Part shown: positions 1-64,000 of the stretch, in pieces | How the letters are laid out: every line of letters starts with the position of its first letter | How positions within the stretch are numbered: the stretch's first letter is position 1 | Assembly (NCBI RefSeq): GCF_000382345.1 | Contig: NZ_KB908083.1 | Span: forward strand, 62,001-126,000 | DNA from: Massilia niastensis DSM 21313 | GTDB taxonomy: Bacteria; Pseudomonadota; Gammaproteobacteria; Burkholderiales; Burkholderiaceae_D | Direction of reading: 5' to 3' | Length of the DNA: 64,000 nucleotides | Program-made: the position numbers and the translations under genes | Notes under the pieces: generated by a model | What the model was told of the DNA's origin: nothing | Seen by the model: the letters and a program-made list of their open reading frames with translations, nothing else | Databases searched by the model: none

Positions 1-211
1 GATCGGCGCGCAGCTGCTGCACGAACTCGTAGCCGTCCATGGTCGGCATCAGGATGTCGGTGATGATCAGGTCGGGCCGCTCGGCGCGCGTGAGCGCCAG
101 CGCCTGCGCGCCGTCTTCCGCCTCCAGCAGCCGGTGACCCGTATAGCCGAGCAGGGCGCCGAGGAAGGCGCGGTTGCTCGGCCGATCGTCGACGATCAGG
201 ATCGTGGCCAT
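1..211 (-). CDS. Response regulator receiver domain protein, partial (C-terminus off the left edge)
   Basis: Only the first 70 codons are in the window, reading leftwards from an ATG at 211. They encode the start of a CheY-like receiver domain: MATILIVDDRPSNR supplies the acidic pocket (DD at residues 8-9) and LIITDILMPTMDGYEF supplies the phospho-acceptor Asp near residue 52 followed by the MPxMDG loop. The protein continues beyond base 1, so its output domain, if any, cannot be seen. It is divergent from ribBX, with about 350 bp between them. A stand-alone receiver and a hybrid kinase or diguanylate cyclase are all possible. The REC assignment itself is secure. Confidence 0.85.
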   Translation of the reverse strand, partial: MATILIVDDRPSNRAFLGALLGYTGHRLLEAEDGAQALALTRAERPDLIITDILMPTMDGYEFVQQLRAD

Positions 212-563
212 CAGGACAGCCTTGCCGCGATGGCGGCGCTGCCGCAAGAGAGGGGAACTACCGACATGGCAACTCCGGTGCGTATGCTGCCGCGGTCTCG
301 GGAAGGATGTGGCGGCGATGTTTTTATCATAATCGAGTCAAGCGTAAACGCCCACAATGTTGCGCATGAAAACGTTTTTAGCTTAACAATTCTACGCCGA
401 ACAAGCACCATTGTTGCCCATTTGCAACTCTGCTTGACGCGTTGACAGGCTTGTGCTGCCAACTTTGGGTGAGTCGGGGGTGGGAAAGCCGGCTGGAACG
501 CTGTAAATCCATTAAAATAGCGGATTGCACCCACGCACAACCTGTCCGCTCCAAGGAATTCGT
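212..563. other. Intergenic region between divergent response regulator and ribBX
   Basis: 352 bp without a convincing gene. The centre (about 315-430) is more AT-rich than its surroundings and probably holds the divergent promoters. A possible -10 for ribBX is TAAAAT at 513-518, without a good -35. A Shine-Dalgarno AAGGA lies at about 552-556. I looked for an FMN riboswitch and did not find the conserved RFN elements. Confidence 0.5.
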
Positions 564-1676
564 ATGTCTATCTCCAGCACCGAGGAAATCGTTGCCGAAA
601 TTCGTGCCGGCCGCATGGTCATTCTGGTCGATGAAGAGGATCGCGAGAATGAAGGCGACCTCGTGCTCGCCGCCGATTTCGTCACGCCCGATGCCATCAA
701 TTTCATGATTCGCCATGCGCGCGGCCTGGTGTGCCTGACCCTGACCGAGGAACGCTGCAACCAGCTGGCGCTGCCGATGATGACGACGCGTAACGGCACC
801 TCGTTCGGGACCAATTTCACGGTGTCGATCGAGGCGGCCGAGGGCGTCACCACCGGCATCTCGGCGGCCGACCGCGCACGCACCATCCAGGTGGCCGTCA
901 GCAAGGACGCCACCCCGGACGACCTGGTGCAGCCCGGCCACATCTTCCCGCTGCGCGCCCAGAAGGGCGGCGTCCTGATGCGCGCCGGCCATACCGAAGC
1001 CGGCTGCGACCTGACCCAGATGGCGGGCCTGACCCCGGCCTCGGTGATCTGCGAGATCATCAAGGAAGACGGCACCATGGCGCGCCTGCCGGACCTGATC
1101 GAATTCGCGAAGGAACACAATCTCAAGATCGGCACCATCGCCGACCTGATCCACTACCGCAGCCAGAACGAGTCGCTGGTCGAGAAGGTGGCCGAGCGTC
1201 CGCTGTCGACCGAGCACGGCGAGTTCAGGCTGATCGCCTTCCGCGACACGCCGAGCGGTTCGGCCCACCTGGCCCTGGTGCACGGCGAGATGTCGCCGGA
1301 ACACGAGGCGCTGGTGCGCGTGCACCAGCCGGTGTCGCTGCTCGACATGCTGGAAAACCGCGCCACCACCCACTCGTGGGACATGGCCTCGGCCATGCGC
1401 GCCATCCAGAAGAGCGAGCGCGGCGTGATCGTGCTGCTCAACTGCGGCGAGACCGCCGAGCAGCTGTTCGCGCAGTTCGCGCCGCGCGACGGCAAGGAGG
1501 GGCGCGCCAGCGCGCGCGCCGCGTCGATGGACCTGCGCACCTACGGCATCGGCGCCCAGATCCTGCGCGACCTGGGCGTGGGCAAGATGCAGCTGCTGGC
1601 CAATCCGCGCAAGATGCCGTCGATGACGGGCTTCGACCTGGAAGTCACCGGCTACCTGCCGTGCCCGGGTGTTTGA
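564..1676 (+). CDS. ribBA: RibBX: 3,4-dihydroxy-2-butanone-4-phosphate synthase with degenerate GTP cyclohydrolase II domain
   Basis: 370 aa. The N-terminal domain (about residues 1-200) is a DHBP synthase, which converts ribulose 5-phosphate to DHBP and formate for riboflavin synthesis. DEEDRENEGD (23-32) and TEAGCDLTQMAGL carry its acidic and substrate-binding residues. The C-terminal domain is GTP cyclohydrolase II-like (ends with GFDLEVTGYLP) but lacks the zinc-binding C-x10-C-x-C motif and the GTP-binding RQEGRGIGL-type motif. In their place it reads LLDMLENRATTHSW and IVLLNCGETAEQLF. This matches the RibBX type, in which the second domain has no cyclohydrolase activity, so a separate ribA should exist elsewhere. 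The ATG at 564 was preferred to an upstream in-frame ATG at 525 because AAGGA lies just before it and the family starts there. ribH follows after 49 bp. Confidence 0.93.
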   Translation: MSISSTEEIVAEIRAGRMVILVDEEDRENEGDLVLAADFVTPDAINFMIRHARGLVCLTLTEERCNQLALPMMTTRNGTSFGTNFTVSIEAAEGVTTGISAADRARTIQVAVSKDATPDDLVQPGHIFPLRAQKGGVLMRAGHTEAGCDLTQMAGLTPASVICEIIKEDGTMARLPDLIEFAKEHNLKIGTIADLIHYRSQNESLVEKVAERPLSTEHGEFRLIAFRDTPSGSAHLALVHGEMSPEHEALVRVHQPVSLLDMLENRATTHSWDMASAMRAIQKSERGVIVLLNCGETAEQLFAQFAPRDGKEGRASARAASMDLRTYGIGAQILRDLGVGKMQLLANPRKMPSMTGFDLEVTGYLPCPGV

Positions 1677-1725
1677 GCGTCCGCATTAGAATTCACTTAC
1701 ACAGACAAGATAAAAGAGGTCAGCC

Positions 1726-2205
1726 ATGACGGTAGGAACTTTTGAAAGCAATCTGGCAGGCGAAGGCCTGCGCATCGGGATCGTGCAGGCCCGTTTCAAC
1801 GCCGACGTCGGCCATGGCCTGCTGTCGTCCTGCCTGGCCGAGCTCAAGCGCCTGGGCGTGGCCGACGAGGACATCCTGCACGTGACCGTGCCGGGCGCCC
1901 TGGAAATCCCGCTGGCGCTGCAGAAGATGGCTGAAACCCAGCAGTTCGACGCCCTGATCGCGCTGGGCGCGGTGATCCGCGGCGAGACCTACCATTTCGA
2001 ACTGGTCTCGAACGAATCGGGCGCCGGCATCACCCGCATCGGCCTGGACTACGGCATGCCGATCGCGAACGCCGTGCTGACCACCGAAACCGACGAGCAG
2101 GCGGAAGTCCGCATGGCCGAGAAGGGCGCCGACGCGGCGCGTGTCGCGGTCGAGATGTCCAACCTGCTGATCGGGCTCGAAGAGCTGTCGGCAGAGGAAG
2201 AGTAA
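1726..2205 (+). CDS. ribH: 6,7-dimethyl-8-ribityllumazine synthase
   Basis: 159 aa, full family length. The enzyme condenses DHBP (made by the upstream RibBX) with 5-amino-6-ribitylaminouracil to give lumazine, the penultimate riboflavin intermediate. It normally assembles into pentamers or 60-meric shells. Diagnostic segments are the N-terminal [28 protein letters not shown] and [19 protein letters not shown], which contains the catalytic His region. An AGAGGT Shine-Dalgarno sequence lies upstream of the ATG. It sits between ribBX and nusB on the same strand with short gaps, the usual proteobacterial rib-nusB operon order. Confidence 0.96.
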
Positions 2206-2222
2206 TCAGAGAAGGTAACAAG

Positions 2223-2693
2223 ATGACTGACAAGAGTACGCACGCCAATCCCAGCAAGAATCGCACGCCGCGCCACCGCGCGCGCGAGTTCGCGCTGCAG
2301 GGGCTGTATCAATGGCTGCTGAACAATGAACCGGCACGCAGCATCGCCACCAACATCCGCAGCGCCCATGGTTTCGAGAAGGCCGACGGCGAGTTCTTCT
2401 CCGCGCTGCTCAACGGCACGATCAGCACCTCGATCGAGCTGCGCGAATCGATCGCCCCGCTGATCGACCGCAGCCTGGCCGAGCTGTCGCCGATCGAGCA
2501 CGCGGTGCTGCTGCTGGGCGCCTACGAGCTGAAGAACCACCCGGAAATCCCGTACCGCGTCGTGATCAACGAAGCGGTCGAGCTGACCAAGTCCTTCGGC
2601 GGCATCGACGGCCACAAGTACGTCAACGGCGTGCTGGACCGCCTGGCCTCGACCCTGCGTCCGGATGAAGTGACGGCGGGCGGACGCGGCTGA
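2223..2693 (+). CDS. nusB: Transcription antitermination factor NusB
   Basis: 156 aa, all-alpha NusB fold. NusB pairs with NusE (S10) on boxA RNA and takes part in rRNA antitermination. Recognisable segments are RHRAREFALQGLYQWLL near the N-terminus, the central SPIEHAVLLLGAYEL, and the C-terminal PYRVVINEAVELTKSFGG and KYVNGVLDRLA. A basic leader of about 20 residues (TDKSTHANPSKNRTPRHR) precedes the fold, as in other Burkholderiales. It begins 17 bp after the ribH stop with GAAGG upstream of the ATG, so it is probably cotranscribed with ribH. A strong terminator follows. Confidence 0.96.
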   Translation: MTDKSTHANPSKNRTPRHRAREFALQGLYQWLLNNEPARSIATNIRSAHGFEKADGEFFSALLNGTISTSIELRESIAPLIDRSLAELSPIEHAVLLLGAYELKNHPEIPYRVVINEAVELTKSFGGIDGHKYVNGVLDRLASTLRPDEVTAGGRG

Positions 2694-2711
2694 TCGCGTT
2701 CGCGCCCGACC

Positions 2712-2747
2712 AAGCCACCGCGCGCGAGCCCGGTGGCTTTTTTTTTT
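2712..2747 (+). terminator. Rho-independent terminator after nusB
   Basis: A GC-rich stem (AAGCCACCG at 2712-2720 pairing with CGGTGGCTT at 2731-2739) is followed by an uninterrupted run of about nine T. It ends the ribBX-ribH-nusB transcription unit. Confidence 0.92.
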
Positions 2748-2751
2748 GGTT

Positions 2752-3090
2752 CGGGGTCAGGTCTGTCATTCGGACATGGACGCACAATCCTTGCGAAATC
2801 TCAGCACGGTTTTAAGTATGCTGAGACTTTTTTCCTCGTTCCGACATGGTCTGTGATGCGCGGTCGCGGTGACAAATGTGGGCCGAGCATTGACGGGTTT
2901 GGGATAAGCAAGCCAGCATGTTGAGATAGCGCAAAGGTGCACGGCCGGTGTCCGAATGACAGACCTGACCCTGAATGCGTTTGCTCTTGGGATAAGCAAG
3001 CCAGCATGTTGAGATAGCGTAAAGGTGTACGACCGGTGTCCGAATGACAGACCTGACCCTGAATGCGTTTGCTCTATATATATATATATA
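2752..3090. repeat. Repeat patch: 88-bp tandem repeat, inverted 24-bp partner and a TA microsatellite
   Basis: Two direct copies with a period of 88 bp (2901-2988 and 2989-3075) start with GGGATAAGCAAGCCAGCATG and end with GAATGCGTTTGCTC. They differ by three visible transitions (around 2932-2944). Each copy contains TGTCCGAATGACAGACCTGA. The reverse complement of that segment (GGGGTCAGGTCTGTCATTCG) lies at 2754-2773, about 180 bp away, so the first block is inverted relative to the tandem copies. The second copy runs into (TA)8 at 3075-3090. I see no gene here; the short frames in it are artefacts of repeated sequence. It separates the nusB terminator from the terminator of the convergent transglycosylase gene. 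Confidence 0.85.
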
Positions 3091-3162
3091 GATGGCGCGG
3101 GGATGTGCTGCAGCGGCGGACGCGAAGCGTCCTTTCCGGCCTGTGCCCTCAAGCGGGCGCCC

Positions 3163-3188
3163 AAAAAAAAGCCACCGTCTTCGGTGGC
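3163..3188 (-). terminator. Rho-independent terminator of the transglycosylase gene
   Basis: A seven-base-pair stem (GCCACCG at 3171-3177 with CGGTGGC at 3182-3188) and tetraloop are followed on the minus strand by eight T (3163-3170). It lies 21 bp beyond the stop codon of the minus-strand gene. Its stem is nearly the same as that of the nusB terminator. Confidence 0.9.
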
Positions 3189-3209
3189 ACGCGAGGAGTG
3201 CTTTGCGTA

Positions 3210-4106
3210 TTACAGCCCTGCCAGCGTTTCCGCCGCCTGGCCGCCTTCCGCGGTCGCCACGGTCGGCTTCGCGGGCGGCGCCTCGGCCGGCTTGCTGACG
3301 ACGGTCTGGGTCGGCACCGACCTGGTCACGGTCGGCACCTTGTGACCCTTGGCCACCTGCTTCAGGCGGCGGTATTCGGCCAGTACCTTCGAGCCGTAGC
3401 CGGAATCGGTTTCCAGGTCGGCCGCGCCCACATAGGTCTTCAGGCCGCCCTCGACCGAGCCGGTGCGCTTCACGTAATCCTTCAGGATCAGGGCGCCGAC
3501 ACGGATGTTGGCGACCGGGTTCAGCGCCGCCTGCTGGCCGCCCACTTCGGCGAACTTGTCGTGATGGACCTTGGCCATCACCTGCATCAGGCCCTTGGCG
3601 CCCACCGGGCTTTCCGCGAACGGGTTCAGGCCGGATTCGATCGCCATCACCGCCAGGATCAGCAGCGGATCGAGCTTGACCTCGTGCGCCGTCATGTAGG
3701 CGGTCGAGACCAGCATGTTGGCGGCGTCGCTGGCGACGCGGTAGCGCTTCGACAGCCAGTCGGTGACCCATTGCTGCTGCTTGGTGTTGGCCAGCGCCGG
3801 ATGGGACGCCGCATGGGTCGTTTCCTCGGCCACGGCCTCGGTGGTTGCCACCGGGGCCGGCGCAGCAGGCGCGGTCACCACGATGGTGGGTTGCTGCGGA
3901 TGCAGCAATTGGGAGACGCGCTTGGCGACATCCTCATTGGTATACAGCACTGCGAGCATCGCGATTGCCGAAAGACCGAACATGGTCAGCGTATATCGTG
4001 CGGTCGTCAATAAACCGCGTACCGCTTTCGTCACGGAAGACACCGTGACAGGCTGGCCGGCCTTGGATTGCACGAGCCTTGCGCTCGTGGTGAAACGATG
4101 CATCAT
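3210..4106 (-). CDS. Lytic transglycosylase (SLT domain), membrane-anchored
   Basis: 298 aa. Residues about 37-54 form one hydrophobic segment (FGLSAIAMLAVLYT) after a basic N-terminus, so the protein is probably an inner-membrane signal anchor with its domain in the periplasm. After a Pro/Ala-rich linker comes the SLT domain: LILAVMAIESGLNPFAESPVGAKG holds the catalytic Glu in AIES, followed by GLMQVMAKVHHD and NIRVGALILKDY. Such enzymes cleave peptidoglycan to 1,6-anhydro-muropeptides. The C-terminus (about 255-298) is low-complexity Thr/Pro/Ala. Two consecutive ATG codons (4106, 4103) follow an AGGGGA Shine-Dalgarno. It is monocistronic and bounded by its own terminator. Which transglycosylase subfamily it belongs to is not clear. 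Confidence 0.88.
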   Translation of the reverse strand: MMHRFTTSARLVQSKAGQPVTVSSVTKAVRGLLTTARYTLTMFGLSAIAMLAVLYTNEDVAKRVSQLLHPQQPTIVVTAPAAPAPVATTEAVAEETTHAASHPALANTKQQQWVTDWLSKRYRVASDAANMLVSTAYMTAHEVKLDPLLILAVMAIESGLNPFAESPVGAKGLMQVMAKVHHDKFAEVGGQQAALNPVANIRVGALILKDYVKRTGSVEGGLKTYVGAADLETDSGYGSKVLAEYRRLKQVAKGHKVPTVTRSVPTQTVVSKPAEAPPAKPTVATAEGGQAAETLAGL

Positions 4107-4583
4107 CGTATTCCCCTTTGTCGCGGCAAAAACGATCCTGTCGCGGCGCGCGAGCGCTACGTTAGGGTGTGCATTTGCCGTGCATCAGAAAAATCGTCTA
4201 TCGCCGCGGGGCGAATAACGCCGTCATTGCCTTGCTTCAGCTGGACTGCTAACCCATGGCGGGCAGAGAAACCAGTAGCTCAACAACTGTCTCGGGGATC
4301 TGGGCAGACGCCCAATGAAAACACTCCTCAAAATGTCATGTGGGGCCCCGACCCCGTGAATGCATGAGAACAGGCTAAAATCATGTCAAAACGATCCTGC
4401 TTGCCTCATCAAGTAAGACGGATTGTAGGGGCGACTTTTATATCAAGTCAACCCTAGCACCTTGATTCTTTATTACTTTTAGGTCTGACTTTCCAGTGGC
4501 GTTGAAAAAAATTCTTTCAAAATCAGTTAGTTGGAGCAGACTCTTCACTAAGCTTCTATAGTCGAGAAAACGAAAAAAAGTTG
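4107..4583. other. Intergenic region between divergent transglycosylase gene and ubiD
   Basis: 477 bp without a supportable gene. The right half (about 4370-4583) is AT-rich relative to the chromosome and probably carries the ubiD promoter. TAGGTCTGACT at about 4480 recurs in the island at about 38140, and resembles the GTCTGTCATT-type core of the 2.75-3.0 kb repeat patch. It may be a remnant of the same repeat family. Confidence 0.4.
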
Positions 4584-6068
4584 ATGAAATATACAGATTT
4601 ACGGGATTTCATGACCCAACTGGATGCCATGGGCGAGCTCAAGCGGGTCGACATCCCGGTATCGCCGCACCTCGAGATGACCGAAGTGTGCGACCGTACC
4701 CTGCGCGCCGGCGGTCCGGCCTTGCTGTTTACCCGACCCGGCGGCCACACGATCCCGGTGCTGGGCAACCTGTTCGGCACCCCGCGCCGGGTGGCGCTGG
4801 GCATGGGCGCCGACGATGTCGGCGAGCTGCGCCGCATCGGCCACGTGCTGGCGCGCCTGAAGGAGCCTGAACCGCCCAAGGGCTTCAAGGACATCATGGG
4901 CCTGGGCTCGCTCGTGAAGGCGGTCTGGGACATGGCGCCGAAGGAAGTACGCGGCGCACCCTGCCAGGAAATCGTGTGGGAAGGGCAGGACGTCGACCTG
5001 GGACGGCTGCCGATCCAGCACTGCTGGCCGGGCGACGTCGCACCCCTGATCACCTGGGGCCTGGTGATCACCAAGGGTCCGAACAAGAAACGCCAGAACC
5101 TGGGCATCTACCGCCAGCAGGTGCTGGGGCCGAACAAGGTCATCATGCGCTGGCTGGCGCACCGCGGCGGCGCGCTCGATTTCCGCGAGCACGCGCTGGC
5201 CCACCCCGGCAAGCCGTATCCGATCGCGGTGGCCCTGGGCGCCGACCCGGCCACCATCCTCGGCGCCGTCACGCCGGTTCCCGACAGCCTGTCCGAATAC
5301 CAGTTCGCCGGCCTGCTGCGCGGCAGCCGCACGACCCTGGTGAAGGCGATCGGCAGCGAGCTGCGCGTGCCGGCCTCCGCCGAGATCGTGCTGGAAGGGC
5401 ATATCTACCCGGATCCGAACCACCCGTCCGGCTTCGAGCACGCGCTCGAAGGCCCGTACGGCGACCACACCGGCTATTACAACGAACAGGACAGCTTCCC
5501 GGTGTTCACCATCGACCGCATCACCATGCGCCGCGATCCCATCTATCACTCCACCTACACCGGCAAGCCGCCCGACGAGCCGGCGGTGCTGGGCGTGGCG
5601 CTGAACGAGGTGTTCATCCCGCTGCTGCAGAAGCAGTTCAGCGAGATCACCGACTTCTACCTGCCGCCCGAAGGCTGCAGCTACCGCATGGCGGTGGTGC
5701 AGATGCGCAAGCAGTACGCGGGCCACGCCAAGCGCGTGATGTTCGGGGTCTGGAGCTTCCTGCGCCAGTTCATGTATACCAAGTTCATCGTGGTGGTGGA
5801 CGAGGACGTCGACGTGCGCGACTGGAAGGAAGTGATCTGGGCGATCACGACCCGGGTCGACCCGGCCCGCGACACCGTCATGGTCGACAACACGCCGATC
5901 GACTACCTCGACTTCGCGTCGCCGATCAGCGGACTGGGCAGCAAGATGGGCATCGACGCCACCAACAAGTGGCCGGGCGAGACCAATCGCGAGTGGGGCA
6001 CCCCGATCGTGATGGACCCCAGGGTCAAGGAAAAGGTCGACGCGATCTGGCAGCAACTGGGGATCTAA
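4584..6068 (+). CDS. ubiD: UbiD family decarboxylase (3-octaprenyl-4-hydroxybenzoate carboxy-lyase)
   Basis: 494 aa, close to the usual UbiD length. It is a prenylated-FMN-dependent decarboxylase removing the carboxyl group of the prenylated 4-hydroxybenzoate intermediate in ubiquinone synthesis. It needs prFMN made by UbiX, which is not in this window. Characteristic segments are [16 protein letters not shown] at the N-terminus, [20 protein letters not shown] in the middle, FVIVVD-type [20 protein letters not shown], and the C-terminal [26 protein letters not shown] chose the ATG at 4584; an in-frame TTG immediately upstream (4581) would add one residue. No strong Shine-Dalgarno is visible. 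It is followed by its own terminator. Confidence 0.95.
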
Positions 6069-6077
6069 ACGAGTTAG

Positions 6078-6102
6078 CGGCCGGAATTTTCCGGCCGTTT
6101 TC
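6078..6102 (+). terminator. Rho-independent terminator after ubiD
   Basis: A palindromic stem (CGGCCGGAA against TTCCGGCCG) is followed by a short T run (TTTTCC), 10 bp past the ubiD stop and just upstream of the 4.5S RNA promoter. Confidence 0.8.
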
Positions 6103-6121
6103 CAAAAGCCGTGCCGTGAGG

Positions 6122-6127
6122 TATAAT
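6122..6127 (+). promoter_or_regulatory. -10 box of the 4.5S RNA gene
   Basis: A consensus TATAAT lies 8 nt before the predicted 5' end of the 4.5S RNA, at the expected distance from a start site. No clear -35 is seen, which is common when the -10 is perfect. Confidence 0.7.
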
Positions 6128-6134
6128 GGCTGCT

Positions 6135-6230
6135 GGCGGGCCCCTGCGCATTGTGGCATGGTTTACCTGGTCAGGTCGGGAACGAAGCAGCCAAAGCCGT
6201 TCACCGCAAGTGCCGCAGATCAGGCTCGCC
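6135..6230 (+). ncRNA. ffs: 4.5S RNA, signal recognition particle RNA (small bacterial type)
   Basis: The near-invariant Ffh-binding core GGTCAGGTCGGGAACGAAGC occurs at about 6169-6188, with AGCAGCCAA following, as in Escherichia coli 4.5S RNA. The ends pair into a long hairpin: GGCGGGCC (6135-6142) with GGCTCGCC (6223-6230), and inner CTGCG with CGCAG. The length of about 96 nt fits the short SRP RNA class. With Ffh it targets nascent membrane proteins to FtsY and the translocon. Its position between ubiD and dnaX is typical of Betaproteobacteria. Exact ends are inferred from pairing. Confidence 0.93.
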
Positions 6231-6403
6231 TCTTATCTTCCCTCCCGTTGTCGCTCCCACCTTCGTTCCTTCTTCATTGCCGGCCCTTGTTGCGCCCGCG
6301 AAGGCCATCACGCGTCCATGCCGCACCCGCCTGCGCGGCGTGATTGCCGCCGGGCACGGTCGCAATTGTTCGCGGCAACGCACAACTGCGGTAAAATCTC
6401 GAC

Positions 6404-8557
6404 ATGTCCTATCAAGTCCTCGCCCGCAAATACCGCCCCAAGAATTTCGAAACGCTGGTCGGCCAGGAGCACGTGGTCCGTGCACTGAGCCACGCGTTGC
6501 GGACGGGCCGCCTGCACCACGCCTACCTGTTCACGGGCACGCGCGGGGTCGGCAAGACCACGCTGTCGCGCATCCTGGCCAAGTCGCTCAACTGCACCGG
6601 AACCGACGGGCAGGGCGACATCACGGCCGAGCCCTGCGGCGCCTGCGAAGCCTGCCGCGCGATCGACGCCGGCCGCTTCGTCGACTATATCGAGATGGAT
6701 GCGGCGTCCAACCGCGGCGTCGACGAGATGGCCCAGCTGCTCGAGCAGGCGGTGTATGCGCCGAGCAATGCGCGCTTCAAGGTCTACATGATCGACGAGG
6801 TGCACATGCTGACCAACCACGCGTTCAACGCGATGCTCAAGACGCTCGAGGAACCGCCGCCGCACGTCAAGTTCATCCTCGCGACCACCGACCCGCAAAA
6901 GATCCCGGTCACGGTGCTGTCGCGCTGCCTGCAGTTCAACCTCAAGCAGATGCCGCCGGGGCATATCGTCGGCCACCTGGAGAACATCCTGGGCCAGGAA
7001 GGCGTCACGTTCGAGCAGCCGGCGCTGCGCCTGCTGGCGCAGGGCGCCCATGGTTCGATGCGCGACGCGCTGTCCCTCACCGACCAGGCGATCGCCTATG
7101 CCGCCGGCCAGGTCACGCTGGATGCGGTGCAGGGCATGCTGGGCGCGCTCGACCAGAGCTACCTGGTGCGCCTGCTCGACGCGCTGGTGGCGCAGGACGG
7201 CGCCGACCTGATGGCGGTGGCCGATGAAATGGCCAGCCGCAGCCTGTCGTACAACGGCGCGCTGCAAGACCTCGGCACCCTGCTGCACCGCATCGCGCTG
7301 GCGCAGACGGTGCCGTCGGCGGTGCCGCAGGACCTGCCCGAGCTGGCCGACATCCTGCGCCTGGCCCAGGCCTTCGAGCCGCAGGAAGTGCAGCTGTATT
7401 ACCAGATCGCGGTCCACGGCCGCAACGAGATCGGCCTGGCGCCCGACGAATACGCCGGCTTCACCATGACCCTGCTGCGCATGCTGGCCTTTCGCCCCGG
7501 CCAGGGCGGCGCCGAGGCGCCGGCGGTAAGTGCTGCGCCGGCGACGGCGCCCGCACGCGCCGCCGCCGCGGCCGCCGTCAGCCATGCCGCCGTGGCCCCG
7601 CGCCTGGCAGCGCCGCCGCCCGCCGCGCCTTCCGCGCCGCCAGCCGGCAGGCCCGCGCCGCCGGCCGCCGCCAGTCCCGCTCCGGCGATGAACTCGGCGC
7701 GCGCCGCCATCAATGCCGCGCTCGAAGCGGCGCGTGCCGCCTCGGGCCGCTCGGGCGGCGCAAGGCGTCCGGAAGCCGCTCCCGCTGCAGCCCCGGCGCC
7801 GGCGCCGGCCCAGCCCGCGCCGCCGGCAGCCCCGGGCCCGGGCGCCGCGCTGCCGTCCGCGCCATCGGCCGGCGCCGCGGCTGCCTCGGCGGCGCCCGCG
7901 CGCGAAGCCGCAGCGCGGCCGCAGGCAGGTGCACCGGCCGCGGCCCCGCCCTGGGAACAGTCCCAGCCCAAGGCCATGGCCCAGCCGCAGCCGGCGATGC
8001 GCGGCCGCGAGGCGCCGGCCGAGGACGAGCCGCCATCCTGGGTCACCGAATTTTCCGACGACACCGCGGTCGCCGCCGAGGCCCAGGCCGTGGTCGCGCC
8101 GCCGCCGGTGCGCGCGTCCGCCGCGCCGCCGCATGCCTATGTCGTCACCCCGGTACCCGAGATCGGCTGGGACGGCAACTGGCCGGCCCTGGCCGGCGGC
8201 CTGGCGCTGCGTGGCGTGGCCCAGCAGCTGGCCCTGCAGACCGAGCTGATCAATTGCATCGCGGCGGAGCGCGCCGTCACCTTCCGCCTGCGCGTGCCGG
8301 TCGACACCCTGCGCGCCAGCGGCAACAGCGAGAAGCTGGCCGCGGCCCTGCAGGAGCGCTTCCCGGACCTGCGCGTCACCGTCGACACCGAGATCGGCCC
8401 CGTGTGGTACACCGCCGGCGCCGAGCAGAAGGCGGCGCGCGAGGAACTCCAGCGCCAGACCGAGGCGACCGTGGCCGCCGACCCCTTCGTACAGGAGATG
8501 GAACGCGGCTTCGGCGCGTTCATCGTGCCGGGCTCGGTGAAGCCCCCGGTCGCCTGA
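6404..8557 (+). CDS. dnaX: DNA polymerase III subunit gamma/tau
   Basis: 717 aa. It is the clamp-loader ATPase of the replicase. The AAA+ core shows Walker A GTRGVGKT (45-52), a zinc-binding Cys set at 64, 78, 81 and 84, DEVH (131-134), sensor-1 ATTDP and the SRC motif near 173-175. Residues about 370-555 form a long Ala/Pro-rich linker of low complexity. The C-terminal about 140 residues (from [15 protein letters not shown]) form the tau-specific domain that contacts the polymerase alpha subunit. I see no clear A-AAA-AAG slippery site, so production of a short gamma by frameshift is not supported. It heads the dnaX-ybaB-recR operon. TAAAAT at 6392-6397 lies close enough to the ATG that the mRNA could be leaderless. 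Confidence 0.96.
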
Positions 8558-8594
8558 ACCGTTCAACCCATCCCGATTTATTGGAGATAGCACC

Positions 8595-8921
8595 ATGATG
8601 AAAAACCAGCTCGCAGGCTTGATGAAACAGGCGCAAGCCATGCAGGACAACATGAAGAAGGCGCAGGAGCAGCTGGCTCTGATCGAAGTCGAGGGCCAGT
8701 CGGGCGCCGGCCTCGTCAAGGTCGTGATGACCTGCAAGAACGACGTCAAGCGCGTCACCATCGACCCTTCGCTGCTGGCCGATGACCGCGACATGCTGGA
8801 AGACCTGGTCGCCGCCGCGTTCAACGACGCCGTGCGCAAGGCCGAGGCCACCGCCGCCGAGAAGATGAGCGGCCTGACCGCCGGCATGCCGCTGCCGCCC
8901 GGCTTCAAGATGCCGTTCTAA
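8595..8921 (+). CDS. YbaB/EbfC family nucleoid-associated protein
   Basis: 108 aa, typical for the family. These are small dimeric DNA-binding proteins encoded between dnaX and recR in most proteobacteria. The N-terminal helix ([26 protein letters not shown] begins it) is Gln/Met/Lys-rich. The conserved core follows: [28 protein letters not shown] and [15 protein letters not shown]. The tail [12 protein letters not shown] is the usual C-terminal signature. A TTGGAG Shine-Dalgarno lies 8 nt before the first of two consecutive ATG codons. It starts 37 bp after dnaX. Confidence 0.95.
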
Positions 8922-8929
8922 GGGATCCT

Positions 8930-8954
8930 GCCCGCTCGGCCATGCCGGGCGGGC
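8930..8954. other. GC-rich hairpin between ybaB and recR
   Basis: GCCCGCTCGGC (8930-8940) pairs with GCCGGGCGGGC (8944-8954) around a CAT loop with one mismatch. It has no T run and lies just before the recR start. It may attenuate recR translation or stabilise mRNA; this is inference. Confidence 0.4.
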
Positions 8955-8961
8955 ATCTCAC

Positions 8962-9552
8962 ATGTCCAAGTCGCTCGAATTCCTCACTGAAGCCTTGCGG
9001 CGCCTGCCGGGCGTTGGCCCGAAGTCGGCGCAGCGCATGGCCTTCCATTTGCTGCAGCATGACCGCGAGGGCGCCGCGCAGCTGTCGCGCGCGCTCTACC
9101 AGGCGGTCGACACGGTGCACCACTGCGCCATGTGCAACACCTTCTCCGACACCGAGGTATGCGACCTGTGCGCCGACGAGCAGCGCGACCGCGCACTGCT
9201 GTGCATCGTCGAAACCCCGGCCGACCAGATGATGATCGAGCAGACCCTGACCTGGCGCGGCCTGTATTTCGTGCTGATGGGGCGGCTGTCGCCGCTCGAC
9301 GGCATCGGCCCCAAGGACTTGCACCTGGACAAGCTGGTGGCGCGCGCTGCCGATGGCGTGGTCCAGGAGGTGGTGCTGGCCACCAACTTCACCAACGAGG
9401 GCGAAGCCACCGCCCATTACATCAGTGAAATGCTGAAGGCGCGCGGGCTGAAAGTCAGCCGGCTGGCGCGCGGCGTGCCCGTCGGCGGCGAGCTCGAATA
9501 TGTCGATGCCGGCACGATTGCGCGCGCCATGCTCGATCGCCGTAGCGCATAA
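8962..9552 (+). CDS. recR: Recombination mediator RecR
   Basis: 196 aa, standard length. RecR works with RecO (and RecF) to load RecA at single-strand gaps. Visible in order are the N-terminal helix-hairpin-helix ([20 protein letters not shown]), the four-Cys zinc finger ([16 protein letters not shown]), and the TOPRIM domain with [13 protein letters not shown] and [16 protein letters not shown]. The C-terminal Walker-like end is [20 protein letters not shown]. It lies 40 bp downstream of ybaB in the dnaX operon. Confidence 0.97.
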
Positions 9553-9654
9553 TGGTCCCGGTGACGTCCCGGTAGCGCTGTCGGCGCCGGCGTCCGTGCG
9601 TGCACGGAGCGTCGGCTTGTCGCTGTTATCGTGGGCACTTTCAGCGGACCAGAC

Positions 9655-10794
9655 ATGCACCTCGTCGATATCACGATGTTCTATGCCGCCGAAGGCGGAG
9701 GCGTCAGCACCTACCTGAATGCCAAGTCGCAGTGGCTGGCGCGCCACAGCGTGCTGCGGCATACCATCATGAGCCCGAATGTCGATGACGGCGGCGAGAT
9801 CCCCTCGCTGGTGCGCGTTCCCGGCGTGCCGCTGCCCGGCATCAATGGCTACCGCATGCCGTTCTCGGTCGGCGCCATCGCGCGCCGCCTGCGCGCCGCC
9901 GAACCCGACCTGATCGAAGTCGGCGACGCCGGCCACAGCGCCTGGGCCGCCCTGCGGGCGCGCGACCGGCTCGGCATACCGGCCGTCGCCTTCTACCATT
10001 CCGACCTGCCGCGCCTGGTGCAGAACCGCTTCGGCCACGCCGCCGCCCAGGCCGTGTGCAAGTACCTGTGCCACCTGTACCGCGAATTCGACCTGGTGCT
10101 GGCCCCCAGCCGGCTGATGGTCGACCAGCTGGCCGCGATGGGCGTGCAGGGCGCGCTGCACCAGCCGCTGGGCATCGACAGCGAGGTGTTCCATCCCGGG
10201 CGGCGCCGTGGCGACCTGCGCGCCGAGCTCGGCCTGGCGCCGGACGCCCGCCTGCTGGTGTATGCGGGCCGCTTCACGCCGGACAAGAAGCTGTCCGTGC
10301 TGGCCGAGGCGGTGGGCAGGCTGGGCCGGCCCTACCACCTGCTCATGGTGGGGGCGGGCGAGGAGCCGCCGCCGCCGCATCCCGCGATCAGCGTGCTGCC
10401 GTTCCAGCGCAACCAGCGCGACCTGGCGCGCCTGCTGGCCGGGTGCGACGTGCTGGTCCATCCGGGCGACTGCGAGACCTTTGGCCTGATCGTCCTCGAA
10501 GCCATGGCCTGCGGCCTGCCGGTGGTGGCGACCAGCGGCGGCGGCGTGGCCGAGCTGGTCGACGAGCGCACCGGCATCCTGGCGCAGCCGAACTGCGCGC
10601 GCAGCCTGGCCGGCGCGATCGAAGCGGTCTATCGGCGCGACCTGGCCGAGGCCGGCCGCCATGCGCGCCACAAGGCGCGCGAATACTTCGACTGGGAACG
10701 GATCTTCCCGCAGATCATGCGCCGCTACAGCCGCCTGCTGGCCGGCCGCCAGGCGGCCCAGCTGGCCCTGGAACGCGTCTGTGTTACCGACTGA
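9655..10794 (+). CDS. Glycosyltransferase family 4 protein
   Basis: 379 aa with the GT-B fold of GT4 retaining transferases. The N-terminal acceptor domain has the Gly-rich loop FYAAEGGGVSTYL. The C-terminal donor domain begins around LLVYAGRFTPDKKLSVLAEAV and holds the EX7E-type nucleotide-sugar site in DCETFGLIVLEAMACGLPVV. This suggests cytoplasmic or membrane-peripheral transfer of a sugar from an NDP-sugar to a lipid or polysaccharide acceptor; the acceptor is unknown. The ATG at 9655 was chosen over an upstream GTG (9631) because the family begins with the MHLVDITMFY strand. Its 3' end overlaps the next gene, so the two are translationally linked. Confidence 0.88.
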   Translation: MHLVDITMFYAAEGGGVSTYLNAKSQWLARHSVLRHTIMSPNVDDGGEIPSLVRVPGVPLPGINGYRMPFSVGAIARRLRAAEPDLIEVGDAGHSAWAALRARDRLGIPAVAFYHSDLPRLVQNRFGHAAAQAVCKYLCHLYREFDLVLAPSRLMVDQLAAMGVQGALHQPLGIDSEVFHPGRRRGDLRAELGLAPDARLLVYAGRFTPDKKLSVLAEAVGRLGRPYHLLMVGAGEEPPPPHPAISVLPFQRNQRDLARLLAGCDVLVHPGDCETFGLIVLEAMACGLPVVATSGGGVAELVDERTGILAQPNCARSLAGAIEAVYRRDLAEAGRHARHKAREYFDWERIFPQIMRRYSRLLAGRQAAQLALERVCVTD

Positions 10795-11605
10795 GCGGAC
10801 GCTGTGCGTCTCGATCCACGACGTGGCGCCAGCCACGTGGGACGAGTGCGCACGCCTGGCCGAGGCGATCCGCGCCGTGGCCGACATCCCGCTGACCTGG
10901 CTGGTGGTGCCGGCCTACCACCGCGCAGGCGGGGACGCGGCGCGCATGGACGCCGGACTCGCGGCGGCGCTGGCGCGCGGCGACGAACTGGCCCTGCATG
11001 GCTACACCCATCTCGACAGCGGTCCGCACGGCCTGGGGTGGCGCGACGGCTTCCTGCGCGGCGTCTACAGCCGCGAAGGGGAATTCGCGGCGCTGCCGGC
11101 GGAGGAAGCGGCGCGCCGCATCCGCCTCGGGCTGGCCTGGTTCGCGGAGCGCGGCTGGCCCGTCAGCGGCTTCATCGCGCCGGCCTGGCTGCTGGGCGAG
11201 GGCGCCTGGGAGGCGCTGCGCGGCTTCCGCTTCGAGTACACCACCACCTATACGCGCTTCCACCTGCTCGCCGGCGGCGTCGCCTGCCTGTCGCCGTTCT
11301 CGCCGGCGCTGGTGTACGCGGCGCGCAACCGCAGCGGACGGCTGCTGTCGCCACCGACGGCCAGCCTGCTCGCGGCCGGGCTGGCGCGCGCGCCGCTCGT
11401 GCGCCTGGGCCTGCATCCGCCCGACCTGCGCCATCCCCACCTGGTCCGGCATGCGCAACACCTGGTCCGGCAACTGCTGGGCACGCGCGCCCCGCTGACC
11501 AAGGCGGGCTTCGCGCAGCGCCTGCAGCTGGCCGTACCGGCCGGCGCCAGGCCCGCGGCCGGCGGCGCCCAGGCCTTGCGCGACTGGCGCATGCCCTGGC
11601 GGTAG
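10781..11605 (+). CDS. Polysaccharide deacetylase family protein (DUF2334-like)
   Basis: 274 aa if it starts at the GTG at 10781, which overlaps the last 14 bases of the glycosyltransferase gene. The first strand reads LCVSIHDVAPATW, where the Asp of HDVAP is the likely metal or catalytic residue. LALHGYTH provides the metal-binding His pair, and GLHPPDLRHP a C-terminal His. This matches NodB-fold deacetylases of the DUF2334 branch, which remove acetyl groups from sugars. Paired with the glycosyltransferase it suggests modification of a glycolipid or cell-surface glycan, which is inference. No signal peptide is visible with this start. The start codon is the least certain part of the call. 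Confidence 0.8.
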   Translation: MLPTERTLCVSIHDVAPATWDECARLAEAIRAVADIPLTWLVVPAYHRAGGDAARMDAGLAAALARGDELALHGYTHLDSGPHGLGWRDGFLRGVYSREGEFAALPAEEAARRIRLGLAWFAERGWPVSGFIAPAWLLGEGAWEALRGFRFEYTTTYTRFHLLAGGVACLSPFSPALVYAARNRSGRLLSPPTASLLAAGLARAPLVRLGLHPPDLRHPHLVRHAQHLVRQLLGTRAPLTKAGFAQRLQLAVPAGARPAAGGAQALRDWRMPWR

Positions 11606-11812
11606 CGCGCCGCGAACAGCGGAACGAGGAGGCGCTTGCCACCGGCAGCATGGCCGCGCCCAGGCCGGGCGTACCGATCTGCATTGGCTTTTTGCAGGCC
11701 GCACCCGGCCGGATACCGTCGGGCGGTATCGATGGGATGTGCCGGGGCGGGCCTGTCGTCGCCTTCACGCCTTCACGCCGTGCAGGCGTGATTGGCGCCG
11801 CTCAGGGCCGGT

Positions 11813-12109
11813 TCACCAGTAGGGTCCCCAGTAGCCGCGTCCGCGCCAGTAGCCCGGTCCCCAGCCCGAGTAGTACGATGCACTCGCGCTGGCACGCTCC
11901 ATTTCTTCGCGTGTGCTGAGCTGGAGCACGCATTGACGCCACTGGTCGGTCTTGTCGGCATAGCCGAGCTGCACACAGGCCGGGCCGTAGATGGTGATCA
12001 TCTTGGCCATATCGGCCTGCGCGCGCGCGGCGCGGTCCTGCGTGGTGGTGCACCCCGCGAGGGACATGGCCAGGCCCGCCAGGGCGGCCGTCAAGTAAGG
12101 AAGTCGCAT
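11813..12109 (-). CDS. Small putative lipoprotein, aromatic/Gly-rich C-terminus
   Basis: 98 aa. The N-terminus (MRLPYLTAALAGLAMSLAGC) is a lipoprotein signal peptide with lipobox LAGC and acylated Cys20. The mature part has two more Cys (in GPACVQLGY and WRQCVLQL), which could form a disulfide, then an Arg/Glu-rich helix. It ends in a Gly/Tyr/Trp-rich tail (YYSGWGPGYWRGRGYWGPYW). I do not recognise the family; a periplasm-facing outer-membrane lipoprotein is the reasonable inference. It is divergent from the penicillin-acylase gene. Confidence 0.75.
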   Translation of the reverse strand: MRLPYLTAALAGLAMSLAGCTTTQDRAARAQADMAKMITIYGPACVQLGYADKTDQWRQCVLQLSTREEMERASASASYYSGWGPGYWRGRGYWGPYW

Positions 12110-12290
12110 GGCTCCTCCAATTGCGCCATATCACGGCGCTGATTCAGTATAGACCTCCAAGCGGCGCCACATCCGCCGGGCGTCAATCGTGCGCCAACGC
12201 TGCCGCGGGTCCTTCGCCGGCAGAAGAGATTTCTGGCAATTTGCTGGCATTTTTCTGGCAAGATAGGCCCCCTGAAAACATGGAGGAGAC

Positions 12291-14687
12291 ATGCGCAAGC
12301 GTGGATGGAAGAGCTGGACCCTGCGCGGGCTCGGGGCCGTGCTGGCGCTGGCCGTGCTGGCGCTGCTGGCGGCCTGGCTGTACCTGCGCGCCAGCCTGGC
12401 CCAGCTCGACGGCGAGCGGCGCACTCCCGGCATCGCAGGCGAGGTGACGGTGACGCGCGACGCCGCCGGGGTGCCCTCGATCAGCGGCGCGCACCGGCTG
12501 GACCTCGCCTATGCGACCGGGTTCGTCCATGCCCAGGACCGCTTCTTCCAGATGGACCTGCTGCGCCGCACCGCGGCCGGCGAACTGGCCGAACTGTTCG
12601 GTCCCAAGGCCGCGCCGCTCGATCGCGCGCACCGCCTGCACCGCTTCCGCGCCCGCGCCGAGGCCGCCATCGGGCGGCTGGACGCGTCGGAACGCGCGTT
12701 CCTGGACCGCTACGTGAGCGGCGTCAACGACGGTATCGAAGCGCTGCGCGCGCATCCCTTCGAATACGCGCTGGCCGGCAGCACGCCGCGTCCCTGGACG
12801 GCGCAGGATTCGCTGCTGGTGGTGTGGGCGATGTACCTCGACCTGCAGAGCAACATCGCGCCGCGCGAGCTGGCGCGCGGCTGGATGCGCGAGCACAGCG
12901 ACGCCGCCCAGCTGGCCTTCCTGCTGCCGGATGCGAGCCGCTTCGACCTGGCGCTCGACGGCGGCGCGGCGCCGCCGCCGGCCCCGATTCCGGCGCGCGC
13001 ACCCGGCTGGTGGGGCGCAGCGCCGGTCACCCCGGCGACGCTGGCCGGGGCCGATGTCACCGATGCGGTCGGCAGCAACAACTATGCGGTGGCCGGCAGC
13101 CGCAGCAGCACCGGCGCGGCGATCGTGGCCGACGACATGCACCTGGGCCTGCAGCTGCCGAATACCTGGTACCGCCTGGCGCTGCGTTTCCCGGATCCGC
13201 GCGGCGGCCAGCGGCGCCTGGTCGGCGTCACCCTGCCGGGCACGCCGCCCTCGCTCATCGTCGGCAGCAACGGCCAGGTGGCCTGGGGCTTCACCAACAG
13301 CTATGCCGACCTGCTCGACCTGGTCGAACTCGGCCGCGATCCCGCGCGTCCGGGACAGGTGCGCACGCCTGGCGGCTGGGAGACCCCGGCCAGCCATGTC
13401 GAGACGATCGCGGTGAAGGGCGCGCCGCCGGAACGCATGGTGGTGCGCGAGACCTCGCTCGGACCGATCCGCGCCGTCAAGGGGCGCGAGTACGCCGTGC
13501 ACTGGATCGCCCACGATCCGGCGGCCCTGAACATGCACCACGTCAGGCTGGAGCAGGCGGCCAGCGTCGACGCGGCGCTGGCGATCGCGGCCGGCGACGG
13601 CATCCCGGCGCAGAACTTCGTCGCGGGCGATGCGAGCGGCAACATCGGCTGGACCATCGCCGGGGTGCTGCCGCGGCGCACCATGGCGCCGCCGGCCGCC
13701 ACCTTCCCGATCGCGCTGGACGGCGCGGCCGCGACCTGGAGCGGGCTGCTGGCGCCGCAGGACTATCCGCGCGTGCTGAACCCGCTCACCGGCCAGATCA
13801 CCACCGCCAACAGCCGCCAGCTGCTGGGCGAGGGCGCGACCCGGATCGGCGACGGCGGCTTCGACCTCGGCGCGCGCAACCACCAGCTGGGCGAGGCGCT
13901 GGGCGCGCTCGGTGACAAGATGGACGTGCCCCGGGCCTTCGGCGCGGCGCTCGACGACCGCGCGCTGTTCATCGCCGACTGGCGCCGGCGCGCGCTGGCG
14001 GTGCTGGATGCCGGCGCGCTGGCCGGCCATCCGCAGCGCGCCGAGTTCCGGCGCCTGCTGGAATCCAGCTGGGACGGCCGGGCCAGCGTCGGCTCGGTGG
14101 GCTACCGGCTGGCGCGCGACGCCATGTGGGCGCTGCACGAGCTGCTGTACGGGCGCGCCGACGCGGCGCTCAGGGAACTCGACCCGAAGGCGACGGCGGC
14201 GCTCGCCGGCACCCGCTGGCCGCTGGTGGTCGCGCGCCTGCTCGACGAGGAGCCGCAGGGCTGGCTGCCGGCCGGCCACGCCAGCTGGCGCGCGCTGCAA
14301 CTGGCCGCGATCGACCGCGTGATCGGGGCGCTGACGGCGGACGGCAAGACCCTGGCCCAGGCCTCCTGGGGCGAGCGCAACAGGGCGAACATCGCGCATC
14401 CGATCAGCATGGCGGCGCCGGCATTGCGCGTGCTGCTGGCCGCGCCGGAAGACCGGCTGGCGGGCGACGCCCACATGCCGCGCGTGGCCGGCCCGAAGTT
14501 CGGCCAGTCGGAGCGGCTGGTGGTGTCGCCGGGCCGGGAGGAGGAAGGGCTGTTCAACATGCCGGGCGGGCAGAGCGGGCATCCGCTGTCGCCGTTCTTC
14601 CTGGCCGGGCATGCGGAGTGGGCGGAGGGCAGGGCGGTGCCGCTGTTGCCGGGGGCGGCGCGGCATACCTTGCGCTTCGTCCCGTAG
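12291..14687 (+). CDS. Penicillin acylase family protein (Ntn-hydrolase)
   Basis: 798 aa. Residues about 13-33 form a hydrophobic signal or anchor (LRGLGAVLALAVLALLAAWL), so it acts in the periplasm. These proenzymes cut themselves so that an internal Ser becomes the N-terminal nucleophile. Here the site is DAVGSNNYAVAG with Ser262, splitting an alpha chain (about 34-261) from a beta chain (262-798). ADDMHLGLQLPNTWY and NGQVAWGFTNSYADLLD are typical of the beta chain. Substrates of relatives include beta-lactam amides and N-acyl-homoserine lactones, so a quorum-quenching role is possible but cannot be read from sequence. The TAG stop lies inside a REPIN-like repeat. Confidence 0.9.
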   Translation: MRKRGWKSWTLRGLGAVLALAVLALLAAWLYLRASLAQLDGERRTPGIAGEVTVTRDAAGVPSISGAHRLDLAYATGFVHAQDRFFQMDLLRRTAAGELAELFGPKAAPLDRAHRLHRFRARAEAAIGRLDASERAFLDRYVSGVNDGIEALRAHPFEYALAGSTPRPWTAQDSLLVVWAMYLDLQSNIAPRELARGWMREHSDAAQLAFLLPDASRFDLALDGGAAPPPAPIPARAPGWWGAAPVTPATLAGADVTDAVGSNNYAVAGSRSSTGAAIVADDMHLGLQLPNTWYRLALRFPDPRGGQRRLVGVTLPGTPPSLIVGSNGQVAWGFTNSYADLLDLVELGRDPARPGQVRTPGGWETPASHVETIAVKGAPPERMVVRETSLGPIRAVKGREYAVHWIAHDPAALNMHHVRLEQAASVDAALAIAAGDGIPAQNFVAGDASGNIGWTIAGVLPRRTMAPPAATFPIALDGAAATWSGLLAPQDYPRVLNPLTGQITTANSRQLLGEGATRIGDGGFDLGARNHQLGEALGALGDKMDVPRAFGAALDDRALFIADWRRRALAVLDAGALAGHPQRAEFRRLLESSWDGRASVGSVGYRLARDAMWALHELLYGRADAALRELDPKATAALAGTRWPLVVARLLDEEPQGWLPAGHASWRALQLAAIDRVIGALTADGKTLAQASWGERNRANIAHPISMAAPALRVLLAAPEDRLAGDAHMPRVAGPKFGQSERLVVSPGREEEGLFNMPGGQSGHPLSPFFLAGHAEWAEGRAVPLLPGAARHTLRFVP

Positions 14688-14796
14688 GGTGGACGGCTTG
14701 CGCCGTCCACGCGGTGATCGTTAACGGTTCCGCTATCGGGCACGATAATCCCGCCTGTAGCTATCACCGCGTGGGCGGGGCACCCGCCCGCCCTAC
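14684..14796. repeat. REPIN-like pair of inverted palindromes (copy 1)
   Basis: Two hairpins lie in inverted orientation about 45 bp apart. The left arm starts GTAGGGTGGACGG and ends CGTCCACGCGGTGAT. The right arm, read on the minus strand, starts GTAGGGCGGGCGG and ends CCGCCCACGCGGTGAT. The GTAG ends provide the TAG stop codons of both convergent genes: the acylase (14685-14687) and, on the minus strand, the GGDEF-EAL gene (14793-14795). Related copies lie at 51587-51687 and 55831-55938. No RAYT transposase gene is in this window. Confidence 0.85.
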
Positions 14797-16930
14797 GGCA
14801 GGGCAAGTCGTATGCTCCCCAGCATGTCGGTAATCGCCTCCGCACTCGACGGATGCCCCAGGTAGTAGCCCTGCACCATATCGCAGCCATACTCCTCGAG
14901 CAGCAGCAGCTGCTCCCCGGTCTCCACCCCTTCCGCCACCACCACCATCTTCAGTCCGTGCGCCATCGCGATGATGGCGCGCGTGATGGCCGCGTTCTCG
15001 GAATCCTGGGGCAGGCCGCAGATGAAGCTGCGGTCGATCTTCAGCGCGCGCACGTCGAAGCGCTTCAGGTAGTTCATCGACGAATAGCCGGTGCCGAAGT
15101 CGTCGATCGACAGGTACACGCCGATGCCGCGCAGCTGCTCCAGCGTGACCAGGGTGGCGCGGGCGTCGTCCATCAGGGTGCCTTCGGTCAGTTCCAGCTC
15201 CAGCAGGCGCGGATCGAGCCCCGTGTCGTGCAGCGCCGACAGCACGATCTGCGACAGGTTCTCGTCCTTGAACTGCTTGGCCGACAGGTTGACCGCCATG
15301 CGCAGGGTGCGCCGGGTCAGGCGCTGCCAGGCGCGCGCCTGGCGGCAGGCGGTGCGCAGCACCCATTCGCCGATCGGGACGATCAGGCCGGTCTCCTCGG
15401 CCAGCGGGATGAACTCGGTCGGCGGCACCAGGCCGCGCTCGGGATGGCGCCAGCGCACCAGCGCCTCGACCCCGACGATCTCGGACGAACGCACGTCGCG
15501 CTGCGGCTGGTACAGCAGGTACAGCTCGTCGTTCTGGAGCGCCTTGCGCAAACCCACCTCGAGCTTCACGTGGCTCATGATCTGCATGGTCAGCGAGGAG
15601 CTGTACAGCTTGGCGTTGTTCTTGCCGCAGTTCTTGGCGTGGTACATCGCGGTGTCGGCGTACTTGAGCAGCGAACCGCAGTCGTCGCCATCCTCGGGGA
15701 ACAGCGAGATGCCGATGCTGGCCGTCACAAAGATCTCGTTGCCCTCGATGAGGAAGGGGCGCCGCATCGCTTCCTTGACCCGGTGCGCGACATTGAGCGC
15801 ATGCTCGACCCGTTCCAGGTCGGGAATCAGGATCGTGAATTCGTCGCCGCCCAGGCGCGCGAGGTTGCTGGCATTGTCGCCGCGCGACACCAGGTCGCTC
15901 GGGCGCGTGGTCTCGCGCAGCCGGTCCGAGACCATCTTCAGCAGCTGGTCGCCGGCATTGTGGCCGAGCGTGTCGTTGATGCGCTTGAAGGCGTCCAGGT
16001 CCATGAACAGCACCGCGAACTTCTTGTTGCCGACCTTGGAGCGCTGCAGCTCGCGCTCCAGGGTCTCCAGGAAGGCCTGGCGGTTCGGGATGCCGGTCAG
16101 GCCGTCGCAGTAGGCCAGGCGCCGGATCTGTTCCTCGGCGCGCTTGCGCTCGCTGATGTCGCGCACCAGGCCCAGCACCTGCGACGGGCTGGTGGCCACC
16201 AGGCGCGCCTCGACATGCTGGACCACGCCGCAGTCCAGCAGTTCGTATTCGACCGAGCGCACCTGCTGGGTGGCGAGCACGGTCTTCATCTGTTCCATCA
16301 CCCGCTGCGCGATGTCCGCTGGCAGCACGTCGCCGATGTGGCGGCCGACGAAGCGCTGCTCGCCGGGCGCCGGCTGGGCAGGGTGTCCGCCGCCGCTGCG
16401 CTCCTGCCCGGGCCTCTCGTGGCCCGGCTCGTAGTCGAGGTAGAAACCGTCCGCGTCGAGGCGGAAGAAGGTGTCGGGAATGGCCGCCAGCACCGCGCGG
16501 TTGTGGGCGTCGGCGATGCGCAGGCGGGCGATGGCGTCGCTGGCGCGCAGCACGTAGAGCACGCGATGACCCAGGATCGGCCAGTTGATCGGCTTGGACA
16601 CGAAGTCGGTCGCGCCGGCCTCGTAGGCATGGGTCACCGCCTCCAGGTCGTCGCCCCCGGTGACCATCACGACCGGCACGCTGGCGCCGTCGCGCTCGGC
16701 GCGGCGGATCGCGGCGCAGGCGGCGAAACCGTCCATGCGCGGCATGTCGACGTCCATCAGGATCAGGTCGGGCTTGCGGCTGTGCGCCAGCTCGACCGCG
16801 TCGAGGCCGTCGGTGGCCTCGATGGCGTCGAGCCCGACCTGGGCCAGCATCTCGAGCATCAGGAGACGCATCACCGGATCGTCGTCCGCCACCAGGACCG
16901 TTCCGCGCTGGGTTTGCGATGAGGCTGGCA

Positions 16931-16931
<1 letters not shown>
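14793..16931 (-). CDS. Response regulator with REC-PAS-GGDEF-EAL domains (c-di-GMP turnover)
   Basis: 712 aa. The receiver domain spans about 10-125 with phospho-acceptor Asp60 ([10 protein letters not shown]). It is followed by a PAS segment (about 145-260, ending [15 protein letters not shown]), a GGDEF domain with intact motif GGDEF (361-365), and an EAL domain with intact EAL (489-491) and DDFGTGYSS. Both catalytic signatures are present, so synthesis and breakdown of c-di-GMP are both possible. The ATG at 16931 follows AAGGAA. It overlaps the TGA of the upstream hybrid kinase by one base (TGATG), so the two are coupled and this protein is a likely phosphorelay target of that kinase. Confidence 0.93.
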
Positions 16932-19807
<2,876 letters not shown>

Positions 19808-20017
19808 CGCGATTCCCGCAGGCACGGCGGAGCGGACCGGCGACGGACGAGGCAGGTCCTCCATTACGGAATGCAATTTCCGCAAGAAAAAAATATACGT
19901 GGGTGGGAAGGGGGCGGCCTTGCGCAAGCGCAAAGTGCGGGGAAGCAAAGCGTTGTGTTGCGTCCATGAAAAAAGGGATGCCGCAGCATCCCTTTCCTCG
20001 GTCTTCCGGCTGCCGAC

Positions 20018-20215
20018 TCAGCAGCAGCGCCCGGCCTTGGCGCTGTTGTAGCGTGCCTCCTGGCGTTCACGGAAGAATTCCTCGTAGCTCATCGGCGTTT
20101 GATCCGGGTGAGTACGCTCCATGTGCGCCAGGTAGGTGTCGTATTCGGGCAGGCCGACCATCAGGCGCAGGCTCTGCCCGAGGTACTTGCCTGCCTGGGC
20201 CAGGGTGCCGAACAT
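20018..20215 (-). CDS. YbdD/YjiX family small protein (DUF466)
   Basis: 65 aa. The sequence has the family pattern [43 protein letters not shown] and a C-terminal GRCC. Members are almost always encoded directly after cstA/btsT-type transporters, as here, and are thought to assist them; the mechanism is not established. The ATG overlaps the cstA TGA in an ATGA, so translation is coupled. Confidence 0.9.
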
Positions 20216-22281
20216 CACTGCACCTGCGGGTTCGACATGGCGACGTACGGGGTCTCCTTCGCGCTCGGCCTGTCGAGCGCGCGCGCCGCCATCACCGTGC
20301 GGACGCCGTACACCAGCACCGACAGTACCACGAACATGAAGAAGCCGGCCAGGGTGGCGTCGACATAGTCGTTGAAGATGATGCGCTCCATCTGCTCGAC
20401 CGTCTTGGCCGGGGCCAGCACCGTGCCGGCGTCGTGCGCGGCCTGGAACTTGTTGGCGTGGGCGATGAAACCGACCTTCGGATCGGCGTGGAAGATCTTC
20501 TGCCAGCCGGCGGTCAGGGTGCAGGCCAGCAGCCACAGGGTCGGCACGATGGTGACCCAGGCGTACTTGGCGCGCTTCATCTTGAACAGCACGCAGGTGC
20601 CCAGCATCAGCGCGATACCGGCCAGCATCTGGTTGGCGATGCCGAACAGCGGCCACAGGGTGTTGATGCCGCCCAGCGGATCGACCACGCCCTGGTACAG
20701 GAAATAACCCCAGGCAGCGACGCACAGGCCGGTGGCCAGCAGGTTGGCCGGCAGCGAGTCGGTGCGCTTCAGCGCCGGAGCGAAGGCGCCCAGCAGGTCC
20801 TGCAGCATGAAGCGGCCGGCGCGGGTGCCCGCGTCGACGGCGGTCAGGATGAACAGCGCCTCGAACAGGATCGCGAAGTGGTACCAGAACGCCATCATGG
20901 CCTGGCCGCCGATCACGTTCGACAGGATGTGGGCCATGCCGACCGCCAGGGTCGGGGCGCCGCCGGCGCGCGAGATGATGGTGTGCTCGCCGACGTCCTT
21001 GGCCATCTGGTCGAGCGTTTCGGGCGTGATCACGAAGCCCATCTGCGACACGGCGGCCGCGGCCGACTGCGCGGTGGTGCCCAGCAATGCGGCCGGGCTG
21101 TTCATCGCGAAGTAGACGCCCGGGTCGATGGTGGCGGCGGCCACCAGCGCCATGATGGCGACGAAGGATTCCATCAGCATGCCGCCGTAGCCGATGAAGC
21201 GGGCGTGCGATTCGTTCTCGATCATCTTCGGCGTGGTGCCCGAGGAGATCAGCGCGTGGAAGCCCGACACCGCGCCGCAGGCGATGGTGATGAACAGGAA
21301 GGGGAACAGGTTGCCCGACCATACCGGGCCGGAGCCGTCGATGAACTTGGTCACGGCCGGCATGCGCAGGTCCGGCGCCACGATCAGGATGCCGATCGCC
21401 AGGCCGACGATGGTGCCGATCTTCAGGAAGGTCGACAGGTAGTCGCGCGGGGCCAGCAGCAGCCACACGGGAATCGAGGCGGCGACGAAGCCGTAGCCGA
21501 TCAGCATCCAGGTCAGCTGGGTGCCGTTGAAGGTGAACATCGGGCCCAGGGTCGGGGAGTCATGCACCCACTGGCCGCCGATGATGGCGAGCATCAGCAG
21601 CACGAAGCCGATCAGCGAGATCTCGCCGATGCGGCCGACGCGCACGTAGCGCGAATACAGGCCCATGAACAGCGCGATCGGGATCGTCGCCATCACGGTG
21701 AAGGTGCCCCACGGCGAGCCGGCCAGCGCCTTCACGACGATCAGCGCCAGCACCGCCAGGATGATGACCATGATCATGAAGGTGCCGAGCAGCGCGATCA
21801 TGCCGGGGATCTCGCCCATCTCGGACTTGATCAGGTCGCCCAGCGAGCGGCCGTCGCGGCGCGTCGACATGAACAGCACGATGAAGTCCTGGACCGCGCC
21901 GGCGAACACGACGCCGGCCAGGATCCACATCATGCCGGGCAGGTAGCCCATCTGGGCGGCCAGCACCGGGCCGACCAGCGGGCCGGCGCCGGCGATCGCC
22001 GCGAAGTGGTGACCGAACAGCACGTACTTGTTGGTCGGGACGTAATCGAGACCATCGTTGTATTTGTAGGCAGGGGTCTGGCGCTTGGGGTCCAGCTGCA
22101 TCACGTTCTTCGCGATGTACAGGCTGTAGAAGCGGTAAGCGATCAGGTAGACGCAGACTGCGGCCGCGACGACCCACATTGCGTTGATGGTTTCACCGCG
22201 CTTGACGGCGATGTATCCGAGCGAAAATGCGCCCAGAATCGACAGCGCGATCCAGCCGAGCGCGTTCGATATACGTTTCAT
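20215..22281 (-). CDS. cstA: Carbon starvation protein CstA family transporter
   Basis: 688 aa, the normal size, with many hydrophobic segments throughout, so it is an inner-membrane protein. Characteristic segments include [43 protein letters not shown], and FQDLLGAF-type [26 protein letters not shown]. Relatives CstA and BtsT in E. coli transport peptides or pyruvate, and pyruvate uptake is the most likely role here. A strong GGAGGAG Shine-Dalgarno precedes the ATG. It is divergent from a cache-sensor histidine kinase and NarL-type regulator that probably control it. The ybdD-like gene follows with a 1-base overlap. Confidence 0.94.
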
Positions 22282-22403
22282 GGTGGCTCCTCCGAAATGG
22301 ATGGGTACTTGTTATTCACCGGTGCGTGCCGATGCATTATTCACAGCTACCGGCGAGTATCTTGCACTATTAACAGCGCCGCAAGCGCATGATTACGCAG
22401 TCG

Positions 22404-22421
22404 CTACGTACTAGTACGTAG
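22404..22421. promoter_or_regulatory. Perfect 18-bp palindrome, candidate operator for cstA/two-component genes
   Basis: CTACGTACTAGTACGTAG is a perfect 18-bp palindrome in the 199-bp divergent spacer, 123 bp upstream of the cstA start and 60 bp upstream of the kinase start. Its symmetry fits a dimeric NarL/LuxR-type response regulator such as the one encoded 1.4 kb downstream. Confidence 0.6.
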
Positions 22422-22480
22422 ACCTGTTTCCCTGCGCGGACGTAGAATGCGTCCATGCAAGTATTCGATGCGGAGCGCCT

Positions 22481-23845
22481 ATGCGCCTGAGGCAAAAAGT
22501 CACCGTGCTGGCGATCGCGCCGCTGATCGTGGCGCTGTGCGCGATCGCCCTGTTCGTGCGCGAGCAGGCGGTCACGCTGGCGCAGCAGCAGCGCGCCACC
22601 ATCCAGCGCGCCTACCTGGACAGCAAGGAGGCCGAGCTGCGCCACTACGTGGCGCTGGCCACGCAGTCGATCGCCCACCTGACCCGGTCCGGGCGCAGCG
22701 ACCCGGCCACCCTGGCCGAGGCCAAGCGCATCCTGGCCGCGCTCAGCTATGGCGACGACGGCTACTTCTTCCTGTACGACATGCAGGGGAATAACCTGAT
22801 GCACCCGCGCCAGCCGGAGCTGGTCGGCACCAACATGTGGGAGTGGCGCGACACCACCGGCGAGCTGACCATCCAGCGCCTGGTCGAGCGGGCCCGGTCC
22901 GGCGGCGGTTTCCACCGCTACTTCTGGGTCAAGCCCTCCGCGGCCAAGCCCGCGCCCAAGCTCGGCTACGTGGTGCCGGTCGCGAACTGGGGCTGGACCA
23001 TGGGCACCGGCATCTACCTCGACGACGTCGAGGCCGCGCTGGCCCAGGTCGACGCCCAGCAGTCGCGCAACATCGAGGAAACCCTGCTGTGGATCGCCGG
23101 GCTGGCGATCCTGGCGGCGCTGGCCGTGGCCTCGGGCGGGCTGGCGCTGAACATCAGCGAGCACCGCGTGGCCGACGCCAAGCTCAAGGCGCTGGCGCAG
23201 CGCGTGGTCGAATCGCAGGAAGAGGAGCGCGCGCGCCTGTCGCGCGACCTGCACGACGGGATCAGCCAGGCGCTGGTCTCGGTCAAGCTGCAGCTGGAGG
23301 CGGGCATCATCCGCCTCGGCGGCGACGAGGAAAAGCGCCAGCAGGCGCGCGCGGGCCTGGAGCGCACCGTGGAGCAGGTCAAGTCGGTGCTGGGCGAAGT
23401 GCGCCGCATCTCGCACGACCTGCGTCCGAGCCTGCTGGACGACATGGGCCTGGCGCCCGCGCTCGACCACCTGGCGAGCGAATTCGGCCAGCATGCCGGC
23501 ACCCCGGTGCGCTTCCGCGCCGAAGGCGCCTTCGAGGCCTTGCCCGAGATGGCTGGCACGGTGCTGTTCCGCATCGCGCAGGAGGCGCTGACGAACGCCG
23601 AGCGCCACGCGGGCGCCGAGCGCATCGACATGGCGCTGGTGCGCCACGGCTGCTGCGTGAGCCTGACGATCGCCGACGACGGCGCCGGCTTCGACGCCGA
23701 CGGCGTGGCCGTGCACCCGCAGCGCGGCATCGGGCTGCGCAACATGATGGAAAGGATGGAAGCGATCGGCGGCCGGTTCGCGATCGACTCCTCGCCGGCC
23801 GGCACCTGCGTGACGGCCCGCATCGACCTGAAGGAACAGGCATGA
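22481..23845 (+). CDS. Sensor histidine kinase with periplasmic cache domain (NarL/DegS-type HisKA_3)
   Basis: 454 aa. A membrane helix (about 8-26) is followed by a single-cache sensor domain (about 35-185) with YGDDGYFFLYDMQGNNLMHP and the FHRYFWVKP and GYVVPVANWGW segments typical of carboxylate-sensing sCache_2 domains. A second helix spans about 202-224. The kinase core has ERARLSRDLHDGISQALVS with phospho-His258, and ends with a HATPase containing GLRNMMERMEAIGG. The cache type and the divergent cstA gene suggest it senses pyruvate or a similar small acid; that is inference. The response regulator start overlaps its stop (ATGA). Confidence 0.93.
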   Translation: MRLRQKVTVLAIAPLIVALCAIALFVREQAVTLAQQQRATIQRAYLDSKEAELRHYVALATQSIAHLTRSGRSDPATLAEAKRILAALSYGDDGYFFLYDMQGNNLMHPRQPELVGTNMWEWRDTTGELTIQRLVERARSGGGFHRYFWVKPSAAKPAPKLGYVVPVANWGWTMGTGIYLDDVEAALAQVDAQQSRNIEETLLWIAGLAILAALAVASGGLALNISEHRVADAKLKALAQRVVESQEEERARLSRDLHDGISQALVSVKLQLEAGIIRLGGDEEKRQQARAGLERTVEQVKSVLGEVRRISHDLRPSLLDDMGLAPALDHLASEFGQHAGTPVRFRAEGAFEALPEMAGTVLFRIAQEALTNAERHAGAERIDMALVRHGCCVSLTIADDGAGFDADGVAVHPQRGIGLRNMMERMEAIGGRFAIDSSPAGTCVTARIDLKEQA

Positions 23846-24522
23846 CGACCCAGGAAGCGACGAATCAAGAGCCGACGAATCAACAGGCGACGAATCAGCA
23901 GGTGAAGATCCTGCTGGTGGACGACCACCCCCTGGTGCGCGACGGCCTGCGCGCCCGGCTGGAAGCGGCGCCGCACCTGCGCGTGATCGGCGAGGCCGGA
24001 TCGGGCCAGGAAGCGCTCGAGCGGGCGGGGGAGTGCAAGCCCGACCTGGTGCTGATGGACGTGAACATGCGCGGCGGCAGCGGCATCGAGGCGACCGCCC
24101 AGCTGACCGCGCGCTATCCGGGCATCGCGGTGCTGATCCTGTCGATGCACGACAAGCCGGAATACGTCAGCCAGGCGATGCAGGCGGGCGCGCGCGGCTA
24201 TGTGCTGAAGGACGCCCCCGGCAAGGACATCGTGCTGGCGATCGACACCGTGGTACGCGGCGGCATCTACTACAGCGCCGCGCTGGCGCGCCAGCTCGCC
24301 AGCCCGCTGTCCTCGGACAACCAGCTGACCCAGCGCGAGCAGGAAGTCCTGAAGCATATCGCGGCCGGCCAGTCGAACAAGCAGATCGCGCGCGAGCTCG
24401 ACCTGTCGGTGCGGACCGTCGAAACCCACCGCCTCAACATCAAGCGCAAGCTCGGGATCGAGGGGCAGGCTGGACTGATCCGTTTCGCGGTCCAGCGCGC
24501 GGGTTTCGACGAAAACGTCTGA
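23842..24522 (+). CDS. NarL/LuxR-family response regulator
   Basis: 226 aa. The receiver domain (about 21-140) has DD at 27-28, phospho-acceptor Asp73 (LVLMDVNMRGG) and a conserved Lys in YVLKDAPG. The C-terminal LuxR-type helix-turn-helix (about 160-220) reads LTQREQEVLKHIAAGQSNKQIA and LSVRTVETHRLNIKRKLG. It is the cognate partner of the kinase with which it overlaps by 4 bp. The palindrome at 22404-22421 is a candidate binding site. Odd feature: residues 5-20 are a short tandem repeat (ATNQEPTNQQATNQQ) encoded by near-identical DNA units, not seen in ordinary NarL proteins. Confidence 0.94.
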   Translation: MTTQEATNQEPTNQQATNQQVKILLVDDHPLVRDGLRARLEAAPHLRVIGEAGSGQEALERAGECKPDLVLMDVNMRGGSGIEATAQLTARYPGIAVLILSMHDKPEYVSQAMQAGARGYVLKDAPGKDIVLAIDTVVRGGIYYSAALARQLASPLSSDNQLTQREQEVLKHIAAGQSNKQIARELDLSVRTVETHRLNIKRKLGIEGQAGLIRFAVQRAGFDENV

Positions 24523-24616
24523 ATATTGACAAAGTGTATCCTCATGGAAACATAAGTGGTTGCATTCTGATAATCAGTGCAATAAGATTGGCTGAATAAC
24601 TATTCAGAATCATCAA
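24523..24616 (+). promoter_or_regulatory. Putative promoter region of the HDOD gene
   Basis: TTGACA at 24526-24531 is a consensus -35 with no convincing -10 at standard spacing; CATAAG 19 bp downstream is the best candidate. An imperfect dyad (TTGCA-TT-CTGAT-A-ATCAG-TGCAA) lies around 24560-24585. The segment is AT-rich between two GC-rich genes. Confidence 0.4.
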
Positions 24617-25789
24617 ATGGCTGCGCAGGACCCCGACCCATCACCATTGGTAGCAATCGAACCGGTCGCGAACGCGCAGAACGAGTGGGTGGCGCTATGC
24701 CTGCGGCTGCGCGGCGGCGCCGATCTTCCGGCGCGCCTGCAGGCCGTGTTCGGCCAGCCCGACCTGCTGGCCGCGATCGCCCCGCTGGACGCGCTCCTGA
24801 TGCTCGAGCGCCCGGCGGACCTGACCCCGCCGGTGCTGGCGCTGCTGCCGGCCAACCGCATCGGCTTCGTGATCCCGGCCGCCGCGCTGGAGCAGGAGGG
24901 CGCGCCGCGCCGCCTGGTCGAACTCCATGAATTCGGCTACCGCGTCTGGCTCGACGGCCCGCTCCCGGACGGTGTCAAGGCGCCGGCCGCGCTGCGCTCG
25001 GTGGCGCGCGACTGCGCCCTCGATGCGCCACCCGCAGGCCGCCTGGCGGCGCTGTTCGGGCCGCACCTGGCGCATGGCATCGGGAGCGCCCAGCGCTTCT
25101 CCGAATGCGAGAACGCCGGCTTCGACTGGTTCAGCGGCGATTATCCCGTCGACCCGGATGCGGCGCCGTCCCCGGGCGACGACGGCAGCTCGCGCCGCCG
25201 CCTGCTGACCCTGCTCGGCCTGCTGGCGCGCGACGCCGATTCGCGCGAGCTGGAACAGCAGCTGCGCCAGGACCCGACCCTGTCCTACCACCTGCTCAAG
25301 CTGGTGAATTCGGCGGCCTTCGCGGTCAGCACCCAGATCACCAGCTTCAACCAGGCGATCAACCTGCTGGGCCGGCGCCAGCTGCAGCGCTGGCTGCAGC
25401 TGCTGCTGTACGCGCGCCAGCAGCCGGACGGCCTGCCCAACCTGCTGCTGCCGCTGGCGGCGCGCCGCGGCGCCCAGCTGGAGGCGCTGTGCAAGCAGCA
25501 GGGCGGCGAGCGCGACGAGCAGGACCTGGCCTTCATGACCGGCGTGTTCTCGCTGCTCGACCGCCTGCTGCGCATGCCGATGTGCGACATCGCGGCCGAC
25601 CTCTGCCTGCCGGACGAGGTCGCGGGCGCGCTGCTGGAGCGATCCGGCACCCTGGGAAGCTGGCTGCGCCTGACCGAAAGCCATCCGGCCGAGCGCGACC
25701 TGCTGGAGGCGGGCGTGGACCGCGATGGCTGGTGGCGCAGCCAGCTGCTGGCCTACCACTGGGCGATCCAGGTGAGCCGGAATGTCTGA
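24617..25789 (+). CDS. EAL-like/HDOD domain protein (YuxH type)
   Basis: 390 aa. The C-terminal half (about 195-390) is an HDOD domain: RRRLLTLLGLLARDADSRELEQQL, then LSYHLLKLVNSAAFAVSTQITSF and AINLLGRRQLQRWLQLLLYA. The N-terminal about 190 residues have the layout of an EAL barrel in YuxH-type proteins (LDALLMLER, ALLPANRIGFVIP) but no EAL, DDFG or other catalytic motif. This domain is therefore probably a degenerate, non-catalytic c-di-GMP domain, or no longer functional. HDOD proteins usually act as signalling adaptors without phosphohydrolase activity. The stop overlaps the start of the downstream PAS-GGDEF-EAL gene by 8 bp, so the two likely act together. Confidence 0.85.
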   Translation: MAAQDPDPSPLVAIEPVANAQNEWVALCLRLRGGADLPARLQAVFGQPDLLAAIAPLDALLMLERPADLTPPVLALLPANRIGFVIPAAALEQEGAPRRLVELHEFGYRVWLDGPLPDGVKAPAALRSVARDCALDAPPAGRLAALFGPHLAHGIGSAQRFSECENAGFDWFSGDYPVDPDAAPSPGDDGSSRRRLLTLLGLLARDADSRELEQQLRQDPTLSYHLLKLVNSAAFAVSTQITSFNQAINLLGRRQLQRWLQLLLYARQQPDGLPNLLLPLAARRGAQLEALCKQQGGERDEQDLAFMTGVFSLLDRLLRMPMCDIAADLCLPDEVAGALLERSGTLGSWLRLTESHPAERDLLEAGVDRDGWWRSQLLAYHWAIQVSRNV

Positions 25790-27827
25790 CATGCACGAGC
25801 TGGTATCGGTTGACTTTGTCGGCGGCACGACCGCCGTGTGCGATGCCGTGCTGCGCCTGCGCGGCGAGGCGCTGGCGCTGGAACTGGGCCGCGTGGCGCG
25901 CGAACTGCTGGCCAGCCCGGAGGGGCGCTTCGTCCTGGATGCAGCACCTGTCGAGCCGGGCGGCTGCGGTGCGCCGGTGCTGCGCCACGCCGTGGTCGCG
26001 GGGACCGAGCAGCTTGGCTACTACGAGGTCAGCGGACTCCCCGTCTACTGCGACCACGAGCAGCGCCAGCTGGCGGCGCTGGCGCACCTGACGGCCAGCC
26101 TGATGCAGATGCATACGCTGGCCCAGCGCTCGACCCATGCCTACGCGCAGATGGAGGCGCAGCTGGCGCACCAGTCGCAGATCCTGGACCAGATCCACGA
26201 GTCGGTGCTGACCATGGACCAGATGGGCTACATCACCAGCTGGAACCGCGGCGCCGAGCAGCTGTTCGGCTACTCCGCGCTGGAAGCGATCGGCCGCAAC
26301 ATCCTGTTCCTGTACGCCGACGAGGAAGAGGGCTTCCACGACGTGTTCGCGGAGCAGGGCGGGCGCATGATGGAAGTCCGGCGCCGCAAGAAATCGGGCG
26401 AAGTGTTCTGGGCCAGCCTGTCGCTGTCGCCGCTGCGCGACCTGGCCGAGCGGCCGATCGGGCTGATCGCCTACCTGACCGACATCACCGAGCGCAAGCA
26501 GGCCGAGGAACAGCTGCACCACCTGGCCTACTACGACGAGCTGACCGACCTGCCGAACCGCACGCTGTTCGCGCGCCTGGTCGACCAGGCCCTGATCGTC
26601 GCCCAGCGCAACGAAGGCTCGGGCTGCGTGCTGTTCGTCGACCTGAACCGCTTCAAGCGCATCAACGACACCCTGGGTCGCCGCATCGGCGACGAGCTGC
26701 TGTGCCAGGTGGCGCAGCGCTTCCGCGACACGTTGCGCGACGAGGACGTGGTGGCGCGCCTGAGCGGCGACGAATTCGCCATTGGGCTGTTCGACATGCG
26801 CCAGCACTTCGAAGCCACCACCGTGGCCCAGAAGCTGCAGGCCGCGCTCGACGCGCCCTTCATGATCGCGGGCCACGACCTGCGCGTGGGCGCCAGCATC
26901 GGCATCAGCGTCTTCCCGCAGAACGGCAACGATGCCGAGACCCTGATCGGGCTGGCCGATATCGCGATGGAGCGCGCCAAGCAGGCCGACGCCAATCCGG
27001 ACCGCAGCGTGGCGTTCTACAGCCAGGACATGAACCAGGGGATGCAGGAGCGGATGCGGATCGAATCCGGGCTGCGCCATGCGCTCGGCAATGGTGAGCT
27101 GATCCTGTACTACCAGCCGAAGTTCGAGATCGCCAGCGGCCGCATCGTGGGCGCGGAGGCGCTGGTGCGCTGGGTGCATCCGCAGCGCGGGCTGATTCCG
27201 CCGGTGGAGTTCATTCCGCTGGCCGAGACCACGGGGCTGATCGTGCAGGTGGGCGAGTGGGTGCTGGAGCAGGCCTGCGCGCAGGCTGCGATCTGGCAGC
27301 GCGCAGGGTTGTCGCCGTTCAGGCTGGCGGTGAATGTGTCGGCGCGCGAGTTCACGCAGTCGCTGCCGTCGCGGGTGGCGGATACGCTGCGGCGCTATCG
27401 GCTCGATGCGTCGTGGCTGGAGCTGGAGATCACCGAGAGCACGCTGATGCACGACTTCGAGCGGGTGACCGGGATCATGGATCGGATCACGGCGCTGGGG
27501 GTGGCGTTGTCGCTGGATGACTTCGGGACCGGGTATTCGAGCCTGTCGTACCTGAAGCGCTTCCCGATTCATACCTTGAAGATCGATCGGTCGTTTACCA
27601 CCGGGATACCGGCGGACTTCAGCGACTGCGCGATCGCGGGGACCATCATCAGCATGGCGCGCCAGCTTCGCTTGCGGGTGATCGCGGAAGGGGTGGAGAC
27701 GGTCGAGCAGCTGGAGTTCCTGCGCGAAGCGGGGTGCGATGAGGTGCAGGGCTACCTGTATGCGAAGCCGCTGCCGGCTTATGAGTTCGAACGGAGCTTG
27801 CGCGAGAACTGGCTGGTCATCGGCTGA
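25782..27827 (+). CDS. PAS-GGDEF-EAL domain protein (c-di-GMP turnover)
   Basis: 681 aa. The N-terminal about 130 residues look like a divergent GAF-type domain (YYEVSGLPVYCDHEQRQLAAL). A PAS domain follows (about 135-240, ILDQIHESVLTMDQMGYITSWN, ending in a PAC segment TDITERKQAEEQL). The GGDEF domain carries SGDEF (328-332), a tolerated variant. The EAL domain has EAL (459-461), the LELEITEST segment and DDFGTGYSS, all intact. No membrane segment is seen, so it is cytoplasmic. Intact EAL and slightly altered GGDEF suggest net phosphodiesterase activity, but this needs an assay. Its start overlaps the HDOD gene. Confidence 0.92.
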   Translation: MSDMHELVSVDFVGGTTAVCDAVLRLRGEALALELGRVARELLASPEGRFVLDAAPVEPGGCGAPVLRHAVVAGTEQLGYYEVSGLPVYCDHEQRQLAALAHLTASLMQMHTLAQRSTHAYAQMEAQLAHQSQILDQIHESVLTMDQMGYITSWNRGAEQLFGYSALEAIGRNILFLYADEEEGFHDVFAEQGGRMMEVRRRKKSGEVFWASLSLSPLRDLAERPIGLIAYLTDITERKQAEEQLHHLAYYDELTDLPNRTLFARLVDQALIVAQRNEGSGCVLFVDLNRFKRINDTLGRRIGDELLCQVAQRFRDTLRDEDVVARLSGDEFAIGLFDMRQHFEATTVAQKLQAALDAPFMIAGHDLRVGASIGISVFPQNGNDAETLIGLADIAMERAKQADANPDRSVAFYSQDMNQGMQERMRIESGLRHALGNGELILYYQPKFEIASGRIVGAEALVRWVHPQRGLIPPVEFIPLAETTGLIVQVGEWVLEQACAQAAIWQRAGLSPFRLAVNVSAREFTQSLPSRVADTLRRYRLDASWLELEITESTLMHDFERVTGIMDRITALGVALSLDDFGTGYSSLSYLKRFPIHTLKIDRSFTTGIPADFSDCAIAGTIISMARQLRLRVIAEGVETVEQLEFLREAGCDEVQGYLYAKPLPAYEFERSLRENWLVIG

Positions 27828-27865
27828 ACACGGATGAGAAGTGCCTGACCGGCGCATGATTTATG

Positions 27866-27871
27866 TATAAT
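27866..27871 (+). promoter_or_regulatory. -10 box of tRNA-Ser
   Basis: A perfect TATAAT lies 15 bp before the mature 5' end of tRNA-Ser. The -35 is weak. Confidence 0.6.
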
Positions 27872-27885
27872 GCCGGTTCCCCCAA

Positions 27886-27975
27886 GGAAGCGTGGCCGAG
27901 TGGTTGAAGGCAGCAGTCTTGAAAACTGCCGACGGGTGAAACCGTTCGTGAGTTCGAATCTCACCGCTTCCGCCA
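27886..27975 (+). tRNA. tRNA-Ser (anticodon UGA)
   Basis: The 90-nt tRNA has acceptor stem GGAAGCG / CGCTTCC, discriminator G and encoded CCA. The anticodon arm GCAGT-CTTGAAA-ACTGC gives anticodon TGA, which reads UCA/UCG serine codons. A long variable arm (CCGACGGGTGAAACCGTTCG region) is as expected for tRNA-Ser. The T arm GTGAGTTCGAATCTCAC is intact. The last ten stem bases form one end of the genomic island's attachment repeat, and the gene is left intact. Confidence 0.97.
27962..27971 (+). repeat. Left attachment core (attL) of the genomic island
   Basis: CACCGCTTCC at the tRNA-Ser 3' end is repeated at 40522-40531 beyond the last island gene. In both places a hairpin with AGCCCC / GGGGCT arms follows within about 20 bp. 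The adjacent P4-type integrase makes this the expected integration site. The 10-bp core is short. Confidence 0.65.
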
Positions 27976-27990
27976 AGCATACTGAACAAG

Positions 27991-28015
27991 AGCCCCACAT
28001 GTTGGGGCTTTTTTT
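27991..28015 (+). terminator. Rho-independent terminator after tRNA-Ser
   Basis: AGCCCCA (27991-27997) pairs with TGGGGCT (28003-28009) and is followed by seven T. A close copy lies just outside the right end of the island at about 40544-40570. Confidence 0.88.
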
Positions 28016-28091
28016 CGTCTCCTCATAGGAGAAATGTCAAAATCGGTGTCCACCGACGTCCACTAGAATTTACCTGCATCCCGCTCTTCAG

Positions 28092-28112
28092 AGTGGGTAG
28101 GGCGGTGGGTAG
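28092..28112 (+). repeat. Left pair of GTGGGTAG octamers (candidate integrase arm-type sites)
   Basis: Two GTGGGTAG octamers start 12 bp apart (28093 and 28105). The whole 21-bp unit recurs with one mismatch and the same orientation at 40458-40478 near the right end. Further single copies are GTGGGTAC at 28141 and GTGGGTAG at 29385, just after the integrase stop. Confidence 0.7.
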
Positions 28113-28152
28113 GTTTGAGAGTGAAGAATGTGGTCGAAAGGTGGGTACACTG

Positions 28153-29361
28153 ATGAGCTACACGATCAACAAGCTCTCTGCGATCAAGGTGCGTTCCGTG
28201 ACGCGGCCAGGTCTTTACGGCGACGGCGGCGGATTGTGGCTCCAGGTCTCGAAAAGCGGATCGAAGAGCTGGATTTTTCGCTACGATCTCGCCGGCCGGC
28301 GCCGCGAAATGGGGCTCGGATCATGCATTACCGTGGACCTGGCGCTGGCGCGTGAAAAGGCCCGGGAATGCCGCCTGCTTCTGCTGGATAAGCGCGACCC
28401 GCTGGAAGAACGGGACAAAGCCCGCGCCGAGCATGCGCAGCGCCAGGCCAAGCGCGTGACTTTCGACGAATGCGCCGCATCGTACATCGACGCGCATCGC
28501 GGCAGCTGGAAGAATGCCAAACATACGGCGCAATGGGAGACCACGCTCGCCATGTATGCCAGCCCTGTCATCGGTTCGCTGCCGGTGGCCGACGTGGATA
28601 CGGACCTGGTCGTGAAGGTGCTCAGTCCCATCTGGAAGACGAAGACGGAGACCGCCACCCGCCTGCGCGGGCGCATCGAGAGCATCCTGGACTGGGCGGC
28701 CACGCGCAAATTACGTCATGACGTAAATCCGGCGCGCTGGCGCGGGCACCTGGAGAACCTGCTCGCCAACCCGAACAAGATCGCGCCGGTCAAGAACCAT
28801 CCCGCGTTGCCATGGCGTGAAGTGGGCAGCTTCATGACGGTGCTGCGGCAGCGCGAGGGTAGCTCGGCTCGCGCGATCGAGTTCGCGATCCTGACGGCGT
28901 GCCGGTCGGGCGAAGTGCGTGGCGCAAGCTGGGACGAGATCGACCTGGAAGCGAAGCTGTGGACCATCCCCGCCGAGCGCATGAAGGCAGGGAAGGAGCA
29001 CCGCGTCCCGCTGTCCACGGGCGTGATCGCTCTCCTGCGTGCGCTGGAGCGCCGTGGGCGCTTTGTTTTTCCAGGGCGGGACACGAAGGCGACACTTTCC
29101 GACATGAGCCTGACGGCCGTCCTGCGGCGAATGGGACGCAGTGACATCACCGTTCACGGCTTCCGTTCGACGTTCCGCGACTGGTGTGCGGAGTGGGAAA
29201 ATAACGCGTTCCCTCGCGAGGTGTGCGAACACGCGCTGGCGCACAACCTGCCCGACAGGGTGGAGGCGGCATACCGGCGCGGGGACCTGCTCGACAAGCG
29301 TGTCGTCCTGATGCAGGCCTGGGCCGACTACTGCGCAGTCGATCCGGCGCCCAGGCGCTGA
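28153..29361 (+). CDS. P4-type tyrosine integrase of the genomic island
   Basis: 402 aa. The N-terminal domain (KLSAIKVRSVTRPGLYGDGGGLWL) is the DUF4102-type arm-binding domain of P4-like integrases. The catalytic domain shows all expected residues: Arg251 (ACRSGEVRG), Lys278 (ERMKAGKEHRVPLS), His335-x-x-Arg338 (HGFRSTFRDW), His364 (ALAHN) and Tyr374 (VEAAYRRGD). It should therefore be active. I chose the ATG at 28153 over an upstream in-frame ATG (28093), because the family start is MxxxINKLSAIKV and AAAGGTGGG lies before it. It lies immediately downstream of tRNA-Ser and reads into the island, the usual arrangement. Confidence 0.94.
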   Translation: MSYTINKLSAIKVRSVTRPGLYGDGGGLWLQVSKSGSKSWIFRYDLAGRRREMGLGSCITVDLALAREKARECRLLLLDKRDPLEERDKARAEHAQRQAKRVTFDECAASYIDAHRGSWKNAKHTAQWETTLAMYASPVIGSLPVADVDTDLVVKVLSPIWKTKTETATRLRGRIESILDWAATRKLRHDVNPARWRGHLENLLANPNKIAPVKNHPALPWREVGSFMTVLRQREGSSARAIEFAILTACRSGEVRGASWDEIDLEAKLWTIPAERMKAGKEHRVPLSTGVIALLRALERRGRFVFPGRDTKATLSDMSLTAVLRRMGRSDITVHGFRSTFRDWCAEWENNAFPREVCEHALAHNLPDRVEAAYRRGDLLDKRVVLMQAWADYCAVDPAPRR

Positions 29362-29443
29362 CGGCGCGTCCGCGATCGATACCGGTGGGTAGAGAGGTCA
29401 GTCGTGAACACGCGACCTGGATCAAGCAATCCACCATGGCGAT

Positions 29444-29460
29444 CCGTTACGCTCTAACGG
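29444..29460. other. Small inverted repeat upstream of the RHH-like gene
   Basis: CCGTTA and TAACGG flank a 5-nt spacer, 30 bp before the ATG at 29491. This could be an operator for the small DNA-binding protein it precedes; inference only. Confidence 0.35.
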
Positions 29461-29490
29461 ACTACCTTTTCCTTTCCATCGAGGGGGGCC

Positions 29491-29808
29491 ATGAGCAAAG
29501 CGAAAACGACGGCGGAACGACAAGCGGCGTATCGGGCGCGGCAGGCATGCGGCGCAAACGACGGGCAGAAGAGGGTTAGTCTATGGCTCAGCACTGGTTG
29601 TGCCCTGGCCTTGGCGAGACTCGCGAGACGCCACGGCAGCACGCAACGAGAATTCGTTGAAAAGCTCGTCCTGGCAGAGGACGACAAGGTTCTCGCGACG
29701 ATGGCGCTCGATTCCCCGGAGTGGAGCGCGTATTTCCAGGTAAAGCCTATGCGTGCCGAGGCAGGGGCGACGTTACACGCAGGCGACACACCCTCTCCCC
29801 TGAAGTGA
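29491..29808 (+). CDS. Small hypothetical protein, ribbon-helix-helix-like
   Basis: 105 aa. A strong GAGGGGG Shine-Dalgarno precedes the ATG. After a basic leader (KAKTTAERQAAYRARQ) the segment KRVSLWLSTGCALALARLARRHG plus STQREFVEKLVLAEDDK has the strand-helix-helix pattern of RHH DNA-binding proteins. I do not recognise a named family. It follows the integrase on the same strand and could be an island regulator or antitoxin-like protein. The C-terminal 25 residues are Gly/Thr-rich and probably disordered. Confidence 0.6.
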   Translation: MSKAKTTAERQAAYRARQACGANDGQKRVSLWLSTGCALALARLARRHGSTQREFVEKLVLAEDDKVLATMALDSPEWSAYFQVKPMRAEAGATLHAGDTPSPLK

Positions 29809-29862
29809 ATGCGTCAGCGAATTACGTCATGACGAAATTCGGGACCTTGGCTCAGTTATCGG

Positions 29863-31599
29863 TCAGCCGAGCTCCGGATCGAACATGAGCCGCTTCCGGC
29901 ACGCCGCCGGCTCCCATGGACGCAAACCCTGTTCCCTGGCCAGGCGAATGCGCTGCACCTTCATCGCATCGATCAGGTCTGACGGAGAAGCGGCGCTCTC
30001 CAGCATCGGCAGGGTTTGTTCAGCTTCGAGAAAAAAACGGTGACGTGCATCGGTACCCGCCGTCAGGAAGGCCTCTTCCCACCATGCGGTGATCCGGTCG
30101 CTGGCCCGCTCCAGCGCAGTCTGCGTGACGAGGCGGTTCGACTTCTCGTTGTTGATCCGCTTCGATGCCGGCATCAAGTTCCAGGCGTCCCCGCAGGGCC
30201 AGGCGGCGAAGGGAAAGCAGTGGTCGATGTCGTAGTCGTCCCGCAGGCGTTGGCCCGACCAGACGCAGTAGACGGACTTGCCCCGGGTGCGAAGCCGTTC
30301 GACGGCGGCACGGGCGAAGCTGGTGTCGCGTTCGGGGTTTGCCCAGGCAAGCAGCGAATACGCAGTCTGGCCGAGTGCCGGGCCGAGTTGCCCCGCGTAG
30401 GACTCCATCAGGCGCACCCATTCCGCAACGAGGACTGGTTCGACCCACACGCTGTAGTGGCTCAGCGCATCCCAGATCTGGAGCGGAACGTGGAACTCGC
30501 CGAAGCTCCACAGGAAAGGGTCGTCGATCGTCAGGCTTGCCGGTGTCGATGTGCGACGCTGGTGCCTGATGTGGAAGATGTTCTCGTCGCTCGCCGGCCA
30601 GCGCAGGTGTTTGACTGGCATGTCGCGTATCAGCCTGGAGATCTCCCACAGGCTGCCATGAAGGTGCCGCGCCGTGTCGTCATGGAACGCCATCCCAGCG
30701 CGCAGGTCCACCGGGCGAATAGGACGTAAGGCCGTGAAGTTGTTGTCCACGAAGCCTGGAGCGTTTCCGGCCCGGTTGGGTGGCATCTGGGGAAGCCCGC
30801 CTTCGATGAGTGGCTTGTACATGCGTAGCCAGAACAGTGCCACCAGGCCCATTGGCAGGACGACGAACTCCGACTCGTGGCGCGCGGCACCCGCCGCGGT
30901 ATCGGCGATCCTGGCGAGGATGCGCAGCAGTGCGATCTTGTAGGTCGATGCCTTGCTGTCTGTGAGGATCAAATGGCGTAGCAGGGGAAGTGCGCCCAAG
31001 CCATCATCCGGTAGCCCAAGAACTGCAGTCGTCCACGAAATGCCCGGCCGGCCCAACCGGTCGGGGCTGTCGTCGGTGCGTACCAGCCTGAGGCCGAACT
31101 GCTGGGCCATCGACGTCAGCTCCGGCAGCGTCACCTCGTACATGGCGCGATCGGTATCGGGTGGGCCGATGCGAAGGCTGATGGCGATGCGCCCATTTGG
31201 CGACAGCAGCGTCGCCAGCTTTCGCAGGGCACGCTGGCGTGCAGCCGGTGGAACGTGCATCCAGACCGCCGAGAGCAGGATCAGATCGAAGGTAAGTCCC
31301 AGCCGGCGTACCTGGGCCAGGTCCGGCAGGCTGTCAGCCAGCCAGTGAATGCGTGGCGAAGGATGGCGCTGGCGCGCCAGCGTGCGCATCGCTTCCGAGG
31401 GCTCGGCGGCGACGACATCGTATCCTTTGGCCGCAAACCAGGCGGCGTCCCTTCCGGAACCGGCGCCGACGTCCAGAATCGTCGCGCCGGGCGGTGGCAG
31501 CAGATCCAGCAGAGCAGGGTGCACATGCTCGAAGGTCAGCGATTCGTACTGGTAGACAAGCTGCTCGGCGTTCTGATCGTAGTGAGGAATGGTCTGCAT
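29863..31599 (-). CDS. Class I methyltransferase fused to HNH endonuclease
   Basis: About 578 aa. Residues 1-210 are a Rossmann SAM-dependent methyltransferase with motif I ILDVGAGSGRD (41-51), an acidic strand-2 end (AAEPSEAM) and LLSAVWMHVPP at motif IV. The DPPY/NPPF motif of DNA amino-methyltransferases is absent, so DNA base methylation is not supported. A middle domain (about 210-430; LRHLILTDSKASTYKIALLRILARIAD begins it) links to a C-terminal HNH nuclease: CVWSGQRLRDDYDIDHCFPF (His460) and WNLMPASKRINNEKS. The start could also be at 31623 (MSRQNTPKV); the Shine-Dalgarno for 31599 is close. It is divergent from the AbiE pair inside the island. A defence role is inferred from domains and context; nothing is known of its target. 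Confidence 0.8.
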   Translation of the reverse strand: MQTIPHYDQNAEQLVYQYESLTFEHVHPALLDLLPPPGATILDVGAGSGRDAAWFAAKGYDVVAAEPSEAMRTLARQRHPSPRIHWLADSLPDLAQVRRLGLTFDLILLSAVWMHVPPAARQRALRKLATLLSPNGRIAISLRIGPPDTDRAMYEVTLPELTSMAQQFGLRLVRTDDSPDRLGRPGISWTTAVLGLPDDGLGALPLLRHLILTDSKASTYKIALLRILARIADTAAGAARHESEFVVLPMGLVALFWLRMYKPLIEGGLPQMPPNRAGNAPGFVDNNFTALRPIRPVDLRAGMAFHDDTARHLHGSLWEISRLIRDMPVKHLRWPASDENIFHIRHQRRTSTPASLTIDDPFLWSFGEFHVPLQIWDALSHYSVWVEPVLVAEWVRLMESYAGQLGPALGQTAYSLLAWANPERDTSFARAAVERLRTRGKSVYCVWSGQRLRDDYDIDHCFPFAAWPCGDAWNLMPASKRINNEKSNRLVTQTALERASDRITAWWEEAFLTAGTDARHRFFLEAEQTLPMLESAASPSDLIDAMKVQRIRLAREQGLRPWEPAACRKRLMFDPELG

Positions 31600-31750
31600 G
31601 ACCTTCGGTGTGTTTTGTCGACTCATCAATTGTATGCCGAAGCATGCTGCCGTAGGGCAATCGATCGGTTTTGCAATCGTAGGCAAATCTAGTGGATTCG
31701 ATACCTTCAGTCTGCATCCAGTTCAGGCACTCCAGAATAGGAGATATTGA

Positions 31751-31790
31751 ACAAAATGTCGGCAAATATGGATAAGTGCCGATGTTTTGT
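31751..31790. promoter_or_regulatory. Inverted repeats upstream of abiEi (candidate autoregulatory operator)
   Basis: ACAAAATGTCGGCA (31751-31764) and TGCCGATGTTTTGT (31777-31790) are inverted copies with 12 of 14 positions matching, 12 bp apart, ending 13 bp before the abiEi ATG. AbiEi antitoxins of characterised systems repress their own operon by binding such repeats. Confidence 0.65.
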
Positions 31791-31803
31791 GTAGACTGGC
31801 TTC

Positions 31804-32409
31804 ATGAGTCAACAAGCTGAACGAATTCTTGAGCTTGCCCGGTCCAAAGGCATACTGCGTACACGAGATGTGGACAGTGCCGGTGCATCGCGCGCACTGC
31901 TGGCCTCGCTGACCGACGAAGGCCGGCTGCTCAAACTCGGCCGAGGCCTGTACACATTGCCCGACCGGTCTGCGTCCGAGTACGAGAGCTTTGCCGAGGT
32001 AACGACACGCAGTGGAAGCGGGGTGCTATGCCTGCTTTCCGCGCTGCGTTTTCATGATCTGACCACGCAGCAGTCATCCGACGTCTGGCTCGCCATACCG
32101 CACAAGGCTCGTGCTCCGCGTTTCGATTATCCGCCGCTACGGGTAGTCCGCATGTCGGGACCGGCGATGACCGAGGGCGTCGAAATTGCAGACCTTGCTG
32201 GCGCCCAGGTGCGCGTGTTCAGCGTGGCGAAGACGGTTGCTGACTGCTTCAAGTTCCGCAACAAGATTGGCCTCGATGTTGCGCTCGAGGCCCTGCGCGA
32301 AGCCTGGAACGGTAAGCGTGCGACGATGGACGAACTGTGGCGCTACGCGGAGATCTGCAGGGTAGCAAACGTCATGCGTCCGTATCTGGAAGCGGTGGGG
32401 GCGGCATGA
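31804..32409 (+). CDS. abiEi: AbiEi-type antitoxin/transcriptional repressor
   Basis: 201 aa. The N-terminal winged-helix (about 1-60: ERILELARSKGILRTRDVDSAG, then LLKLGRGLYTLPD) is the AbiEi_4-type DNA-binding domain. The C-terminal domain (YPPLRVVRMSGPAMTEGVEI, VFSVAKTVADCFKFRNKIG) is the antitoxin part. In characterised AbiE systems this protein represses the operon and neutralises AbiEii without direct binding (type IV toxin-antitoxin). The stop overlaps the toxin start in ATGA, so the pair is translationally coupled. Candidate operator repeats lie just upstream. Confidence 0.92.
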   Translation: MSQQAERILELARSKGILRTRDVDSAGASRALLASLTDEGRLLKLGRGLYTLPDRSASEYESFAEVTTRSGSGVLCLLSALRFHDLTTQQSSDVWLAIPHKARAPRFDYPPLRVVRMSGPAMTEGVEIADLAGAQVRVFSVAKTVADCFKFRNKIGLDVALEALREAWNGKRATMDELWRYAEICRVANVMRPYLEAVGAA

Positions 32410-33263
32410 AAGCAACGAATCGCGCTGCATCGGTTCGCGCACGGCTTCTGAACCGCGCAAGGGCCGACAGGACGGACTTCAACCTGATCCTGACGCGGTA
32501 TTCGCTCGAGCGGCTGCTGTACCGTTTGAGCGTGTCGCCTTGGACCGATCAGTTCCTGCTGAAGGGGGCGCTCCTCTTCGACTTGTGGTTCGACCAGCCG
32601 CACTGGCCAACCCGGGACATCGACTTGCTTGGCTTCGGACCTTCCGAGCTTGACGACCTGATCGAGGTCTTTCAGCAGGTCTGTGTTCAGCCATCCGATG
32701 ACGGGATGGTCTTCGACCAGGGCAGCGTGCAGGCGGCGCGGATTCGCAAGGAAGCCAACTATGAAGGCGTGCGAGTTACACTGCTCGGCACACTGGACGG
32801 TGCGCGCTGCTCGGTGCAGATCGACGTTGGATACGGCGATGCCGTTACGCCTGCAGCAGAACTCGTGCAGTTTCCGGCGCTCCTGGAGGATGTCGCGCCA
32901 CCATCGTTGCGTGCCTATCCCGTGTACACCGTGATCGCCGAGAAGTACGAAGCGATCGTCAGCCTGGGTATGGCCAACACGCGCCTGAAGGATTACTTCG
33001 ACCTGTGGTTCCTTGCCACCTATGCTGAAATCGATGAGGCTGTTCTCCCTCAGGCGATCCAGGCCACGTTTGCCCGCCGCCGAATCGAGGTGCCGAAGGC
33101 GGCGCCCCTCGGGCTATCTGATTCCTTTGCGGTGAGTCCGATCAAACAGCAGCAGTGGCAAGCCTTCCTCTCGAAAAGCAAGCTCATAGCGCCGGGCCTG
33201 ACGGAAGTGACAGCGGAACTACGGCGTCTCTTGGGATTACTCGACAGTGGGGCGGCAGGCTAG
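32406..33263 (+). CDS. abiEii: AbiEii nucleotidyltransferase toxin
   Basis: 285 aa. The nucleotidyltransferase fold shows FLLKGALLFDLWFDQPHWPTRDIDLL: the G-x-L-F strand and the paired acidic residues of RDIDLL. ARCSVQIDVGYGD gives the third acidic residue, and YTVIAEKYEAIVSLGMANTRLKDYFDLW is the family's helical Lys-x-x-D signature. AbiEii toxins transfer nucleotides and arrest growth, giving abortive infection against phage. Preceded directly by abiEi. Its last four bases overlap the end of the convergent alpA-like gene. Confidence 0.93.
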   Translation: MKATNRAASVRARLLNRARADRTDFNLILTRYSLERLLYRLSVSPWTDQFLLKGALLFDLWFDQPHWPTRDIDLLGFGPSELDDLIEVFQQVCVQPSDDGMVFDQGSVQAARIRKEANYEGVRVTLLGTLDGARCSVQIDVGYGDAVTPAAELVQFPALLEDVAPPSLRAYPVYTVIAEKYEAIVSLGMANTRLKDYFDLWFLATYAEIDEAVLPQAIQATFARRRIEVPKAAPLGLSDSFAVSPIKQQQWQAFLSKSKLIAPGLTEVTAELRRLLGLLDSGAAG

Positions 33264-33514
33264 GAGTTGCAGTCTCGGCGGCTAGCACGAATGCACTGCA
33301 CGGCCCACTGCTCGACTTCGCTCTTGATCCATGCCGCCGATCGACCCTGGAGCTTTACTGGTCTTGGGAAAGCGCCCCTCTTGATCGCGTCGTAGACACT
33401 GCTGCGCGACTTCCCGCAGATCGCCATCACCTCCTTCAACCTGATGAACCGAATGTCGGCACGGTTGCTTGATGCGCGCCGCTCGATAACGGTGTCAATC
33501 GCTTGCTGATCCAT
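33260..33514 (-). CDS. AlpA family transcriptional regulator
   Basis: 84 aa. The MerR-like helix-turn-helix of AlpA proteins is visible: IRFIRLKEVMAICGKSRSSVY, DAIKRGAFPRPVKLQGRSAAWIKSEVEQW. AlpA-type regulators are typical of P4-like satellites and integrative islands, where the prototype activates the island integrase or excision. It is convergent with abiEii, overlapping its end by 4 bp. A likely role is control of island excision, by family analogy only. Confidence 0.9.
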   Translation of the reverse strand: MDQQAIDTVIERRASSNRADIRFIRLKEVMAICGKSRSSVYDAIKRGAFPRPVKLQGRSAAWIKSEVEQWAVQCIRASRRDCNS

Positions 33515-34268
33515 GTATGCCTCCAGTGTGAATGTGAGCCGTTGCCCTATGGTCGCATCGGCCAGATTGATTTAGTGCCGCGTCGCCTCGCAGTTGCGTA
33601 AGCGCGTGGCAGGGTCATGTGGTGCGGATGCTGAACGGCAGTTTGACTTCCGGTGACTGCTGAGGTATTGCGCAAATGCCGGTGTCGGCGCCGTTCGCAT
33701 GGAGATCGAACGCGTTGAAGACTGCATTTTTGGGTTCGGTTCTTCGGGCAGGATAGACTAGCGTCTCAAAACGTTAACCTTTGCTCGTTGGGCAAGCGAT
33801 GTTGATTAGGGAGGAGCCGTCCAACAAGGAAGAGCCCCGCTAATGCATCATCATCTACGCCAGAGGCTTTAATCTACCGCTGCCGCCCGAGTAAACATCA
33901 GCGAAGGGAGCGGCATACATCCCTCACGCCGTGGCTTCCCGCTGCCCCAAATATTGCCAGTGCGGGATTTCGAAACAGCGGACCGTAGGCGATAAAGTTC
34001 TATCTGGCTGTCTGTACCGGCACATGTCGTGACGCGTTGGCACTGAATTTGCCTCGAAAGGGTTACCTGTCCTACCCTCGCGAAAGCTGCACAGCGGAAG
34101 TCTTGAACAGCCAAGTCCCAGCGTTTCTTACCCCACAGCCCTAGCTACTACGATACAGGGCTCGTTTCCAGGCTTGCAAAGCGCGAAGGTGCCAAATTGA
34201 ACTGAGCAATGTCATGAATTGCTTTCGGCCAATGAATGCTGATAAGCTTTAGTCTTCTCAGGGAAAAG
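33515..34268. other. Long non-coding stretch separating the two halves of the island
   Basis: About 750 bp without a supportable gene. One 81-codon frame on the minus strand (33869-34114) has no Shine-Dalgarno, no recognisable domain and a composition unlike a protein, so I do not call it. Base composition changes here from GC-rich on the left to AT-rich on the right. It may be the scar of a second insertion or hold the divergent promoter of alpA. Confidence 0.5.
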
Positions 34269-34284
34269 CTGTATTTTTATACAG
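34269..34284. promoter_or_regulatory. LexA (SOS) box upstream of the ABC-3C operon
   Basis: CTGTATTTTTATACAG matches the E. coli LexA consensus CTGTATATATATACAG at 14 of 16 positions, including both CTGT and ACAG half-sites, and is followed by the consensus flank TA. It lies 75 bp before the GTG start. A possible -10 (GATAAT) at 34290-34295 directly follows, so bound LexA would block the promoter. Confidence 0.72.
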
Positions 34285-34359
34285 TATAGGATAATCCCAG
34301 GCGAAAAAAGCGCAACCAATTGTTGTGTCGTCGATCGTTTTTATAAAGATTGGAGCGGT

Positions 34360-35592
34360 GTGAACGTAAAACTCGACTTTGATGCTACGAAGCTTTTTGA
34401 GGCTTTGAAGTACCAGATTCATGTGGCGATTAACTACTGTCATACTCTCGAAAAGCACGACGTGCTATGGATTGAGGTCTTCGGTGACGTGACTGTGGAG
34501 GGGCGTGACCAAGTAGAGATCAAGGACTACGGTGATAGCTTGACCGACGGTCACGAAAATTTTTGGAACACACTCAATAATTGGCTAAAGCCCGATTTTC
34601 GTCACCAACAATATGCCAATCTTATTCTTTTGACGACTCAAGCATATGGCGAGCGTGCGTCGCTAAAGAATTGGGAGCAACTCGATGTCCATGGCCGTCT
34701 GGCTGTACTTAAAACTATTCACGAGGCGGCCGAGGCTAGGTTTGAAAAGGCAAAGCAATCTGCGGATAACGGCGGAAGCAAGCCAAACGATAAGGCCTCT
34801 GACGATGGGAAGATTGAGCGTAAAAGTGTCAATCCATCGGAAGTGCTGAAACTTCAGCGCAAGGTGTTGGCAACGAACGTTCGAGAGTCATTGATGGAAG
34901 CTTTATCTAAGGTCAAGATAATCACGGACCAGCCCGACTTGCTAGGGCTGATTTCCACATACAAAATGCGCTATCTCAAGGGTATCCAACCGCATCGCAT
35001 GGACTCTTTTCTAGATGACCTCTTCGGTTTCATGACCAGCGCTCTTAAGATTACAGGAGGCTGGAGATTTACCGCTGCAGAGTTTGATAAAAAATTCGCT
35101 GAACTTACCGCCCGATACCTTATTGGGTCGTTGAAATTCCCGCGTCTTAACAGCGATGATGTAGAGATCGAAGCCTCCAGAATGGATGTGCGCGATCGCC
35201 TCTATGCCATAAAACTAGATGAAATTGGCAGTGACGAAGAGATCATTCTTCAAGCAACAGCTGACTTGCTTCATGCACAGCAATACATTGCTGAACTGAT
35301 CAAGGACTGCACTACGGCCCAAGAGGACATAGAAGACTACAGCAAGAATCAGCTAAGGATGCATCGATCTAGTCGGTCGAGCTTCATGCGGAAATGTAGT
35401 TCGGCGTGGTCTCATGCTGAGCTACAAAAGGCATCCTGTACTTTTTATGATGAACGTTGCGCCGAAGCTGCTGAGCGCTTTAGTACCTACGATTTCACGC
35501 CTATTGAATTCCGTAATGGAATTTACCATATGTTGGCTGACGAAGAGCCTGCAAGCCCACTTAAGGAGTTTCACTGGAGGCTTTGGAAATGA
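34360..35592 (+). CDS. ABC-3C system effector: PD-(D/E)xK-like nuclease domain + ABC-3C C-terminal domain
   Basis: 410 aa from a GTG start with TGGAG upstream. The first about 110 residues (ALKYQIHVAINYCHTLEKHDVLWIE, then VFGDVTVEGRDQVEIKDYGD) have the layout of a restriction-like fold, with Glu39, Asp43 and the E-x-K pair Glu53/Lys55. This resembles the DUF4297/Cap4-type dsDNA-nuclease domains used as effectors in several immune systems. NLILLTTQAYGERASLKNWEQL follows. The rest, after a charged linker (about 130-155), is all-helical and is taken as the ABC-3C C-terminal adaptor. Gene order with the middle component and ATPase supports this. The stop overlaps the next start in ATGA. AT-rich compared with the host. 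Confidence 0.75.
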   Translation: MNVKLDFDATKLFEALKYQIHVAINYCHTLEKHDVLWIEVFGDVTVEGRDQVEIKDYGDSLTDGHENFWNTLNNWLKPDFRHQQYANLILLTTQAYGERASLKNWEQLDVHGRLAVLKTIHEAAEARFEKAKQSADNGGSKPNDKASDDGKIERKSVNPSEVLKLQRKVLATNVRESLMEALSKVKIITDQPDLLGLISTYKMRYLKGIQPHRMDSFLDDLFGFMTSALKITGGWRFTAAEFDKKFAELTARYLIGSLKFPRLNSDDVEIEASRMDVRDRLYAIKLDEIGSDEEIILQATADLLHAQQYIAELIKDCTTAQEDIEDYSKNQLRMHRSSRSSFMRKCSSAWSHAELQKASCTFYDERCAEAAERFSTYDFTPIEFRNGIYHMLADEEPASPLKEFHWRLWK

Positions 35593-36050
35593 CTAGAGGC
35601 CCTGTTGAACACCTTTTTACGCTTCATCGCTCACCTATTGCATTAGCTCCAGTCATTCATCAGTTCTTCGCCAGCTCTCAGCCTCGCGAAAGAGATTTTC
35701 TGCTCAGCTATTTAGTGCTTCCTATGGTGTTATACCCTGCTATGCAGGAATATCTTCTTACTGTAAGGAAAACTAGCAATCTTCGGACCCTCTGTAAAGA
35801 GCAGTCTAGGCTTGTGGGATTGACTCGAAACGCTCAGCAGTTCAAACCGCTGACTCACGCTGCAATGCTTGTTCTTAAAGCAGAGGGAAAGATTGAAATC
35901 ACGGATGGCTTGACGGTGAAGACAGCAGGCGATGTCACGACAGATAATGCCAACCCAAATCAACTTGAAGCCGCTCGCCGACTGTCTATCATTTTCGCTG
36001 AAGTCGATATTGTTTCCATTTACAGGACGTTAGGATTTAAGTCGCTATGA
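35589..36050 (+). CDS. ABC-3C system middle component
   Basis: 153 aa. It matches the pattern of the three-component ABC system middle component: a helical protein with PIALAPVIHQFFASSQP, LLSYLVLPMVLYPAMQEYL and NAQQFKPLTHAAMLVL, ending in ARRLSIIFAEVDIVSIYRTLGFK. Family members are proposed to connect the ATPase with the effector; no experimental structure is assumed here. GGAGG lies 8 nt before the ATG at 35589. It overlaps both neighbours by ATGA junctions, so the three proteins are probably made in fixed ratio. Confidence 0.82.
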   Translation: MTRGPVEHLFTLHRSPIALAPVIHQFFASSQPRERDFLLSYLVLPMVLYPAMQEYLLTVRKTSNLRTLCKEQSRLVGLTRNAQQFKPLTHAAMLVLKAEGKIEITDGLTVKTAGDVTTDNANPNQLEAARRLSIIFAEVDIVSIYRTLGFKSL

Positions 36051-38050
36051 AATGCTTTCTGCGATACATCGGTGTCGTTGACATCAAAGAGAAGCTTCAC
36101 TATGTACGTTTCGAGTCTGGGCTCAATGTAATCACCGGTAAGTCCTCCACTGGCAAAAGTGCGATCCTTGAAATATTCGATTATTGTCTAGGTAGTACCG
36201 AAGATACTATTCCCGTGGGCAAAATCACTGAGCGAGCCGAGATGTTCTTCATCGCGCTGCAATTTCCCGGTTACTTTCTCGTAGCTGGACGGAAGAAGAA
36301 ATCGGAACGCTGCTTCCTGTTAGAGGTACAAGGTACCGATGCAGATCAACTGTTAAAATTCATCGAGCGACCGAAAGCATTTTTCGATCCCAAACACTAC
36401 ATGCCGCTTTCTGACTTTAAGAAAAGCATCGGGAGGTATTTTGGGATCACTTTGGAAAATGTTGATGAAGATCCATTCCTCAAAGCGGTAGGTCGCAAAA
36501 AATCTCCAACTCCGTCAGTTCGGAGTTTTTTGTCCTTCATGCTTCAGCACCAGAATTTGATTGCTAACAAGCATGCAATCTTTTATCGCTTTGACGAGAA
36601 GGAAAAGCGCGACCAAGCAATCAACCATTTTAAAATCCTCATGGGCCTTGTCGATGAAAACTATTTCGACCTTTATAAGGAATTCGAGGTTGCAAAATAC
36701 GAGCTTAACAAACTCCAGGCACAAATTCCAAAGCAGGCACAGCGTAGAGAAGCGGCTATTGCTTCTTATAATCGCCACTTAACCGATTTCGAGAGCTTGG
36801 CCGGCTTTTCACTTGTGAATGCCACGGCTGAAGAGATATATCTAAAGCCAAAGCTATTTCTAAAATTAATTTCCGAACGCTCGATTAAAATTGATGTTCT
36901 TTCGGATAAAATCGAAATACGCCGGGGGGAACTACAAGCACAGCAATCGAACGCCCTTGTAAAGAAGCGTAAGCTTCAGGGCCAAGTTAGGATGATTAAT
37001 GACTCAATCACATCGGCAACTCAATTTAGCCTGGGCATGATGGCGGAAAGGTTGCCAGTGTCCACGGTGTTATCTGAGGCCTACTGTCCTCTGTGTGAAA
37101 CTCACAGTTCAACTCCTGCTGTTGAAGCCAACAAGCTTGTAGGTGCTATTGAGTGGCTAAACAAGGAGCTCAAACTCTCTTCCTATGCCCGAGAGAGCTT
37201 CGCGGATGAGCGCCGAAAGCTCTTGAATGAACTCAACGTTGTAAATGAGGAGCTTCGTCACATTCAGGCCGATATCCGGCCGTTCGATGAAGAAATCGAA
37301 AGGCTCAAAACTTCAAAATCGATTAATGAACAGGCGACAAAAGCCAAGCTCCGACTGGAGATCGCTATTCAAGATCAGTTGGCTAAACCTGAATCAGAGC
37401 TATCTGAGCAAGAAAAACTTTGGCTCAAAGAGGTGGAACGACTTGCTGGGCTACTCGCTCAATACGACATTAAAGATAGGCTCCATCTATTGAGTCAAGA
37501 TATCGATGCTAAAATGTGCGAGCTCGGCAACCACTTTGACTTTGAGGAAACGTACAAACCTTCGGCACTTCGGTTCGATATAGAGACGTTTGATCTGTGG
37601 TATCAGCAGGATGCTAAAACGCGCGTTTATCTCCGGTCAATGGGAAGTGGTGCGAATTGGCTGTACTCCCACTTGGTCCTATTTATGGCATTACACTACC
37701 AATTCGCCGCGCGTTCAGAGAGTGGCTGTAAAATTCCGCCAATCCTCTTCTTGGATCAACCTACCCAAGTTTACTTCCCGGCGTCTTTAGATGATGCGGA
37801 TGAATTCGACGCTGGGGTGTTGGCCAAGCAAGCTAAGCGCGAGGACGACGTTGATGAAGATATGAAGGCCGTGACCAACATGTTTACTCAACTCGCGAAA
37901 TTTTGCGCAGAGACAGGTAAGCGCACTGGCGTGATCCCTCAAGTCATCGTATCGGACCACGCTGACAAGCTCTTGCTCGGCGAGGGATATAGATTTCAAG
38001 ATTACGTCCGCGCGATCTGGCGCACGCGTGGCTTCATTTCGGAAAATTGA
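36047..38050 (+). CDS. ABC-3C system ATPase (DUF3732-type, Rad50/SMC-like)
   Basis: 667 aa. Walker A GKSSTGKS (31-38) follows an N-terminal strand set (FESGLNVIT). The ABC signature region is SMGSGANWLYSHL (about 531-543) and Walker B is PPILFLDQP (564-572). Between them lie long charged helices (about 200-330 and 360-500), predicted to form a coiled coil, interrupted at its tip by a CPLC motif (Cys347, Cys350) that resembles a Rad50 zinc hook. This is the expected layout of an SMC/Rad50-like DNA-sensing ATPase. The C-terminal part ends with IPQVIVSDHADKLLL, matching a D-loop/H-loop position. Third gene of the operon, coupled by ATGA. Confidence 0.87.
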   Translation: MKCFLRYIGVVDIKEKLHYVRFESGLNVITGKSSTGKSAILEIFDYCLGSTEDTIPVGKITERAEMFFIALQFPGYFLVAGRKKKSERCFLLEVQGTDADQLLKFIERPKAFFDPKHYMPLSDFKKSIGRYFGITLENVDEDPFLKAVGRKKSPTPSVRSFLSFMLQHQNLIANKHAIFYRFDEKEKRDQAINHFKILMGLVDENYFDLYKEFEVAKYELNKLQAQIPKQAQRREAAIASYNRHLTDFESLAGFSLVNATAEEIYLKPKLFLKLISERSIKIDVLSDKIEIRRGELQAQQSNALVKKRKLQGQVRMINDSITSATQFSLGMMAERLPVSTVLSEAYCPLCETHSSTPAVEANKLVGAIEWLNKELKLSSYARESFADERRKLLNELNVVNEELRHIQADIRPFDEEIERLKTSKSINEQATKAKLRLEIAIQDQLAKPESELSEQEKLWLKEVERLAGLLAQYDIKDRLHLLSQDIDAKMCELGNHFDFEETYKPSALRFDIETFDLWYQQDAKTRVYLRSMGSGANWLYSHLVLFMALHYQFAARSESGCKIPPILFLDQPTQVYFPASLDDADEFDAGVLAKQAKREDDVDEDMKAVTNMFTQLAKFCAETGKRTGVIPQVIVSDHADKLLLGEGYRFQDYVRAIWRTRGFISEN

Positions 38051-38431
38051 TATCGATGGTGAAGCGAGGTGAAGCTGAGTTTCCATCAAATTCGTATTGT
38101 AAATACAGTACAGAAACAAGCTCTATGTCTGGTCTAGTATTAGGTCTGACTCCCCTATGACTTCTAGAATGCGTGTTTTTAGTTCCTTAATGATGTCAAA
38201 TTCTACTGAGTCTTTCGAGTTCCTGAGGGATTTTTGAGATTGCTAATTCTTATTGACATCGTAAATCATGAAAGTCTCTATAACTTCGTAAGCAGGTAAT
38301 CCCGCTCTTTGCTAAAAATTCTAAAGGTGCCAATGCACGTTCGTTACGTCATCTCCAGCCTGAAATAAACTTGGTCGACCTGCTAAAAGTTTGCTTTGCC
38401 TAACCACTTTACACGTTATTGGAAAATATTT
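38051..38431. other. AT-rich intergenic region before the DUF262-HEPN pair
   Basis: 381 bp with no supportable gene. It probably carries the promoter of the DUF262 gene. TTAGGTCTGACTCCCC at about 38138-38153 resembles the repeat cores at 2.75-3.0 kb and at 4480. No LexA box was found here. Confidence 0.4.
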
Positions 38432-39586
38432 ATGAGTAGCCAAAACCATCGCATGCAGTTATCAGAGGTTGAGGACCAGATTTATCAGAAAAGAAAATCT
38501 GTACGTTATGACATTCGCGACTTAACTGTCGAGGTAATTGTCGCAAAATACGATTCAAGTCTTGATGAGGTAAACTCGGAAAAGGTAACGGATCCAGGGA
38601 AGTATAATTACATCTTTATTCCAGAATATCAGCGTGACTTTACTTGGGATCGGAAAAGACAGTCTAAGCTGATCGAATCTATTATTCTCGGATTGCCAAT
38701 TCCCTTCATTTTTGTCGCCGAAAACAAGGATAGCTCTTGGGAAATAGTAGACGGTTCCCAGAGGGTGCGAACGCTCCACAGTTTCGTTAGGAATGAGCTT
38801 GAACTCAATAATCTGGAATCGCTTGATGCTCTAAATGGATATAAATTTAATGAACTAGACGTTTCGCGCCGAGGCAAGATATTGAGCACAGCTTTACGGC
38901 TTATCGTCCTTTCCGAAGAAACTGCCGATGATGTTAAAAAGGACATGTTTGAAAGGATTAATAGGGGTAGCGATCTTCTAAAGCCGATGGAGAAGAGAAA
39001 AGGCATCTATATTGGGCCGTTTAATGAATTCCTATATGATTACTGTAAGACGGAGGAGAAATTCTCGAATCTTACGCTAATTGACAAATGGCTGGAGAAG
39101 CGGCAAGAGCGTGAAGAGTTGCTGTTGAGATTCTTTGCGATTTCTGAAAATGATATGCATCAGAAAGGGATCAGCGGTAGCGGTATTGCTGGCTATTTGG
39201 ATGCATACTTGGATAAAAAGAATAGAGAATTAGAAGACTTGGACGAGACCGGGCGTGAGATTGAAATGTCAAAGCATGCGCGTAAAATTAATGCTGTGGT
39301 CGATTTCGTCGATAAATGTTTCCCATATGGGTTTAGACATACTAGAAATCCGCAAACCAAGCGTTCAGTATTCGAGGCTATTTCTGTGGGGGTTTGGCGC
39401 TATCTCGAAAGTGTTAACCATAAGCCAGACTTCGAGAAGTTTAAGCCTGAAACTATTGAAAAATATCTAAAGGACGGCGAGTTTAAGAAGTTTACCCACG
39501 TTGCCAATGAATTGCACCAGAAGACTCGCCTCAAAGGTCGAGTTGATTTTATTTTCGATATGCTTATTGAGCTTGGTGCAAAATGA
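38432..39586 (+). CDS. DUF262 domain protein (ParB/Srx-like NTPase fold), partner of a HEPN nuclease
   Basis: 384 aa. The DUF262 domain (about 40-190) shows IPEYQRDFTWDRKRQSKLIESIILGLPIP, the signature DGSQRVRTL (normally DGQQRLTTL) and the later MFERINRGSDLLKPME. DUF262 is the N-terminal part of GmrSD, SspE and related anti-phage proteins, where it binds nucleotides and senses DNA modification or phage. The DUF1524 HNH nuclease normally fused behind it is absent; the remaining 180 residues are helical and charged. The ATG at 38432 was chosen over a TTG at 38396. The adjacent HEPN gene, overlapping by ATGA, probably supplies the nuclease. Very AT-rich for this chromosome. Confidence 0.82.
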   Translation: MSSQNHRMQLSEVEDQIYQKRKSVRYDIRDLTVEVIVAKYDSSLDEVNSEKVTDPGKYNYIFIPEYQRDFTWDRKRQSKLIESIILGLPIPFIFVAENKDSSWEIVDGSQRVRTLHSFVRNELELNNLESLDALNGYKFNELDVSRRGKILSTALRLIVLSEETADDVKKDMFERINRGSDLLKPMEKRKGIYIGPFNEFLYDYCKTEEKFSNLTLIDKWLEKRQEREELLLRFFAISENDMHQKGISGSGIAGYLDAYLDKKNRELEDLDETGREIEMSKHARKINAVVDFVDKCFPYGFRHTRNPQTKRSVFEAISVGVWRYLESVNHKPDFEKFKPETIEKYLKDGEFKKFTHVANELHQKTRLKGRVDFIFDMLIELGAK

Positions 39587-40275
39587 TTTCAATACGTGGT
39601 GATTTTACCGCTAGAAGGAGTGAGATCGATCAATACCTCGATCTGTTGAGGAAGATTGAAGATGGTGAGTATCTTTTGCATTATCAAGGCAATTATGTGA
39701 ATTTGCCTACCACTGTTAAGACAACGCAAAAAGCTTCGGCCATACTACTCTTGTATAACATTGTAGAATCGGTGGTTACTAAGCTATTGATTAGGATTCA
39801 TGAAGTCGTAATATCTAAGGATGTGGGGTATTTTGATTTAAATGATAAAATCAAGGATCTTACCCTGGTATATTTTAATTCTGTGATCGAGAAGAAGCAA
39901 AGCTTTCATGATGCCGTTCCTTTTGTTCAAAGTTTAATTGGTATGTTGATGAGAAATGCGAAATTTGAAGTTTCCTATGAGGAAATGGAAAAGCACTATT
40001 CTCTCTATAGCGGGAACCTTGATTCCCGAAAAATCAAAGAAACTTTTTCAAAATATGGGGTGGTGGTGAGGGAAACTGCAAGTGAGCTGCAAACAATCAA
40101 GAATGGAAGAAATAAATTAGCTCATGGTGAAGTTTCTTTTGAAGAGTATGGTCGCGAATTGTCCATTCAGCAATTAAGTGCACTCAAGGACGCTACGCTC
40201 AATTATTTGAAGAACCTGATTGATGAAGTTGAGGAATATGTAAATAGCGCAGGTTATCGACTTGAGGCTGGATAA
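39583..40275 (+). CDS. HEPN-domain protein (MAE_28990/MAE_18760-like nuclease)
   Basis: 230 aa, mostly helical. The HEPN RNase signature R-x4-H is present as NGRNKLAHGEVSFEEYG near the C-terminus, after TASELQTIK. The N-terminal part (LLLYNIVESVVTKLLIRIHEVV) fits the MAE_28990/MAE_18760-type family. Such proteins are predicted metal-independent ribonucleases of toxin-antitoxin and abortive-infection systems. The start overlaps the DUF262 gene by ATGA, so the two form a bicistronic unit; a sensor (DUF262) and RNase effector (HEPN) pairing is the natural inference. Confidence 0.82.
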   Translation: MISIRGDFTARRSEIDQYLDLLRKIEDGEYLLHYQGNYVNLPTTVKTTQKASAILLLYNIVESVVTKLLIRIHEVVISKDVGYFDLNDKIKDLTLVYFNSVIEKKQSFHDAVPFVQSLIGMLMRNAKFEVSYEEMEKHYSLYSGNLDSRKIKETFSKYGVVVRETASELQTIKNGRNKLAHGEVSFEEYGRELSIQQLSALKDATLNYLKNLIDEVEEYVNSAGYRLEAG

Positions 40276-40521
40276 TATTGCTTGTAATGGGTGCGTATTC
40301 ATGCGCAGCCGTAGCGGCCGTTTTGAGAGGCTGGGTTTTGCGGTGCAGCCTCTTGCCAGCGTTTTTACACAGCCTGCGTCGATCGTGGAATTTACTGGAC
40401 GATTCGGCGCCGAATCTATACTAAGGAATATTTCCTAAAACGTTGAGTGAAGAGGGCAGTGGGTAGGCCGGTGGGTAGCCGCTAAAAAATGTCTTCTTTT
40501 TCATAGTGAAAATACTGCTGA
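40276..40521. other. Right-end non-coding segment of the island
   Basis: No gene seen. It contains the right octamer pair and leads to the right attachment core. Confidence 0.5.
40458..40478 (+). repeat. Right pair of GTGGGTAG octamers (candidate integrase arm-type sites)
   Basis: Octamers start at 40459 and 40471, the same 12-bp spacing as the left pair. The 21-bp unit differs from the left copy by one base and lies 43 bp inside the right core. Confidence 0.7.
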
Positions 40522-40531
40522 CACCGCTTCC
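40522..40531 (+). repeat. Right attachment core (attR) of the genomic island
   Basis: CACCGCTTCC repeats the tRNA-Ser 3' end. It lies after the last island gene and before the first clearly chromosomal gene, followed by a hairpin like that after the tRNA. Confidence 0.62.
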
Positions 40532-40543
40532 ACTACAATTGTG

Positions 40544-40570
40544 AAAAAGCCCCAGAAGTTGGGGCTTTTT
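40544..40570. terminator. Bidirectional Rho-independent terminator at the island boundary
   Basis: AAAAAGCCCCA (40544-40554) and TGGGGCTTTTT (40560-40570) form a stem with A and T runs on both sides. It can serve the tRNA/island side and the minus-strand Bug gene, whose stop is 37 bp away. It was probably the original tRNA-Ser terminator before insertion. Confidence 0.85.
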
Positions 40571-40606
40571 GTTCTTCTTGCGGAGAAAGACTAGGCTATC
40601 TCGCGA

Positions 40607-41614
40607 TCACTCCGCAGTCGCCCCCGACTGCTTCACAATCTTGCCCCACTTCGCCGTCTCGCTCTGAATAAAGGCCGCAAACTGCTCCGGCTTCTCCCCA
40701 TACGGCTCCGCTCCTTGCTCCGCCATCTTCTTCTTCACCTCCGGATCAGCCAGCGCCTTGAGAATGGACGCATTCAGCTTGGCCACCACCGTCGCAGGCG
40801 TCTTGGCCGGCGCCAGCAACCCGAACCACGACGTCGCTTCATACCCCGGCACGCCAGCCTCGGCAATGGTCGGCACATCCGGCAGCGCCGGCGAGCGCTT
40901 CGGCGTGGTCACCGCCAGCGGACGCAGCTTTCCGGTCTTCACATGCCCAATCGCCGACGGCATATTGTCGAACATCACCGCGATCTGCCCGCCGAGCAGG
41001 TCGGTCACCGCCGGCGCACTGCCGCGATACGCCACGTGCTGCATGTCGACGCCGGCCATGTGCTTGAACAGTTCGCCGGAAAGGTGAATGGAGCTGCCAT
41101 TGCCCGACGAGCCGAAAGTGACCTTGCCCGGATTGGCCTTGGCATAAGCAATCATTTCCTTCACATTCTTGAAGGGCTGCGACGGGTTGGCCACCAGCAG
41201 GTTCGGCACCAGGGCCACGCGCGACAGCGGCGCGAAGTCCTTGATCGGGTCGAACGACATCTTCTTGTAGAGGCTCTGGTTGATGGCATGCGTACCGACC
41301 GTACCCATGAGCAGCGTGTAGCCGTCGGGCGTGGCACGCGCCACGGCCTGGGCGCCGATGTTGCCGCCGGCGCCGGCGCGGTTGTCCACGATCACCGGCT
41401 GGCCAAGGTCCTTGCTCATGTATTGTCCGATGACGCGCGCCAGGATGTCGGTGGTGCCACCGGCCGAGAAGGGCACGACGATCGTGATGGACTTGGTCGG
41501 GAACGCCTGGGCGTGCGCAGCCAGGGGCGCCAGCGACAGGGCGCCGACGGCGGCCCCGGCGGCGAGGATGAAGGTGCGGCGCTTCAGAGCGGCATCAGAA
41601 GAGAAACGTGGCAT
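40607..41614 (-). CDS. Bug-type (tripartite tricarboxylate transporter family) substrate-binding protein
   Basis: 335 aa. The N-terminus has RR followed by a hydrophobic stretch and AHA cleavage site (KRRTFILAAG to LAAHAQA), a Sec or possibly Tat signal. Bug signatures are ITIVVPFSAGGTTDILAR, NRAGAGGNIGAQAVARATPDGYTLL, and AYRGSAPAVTDLLGGQI, where an Asp recognises the carboxylate of the ligand. These periplasmic proteins are very numerous in Burkholderiales and are often orphans, as here (no TctA/TctB genes in the window). The SDR gene upstream on the same strand suggests use of a hydroxy- or keto-acid, but the ligand cannot be predicted. Confidence 0.92.
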   Translation of the reverse strand: MPRFSSDAALKRRTFILAAGAAVGALSLAPLAAHAQAFPTKSITIVVPFSAGGTTDILARVIGQYMSKDLGQPVIVDNRAGAGGNIGAQAVARATPDGYTLLMGTVGTHAINQSLYKKMSFDPIKDFAPLSRVALVPNLLVANPSQPFKNVKEMIAYAKANPGKVTFGSSGNGSSIHLSGELFKHMAGVDMQHVAYRGSAPAVTDLLGGQIAVMFDNMPSAIGHVKTGKLRPLAVTTPKRSPALPDVPTIAEAGVPGYEATSWFGLLAPAKTPATVVAKLNASILKALADPEVKKKMAEQGAEPYGEKPEQFAAFIQSETAKWGKIVKQSGATAE

Positions 41615-41738
41615 GGAAGAGCCTCCGAGGAAGTTGAATCAACACAGGCGGGTTGCCGCCTGGGCGCAAAGCGGACGGGACAGGCCCGTCCACAGGAATG
41701 CACGGGTGCACGGTCTGCGGCCCCGTAGCGAAGCTGGA

Positions 41739-42467
41739 TCAGATCGGTGCAACGCCGAGCGTCGTGCCGCCGCATACATAGAGCACCTGGCCGGTGACGA
41801 ACCCGTTGTCGGGCGACAGGAAGAACATGGCGGCGCGCGCCACGTCCTCCGGCGTGCCGAGACGCTTCACGACGATGCTGTCGATGATGCGCTTCGTCTG
41901 CGGCGCCCCGTCGGGATTGCTCTTGCGGAAGAGGTCCGTCGCGATCGGGCCCGGCGCCACGGCATTGACCGTGATGCCGTCGCCGCCGAGCTCCAGCGCC
42001 AGCGTGCGCGTGAGGCCGACCAGCCCGGCCTTGGTGGCCGAATAGACGATGCGCTCGGGCTTGCCGAGGCTGGCGCGCGAGGACATGTTGACGATGCGGC
42101 CCTGGCCCGAGGCGCGCATCGCCGGCAGCGCCGCCTGGATCAGGATGATGGTGGCCTTGAAGTGCAGGTCGACCACGTAGTCGAGGTCGGCCATCGTGGC
42201 CGTGTCGATCGTGCCGGGGCGCGTGGCGCCGGCGTTGTTGACCAGCGCCGTGACGTCGTAGGCCGACGTGATCTGCTGGGCAATGGCCTTGGTTTCCTGT
42301 TCCTTCGTCAGGTCGGCCTGGAAGGACACGAGATTCTCGTGGCTCCAGTCCGGCTTGTTGTAGTCGAGATTGACGACAGTGCGGCCCTGCGCGAGCAAGG
42401 CTTCGCAAATGGCCCGGCCGATGCCGGCGCTGCCGCCCGTGACCAGGGCGACTTGTTGTTGACTCAT
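41739..42467 (-). CDS. SDR family oxidoreductase (FabG/acetoacetyl-CoA reductase-like)
   Basis: 242 aa, classical SDR. The cofactor motif TGGSAGIG (10-17) and an Asp after strand 2 (VVNLDYNKPD, suggesting NAD preference) are followed by NNAGATRPG, catalytic Ser in VNMSSRASLG and Y-x-x-x-K in YSATK. VAPGPIATDLF is typical of FabG-like members. It probably reduces or oxidises a small hydroxyacyl or ketoacid compound. It lies 124 bp upstream of the Bug gene on the same strand; a shared transcript is possible. Confidence 0.9.
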   Translation of the reverse strand: MSQQQVALVTGGSAGIGRAICEALLAQGRTVVNLDYNKPDWSHENLVSFQADLTKEQETKAIAQQITSAYDVTALVNNAGATRPGTIDTATMADLDYVVDLHFKATIILIQAALPAMRASGQGRIVNMSSRASLGKPERIVYSATKAGLVGLTRTLALELGGDGITVNAVAPGPIATDLFRKSNPDGAPQTKRIIDSIVVKRLGTPEDVARAAMFFLSPDNGFVTGQVLYVCGGTTLGVAPI

Positions 42468-42984
42468 CTTTGTCTCCAGAACTGATAGTCACCGCACGCA
42501 TGCAGGAAACCGGACGCGTGCGGGATGAATGTCTGCCTTGTCCGTCGAAACGACAGCCCGGGACAGGGCGATCGTCTCCCGACTGGACAGGCATTGTTTT
42601 TGTAATATTAGCAGGCTTTCCCTGGCCATTACCCTTTTGCCATGGGCGAAACCAGTAGAGTATTAAACAACTTGCCGCCGAGTGATGTACTTGTGGATGT
42701 CCCTTAGTTACATTGCGGTGCAACATGGGCGATAATGGAGGGCTATCGCCCGGATTTCCCCATTTCATTACCATGATTGCCACGGTCAGACACGACCAGC
42801 GGCTGGGTTTGCCTTTGTACACTGTAAGGAAAATGAAGCATCATCTCCTGCCCGCCCCGGTCGGGCGCGCCATGTTCGTCGAGTGTTCGTCCCGCCTGGG
42901 CGGTTTCGTATTCGCGGCCGGCTGTCCGCGTGCGCGCGGACGCGCGTCAACGCCGTTCTCCGCCCCGGTCGCAGCGGTGGTGCG
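42468..42984. other. Intergenic region between divergent SDR and YitT genes
   Basis: 517 bp with no supportable gene. Several short frames lack ribosome-binding sites and recognisable content. GAAACCAGTAG at about 42648 also occurs near 4267, which may be chance. It should hold the divergent promoters. Confidence 0.4.
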
Positions 42985-43632
42985 ATGATGCAGGGCGCCC
43001 TGCAACGGCAAACGGCGCCGGCAAGCCGTCCGCTTTCGGTCAAGCCGCATTCCCTGCTGGACGACGTCTACGGGATCGCCGTGGGCGTGCTGTTCGTCTC
43101 CACCGGGATCCTGCTGCTGCAGGCCGCCGGACTGATCACGGGCGGGGTGGCGGGCATTGCGCTGCTGGTGTCCTACGTGACCGAGCAACCGGTCGGCCTG
43201 CTGTTCATGCTGATCAATGTGCCGTTCTTCCTGTTCGGCTACCTGTTCATGGGGCCGCTCTTCACCATGAAGTCGCTGGCCGGCAGCGTGCTGATCATGA
43301 CCCTGCTCAAGCTCATCCCCCAAGGGCTGGTGATCGGGCACGTGGATCCCATGGTGGCTGCCCTGGGCGGCGGCACCTTCTGCGGCATGGGCATCCTGGC
43401 CCTGGCGCGCCATGGCGCCGGCGTCGGCGGCACCGGCATTCTCACGCTGTGGATGCAGAAGACCTATGCCATCAATGCCGGCCGCACCCAGGTGCTCATC
43501 GACAGCGTCATCCTGCTGGTGGCGCTGTCGCTCGTGGCGCCGCAACGCGTGGGCTGGTCGGCGCTGAGCGCCATCGCCATGAGCGGCATGGTGATGGCCT
43601 GGCACCGGGCGGGGCGCTACTTCGGCAGCTGA
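42985..43632 (+). CDS. YitT family membrane protein
   Basis: 215 aa with about five hydrophobic segments. The first reads YGIAVGVLFVSTGILLLQAAGLITGG and contains the family's G-x-G-G pattern, then VAGIALLVSYVT, LLFMLINVPFFLFGYLFMG and MKSLAGSVLIMTLLKL. GGTFCGMGILALARHGAGVGGTGIL is the conserved second half. YitT/DUF161 proteins are inner-membrane proteins of unknown substrate, some implicated in metabolite export. The first of two ATG codons (42985) was chosen because GGTGG lies upstream; longer in-frame starts would add a non-hydrophobic leader not seen in the family. Confidence 0.88.
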   Translation: MMQGALQRQTAPASRPLSVKPHSLLDDVYGIAVGVLFVSTGILLLQAAGLITGGVAGIALLVSYVTEQPVGLLFMLINVPFFLFGYLFMGPLFTMKSLAGSVLIMTLLKLIPQGLVIGHVDPMVAALGGGTFCGMGILALARHGAGVGGTGILTLWMQKTYAINAGRTQVLIDSVILLVALSLVAPQRVGWSALSAIAMSGMVMAWHRAGRYFGS

Positions 43633-43750
43633 GCGCCACGGGCGCCTGGCGCCGATCCCCTGCACAAGCAATCAGGCCGCGGCCGGCATCGCTCCACGCT
43701 TGTTGTTAATAAATTGAACAGTTACACTGGGGCATCACAACTTACCCCGG

Positions 43751-45160
43751 ATGCCCCAGATGAGCTTGCGCAAACTGCTTCCGATCGCCGCGCTGTGTGC
43801 AGCCGGCGCCGCCACCGCGACCCCGGCCGACGACCCCTGGCACGCGAAAGCGCGCGAACTGCTGGAGCGCACCGTGAATATCCCGACCGTCCCGAGCGGT
43901 ACGCGGACTCCGGAAATGGCGCATTACCTGGCTGAGCAGTACCGTGCGGCCGGGTTCCCGGACGCCGATATCCGGGTCATGCCCTATGAGAAAACCGCGG
44001 CCCTGATCGTGCGCTGGCGGGCAAGCAATCCGACGGCGCGCCCGATCATGGTCATGGCCCACATGGACGTGGTCGAGGCCAAGCGCGAGGACTGGGGCGA
44101 CACCGATCCCTTCGTCTTCACCGAGAAGGACGGCTACTACTACGGCCGCGGCACCAGCGACATCAAGCAGGGCATCGCGGCCACCACGGCGGCGCTCATG
44201 AAGCTCAGGGCAGGTGGCTTCCAGCCGACGCGCGACATCATCGTGTTCTACACCGGGGACGAGGAGACGGCCAGCCACGGCGCCGAACTGGGCGCCACTA
44301 CCTGGCGCGAGCTGCTCGACGTCGAATTCGGCCTGAATGCCGATGGCGGCGGCGGCGGCTTCGCGCCGGACGGACGGGCGCTCGGATTCTCGCTGCAGGC
44401 GGCCGAGAAGACCTATGCGACCTATACCTTCAGCGCACGCAACCGCGGCGGGCATTCGTCGAAGCCGCGCGCCGACAACGCCATCTACGCGCTGTCCAAC
44501 GCGCTGCGGCGCCTCGAAAGCTACCGCTTCACGCCAAGCCTCAACGAGACCACCCGCGCCTACTTCGCGGGACGCGAAAAGACCGAACCCGGCGCACTCG
44601 GCAAGGCCATGCGCGCGTGGCTCAAGAACCCGAAGGATGGCCGCGCCGCCGACGCCATCGAGGCGGACGAGGGCGAGACCGGCCTCACGCGCACCCGCTG
44701 CGTCGCCACCCGCCTGGCCGGCGGCCATGCCGACAATGCCTTGCCCCAGCTGGCGACGGCCACGGTCAACTGCCGCATCATGCCGGGCGTCTCGCCCGAT
44801 GCGATCAAGGCGGAACTCGAGAAGATCGTGGCCGACCGGACGATCGCCGTGACGCGCAACGACGAGGCGGTGTCCTCGCTCGTCTCGCCCCTGCGGCCCG
44901 ACGTGGTCGGCGCCTACACGGACGCGGTGAAGGCGCGCCACCCGGACTCCCCCGTGTTCCCGGAAATGAGCACCGGCGCCAGCGACGCGAATCCGTTCCG
45001 CATCGCCGGGATCCCGATCTATGGCGTGGATGGTTCGTGGGGCATCGTCCCGGATGACCTGCGGGCGCACGGCCGCGATGAACGGCTGCCGGTCAAGGCG
45101 CTCGACGACGACGTCGACCACTGGGTATTCATGCTGGGCAGGCTGGCGGGAAAACCCTGA
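43751..45160 (+). CDS. M20 family metallopeptidase with signal peptide
   Basis: 469 aa. A cleavable signal peptide (LRKLLPIAALCAAGAATATPA) directs it to the periplasm. Metal-binding and catalytic residues of the M20 dizinc peptidases are in place: HMDVVEA (His, Asp), GRGTSDIKQG (bridging Asp), TGDEETAS (Glu pair), NADGGGG, and DLRAHGRDE (C-terminal His). The dimerisation domain (about 215-330) contains ARNRGGHSSKP. These enzymes remove C- or N-terminal residues from peptides or deacylate amino acids; the substrate is unknown. ATG at 43751 or 43760. The gene ends at a 14-bp inverted repeat shared with the convergent gene. Confidence 0.91.
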   Translation: MPQMSLRKLLPIAALCAAGAATATPADDPWHAKARELLERTVNIPTVPSGTRTPEMAHYLAEQYRAAGFPDADIRVMPYEKTAALIVRWRASNPTARPIMVMAHMDVVEAKREDWGDTDPFVFTEKDGYYYGRGTSDIKQGIAATTAALMKLRAGGFQPTRDIIVFYTGDEETASHGAELGATTWRELLDVEFGLNADGGGGGFAPDGRALGFSLQAAEKTYATYTFSARNRGGHSSKPRADNAIYALSNALRRLESYRFTPSLNETTRAYFAGREKTEPGALGKAMRAWLKNPKDGRAADAIEADEGETGLTRTRCVATRLAGGHADNALPQLATATVNCRIMPGVSPDAIKAELEKIVADRTIAVTRNDEAVSSLVSPLRPDVVGAYTDAVKARHPDSPVFPEMSTGASDANPFRIAGIPIYGVDGSWGIVPDDLRAHGRDERLPVKALDDDVDHWVFMLGRLAGKP

Positions 45161-45165
45161 GCGGT

Positions 45166-45195
45166 CCCCATGAAGTCGCACGCGACTTCATGGGG
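45166..45195. terminator. Perfect 14-bp inverted repeat between convergent genes (possible terminator)
   Basis: CCCCATGAAGTCGC (45166-45179) pairs exactly with GCGACTTCATGGGG (45182-45195) around a 2-nt spacer. It lies just past the M20 stop, overlapping the end of the acyltransferase gene. Without a T run it is an atypical terminator. Confidence 0.5.
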
Positions 45196-46138
45196 CAGCC
45201 CGCAGAGGCTTGGCCTGGAACATCCATCCGACGATTTTGTTCCCGGCAGTATTCAATATCATCGCCACCGCGAGGATCAGCCCGAGACTGAGAACGAAAT
45301 CGACGATCGGGTTACCTGTCGGACGAATGAAGAAATAGCTGTGGATCAGATAGATTTCAAGCAGATATTTTTCCAGTCTGGCGAGTGAACCGATGAATTG
45401 AAACCGGGGGCATTCGGCCACCGTGAGCCATAGCGCGAGCGCCGTCGACAGGACAAATAACAGCAGGCCGTTCAGTTCCCGGTAGGCGAAGAACGCATTC
45501 AGCATGCCGAAGGCGCAGGCGGATAGCAGAACAAGGGCAAGCAATAAAGCCCGCGACAGTCGAAAGCGGTTAACGCCGATATACATCCCGAGAATAAAGC
45601 CGATCATCGTCAGCCAAAGCGAAAAACCCAGGCGTACTTCCTGGTTGACAAGCAACAGGGCTGCCACCACGATCGCCAGCAGAAAAGGGGTCTCCCGGGA
45701 GGCAATCAGCCTTTTCGCTGTATATGGGTAGAGCACATAGAACAGCAATAACAGCGTGAAGAACCACAATCCGCGACCCAGGCCGCTTTCACTCGCTCCA
45801 AAGAGATTCAGGATCCCGGACATCCCCATGAAATGGACGAGGCTATGCCAGTGGAACACCTCCTTGCCTTGCAGGATAAGTAGCACCGACAGCACGCCCA
45901 GGATGAACCAATATCGGATGCCGAGCCGCTGGATTTTGTTTTTCCAGAATGCCCCGACATCGATGATCGTCCCGTGGAGCCGGCTGGTAAAGAAGGTCGA
46001 GGCAAACCCGAAGATGAACAGGGCGACGGCAGACGGAATCCACAGGGGAAGATGGGTGAACCAGTGGCTGGTTACCACCATGAAAATGGCGAGTACCTTG
46101 GCGACTGAAAAGTTCTGGCTGAGAGTTTTGCTATCCAT
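45188..46138 (-). CDS. Acyltransferase 3 family membrane protein
   Basis: 316 aa with about ten hydrophobic segments. The N-terminus (NFSVAKVLAIFMVVTSHWF) carries the position where family-3 acyltransferases have their catalytic His (TSHWF). LGRGLWFFTLLLLFYVLYPY is the typical second motif region. Such proteins O-acylate surface glycans such as LPS O-antigen or exopolysaccharide at the inner membrane. It is shorter than the usual 340-380 aa, and its DNA is noticeably less GC-rich than that of its neighbours, so it may have been acquired. There is no polysaccharide cluster next to it. Confidence 0.82.
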   Translation of the reverse strand: MDSKTLSQNFSVAKVLAIFMVVTSHWFTHLPLWIPSAVALFIFGFASTFFTSRLHGTIIDVGAFWKNKIQRLGIRYWFILGVLSVLLILQGKEVFHWHSLVHFMGMSGILNLFGASESGLGRGLWFFTLLLLFYVLYPYTAKRLIASRETPFLLAIVVAALLLVNQEVRLGFSLWLTMIGFILGMYIGVNRFRLSRALLLALVLLSACAFGMLNAFFAYRELNGLLLFVLSTALALWLTVAECPRFQFIGSLARLEKYLLEIYLIHSYFFIRPTGNPIVDFVLSLGLILAVAMILNTAGNKIVGWMFQAKPLRAAP

Positions 46139-46405
46139 GATCCAATGGGCAACGGGGCAGCAGGCTGCCCGTAGGTTGAATAGGTAGTCAGAAACAAGCC
46201 TTGCAATGCTGCAAGGAAGACAGGACGTCTTTTCAAGCTCGCGAGACGGGAACGATGAATCGTCTATAAGAAATTTATAATATTGTAACTTCGGGTAAAG
46301 GCAAGTTCACACATATTTTCTTTGTATGTACCGAATTGGCCACATGGCGAACGAGCGGACCGCTACCGGCTGTCGCCGCCGGTAGCGTCCGCCCGTTCCG
46401 GTCCG

Positions 46406-47842
46406 TCACTGGCGCCTGGCGACCGCCGCCCGCGCAGCGTCGATCTCGGCGCCCCATGGGTCCTTCGTCACCACCGGCTTGCCGGTGTCGGCGAAATCCA
46501 TGATCTCGTCCCTGGCGCGCGCGTAGCGCGGCCAGGCCGGCAGCCCGGCGCCGTTCGGATCGCCTTTCCTGGCGAAGTTCACCAGGTAAGTCGCCATCGC
46601 CCGGCTCATGGCGGCATCCCTGGCCGTGCTCTTCGCGCCGTACTTGATGTCGGCGGTATCGAAGAAGAAGGGGATGTCGGTCGCATGGCGGGCGCCCGGC
46701 ACGCCCACGGAGTCGGCGACATACGAGAAGCGGTAGGCGTACACCGGCACGCCCTGGTCGGCCAGGGTGGCGGCCAGGCTGCGCGCGCCGGCCACCATGA
46801 AGCCGGTCTTGCCGCCGATGTCGGCGCCGGTCGCGCCGATCATCACCGGCACCTTGTGGAAGCGCCCCGCGGCGAAGGCGGCGCCCGAGTCGATCGCCAG
46901 TGTGCCGTCGGCGAACGGGCCGTGGTAGGTCGGCGCGCCCTGCACCGAGCGGTTCGCCAGGTTGAGGCCATCGACCACCTGTTCGGCGGGCAGGGCGCGC
47001 AGCTTGTCCAGCGCCTGCGGATCGTCCGCCGCGATGCCTTTGCCGGCGGCGAAATCGGCGCCGATCCTTTCGACGGCGCCCAGGCCAGGCGCGGGCGTGC
47101 CGCCGTCGCCGCCGGACAGCACCACGGCCTTCGCGAACAGGCCCCTGGCCATGGGCGAGGTCAGGAGGGTGTTGACCGACATGCCGCCCGCCGATTCACC
47201 GATGAGGGTGATGTTGGCCGGATCGCCGCCGAAGGCCGCCACATTGCGCTTGACCCACTGCAGCGCGGCCAGCTGGTCCATGAAGCCGTAGTTGCCGAGC
47301 GGGGCGCCGTCGGCATGCTCGCGCGTGAGCTGCGGGTGGGCGAAGAAGCCGAAGCGGCCGAGGCGATAGTTGAAGCTGACCAGCACCGCCCCCTGCTGCG
47401 CCAGCGGGGCGCCAGAGTAGGTCGGCGGCGACGATCCGCCGTTCACGAAGCCGCCGCCGTAGATCCAGACGATGACCGGCAGCTTGCCGCTGGCCCTGGC
47501 CGGCTTCCACACGTTCAGGTACAGGCAGTCCTCGGCCGGCGCCGTGCCGAGCGGGGCGGCATCGCTGGCGAACGGCAGCTGCATGCAGTCGGCGGCGTAG
47601 CTGCCCGCCTGGCGCACGCCGCTCCACGCCGCCGCCGGCTGCGGCGCGCGCCAGCGCAGGGCGCCCACCGGCGGGGCGGCGAAGGGGATGCCTTTCCAGC
47701 TTGCGATACCGTGGCTGATCGCGCCCTCGATCTTGCCCGTGTCGATCCTGATCACCGGACCGGTGGATGCGGACGCCAGCGGCGCGAACAAGGCAAGTGG
47801 TACCGCTAACATAATCAGGGAGCGAGAGCGGGGGATGGGCAT
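46406..47842 (-). CDS. Carboxylesterase/lipase family protein (type B)
   Basis: 478 aa. A signal peptide (MPIPRSRSLIMLAVPLALFAPLASAST) suggests secretion to the periplasm. The alpha/beta-hydrolase core shows the oxyanion segment VIVWIYGGGFVNGGSS, EDCLYLNVWKP (Cys-containing type-B signature), and the nucleophile elbow TLIGESAGGMSVNTLL with catalytic Ser. YVADSVGVPGARHATDIPFFF contains the likely His. It hydrolyses carboxylic esters; the physiological substrate is unknown. The ATG at 47842 follows AGGAGA at good spacing; an in-frame ATG at 47902 is less likely. The LysR gene lies 102 bp upstream on the same strand and might regulate it. Confidence 0.92.
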   Translation of the reverse strand: MPIPRSRSLIMLAVPLALFAPLASASTGPVIRIDTGKIEGAISHGIASWKGIPFAAPPVGALRWRAPQPAAAWSGVRQAGSYAADCMQLPFASDAAPLGTAPAEDCLYLNVWKPARASGKLPVIVWIYGGGFVNGGSSPPTYSGAPLAQQGAVLVSFNYRLGRFGFFAHPQLTREHADGAPLGNYGFMDQLAALQWVKRNVAAFGGDPANITLIGESAGGMSVNTLLTSPMARGLFAKAVVLSGGDGGTPAPGLGAVERIGADFAAGKGIAADDPQALDKLRALPAEQVVDGLNLANRSVQGAPTYHGPFADGTLAIDSGAAFAAGRFHKVPVMIGATGADIGGKTGFMVAGARSLAATLADQGVPVYAYRFSYVADSVGVPGARHATDIPFFFDTADIKYGAKSTARDAAMSRAMATYLVNFARKGDPNGAGLPAWPRYARARDEIMDFADTGKPVVTKDPWGAEIDAARAAVARRQ

Positions 47843-47944
47843 CGGTGAGTCTCCTGTGGTGTTGGTGTGGATGAGCGGGAACGACGGCCGGAGCGTGGGC
47901 ATGCGACAAACTTGTCTCGATCGTAATGAGGGCCCGGCAGCTCG

Positions 47945-48853
47945 TCAACGTGAATCTTTGCCGGCGAAGATCTCCCTGAGCCAGTCGACGAAGACCCGTA
48001 CCCGTGGCGACAGCTGCCGGCTCTGCGGATACAGCACCGAGACCGGCAGCGGCGGCGGCGCCAGGGCGGGCAGGACGATCTCGAGTGCGCCGGCGCGCAG
48101 TTCGGCCTCGATCCGGTAGCGCGGCACCTGCACGATGCCCAGGCCGGCCAGCGCGCAGGCGGCGTACATGTCGGCGCCCGTCACGGCTACCGGGCCCGCC
48201 AGGGTCAGCTGGCGCAGTTCGCCGTCCACGACGAATTCGAGCGGGTAGGGCCTGCCGGTCGCGGACGAGATGAAATTGACGGCGCGATGGCGCCCGAGTT
48301 CGTCCAGGCTGCCGGGCCGGCCGTGGCGCGCCAGGTAGGCGGGGCTGGCGCAACTCACCTGTTCCAGCCGGGTCACCTGCTGCGCCACCATCGACGAATC
48401 CTGCAGCTTTCCCGCGCGCAGGACGCAATCGATGCCTTCGCGCACCAGGTCGACCAGGCGGTCGCCTTCGCCGATCTGGAGCTCGAGGCCGGGATAGCGC
48501 GCCAGGAAAGCGGGCAGGGCGGGCGCGACGACATGGCGCGCCAGGCTTGCCTGCAGGCTGACGCGCAACAGGCCGCTCGGCGCGGACTGCGAGAACGCGC
48601 TGTCCATCTCGTCCAGGTCGCCCAGCAGGCGCACGCAGCGCTCGTAATACGCCTGGCCGTCGAGCGTCGGCGCCACCACCCGGGTCGTGCGTTCCAGCAG
48701 CCGCGCGCCGATCCGGGTTTCCAGGCGCTTGATGGCGTTGGTCACGGTCGCACGCGGCAGTTGCAGTTCGTCGGCGGCCAGGGTGAAGCTGCGCCGTTCC
48801 ACGATGCGGGTAAAGATCTGCATCTCCTGGAACCGGTCCATGTGGCTTGTCAT
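47945..48853 (-). CDS. LysR family transcriptional regulator
   Basis: 302 aa, normal LysR length. The N-terminal winged helix-turn-helix is clear: MQIFTRIVERRSFTLAADELQLPRATVTNAIKRLE, ending TRVVAPTLDGQAYYERC. The effector domain (about 95-295) includes LLRVSLQASLARHVVAPAL and VQVPRYRIEAEL. It is most like the CrgA/YhcS group that acts on nearby operons. ATG at 48853 was chosen for its AGGGA Shine-Dalgarno; 48841 is an alternative. It is transcribed in the same direction as the esterase, which is unusual for a LysR protein and its target, so their link is only suggested. Confidence 0.92.
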   Translation of the reverse strand: MTSHMDRFQEMQIFTRIVERRSFTLAADELQLPRATVTNAIKRLETRIGARLLERTTRVVAPTLDGQAYYERCVRLLGDLDEMDSAFSQSAPSGLLRVSLQASLARHVVAPALPAFLARYPGLELQIGEGDRLVDLVREGIDCVLRAGKLQDSSMVAQQVTRLEQVSCASPAYLARHGRPGSLDELGRHRAVNFISSATGRPYPLEFVVDGELRQLTLAGPVAVTGADMYAACALAGLGIVQVPRYRIEAELRAGALEIVLPALAPPPLPVSVLYPQSRQLSPRVRVFVDWLREIFAGKDSR

Positions 48854-49083
48854 GCTGTTATCCCTGGATGAAGTATGGCGATCATGCTTGTAATTGTTCG
48901 GCAGCACAATGCCGCGATTTCCGGTCAGGACAGGCGCTGCGGAAGTGTGATTTTGTGTGAGAGTGTTGCTTTTCAGCCAAAATAGCCTCTTGGGAATAAA
49001 AGATTCCGTTAAGTACTGCCTTTTCGGCAACGTGAGCGCCGGATCGCAGTATCATCGTCAGCTTTTGACTTCATTCGTGTTGC

Positions 49084-50892
49084 ATGAAAGGCTTCCTCTG
49101 CAGATTGCGGCTGTCCAGCCTGGTGACCATTGCCGTATGCGCGACCGTGGCGCTGACCGTCGTGTTGCAACTGACTTTGGTAAACCACTTCGCGGTACGC
49201 CAGGCCGGCGCCGAGGCCGAGCTGCGGCTGCAGCAATTGTCCTGGCAGATGCGCGACTCGCTGAACCGGGTCATCGAGCAGGCCGGCGGCGACATCCGCC
49301 TGCTGACCGAGCTGCCCCAGGTACGCCAGGCGCGCGATCCCGCCGCGGCCCGGGCGGCGCTGGAAAGCCTGCAGCGCACCTTCCCCGACTACGCCTGGAT
49401 CGGCATCGCCGACCCCGAGGGCAAGGTGGTGGCCTCGACCAAGGGCTTGCTGGAGGGCGCGAACGTCGGCGCGCGTCCCTGGTTCCAGGCCGGGCGGCAC
49501 ACCGTCCATGCCACCGACTACCATCCGGCGCTGCTGCTCGACAAGCTGCTGCCGCGCAGCCCCGACCCCTGGCGCTTCGTCGATCTCTCCGGACCGGTGC
49601 TCGGGCCCAAGGGCGAGGTGCTGGGCGTGCTCGGGGTGCACCTGAGCTGGGACTGGGCGCGGCGCCGCGCGCGCAGGCTGCTGACCCCGGCCCTGCGCCA
49701 GTACGGCGCCGAGATCATCGTGGTGCGCGGCGACGGCACCGTGATGCTCGGCCCGGACGAGCTGGTCGAGAAGAAGATCGTGACCACCAGCCTGCAACTG
49801 GCCCTGCAGGGCGAGACCGGGGCGCTGCGCGAGCGCTGGCCGGACGGCCGCACCTACCTGACCGGCTACAGCCAGACCGGCGAAGCGGACAATCCGGCCT
49901 CGCTGCGCTGGGCGGTCCTGGTGCGCCAGGTCGAGGACAAGGCGCTCGAAGGCACGCGCGACCTGCAGCGGCGCATGCTGCTCGGCAGTATCCTGCTTGC
50001 CGTGGCGCTGGTCATCGTCGTGGCCCTGCTGGCGCGCCGCCTGAGCCGTCCCATGGCGCAGCTGGGCCAGGCCATCGAACGCGCCACCGAGGCGACCGCC
50101 CTCGGGGCGGAGCCGCCGCCGATCCCGCAGGTCGACGGTTTCCATGAAGCCAATGTCTTGTCGAGCACGATGGGCAAGCTCGTGCGCAGCGAATGGGAAA
50201 GCCGCTGCGCGCTGCTGGCGCTGAACGAGCGGCTGGAAACCGCGGTTGCCGAGCGCACCGCCGAACTGCAGGCGCTGCTGCTGCGCGACGTGCTGACCGG
50301 CCTGCCGAACCGCCGCGCGCTGCTCGGCGCCTTGCCGGAAGCGATGGGCCGCGCGCGGCGCGTCGGCCGGCCGGCGGCCCTGCTGTTCATCGACATGGAC
50401 GGCTTCAAGGCGGTCAACGATACCTATGGCCACGAAGAGGGCGACGAGCTGCTGCGCCAGTTCGGCGCGCGCCTGGCCCACGCCCTGCGCAAGACCGACA
50501 TGGTGGCGCGCCTGGCCGGCGACGAGTTCGTCGTCGTGCTGGAGATGCTGACCGACGGCCTGGATGCCGAGGACACGGCGCGCAAGCTGCTGGAACGCAT
50601 CCAGGAACCCTTCGCGCTGCGCACCACCGAGGTGACGGTCGGCGCCAGCATCGGGGTGGCGCTGCACCGGCCGGACGAGGCGCCGGACCTGGACGGCTGG
50701 TTGGCGCGCGCCGACCACGCGATGTATGCGGCCAAGCGCGCCGGCAAGAACCAGGTGGCGCTGGCGGCGACCCTGTCTGAGGGCGGGCTTGCCCGGATGC
50801 AAAGCGGGCTGCTACCATTCGCCGCACTTCCCGTCGCCCGAACGCCATGTCAGAAATCAGCCAACTCATCGTCACCCTCAAGCGCCAGCTGA
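49084..50892 (+). CDS. Diguanylate cyclase with periplasmic cache sensor (dCache-HAMP-GGDEF)
   Basis: 602 aa. A first membrane helix (about 11-33) is followed by a periplasmic cache sensor (about 35-295) with FPDYAWIGIADPEGKVVAST and ARPWFQAGR, then a second helix (about 300-322) and a HAMP/coiled coil. The GGDEF domain starts at LRDVLTGLPNRRALL. Its signature is AGDEF (RLAGDEFVVVLE), a tolerated variant, with the metal Asp in LFIDMDGFKAVNDTYGH. It should make c-di-GMP in response to an extracytoplasmic small molecule. The C-terminal 25 residues are Ser/Pro-rich and overlap the start of the next gene by 46 bp. No clear Shine-Dalgarno. Confidence 0.9.
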   Translation: MKGFLCRLRLSSLVTIAVCATVALTVVLQLTLVNHFAVRQAGAEAELRLQQLSWQMRDSLNRVIEQAGGDIRLLTELPQVRQARDPAAARAALESLQRTFPDYAWIGIADPEGKVVASTKGLLEGANVGARPWFQAGRHTVHATDYHPALLLDKLLPRSPDPWRFVDLSGPVLGPKGEVLGVLGVHLSWDWARRRARRLLTPALRQYGAEIIVVRGDGTVMLGPDELVEKKIVTTSLQLALQGETGALRERWPDGRTYLTGYSQTGEADNPASLRWAVLVRQVEDKALEGTRDLQRRMLLGSILLAVALVIVVALLARRLSRPMAQLGQAIERATEATALGAEPPPIPQVDGFHEANVLSSTMGKLVRSEWESRCALLALNERLETAVAERTAELQALLLRDVLTGLPNRRALLGALPEAMGRARRVGRPAALLFIDMDGFKAVNDTYGHEEGDELLRQFGARLAHALRKTDMVARLAGDEFVVVLEMLTDGLDAEDTARKLLERIQEPFALRTTEVTVGASIGVALHRPDEAPDLDGWLARADHAMYAAKRAGKNQVALAATLSEGGLARMQSGLLPFAALPVARTPCQKSANSSSPSSAS

Positions 50893-51578
50893 AGCAGCAG
50901 GGGATGACTTATCGCGACGTGGCGGCGGCCCTCGGCCTGTCCGAGCCGAGCGTCAAGCGCCTGTTCGCGAGCGAGCAGTTCACGCTGGACCGGGTGATCG
51001 AGGTCTGCAACCTGCTCGGCTTCACGCTGGCCGAACTGGCGCAGGAAGCGCAGCAGGGCCAGCGCCGCCTGCGCACCCTGAGCGCGGAGCAGGAGGGCGA
51101 GCTGGTGTCGGACGCGAAGCTGCTGCTGGTGGCGGTGTGCGCGCTGAATCACTGGAGCCTGGCCGACATGCTGGCCGTCTACCGGCTGACCGAAGCCGAA
51201 TGCGTGCAGCATTTGCTGCGCCTGGACCGCCTGCGGCTGATCACGCTGTTGCCGGGTAACCGCATCCGCCTGAACGTGGCGCGCGATTTCGACTGGCTGG
51301 CCGACGGGCCGATCCGGCGCTACTTCCGCGAACAGGGCATGCACGAATTCCTCGATGGCGGTTTCGACCAGCAGGGCGAGTCGCTCGATTTCGCGCACGG
51401 CATGCTGACCGAGAGCGCGCAGGCCAAGCTGCGCGCGGAACTGCGGCAATTGCGGGCGCGCTTCGCGCAGCTGCACGAGGAGAGCCTGGCGGCGCCGCTG
51501 GCGCAGCGCCGCGGCAGCGGCCTGCTGCTGGCGCTGCGCGAGTGGGAGCCGGCGGCGTTCGGGGCCTTGCGGCGGTAG
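50847..51578 (+). CDS. XRE-type helix-turn-helix transcriptional regulator
   Basis: 243 aa. An N-terminal Cro/C1 helix-turn-helix (about 10-65) reads LKRQLKQQGMTYRDVAAALGLSE, SVKRLFASEQFTLDRVIEVC. The rest (about 85-243) is helical and contains LLRLDRLRLITLLPGNRIRLN, which resembles a second winged-helix element, followed by an uncharacterised C-terminal part. The first 46 bp overlap the end of the diguanylate cyclase gene, so the two may be co-regulated, though no functional link is known. It ends just before a REPIN-like element. Confidence 0.88.
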   Translation: MSEISQLIVTLKRQLKQQGMTYRDVAAALGLSEPSVKRLFASEQFTLDRVIEVCNLLGFTLAELAQEAQQGQRRLRTLSAEQEGELVSDAKLLLVAVCALNHWSLADMLAVYRLTEAECVQHLLRLDRLRLITLLPGNRIRLNVARDFDWLADGPIRRYFREQGMHEFLDGGFDQQGESLDFAHGMLTESAQAKLRAELRQLRARFAQLHEESLAAPLAQRRGSGLLLALREWEPAAFGALRR

Positions 51579-51586
51579 TTGAACAC

Positions 51587-51687
51587 GTAGGGTGGGCGGA
51601 TTCCGCCCACGCGGTGATACGGGCAAATCGCATATCGGGGGTGTGAACGCCGGTTGAACGCGTGGGCGGGAGACCCGCCCACGCTAC
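51587..51687. repeat. REPIN-like pair of inverted palindromes (copy 2)
   Basis: The left arm starts GTAGGGTGGGCGGATTCCGC and ends CCACGCGGTGAT. The right arm, on the minus strand, starts GTAGCGTGGGCGGG and ends CCGCCCACGCGT. Arms match copy 1 in the GTAGGGTGG end and the CCACGCGGTGAT end. The right end supplies the TAG stop (51684-51686) of the amylase gene. Confidence 0.85.
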
Positions 51688-53006
51688 TGCGCGTCGATCC
51701 GGTAATCCCAGGCCGCCAGCCTGCGCTTCGCCGCACCGCCCGGCAGCGTGTACTGCTGCGGCGCCCCGCTCAGGTTGACCGCGACCGACACCGCATTGCC
51801 ATCCTTTTCGCGCCGGAACGCGAACACCTTGTCGTTGCCGGTCTCCAGTACCTTGGCCGGTCCGCCGTGCTGGCCATTCCACAGCGCGCGGTTGTCGTGC
51901 TTGAGCTTGAGCAGCCCGGCGTAGAAGGTGGCGTACGGATAGTCCTTCCAGTCGATCGGATCCTTCTCGAAGAACTTCAGCCGCTTGTCGAAGCCGGCTT
52001 CCTGGCCGCCGTAGATCAGGGGCATGCCCGGCAGCGTGGCCGCCAGCACCGCCATCGCCTTGAACGCCGGCCCATAGTGCTCGGCGTCGCTGCCGTGCCA
52101 GGAGTTCTCGTCGTGGTTGCTGGTGAAGCGCATGCGGTAGGCGTGGGCGGGGTAGGGCAGCGGCGGTTTCTCGAGGAAGGCGCGCAGGGCGCGGGCATCG
52201 GATTTGCCCTTGGCGATGTCCTTGAAGATGCCCAGGGTGTCCCAGCCATAGGTCATGTCGAAGGCGCCGTGCAGTTCCGGCTGCCAGGCCTCGGCCAGCA
52301 TGAACACCGGCTTGATCTTCTCCAGCTCGACCCGGGTCTGCTCCCAGAACGCGGTCGGCACCTTGGCCGCGACGTCGGCGCGGAAGCCGTCGATGCCGGT
52401 CTCGCGCACCCAGAACGCCATCGCCTCGCCCATGCCCTTCCACAGGCCGGGCTGCTTCCAGTCCAGGCCGGTCACGTCGGTCCAGTACTCCGGCTCCGCG
52501 CCCTCGGTATAGGTGACCGGATAGATCTCGCCCTTGTCGTTCTTCAGGTACCAGTCCTTGTGCTCGACCGTCCACGGATGGTCGAAGGCGGTGTGGTTCG
52601 CGACCCAGTCGAGGATCACGCGCATGCCCAGGCCCTGGGCCTGCTGCACCAGGCGCTTGAAGTCGTCCAGCGTGCCGAACTCGGGATTGACCGCCGTGTA
52701 GTCGCGCACCGCGTAGTAGCTGCCGAGCGTGCCCTTGCGGTTCATTGCGCCGATCGGCTGCACCGGCATCAGCCACAGGATGTCGACGCCCATCTTGCGC
52801 AGGCGCGGCAGGTGGGCGGCAAAGGCCTTGAACGTCCCCTCCCTGGTGTACTGGCGGATGTTGACTTCGTAGATGTTCGCGCTGCGCGACCAGTCCACGT
52901 GCCCGCCCGCCGCCGGCTGGGCTTGCTGGGCAGACACGTGCAGCGGGGCAAGCGCGGTACACAGCGCAAAGCCGAGCAGGGAAAGGAAACGGGCGGCGTG
53001 TCTCAT
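51684..53006 (-). CDS. Alpha-amylase family glycoside hydrolase (GH13)
   Basis: 440 aa. A signal peptide (FLSLLGFALCTALAPLHVSAQ) implies export. GH13 regions are in order: ILDWVANHTAFDHPW (region I), DGFRADVA with nucleophile Asp211 (region II), MLAEAW with acid/base Glu239 (region III), and TSNHDENSW with His298-Asp299 (region IV). A C-terminal beta domain (about 360-440) closes the protein; no carbohydrate-binding module is seen. The product could act on maltodextrins or other alpha-glucans, but specificity is unclear. The ORF ends within a REPIN right arm. It is monocistronic and convergent with the XRE gene. Confidence 0.91.
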   Translation of the reverse strand: MRHAARFLSLLGFALCTALAPLHVSAQQAQPAAGGHVDWSRSANIYEVNIRQYTREGTFKAFAAHLPRLRKMGVDILWLMPVQPIGAMNRKGTLGSYYAVRDYTAVNPEFGTLDDFKRLVQQAQGLGMRVILDWVANHTAFDHPWTVEHKDWYLKNDKGEIYPVTYTEGAEPEYWTDVTGLDWKQPGLWKGMGEAMAFWVRETGIDGFRADVAAKVPTAFWEQTRVELEKIKPVFMLAEAWQPELHGAFDMTYGWDTLGIFKDIAKGKSDARALRAFLEKPPLPYPAHAYRMRFTSNHDENSWHGSDAEHYGPAFKAMAVLAATLPGMPLIYGGQEAGFDKRLKFFEKDPIDWKDYPYATFYAGLLKLKHDNRALWNGQHGGPAKVLETGNDKVFAFRREKDGNAVSVAVNLSGAPQQYTLPGGAAKRRLAAWDYRIDAQ

Positions 53007-53195
53007 CGATTGTCCTTGTTATTGGCCAAAATAAATTCCGCCCATTGTAAGGCGCTCGATCAAGCGATATGCATAAAAGTTCGGCTCGGCGGGTTTCAAA
53101 ACCCGGTTTTTTGGCCTACCCTAGAGTTGTGTGCGGTATTAGACAGATCGTCTCGGAACTAAGCGGCTAACTTAGGGCCAGAGAGGGATGACGCT

Positions 53196-54179
53196 ATGAA
53201 ATTGTCAATCGTCGCATGTGTCGTGCTCGGAGGAAGCGCGGCATGCGTCTCGGCGCAAGACACGGTGACCCCGCATGGGGGCGCCAACGCCGGGGCTGTC
53301 AAGGAATACGCCTGCACCGACAGCTGTGTGCAGGGCACGCGTGCGCCCGGCCAGGCAGCGCTGGCGGCGCAGGCGGATGCGCCCGCCATCTTCACGATCG
53401 AGCAGGAAGAGAACGCTGGCGCGCTGCGTCGGCTGCAGGGCGCGCCGGGCACGCTCGCGGTCGGACGGCAGTACAGCCTCGAATACATGGCGATCAACGA
53501 TGTCGCCGATCCCTTCCACGGCGGCCTGGCCGGCGCCGCCGCGCCGAACGGCCGGCGCGCCGAAGACAGCGTCACCTACCAGGGCAGTGTCGCCGGCCTG
53601 TCGACCGGCACCCAGTGGCGCAAGGGCGATGTCGACGGCTCGCCCGCGGGACGCGCCTGGGGCATGACGGTCGGCCTCAAGGCCGGACCCCTGACGATCC
53701 GCGCCGCCCACCAGAACCGCAACGTGGCCAAGATCACCCGCTACGACCAGGTCGGCATCAGCATGGCGGCCAAGAATTCCCTCCTCGCCGCCAACATGCG
53801 CTTCGACTGGGGCACTGCCTATGCGGCCTATAGCGCCAGCAAGGGCTGGGGCAGTTCGCCGCTGTTCAATCCCGACAATCCCTACAGCGTCGGCATCGCG
53901 ACCACGCCCTCGACCAACAGCCGCGACGTGCTGGCCGGGGTGGCGGTGCCGGTCGGCCATGCGACCACGCTGCTGGCCTCGTTCATCCGCAAGAACGACC
54001 GCGATCCGGCCGACCGCGACGCGCGCCAGGTGGCCGTCGGGGCCAGCTATGCGGTGTCGCGCAGGCTCGACTTCTACGCCGCGTATTCGCGCATCCAGCA
54101 CCTGAGCGCCGTCCCGCTCGGCAGCGTGCGTCCGGGCAGCGGCGCGGCCATCAATGTCGGGATGCGGCGCGCGTTCTAG
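53196..54179 (+). CDS. Porin-like outer-membrane protein (Gram-negative porin type)
   Basis: 327 aa with a signal peptide (LSIVACVVLGGSAACVSAQ). The second half (about 150-327) shows alternating porin strands: MTVGLKAGPLTIRAAHQNRN, MAAKNSLLAANMRFDWGTAYAAYSASKG and RQVAVGASYAVSRRLDFYAAYSRIQH, ending in a C-terminal Phe needed for outer-membrane assembly. The N-terminal third is unusual: the first strand motif of Burkholderiales porins (SSVTLYG-type) is missing. Instead there is a Cys-x3-Cys (YACTDSCVQG) insert and a long region without strand pattern. It may be a trimmed or rearranged porin. Homology is recognised, function not. Confidence 0.78.
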   Translation: MKLSIVACVVLGGSAACVSAQDTVTPHGGANAGAVKEYACTDSCVQGTRAPGQAALAAQADAPAIFTIEQEENAGALRRLQGAPGTLAVGRQYSLEYMAINDVADPFHGGLAGAAAPNGRRAEDSVTYQGSVAGLSTGTQWRKGDVDGSPAGRAWGMTVGLKAGPLTIRAAHQNRNVAKITRYDQVGISMAAKNSLLAANMRFDWGTAYAAYSASKGWGSSPLFNPDNPYSVGIATTPSTNSRDVLAGVAVPVGHATTLLASFIRKNDRDPADRDARQVAVGASYAVSRRLDFYAAYSRIQHLSAVPLGSVRPGSGAAINVGMRRAF

Positions 54180-54261
54180 GTCCTTGCCCAGCGCTGCGCC
54201 GCTGTACGGCGAAAGTCAGTACGCTGTCTCCATGGTTCAATGATCATCTACTGGAGGCATC

Positions 54262-54699
54262 ATGACTGGCGCTAGCACACTTGATCCGGACAACTTCCCG
54301 GAACGACCCGACCGTAGCCTGGGCAAGGGTCACGGCATCGACTCGCTCGGTCCGAGCGACATTTCCGACACCGGCAGCGACGTGGTGGGCGGCCCCGGTT
54401 TCGCGGGCAACCTCGATCCGGAGCAGCGACTCGATTTCGACGAAGGCACGACCTCGGACCTGGAGGCCAGCCACGCGCACGGTACCGCGGGCCCGGACGT
54501 GGGCGACGCGAATTTTTCGGGTGACAGCGACATGGGCGGCACCGGCGAGCGGGCCGCGGCCGGCCGCGATACCGTTGCCAAGGATGGCGCCGACATCGAC
54601 ACCGACCACATCGAGTCCATCCCCGATCTGCCGCTGACCGAGGAGGACACCGACTTCCTATCGAGCCAGCCGCCGGGACAGGGTAAGGGCCGCAAATAG
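54262..54699 (+). CDS. Hypothetical acidic, Gly/Asp-rich small protein
   Basis: 145 aa, with a GGAGGC Shine-Dalgarno just before the ATG. It is very rich in Asp, Gly and Ser (DISDTGSDVVGGPGFAGNLD, GPDVGDANFSGDSDMGG) with no hydrophobic core, no signal peptide and no known domain, so it is likely disordered. The C-terminus is LTEEDTDFLSSQPPGQGKGRK. I do not recognise a function; similar acidic proteins in Burkholderiales are often stress-related, but that is not shown here. Its last 42 bases overlap the end of the convergent SDR gene. Confidence 0.65.
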   Translation: MTGASTLDPDNFPERPDRSLGKGHGIDSLGPSDISDTGSDVVGGPGFAGNLDPEQRLDFDEGTTSDLEASHAHGTAGPDVGDANFSGDSDMGGTGERAAAGRDTVAKDGADIDTDHIESIPDLPLTEEDTDFLSSQPPGQGKGRK

Positions 54700-55680
54700 C
54701 GCGCCGCCGCCCAGCAGGGCGGTCATGAGCGGACCCGAGCGCAGGCTGGCCTTCGTGTACAGGCTGTTCTCGGCGACGTGGTGCCGCATGCCCTGGCGCT
54801 GGCGCAGTTCGTGCGTGTGGTCGGGCGCATGCAGCGCGTCGCGGCGGCCCGGGAGGGTCGTGACGGGCGACTTCTGCTGCTTGAACATGGTTGCGCGCAT
54901 GTAGCGGTCGAACAGGCCGGGCATGGCGCGCGAGCCGGCCGAGATCATCTTCGAGGCGCCGCCCACGAACACGTCGCGCTTCGGATGCTGGGCCGCGTAC
55001 AGGATGGCGTCGGCCACCAGTTCCGGCGCGTAGATCGGCGGGGGCAGGGCCGGTTCCTTGTCCATGTAGTTCTTGGCGTGCACCGCGAACATGGTGTCGA
55101 TGGCGGCCGGCTTGACCAGCGTGACCGACAGCGGCGCATCTTCCTTTTCCAGTTCCATGCGCAGCGACTCGGTGAAGGCTTTCACCGCGTGCTTGGACGC
55201 GGAGTACATCCCCTGCAGCGGCACGGCGCGGTCCGACACTTCGCTGCCGATGTTGATGAGGGCGCCGCCGCCGCGGGTCTTCATGCGCTTCACCGCTTCC
55301 AGCGAGCCGTTCACCACACCCCAGAAATTGGTCTGGAACAGGCGGTGGTGGTCTTCGGGCGAGACGTCCTCGAGACGGCCGAAGACCGAGACCCCCGCAT
55401 TGTTGACCCAGGTATCGATGCGCCCGAAGCGTTCCATGGCGACCTGGCCGATGCGTTCGACATCGGCGATGTTGCCGACGTCGGCCGCCACGGTGGCGAC
55501 CGCGACGCCCTTGACGCGCAGTTCGCTGGCCAGTTCGTCGAGCGCATCGGCCGCCCGTGCGGCCAGCACCAGTTTCACGCCGCGTTCGGCGGCCATGCGG
55601 GCGGTGGTCAGGCCGATGCCGCTGGTGGCGCCGGTGATGACCATGACCTGTTCGCTGAGTTTCCGGAGTTTGACTGACAT
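54658..55680 (-). CDS. SDR family oxidoreductase with C-terminal hydrophobic tail
   Basis: 340 aa. The cofactor motif TGATSGIG follows VMVITG; NNAGVSVFGRLED, the catalytic Ser in INIGSEVSDRAVPL and Y-x-x-x-K in YSASK are all present. After the SDR core (about 1-255) there is a 60-residue extension ending in LLGGGALFAALTLSRRL, a hydrophobic segment that may anchor the protein to the membrane. The ATG at 55680 is supported by AAAGGA; the longer in-frame start (55785) is not. Substrate unknown. Convergent overlap with the acidic-protein gene. Confidence 0.9.
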   Translation of the reverse strand: MSVKLRKLSEQVMVITGATSGIGLTTARMAAERGVKLVLAARAADALDELASELRVKGVAVATVAADVGNIADVERIGQVAMERFGRIDTWVNNAGVSVFGRLEDVSPEDHHRLFQTNFWGVVNGSLEAVKRMKTRGGGALINIGSEVSDRAVPLQGMYSASKHAVKAFTESLRMELEKEDAPLSVTLVKPAAIDTMFAVHAKNYMDKEPALPPPIYAPELVADAILYAAQHPKRDVFVGGASKMISAGSRAMPGLFDRYMRATMFKQQKSPVTTLPGRRDALHAPDHTHELRQRQGMRHHVAENSLYTKASLRSGPLMTALLGGGALFAALTLSRRLAR

Positions 55681-55830
55681 ATCGAATCCTTTCCGTGCGT
55701 TGGACCAGGAAGGACTGCCACGGCGGCGCCGGGCAGGCCACGCGTTATCGAATAGATCACGTCGTGGCCGATGGGGGAATTTCAAGCGGTTTTTTTGATG
55801 GGGCCGGTGATGGCTGAGGAGGAGGGATGG

Positions 55831-55938
55831 GTAGGGTTGGCGGCGATGCCGCCGACGCGTCGATAGTGATCGGCACCATATCGGGCTCGATGATCGTTCC
55901 GCTCACTATCGACGCGTGGACAAGCTTGTCCACCCTGG
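55831..55938. repeat. REPIN-like pair of inverted palindromes (copy 3, divergent)
   Basis: The left arm starts GTAGGGTTGGCGG and ends CCGACGCGTCGATAG. The right arm, on the minus strand, starts CCAGGGTGGACAAG and ends TCCACGCGTCGATAG. The outer GTAGGGT and CCACGCG cores match copies 1 and 2, but the inner boundary (CGTCGATAGTGA) differs and is shared between its own arms, so it looks like a second subfamily. It lies between the SDR and sulfate-binding protein genes. Confidence 0.75.
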
Positions 55939-55941
55939 GGA

Positions 55942-56946
55942 TTACTTGCCAGGCGCATAGATCTGGTCGAACACGCCGCCATCCGCGAAGTGCGCCTTCT
56001 GCGCCTGGGTCCAGCCGCCCAGTTCGCTGATATTGAACAGCTTGATGTTCGGGAACTGCGTCGCGTATTTCTTCGCGAAACGGTCCACCGCCGGACGGTA
56101 GTAATTCTTGGCAACGATCTCCTGGCCTTCGTCGCTGTACAGGTACTCGAGGTAAGCCTGCGCCACCTTGCGGGTGCCGCGCTTGTCGACGTTCTTGTCG
56201 ACCACGGCCACCGGCGGCTCGGCCAGGATGCTGAGCGACGGAGCGATGATCTCGAACTTGTCCGGGCCCAGTTCGCGCAGGGCGAGCAGGGCTTCGTTTT
56301 CCCAGGCCAGCAGCACGTCGCCGATGCCGCGCTCCACGAAGGTGGTGGTCGCGCCGCGGGCGCCGGAATCGAGCACCGGCACGTTCTTGTACAGGCGTCC
56401 CAGGAACTCGCGCGCCGTCTGCGGCGAGCCGCCCGGCTGGCGCAGCGCGTAGCCATAGGCCGCCAGGTGGTTCCAGCGCGCGCCGCCCGAGGTCTTCGGG
56501 TTCGGCGTGATCACGGACACGCCCGGCTTGACCAGGTCGCCCCAGTCGCGGATCTGTTTCGGGTTACCCTTGCGCACCAGGAACACGATGGTCGAGGTGT
56601 AAGGCGAGCTGCGATAGTTCAGCTCCTTTTCCCAACCGGGCGCAATCAGCCCACGTTCGCTGATAGCATCGATGTCGTAAGCAAGCGCCAGCGTGACGAC
56701 GTCGGCCTGGAGGCCGTCGATCACGGCGCGCGCCTGCTTGCCCGAGCCGCCGTGCGATTGCTTGACCGTGACGTTGTCACCGCTCTTTGCCTTCCAGTGG
56801 CGGGCGAACGCGGCGTCGAAATCCTGGTAGAGCTCACGCGTCGGATCGTACGAAACGTTGAGCAGGGTAACGTCTGCCGCGAAAGCCGCGGACTGGGCCA
56901 GCAGCGTCAGTGCTGCCAGCGAGCGGATGATTGTCTTGCGAAACAT
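55942..56946 (-). CDS. Sulfate ABC transporter substrate-binding protein
   Basis: 334 aa. A signal peptide ([20 protein letters not shown]) directs it to the periplasm. Sbp/CysP signatures are [57 protein letters not shown] and [23 protein letters not shown], with the Ser/Gly loops that bind sulfate by hydrogen bonds. [18 protein letters not shown] completes the second lobe. It delivers sulfate to a CysTWA-type permease whose genes are not in the window. The ATG at 56946 fits the signal peptide; a longer in-frame start is less likely. A 70-codon gene of unknown function lies 88 bp upstream on the same strand. Confidence 0.94.
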
Positions 56947-57034
56947 TTGTTGTCTTTCGATGGTTGGGAACCTGTAGAGTACGTTCCCGCCATCCATCGG
57001 AAAACGAATAAATTCGCTTAACAATATGAGATTT

Positions 57035-57247
57035 TCAGTGGGCCCTGGACAGGATCAGCAGCCAGCGGCGGAACAGCAGGATCTCGACGTGGCCTGCGTC
57101 GACGCCGGTGTCGCACTCGATGATCGGGTTCACCGCATAGAAGCGCTTGCGGAAATCACGGGTGACCCGGATCTCGCGGCGGCCGATGCGGGCCATAAAA
57201 GGGACAGGTGCGTATTCCAGGCCGAAGGAGCTGTTCAGAGTGGTCAT
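57035..57247 (-). CDS. Small hypothetical protein
   Basis: 70 aa, with AAGGAAAC as Shine-Dalgarno just before the ATG at 57247, which supports it as a real gene. Basic, with [20 protein letters not shown] in the middle and a hydrophobic stretch [14 protein letters not shown] at the end. No domain recognised. It lies upstream of the sulfate-binding protein gene on the same strand and could be cotranscribed with it; it could equally be governed by the LexA-like boxes 54-88 bp upstream. Confidence 0.65.
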
Positions 57248-57300
57248 GGCGTTTCCTTTTTATCGAGTTGTTGTGCAGTAAGTAAAGAATAGCACAACTA

Positions 57301-57316
57301 CTGTATAAATCTACAG
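57301..57316. promoter_or_regulatory. LexA-like box 1 in the PAP2/small-gene spacer
   Basis: CTGTATAAATCTACAG matches CTGT-N8-ACAG exactly and the E. coli SOS consensus at 14 of 16 positions. Confidence 0.65.
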
Positions 57317-57319
57317 GTA

Positions 57320-57335
57320 CTGTGTGGATATACAG
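57320..57335. promoter_or_regulatory. LexA-like box 2 in the PAP2/small-gene spacer
   Basis: CTGTGTGGATATACAG matches CTGT-N8-ACAG and the E. coli consensus at 13 of 16 positions. It starts 19 bp after box 1; tandem LexA boxes are common in strongly repressed SOS genes. Confidence 0.6.
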
Positions 57336-57384
57336 TAAAAATATTTTTGTGGTTTTTTCGCCAAGCACCCTCATATCGTGCAGC

Positions 57385-58137
57385 ATGCTGAACAATGTCT
57401 TCCCCCGCCTGCACCGCTTCGCCGCGGCGCGCTTCTCGCCCGAGGGCGAATACGGCCTCCACCTGACCGTCGGCGTCGCGCTGCTGGTGGCCGCCATGGC
57501 CGTCTTCGCGCGCCTGGCCGGCGATGTCGTCGCCGGCGCGCCGATCACCCGGCTCGATGTCGAGGTCGCCAACTGGCTGCACGCGCATGCCCACGACAAC
57601 CACCTGTGGCGCCAGGCGCTGCTGGTGCTCACGCACCTGCACAGCACGCCCGGCGTGCTGGCCCTGGCGTGCGCCGCCGGCCTCTGGCTGTACCGGCGCG
57701 GACACCGCTACTGGGTGCTGGCGCTGGGGTCGGCGGTGCCGGGAGGCATGCTGCTGAACGTGGCGCTGAAGGAGACCTTCGAGCGCGCCCGTCCCCATTT
57801 CGAGGAACCCATCGTCAGCCTGGGCACCTACAGCTTCCCCAGCGGCCATACGATGGCGGCCACGGTGCTGTACGGCGTGCTGGCGTGTTACTTCGCGCGC
57901 CGGGCGCGCGGCTGGCCGGGCAGGGTGCTGCCCTTCGTGCTGGCGGCGCTGATGATCTTCTCGGTGGCGTTCTCGCGCATGTACCTCGGCGCGCACTACC
58001 TGTCGGACGTGCTCGCGGCGACGGCCGAAGGCTGCGCCTGGCTGGCCATCTGCCTCTCCGGGGCCACCACCCTGAACCGGCGCCGCATTGCACGCGAGCG
58101 GCGCGCGACCGGTTCGGCCCCGCCCGAAGAAATCTGA
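57385..58137 (+). CDS. PAP2 superfamily phosphatase, membrane-bound
   Basis: 250 aa with about five or six hydrophobic helices. The three phosphatase motifs are present: KETFERARP (K-x6-RP), YSFPSGH, and SRMYLGAHYLSDV (SR-x5-H-x3-D). Such enzymes dephosphorylate lipid phosphates, for example phosphatidic acid or undecaprenyl pyrophosphate, at the periplasmic face. The ATG at 57385 was chosen; the longer GTG start at 57322 lies inside a LexA-like box. The metallophosphoesterase gene starts 11 bp after its stop, so they form a pair. Two LexA-like boxes lie 50-85 bp upstream. Confidence 0.9.
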   Translation: MLNNVFPRLHRFAAARFSPEGEYGLHLTVGVALLVAAMAVFARLAGDVVAGAPITRLDVEVANWLHAHAHDNHLWRQALLVLTHLHSTPGVLALACAAGLWLYRRGHRYWVLALGSAVPGGMLLNVALKETFERARPHFEEPIVSLGTYSFPSGHTMAATVLYGVLACYFARRARGWPGRVLPFVLAALMIFSVAFSRMYLGAHYLSDVLAATAEGCAWLAICLSGATTLNRRRIARERRATGSAPPEEI

Positions 58138-58148
58138 AAGGAGCCACG

Positions 58149-58985
58149 ATGCGTACCCTCGTCCACCTGTCCGACCTGCATTTCGGCCGCGTCGACCATG
58201 TCCTCCTCGGACCCCTGCGCGACCTCATCGAAACGATCGCGCCGGACGTGCTGGTGGTGTCCGGCGACCTGACCCAGCGCGCGCGTCCCGAGCAGTTCGA
58301 GGAGGCGCGCGCCTACCTCGACACCCTGCCCGGGCCGCAGATCATCGTCCCGGGCAACCACGACATCTCGCTGTACAACGTGTTCCGCCGCTTCGTGAAG
58401 CCGCTCGAGCGCTACAAGCGCTACATCACCGAGGACCTCGATCCGATCTACATCGACGACGAGATCGCCGTGCTCGGGGTGAATACCGCCCGCTCGCTGA
58501 CGATCAAGGACGGCAAGGTCAGCAGGGACCAGATCGACGGCATCCGCCAGCGCCTGTCCGGACTGGATCCATCGATCACGCGCATCGTGGTCACCCACCA
58601 TCCGTTCGACCTGCCCGATCATTTCGAGGAGCGCGACCTGGTCGACCGCGCGCCGATGGCGATGAAGGTGTTCTCGGAATCGGGCGTCGACATCCTGATG
58701 GCCGGCCACATGCATGCCAGCCATGCCGGCAGCACGGCGGAGCGCTACCAGATGGGCGAATACGCCGCACTGGTGGTCCAGGCCGGCACCGCGACCTCGA
58801 CCCGCGGGCGCGGCGAGGTGAATTCGTTCAACGTGGTGCGGGTCGAGCCGATGAAGGTGGAGATCGACCGCTACGGCTGGAACGTCATCCACAACAGCTT
58901 CCAGCTGGTCGCCACCGACAAGTTCATGCGCAGCGGTAACGTCTGGACCGAGCACATCGACGGCATGCTGGCGGCCGGCCTGTAG
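58149..58985 (+). CDS. Calcineurin-like metallophosphoesterase
   Basis: 278 aa, no signal peptide. All metal-binding motifs of the family are present: LSDLHFG (D-x-H), VSGDLTQRA (GD), PGNHDISLYN (GNHD), THHPFD and GHMHASHAG (GH-x-H). These enzymes cleave phosphomonoesters or diesters, including cyclic nucleotides and lipid headgroups; the substrate cannot be told from sequence. AAAGGAG lies just before the ATG. It follows the PAP2 gene closely and converges on the cardiolipin synthase gene (14 bp between stops). Confidence 0.93.
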   Translation: MRTLVHLSDLHFGRVDHVLLGPLRDLIETIAPDVLVVSGDLTQRARPEQFEEARAYLDTLPGPQIIVPGNHDISLYNVFRRFVKPLERYKRYITEDLDPIYIDDEIAVLGVNTARSLTIKDGKVSRDQIDGIRQRLSGLDPSITRIVVTHHPFDLPDHFEERDLVDRAPMAMKVFSESGVDILMAGHMHASHAGSTAERYQMGEYAALVVQAGTATSTRGRGEVNSFNVVRVEPMKVEIDRYGWNVIHNSFQLVATDKFMRSGNVWTEHIDGMLAAGL

Positions 58986-58999
58986 CGGGCCGCCTCCGC

Positions 59000-60388
59000 T
59001 CAGATCCAGTATTCGGTCAGGCGCGACAGCATCTCGCGCAGCCGGTCGCTCCACGGCCGGCGGCGCCATTCCTCCAGGGTCACCGGCTTCGAGTCGCGCA
59101 GGTCTTCGTTGAACGCGGCTTCCATGTCGCGCCCGAAGGCCGGGTCGAGCACCACCACGTTGATCTCGTAGTTGTGGATGAAGCTGCGGCGGTCGATGTT
59201 GGCCGAGCCGATGGTCGACCACATGCCGTCGATCACGGCCGTCTTCGCGTGCAGCACCGCCACCTGCAGCTGGTAGATGCGCACCCCGCCCTTGAGCAGC
59301 TGCTCATAGAAGGCCTGGCCGGCATACATGATGAAATCGTGGTCCGACACGCCCGGCAGCACCAGCTTGACGTCGACCCCGCGTTTCGCCGCGGCGATCA
59401 GGGCGTCGACGGTCTGCTGGTCGGGCACGAAGTAGGCCGAGGTGATGTGGATCGACTTCCTGGCCTCGTTCATCGCGACCAGCAGCGATTTATAGATCTC
59501 GGAGTCGCGCTCCGGGCTGGTGGCCAGCACCCGCACCACCTTGTCGCCCATCGGCGCCAGGCGCGGGAAGTAGTCGGCCTTGGGCAGCTCGCCCGCGTCC
59601 TGGTGCACCCAGTTGTCGACGAAGGCCCATTGCAGCGCCGCCACCGCCGGTCCTTCGATCTTGATGTGGGTGTCGCGCCAGCCGACCTTGCTGCTGTCGG
59701 CGGTGCTGGCCTTCATGCGCGAGCGGAACAGCGAGCTGTTGGCATAGGTGCTGCTGATGTTGATGCCGCCGGTGAAGGCGACCTTGCCGTCGACCACCAT
59801 GATCTTGCGGTGGTCGCGGTTGTTCAGCTGCCATTTGCCGGGGCGCTTGGCGGGATTGACCGGGTTGAAGATCAGGACATTGATCCCGGCCGCGCGCAGC
59901 TTGTCGAAGAATTCGGACGGCGTCGCCAGGGTGCCGACGCCGTCGGCGATCACGTTCACGACCACGCCCTGGCGGCGTTTCTCCATCAGCAGCTCGGCGA
60001 ACTGCAGGCCGATCGGGTCCTGGTCGAAGATATAGGTCTCCAGGTTGATCGAACCGGTGGCGCCCTGCGCCGCCGCCATCATCTCGCGCATGGTCGCCGG
60101 GCCGTCGAACAGCAGGGAGACCTTGTTGCCGGCGATCAGGGGGACGCCGGTGGCCTGTTCTTCCAGCACCGCCAGCTGCTTCAGGTCGGGAGTCGCGTTG
60201 GCCCAGCGCCGCGCCAGCAGTTCCGCGGCCTGCTTCTGCCGGAGCGCACCCTGCTGGGTGGCGACGGTCGGGGTGGCCTTGGCGGGATTCTCCGGCAGGC
60301 GCTCGGCATCGGGCAGGGTCTTGCACGAGGCGACGATGCAGACGAAGGCCAGGAGGGAGAACCAGGCAGTCGGGCGGAGGTTTTTCAT
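59000..60388 (-). CDS. Cardiolipin synthase-like phospholipase D family lipoprotein
   Basis: 462 aa. A lipoprotein signal (AWFSLLAFVCIVASC) with lipobox VASC and Cys22 is present. Two HKD motifs form one active site: HRKIMVVDG (His193, Lys195, Asp200) and HAKTAVIDGMWSTIGSANID (His380, Lys382, Asp387). Relatives are cardiolipin synthases of the ClsA/ClsC type, but the lipid anchor in place of transmembrane helices is less common and may place it at the outer leaflet or outer membrane. The ATG overlaps the stop of the upstream recombinase gene (ATGA), so the two are coupled. Confidence 0.9.
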   Translation of the reverse strand: MKNLRPTAWFSLLAFVCIVASCKTLPDAERLPENPAKATPTVATQQGALRQKQAAELLARRWANATPDLKQLAVLEEQATGVPLIAGNKVSLLFDGPATMREMMAAAQGATGSINLETYIFDQDPIGLQFAELLMEKRRQGVVVNVIADGVGTLATPSEFFDKLRAAGINVLIFNPVNPAKRPGKWQLNNRDHRKIMVVDGKVAFTGGINISSTYANSSLFRSRMKASTADSSKVGWRDTHIKIEGPAVAALQWAFVDNWVHQDAGELPKADYFPRLAPMGDKVVRVLATSPERDSEIYKSLLVAMNEARKSIHITSAYFVPDQQTVDALIAAAKRGVDVKLVLPGVSDHDFIMYAGQAFYEQLLKGGVRIYQLQVAVLHAKTAVIDGMWSTIGSANIDRRSFIHNYEINVVVLDPAFGRDMEAAFNEDLRDSKPVTLEEWRRRPWSDRLREMLSRLTEYWI

Positions 60389-62493
60389 TTCAGTCCCTTC
60401 AGGGGCAAGGTATCGGGCGGCGGCTGCGGCTGGCCTTTCGGCCCGATGAAGAAGTCGACCGGCGCCGACAGGAAGCGGCGGCCGAGTGCGCGCAGCAGCA
60501 GGATGCCGCGCTTGAAGCGGATCTTGCGGGCGCGCAGCGCCACCCACAGCGCCAGCCCGAAGCTGACCAGCAGGTTGACGGCGCCGATCAGGACCACGCC
60601 CAGCGCCGCATTGCCCAGCTGTACAGCCGTGAGCTGGTAGTCGAGGCCGACCAGGGCGGTGGCGAAGTTGGCGGTCGAGAAGGTGATGTGGCGGATGTCG
60701 AGCGGCAGCCCGAGCAGGTAGCCGACGGTGCCGGTGGTGCCGAGCAGGATGCCGAAGAAGAAGTTCCCCATCAGGCCGCCCAGGTTGTCCTCGATGTACT
60801 GCGACAGCCGTCCCAGCCGCTCGGCGCCGAGCACGCGGCGCAGCCCGCGCAGCTGGCGCACGCGCTGGCCCATGCGGGTGTACAGGGCCTTGTTGTCGTA
60901 GTAGCCCGAGATCAGGCCGGCGACGAACAGCCATACGCCGGCGATCGCGGCATAGTACAGGGCCAGGCTGTGGATCGGGTCGATGTCGGCCAGCAGGTGG
61001 TGCGCCTTTTCCGGATCGACCAGGTGGCGGCCGGTGGCGTAGAACCAGGCTTCGGCGATGCCCCAGGCGACCGGGAAGGCGACCAGCACGTTGCCGAGCA
61101 CGGCGGCGACCTGGGTGCGGAACACCTTGTTCACCAGCTCGGCCATCCGCTCGACGTCGACGCCGCGCCCGTTTTCGCCGCGGTGCAGCGAGGCGGCGAT
61201 GCGCTGGGCCGTCATGGCCGGCTGCTTGGTGGCGATGGTGAACTGCATCAGGTGCACGAACACGAAGCCGAGCGAATAGTTCATGCTGAACAGGAAGGCC
61301 TCGACCAGCGGCGGGCTGCGCAGGGTGCCGAGCAGGATCTTGAACAGCGCCATGAAGCCGACGATGAAGCCGGCCCCGGAGGCCCGGGCGAACATCTGGC
61401 GCAGCTCCTTGCGGCTTTCGGCGATGTAGTGCTCGCCGGTGCGGCTGGCGTTTTCCGTCATGTTGCGCGCCAACAGGTCGACGTTGTCGCGCACCAGGCC
61501 ACGGACCTGGTACTTGGTGTTGTGCGCCTCGATCAGTTCCTGGGCCAGGTCGACCGCGGCCAGGCGGCGGTCGCTGTCGGCCGGCTCCTGCGGGCGCGCC
61601 GTGCTGCCGGCCAGCGCGTCCAGGTCCACCGTGGCGGCGGACGGCAGCTCGCCGCTGAGGTCGACCAGGTAGAGCAGCTTGTGCAGGCGGTCGATGCTCT
61701 GCTGGAGTGCGACCAGCAGGTAGGTGAGGGCGACGCTGGTGCCGGAGCTCAAGGCGCCGCGGCGGATCTTGAGCACCACTTCCTGGCACTGGTCGAGCAT
61801 CACCAGCAGGTGGCGCGCATCCTCGGGCTGGGCGATCTTCCCCCCGAGATAGCGCGCGTATTCGTCGAGGTAGCGGTTGACCTCGATGTTCTGCATCAGG
61901 AAGGGCGAATCGAAGTCCTCGATCTCGCTGTAGCTGTGCACCAGGCGCGGCTCCAGGCCCAGGGCGCAGATGCGGCAGGACAGGGTGCGGATCGCATCGA
62001 GCAGGCCCATCAGGGTGACCTGGCGCGCGCGGTCGGGCGTGGCGTCGTCCGGCGGCGGGGCGTCGGCGACGATGTCGAACAATTCCATCCAGTCGGCGTT
62101 CGGCACCAGCCGGATCCATTCGTAGTCGTCCTCGCGGTACAGCACCTGGTCGAGGGCGTCGGACAGGTACAGGTCGTTCAGGGCGGGCGGCAGGAAACGG
62201 TAGGTGACGCGGCGCTTCAGCTCGGTGACGAAGCCGTCGTTCGAGAGGATGCCGATATCGCTGTACAGGCTGGTATGGCGGCGGGTCTCGAGCAGGGCGG
62301 TGACATAGCGGCGCAGCTTCCAGGCATGCACAGGGTTCCCCTTGAGCAGCTGGATCAGCGTGCGGACCGCCTGCGCGGGATCGTCCGGCTGCTGCCACAC
62401 CCAGCGCTGGCGCGGCCGCAGGCGCTCGACCAGCTGGACCAGGAGGTCGATGTTGTCACTGTTCGGATCGATTTGTTCGAGAATTGCTAGCAT
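60385..62493 (-). CDS. Gcr-type 'site-specific recombinase' family membrane protein
   Basis: 702 aa. Recognised as the SpecificRecomb/Gcr family: the N-terminal soluble region is helical (LVQLVERLRPRQRWVWQQPDD, QTLIQLLKGNPVHAW-type), and the C-terminal half (about 365-660) has multiple hydrophobic segments (GAGFIVGFMALFKILLG, YSLGFVFVHLMQF, ALYYAAIAGVWLFVAGLISGYYDNKA). The family name comes from a gonococcal gene; the domain is not a known recombinase fold, so that annotation should be treated with caution. No Shine-Dalgarno is visible before the ATG at 62493. A CTGT-N8-ACAG box lies 13 bp upstream of it. First gene of a pair with the cardiolipin synthase-like gene. Confidence 0.88.
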   Translation of the reverse strand: MLAILEQIDPNSDNIDLLVQLVERLRPRQRWVWQQPDDPAQAVRTLIQLLKGNPVHAWKLRRYVTALLETRRHTSLYSDIGILSNDGFVTELKRRVTYRFLPPALNDLYLSDALDQVLYREDDYEWIRLVPNADWMELFDIVADAPPPDDATPDRARQVTLMGLLDAIRTLSCRICALGLEPRLVHSYSEIEDFDSPFLMQNIEVNRYLDEYARYLGGKIAQPEDARHLLVMLDQCQEVVLKIRRGALSSGTSVALTYLLVALQQSIDRLHKLLYLVDLSGELPSAATVDLDALAGSTARPQEPADSDRRLAAVDLAQELIEAHNTKYQVRGLVRDNVDLLARNMTENASRTGEHYIAESRKELRQMFARASGAGFIVGFMALFKILLGTLRSPPLVEAFLFSMNYSLGFVFVHLMQFTIATKQPAMTAQRIAASLHRGENGRGVDVERMAELVNKVFRTQVAAVLGNVLVAFPVAWGIAEAWFYATGRHLVDPEKAHHLLADIDPIHSLALYYAAIAGVWLFVAGLISGYYDNKALYTRMGQRVRQLRGLRRVLGAERLGRLSQYIEDNLGGLMGNFFFGILLGTTGTVGYLLGLPLDIRHITFSTANFATALVGLDYQLTAVQLGNAALGVVLIGAVNLLVSFGLALWVALRARKIRFKRGILLLRALGRRFLSAPVDFFIGPKGQPQPPPDTLPLKGLK

Positions 62494-62505
62494 GGACAAC
62501 AACTA

Positions 62506-62521
62506 CTGTGGAAAGCTACAG
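62506..62521. promoter_or_regulatory. LexA-like box upstream of the Gcr-family gene
   Basis: CTGTGGAAAGCTACAG fits CTGT-N8-ACAG but matches the full E. coli consensus at only 11 of 16 positions. It lies 13 bp from the minus-strand start and 110 bp upstream of the plus-strand aminotransferase. It shares the ACAACTACTGT flank with box 1 at 57301. Confidence 0.5.
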
Positions 62522-62631
62522 TGTACGCGAGGGACACGGTCAACATGGTTCGGCAACGAACAGTATGCGAACTGGACGGCAAGGGGGCGGAGCCGATACA
62601 CTGGTTTGGTTCTGTTTCGACCGAGGATGAG

Positions 62632-63468
62632 ATGTACCTGACTTATTACAATGGCCAATGGGCCGAAGGGAATACGCCTTTGTACGGCGCGATGGACCAC
62701 AGCCTGTGGCTGGGTTCGTCCGTCTTCGACGGCGCGCGCGCGATCCGCGGCAAGCTGCCCGACCTGCGCCCGCACCTGGAGCGCGTGATTGCCTCGGCCG
62801 AGAAGCTGGGCCTGCGCTGCCCCCTGAGCGTGGCGGAGATGGAAGCGCTGGTGCGCGAGGGCGTGGCGAAATTCCCGGCCGACGCCGAGCTGTACATTCG
62901 TCCGCTGGTGTTCGGTTCCGAGGGCTTCCTGATCCCGGTGGCCGAGAAGAGCCAGTTCGCGCTGACCCTGTTCGACGCGCCGCTGCCGCCCTTCGCCGGC
63001 TTCTCGGCCTGCCTGTCGACCCTGCGCCGCCCGCAGCCGACCATGGCCCCCACCGACGCCAAGGCCTCGGCCCTGTACGCGAACTCGACCCGCGCCATGC
63101 GCGAAGCCAGGGAGCGCGGCTTCGACCAGGCGATCATGCTGGACGCGGACGGCAACGTGGCCGAATTCGCGGCCTCGAACCTGTTCCTGGTGACGCCGGA
63201 GGGCGCGGTGGTGACGCCGAAGCTGAACGGCACTTTCCTGGCCGGCATCACCCGGGCGCGCGTGATCGTGCTGCTGGAGCAGGCGGGCGTCAAGGTGGAA
63301 GAGCGCACGGTCAAGGAGGAAGAGCTCGGGGCCGCGCGCGAGATCTTCAGTACCGGCAACTACGGCAAGGTCACGCCATGCACCCGGTATGAAGGACACG
63401 TCATGGAGGCCGGCCCGGTGGCGCGCAAGGCGCGCGAGCTGTACCTGGCGTTCACCGAGAACACCTGA
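62632..63468 (+). CDS. Branched-chain amino acid aminotransferase-like, PLP fold type IV
   Basis: 278 aa. Class IV signatures: LGSSVFDGARAIRG (substrate loop), DAKASALYANSTRAMREARERGFD with the Schiff-base Lys in DAKAS, and IMLDADGNVAEFAASNLFLV (PLP phosphate site). It should interconvert branched-chain amino acids and 2-oxoacids, though D-amino-acid or aminodeoxychorismate-type specificities share the fold. It is somewhat shorter than E. coli IlvE (309 aa). The ATG at 62632 is preceded by GAGGATGAG; in-frame upstream codons are not family-like. Followed by a convergent terminator. Confidence 0.88.
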   Translation: MYLTYYNGQWAEGNTPLYGAMDHSLWLGSSVFDGARAIRGKLPDLRPHLERVIASAEKLGLRCPLSVAEMEALVREGVAKFPADAELYIRPLVFGSEGFLIPVAEKSQFALTLFDAPLPPFAGFSACLSTLRRPQPTMAPTDAKASALYANSTRAMREARERGFDQAIMLDADGNVAEFAASNLFLVTPEGAVVTPKLNGTFLAGITRARVIVLLEQAGVKVEERTVKEEELGAAREIFSTGNYGKVTPCTRYEGHVMEAGPVARKARELYLAFTENT

Positions 63469-63472
63469 TCCG

Positions 63473-63505
63473 AAAAAAAGCCGCCCGGCTTGCACCAGGC
63501 GGCTT
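63473..63505 (-). terminator. Rho-independent terminator of the OmpA-family gene
   Basis: AGCCGCC (63479-63485) pairs with GGCGGCT (63498-63504). On the minus strand the stem is followed by seven T (63473-63479). Confidence 0.88.
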
Positions 63506-63556
63506 GCATCGCGCTGCAGGTCCGACCGGCACCCGCAGCCCGCCATCACCAGGGGG

Positions 63557-64000
63557 TCAGCCCTGACGTGCGGGTTCGGCGACGTAGATCTCGACGCGGC
63601 GGTTGCGGGCGCGGCCCGAGTTGTCGGTGTTGGCCGCGATCGGCTCGCGCGAGCCGCGGCCTTCGATCGTGATGCGGCCCGGGTTCACGCCGCGGCCGGC
63701 GAGGTAGTCGCGGGTGCGCGAGGCGCGGTCGACCGACAGCGGCTGGTTGATGCTGTCGCTGCCGGTGTTGTCGGTATGGCCGATGATGGTCACGGTGGTG
63801 GCCGGATTTTCCTGCAGGGTGGTGGCGAAGCGCTGCAGGATCGGCTGGAAGTTCGACTTGATGTCGGCACGGCCGGTGTCGAACGAGATGTCGCTCGGGA
63901 TCTCCAGCTTCAGGCGGTTGTCCGAGGTCTGGCTGACCTGCACGCCGGTGCCCTGGGTCGCCTGTTCCATCGCCTGCTTCTGCGCTTCCATGCGCTTCGA
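63557..64000 (-). CDS. OmpA family protein, partial (N-terminus off the right edge)
   Basis: 148 codons are visible; the frame stays open to base 64000 (SKRMEAQK at the edge), so the N-terminus lies outside. The visible part is an OmpA/MotB peptidoglycan-binding domain: IPSDISFDTGRADIKSNF, then TIIGHTDNTGSDSINQPLSVDRASRTRDYLAGRGV with the Asp and Arg that contact diaminopimelate, and GRGSREPIAANTDNSGRARNRRVEI. The preceding Gln/Met-rich helix (KQAMEQATQG) suggests a YiaD/Pal-type lipoprotein with a glycine-zipper region. It anchors the outer membrane to the wall. Confidence 0.9.
   Translation of the reverse strand, partial: SKRMEAQKQAMEQATQGTGVQVSQTSDNRLKLEIPSDISFDTGRADIKSNFQPILQRFATTLQENPATTVTIIGHTDNTGSDSINQPLSVDRASRTRDYLAGRGVNPGRITIEGRGSREPIAANTDNSGRARNRRVEIYVAEPARQG

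Follow-up and report, generated by a model that had tools for sequence, protein, structure and literature searches.

The window analysed here is a stretch of 64,000 nucleotides from Massilia niastensis DSM 21313, in which two convergent gene pairs lie next to one very small reading frame. On the plus strand, a PAP2-family phosphatase (57385..58137; PF01569, E=4.2e-23) is followed on its 3' side by a metallophosphoesterase (MPE, 58149..58985; PF00149, E=5.2e-16); on the minus strand, gcr, encoding a PF10136 'SpecificRecomb' protein (60385..62493; E=1.6e-223), is paired with a gene for a phospholipase D/cardiolipin synthase-like protein (CLS, 59000..60388; PF13091, E=1.9e-45). A first-pass annotation of this DNA had correctly described the convergent pairs, and had proposed that they constitute an SOS-controlled envelope-lipid cluster. 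It overlooked the small reading frame (70 codons, 57035..57247, minus strand, referred to hereafter as the 70-aa ORF), which starts at ATG 57247 behind a Shine-Dalgarno-like AAGGAAAC (57251-57258) and runs divergently to the PAP2 gene, with its promoter region overlapped by twin LexA-type boxes. For PAP2 we use the ATG at 57385, the start that aligns with relatives, having rejected the GTG at 57322, which falls inside one of these boxes.

Exact CTGT-N8-ACAG matches occur where they had been reported, at 57301-57316, 57320-57335 and 62506-62521. Counted by eye over 16 positions against CTGTATATATATACAG, which we take to be the E. coli LexA box consensus, the first two score 14/16 and 13/16 in this order, in agreement with the 13–14 given previously, and the third 11/16. 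The window holds four such matches in all against 0.59 expected, a number (at least four) reached in none of 100 dinucleotide shuffles; genome-wide, 45 sites compare with 30 for a reversed control pattern, so the bare pattern is enriched only mildly. The fourth match, at 34269 (score 26.8) and absent from the first-pass annotation, lies upstream of a Lamassu defence operon. For scoring, a 20-bp matrix was trained on seven of this genome's SOS-type promoters, which themselves score 20.9–33.2 (no site of the window was used, and one of the seven belongs to a FAN1-like gene taken as SOS on account of its box). The twin boxes score 25.0 (57301) and 26.7 (57320) and fall within the training range, and the 62506 box scores 18.3; at MPE and CLS, the matrix scan of the window found no LexA box.

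The first-pass annotation had pointed out that a different LexA motif at the species' own recA and lexA promoters would speak against SOS control. The genome-wide check returned the same motif type: lexA, imuA, dnaE2, dinB and ruvC carry the E. coli-type CTGT-N8-ACAG box and recA a copy with one mismatch, the names imuA and dnaE2 resting here on position and on IMS and DNA_pol3_alpha domains. With the motif shared by these genes, that objection falls away, and the sequence speaks strongly for SOS/LexA control at 57.3 kb.

To judge by its conservation, 57035-57247 is a protein gene, tiny, strongly conserved and matching no curated family. A pN/pS of 0.20 over 58 sequences indicates purifying selection and led us to reject a non-coding origin. 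The ORF matched none of the Pfam, NCBIfam and PADLOC models, its best hit among PDB sequences had an E of 0.44, an IMG/VR scan returned 27 stretches of which none is a relative, and a comparison of the window's protein with plasmids gave no match. Its distribution is restricted: the ORF is present in 211 and missing from 83 of the 294 sampled genomes of the window's family, and a profile search of 399 genomes of the order (with no more than 14–15 candidates scored in each) matched 12, all inside that family and none outside it; a wider profile recovered the same 12 genomes.

The boxes travel with this gene. Among the loci fetched for PAP2 (for PAP2 and gcr alike, the best 30 of 45 matching genomes, own genome included), all 30 keep the 70-aa ORF with its box or boxes alongside. 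One scan for close relatives gave 63 contigs, two M. aurea assemblies among them; the ORF is present in every one with a box directly upstream (63/63), the boxes being paired in 62, at a spacing of 19 bp in 56 contigs and 18 bp in six, and only one other above-threshold site occurs in the 857,117 bases of these contigs. On the strength of this retention, we rejected chance as the source of the boxes at 57.3 kb. Sampled more widely, 64 further loci, mostly from other genera, reduce to 62 distinct ones once two repeats (L117/L200 and L120/L209) are removed, some of them sharing genomes with the 63 contigs (L220/L169, L223/L160); the box is kept with the ORF in 60 of the 62, and 22 genera have it. 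The two loci without a box are L241 (a weak partial match) and L243 (where the ORF has an internal stop), and in some others (L119, L120, L212, L238) the box sits 160–360 bases upstream of the ORF. In other genera, the unit of box and 70-aa ORF adjoins imuA (L120, L211, L212), dinB (L227, L233) or unrelated genes.

In the window, the proximal box (57299..57318, core 57301-57316) lies 51 bases from the ATG of the 70-aa ORF, and the distal box (57318..57337, core 57320-57335) 19 bp further on. A scan of 57000-57500 for consensus sigma-70 promoters and terminators found nothing. The presumed promoter of the ORF is an extended -10 (TGCTATTCT, 57286..57294, minus strand): a TGnTAnnnT-type motif, a pattern selected after inspecting the sequences, occurs no more than 16 bases beyond the proximal box toward the 70-aa ORF in 63 of 63 contigs, and on the PAP2 side in 0 of 63. 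We consider it very probable that the 70-aa ORF is under LexA control, and would describe the twin boxes as a tandem LexA operator that acts mainly on this divergent gene. Bound to the proximal box, LexA would mask the spacer/-35 region belonging to the extended -10 promoter, and the second box, 18–19 bp upstream, would tighten repression; upon DNA damage, RecA-stimulated self-cleavage of LexA would free the promoter and give a burst of the small protein. What the sequence shows are the boxes, the promoter motif, their retention with the ORF whichever gene adjoins it, the selection on the ORF and the shared motif at the genome's SOS genes; the binding of LexA and damage induction at this promoter are inferred. 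Tandem LexA operators are a feature of lexA and of colicin genes, and the locus resembles the E. coli-type LexA/SOS regulon in its tandem boxes over a promoter and in sharing the motif of the genome's lexA and recA; it differs in that the presumed target is an orphan 70-aa protein, which among the genomes sampled occurs in one Burkholderiales family only.

In 56 of the 63 contigs, no more than 300 bp separate PAP2 from the boxes, and the gene likewise adjoins them in many loci of other genera; in the window, the distal box is about 50 bases from its ATG. Between boxes and PAP2 runs a conserved A-tract (57348..57364; TTGGCGAAAAAACCACA on the minus strand), a loose pattern of which matches 49 of the 56 contigs where PAP2 is adjacent and one of the seven others; the element may thus belong to PAP2, and its retention hints at some regulation of the gene here. 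A shared divergent operator, through which LexA would repress both the 70-aa ORF and PAP2–MPE in Massilia and its kin and render the enzymes SOS-induced too, is compatible with control of the small gene, and we regard it as a serious possibility that falls short of being probable. Against it stand, besides the missing extended -10 on the PAP2 side, six contigs in which PAP2 is displaced by 0.8–4.7 kb and both boxes remain with the 70-aa ORF, the displaced PAP2 genes having no box of their own (scores at most 2.3). In one further contig, PAP2 was not found and the box pair still accompanies the 70-aa ORF. Other loci uncouple box number from PAP2 altogether, with box pairs lacking the gene (L169, L190, L191, L222) and single boxes beside it (L206–L208). 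PAP2 as the sole target of the twin boxes was rejected, since the boxes stay with the 70-aa ORF and the extended -10 faces it alone; PAP2 appears to be mainly a neighbour of the operator.

The remaining box (62504..62523, core 62506-62521) is an exact CTGT-N8-ACAG directly before the start codon of gcr, at a distance of 10 bases, and overlaps a conserved TACACT resembling a -10. It is probably private or a chance occurrence, to go by comparison with relatives: no box near the gcr start occurs in the 29 relatives compared, and among the 14 nearest the best site there does not exceed 9.6. Of the 63 contigs, 48 include the gcr start, and nothing near gcr in the set scores above 15. A 15.2 site in L052 lies 3.5 kb from the start of the gcr match, away from the start of gcr itself, and was left out of account. 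The lack of a box near the gcr start led us to reject gcr as a conserved LexA target. That this box, taken by itself, is a young functional site of the strain, at which LexA would repress gcr–CLS by covering the -10 region, is rather unlikely; such a reading would fit the exact motif and the GTACACT...GCTTTC stretch common to most of the 14 nearest relatives, but the site is the weakest of the accepted type, below the whole training range. The proposal of a working SOS-controlled cluster of PAP2, MPE, gcr and CLS for damage-induced membrane remodelling, for which the boxes at the outer ends of both gene pairs in this genome and the synteny of the block in many relatives can be adduced, we consider highly improbable: it is box(es), promoter and 70-aa ORF that are conserved together, PAP2 varies as their neighbour, and the 29 relatives compared lack the box at gcr. 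What stands of the first-pass reading is SOS/LexA control at 57.3 kb, by sequence; the lipid cluster lacks support. More generally, a box between divergent genes is better assigned by the joint conservation of box, promoter and ORF than by the larger neighbour.

What the 70-aa protein does is a guess, given its poor AlphaFold model (pLDDT 56, from 58 close homologues) and the lack of a curated family. SOS effectors are clade-specific and often too small for annotation; SulA and SidA, for instance, are small, clade-restricted inhibitors of cell division induced in the SOS response of particular lineages. We tentatively suggest that the protein is an SOS effector restraining division or replication during repair. 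The narrower proposal, that it is the Oxalobacteraceae SOS checkpoint effector, a soluble and so far undescribed protein that inhibits division or replication in SulA's place and whose halting of growth would be the reason for its silencing by a tandem LexA operator, is doubtful. Identity with SulA itself was rejected, since PF03846 is matched neither by the ORF nor by any of the 26 members scanned, and no SulA-domain match was found by profile in the M. niastensis genome, where a divergent SulA could escape such a search. YneA and SosA are likewise small, clade-restricted and SOS-controlled; the 70-aa protein differs from the membrane-anchored YneA/SosA/SidA type in having no transmembrane stretch (the highest 19-residue mean hydropathy of the window's protein is 1.06). 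An accessory role in translesion synthesis or RecA/LexA feedback, DinI- or ImuA-like and no growth checkpoint, is nearly as likely as restraint of division or replication, though itself improbable: the divergent placement beside imuA or dinB in some genera and a net charge of +4 without a transmembrane stretch speak for it, and the absence of adjoining repair genes at most loci examined, as well as of any Pfam or NCBIfam match, against it.

A PHROGs scan gave weak matches for one divergent member or a few, the best (E=0.0023) joining the divergent member L122 to PHROG 4140, a group of phage proteins with no assigned function; no other family member scanned matches this group, and tblastn of L122 against phages returned no phage record; the match is only a lead. 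In capped searches of open-access literature, we found no study of LexA and SOS in Massilia and none of SOS in the window's family; Oxalobacteraceae are named in a HrpB/X section of a paper that also mentions LexA and the SOS response (PMC7739468). In at least 22 genera, the 70-aa gene and its LexA box can be picked out from sequence, and the gene presents a direct target for knockout.

The window (G000:C8:62001-126000, within a draft genome of 6.59 Mb in 139 contigs) contains the three CTGT-N8-ACAG boxes of the first-pass annotation, which a pattern search placed exactly where reported (twin boxes at 57301-57316 and 57320-57335, gcr box at 62506-62521), and an additional, fourth exact box at 34269. 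Only 0.59 exact boxes would be expected by chance over 64 kb, and 0/100 shuffles reached the observed four. Genome-wide, the bare pattern gives 45 sites versus 30 for a reversed control, such that most bare matches carry little meaning; sites were therefore scored by a matrix built from seven SOS-type promoters of the same genome (recA, with one mismatch, lexA, imuA, dnaE2, dinB, ruvC and a FAN1-like nuclease). Training sites range from 20.9 to 33.2; on this scale the twin boxes reach 25.0 and 26.7, the 34269 box 26.8 and the gcr box 18.3. It had been considered initially that the recA and lexA promoters of the species might use another LexA motif; both carry the E. coli type, which, judging by these promoters, is the motif in use in M. 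niastensis. The FAN1-like training member is a VRR-NUC nuclease gene (fetched locus L030:1477-3015) with its box (30.4) at the gene start.

On comparative grounds, the main target of the twin boxes is very probably a small overlooked gene, absent from those listed in the first-pass annotation: a 70-aa ORF on the minus strand (57035-57247), whose start at 57247 lies 51 bases from the proximal box (57301-57316) and is accompanied by the Shine-Dalgarno-like sequence AAGGAAAC. Both boxes and the ORF are present in 30/30 loci fetched for the genus via the divergent phosphatase gene PAP2 (57385-58137, plus strand), own genome included. Searching publicly available genomes with an ORF alignment returned 63 contigs, from Massilia (most of the named ones; placed in Oxalobacteraceae by NCBI taxonomy), Telluria, Duganella, one Herbaspirillum and binned records. 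A LexA box lies upstream of the ORF in all 63 and a pair in 62, spaced by 19 bp in 56 and 18 bp in 6; only one other site exceeds threshold in these contigs (857,117 bases). The ORF is very likely translated, given a mean pS of 0.443 against a pN of 0.089 (58 coding sequences).

An extended -10 element (TGnTAnnnT type) directed at the ORF, past the proximal box, is found in 63/63 contigs and toward PAP2 in 0/63, a pattern selected only after inspecting the sequences. A plain sigma-70 consensus scan of 57000-57500 detected no promoter, which is compatible with an extended -10 lacking a good -35, yet does not support one. From this anatomy and the established LexA mechanism, we infer that LexA bound at the proximal box would occlude the promoter's spacer and -35 region, that the second box would tighten repression and that DNA damage would free both boxes of LexA.

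PAP2 lies <300 bp from the boxes in 56/63 contigs, and between them is a conserved A-tract element (TTGGCGAAAAAACCACA, 57348-57364, minus strand) seen mainly where PAP2 adjoins (loose pattern in 49/56 PAP2-adjacent contigs versus 1/7 others). We accordingly retain co-repression of PAP2 through the twin boxes in Massilia as possible rather than probable. The element, variants of which also occur in some other-genus loci without PAP2, may be part of a PAP2 promoter or a site for another factor. In six contigs (L141, L148, L151, L152, L157 and L159) PAP2 is separated from the boxes by 0.8-4.7 kb, none of the displaced genes having a box of its own (best score 2.3); PAP2 was not found in a seventh contig, L169. 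The pair remains with the 70-aa ORF in all seven.

The gcr box lies ahead of gcr (60385-62493, minus strand). No site scoring >12 was found at the gcr start region of 29 relatives (a single L052 site scores 15.2 but is 3.5 kb away from where the gcr match begins), the best near the gcr start in the 14 nearest relatives is ≤9.6, and the 48/63 contigs that include the gcr start and some upstream sequence have none >15 there. Most of the 14 nearest relatives share a GTACACT...GCTTTC stretch before gcr that resembles half a box, completed, among those 15 genomes, only in the one studied here; the gcr box may have arisen recently as a functional site, or by chance. The first-pass proposal of an SOS-controlled envelope-lipid cluster (PAP2, metallophosphoesterase, Gcr protein, cardiolipin synthase) consequently divides: SOS control at the twin boxes is very likely, as they match the motif of the genome's own SOS genes, while the lipid cluster is not supported, the boxes staying with the 70-aa ORF when PAP2 is displaced and the gcr box having no equivalent in the 29 relatives.

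The ORF occurs in 211/294 sampled family genomes (24/44 genera); among 399 genomes of the order there are 12 matches, every one in the window's family, with narrow and wider profiles alike. A box lies ≤400 bases away in 60/62 distinct further loci, mostly from other genera (22 genera with a box, tallied by locus handles), and a pair in 25/64 rows of these loci. Neighbours vary, with PAP2 in many loci and others elsewhere, including imuA (L120, L211, L212) and dinB (L227, L233). Second, divergent family copies occur in L242 (genome G479), with its own LexA box, and L243 (G443), with an internal stop and no box.

It is this orphan protein that gives the locus its interest. Members seen span 70-82 aa; the window's copy has a net charge of +4 and no transmembrane stretch, matches no curated family, and models poorly (pLDDT 56, pTM 0.35) with an all-beta outline. 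Small lineage-specific SOS proteins that halt division (YneA, SosA) are a known theme, and for this reason we rank first, at low confidence, a checkpoint or effector role, with a translesion or RecA accessory role a close second. A SulA-domain search found no match in the own genome and matches in 23/294 family genomes, in long frames of 247-390 aa; since three ImuA proteins of the family match SulA models weakly, these frames may be ImuA.

Elsewhere, the 34269 box lies 73 bases ahead of a three-gene ABC-3C operon (34267-38050 with the box), Lamassu per PADLOC (LmuA E=4.4e-44, LmuC 2.7e-10, LmuB 3.4e-116), possibly an SOS-controlled phage or plasmid defence. A box falls ≤250 bases upstream of the LmuA match in 3/30 fetched family loci (L263, our own, L259 and L283). 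One of the genome's strongest boxes (33.5) sits 17 bases before a tyrosine recombinase/integrase gene (L022:1501-2699, G000:C21). Strong boxes also precede a PA0069-family radical SAM gene (33.5; L013:1501-2702) and an NAD kinase gene (24.0; L018:514-1516), nadK being often followed by recN. A further box (26.1; L006:1501-1516, G000:C7) stands 300 bases ahead of a MotA/TolQ/ExbB-type gene, an interval that might hold an unannotated small gene.
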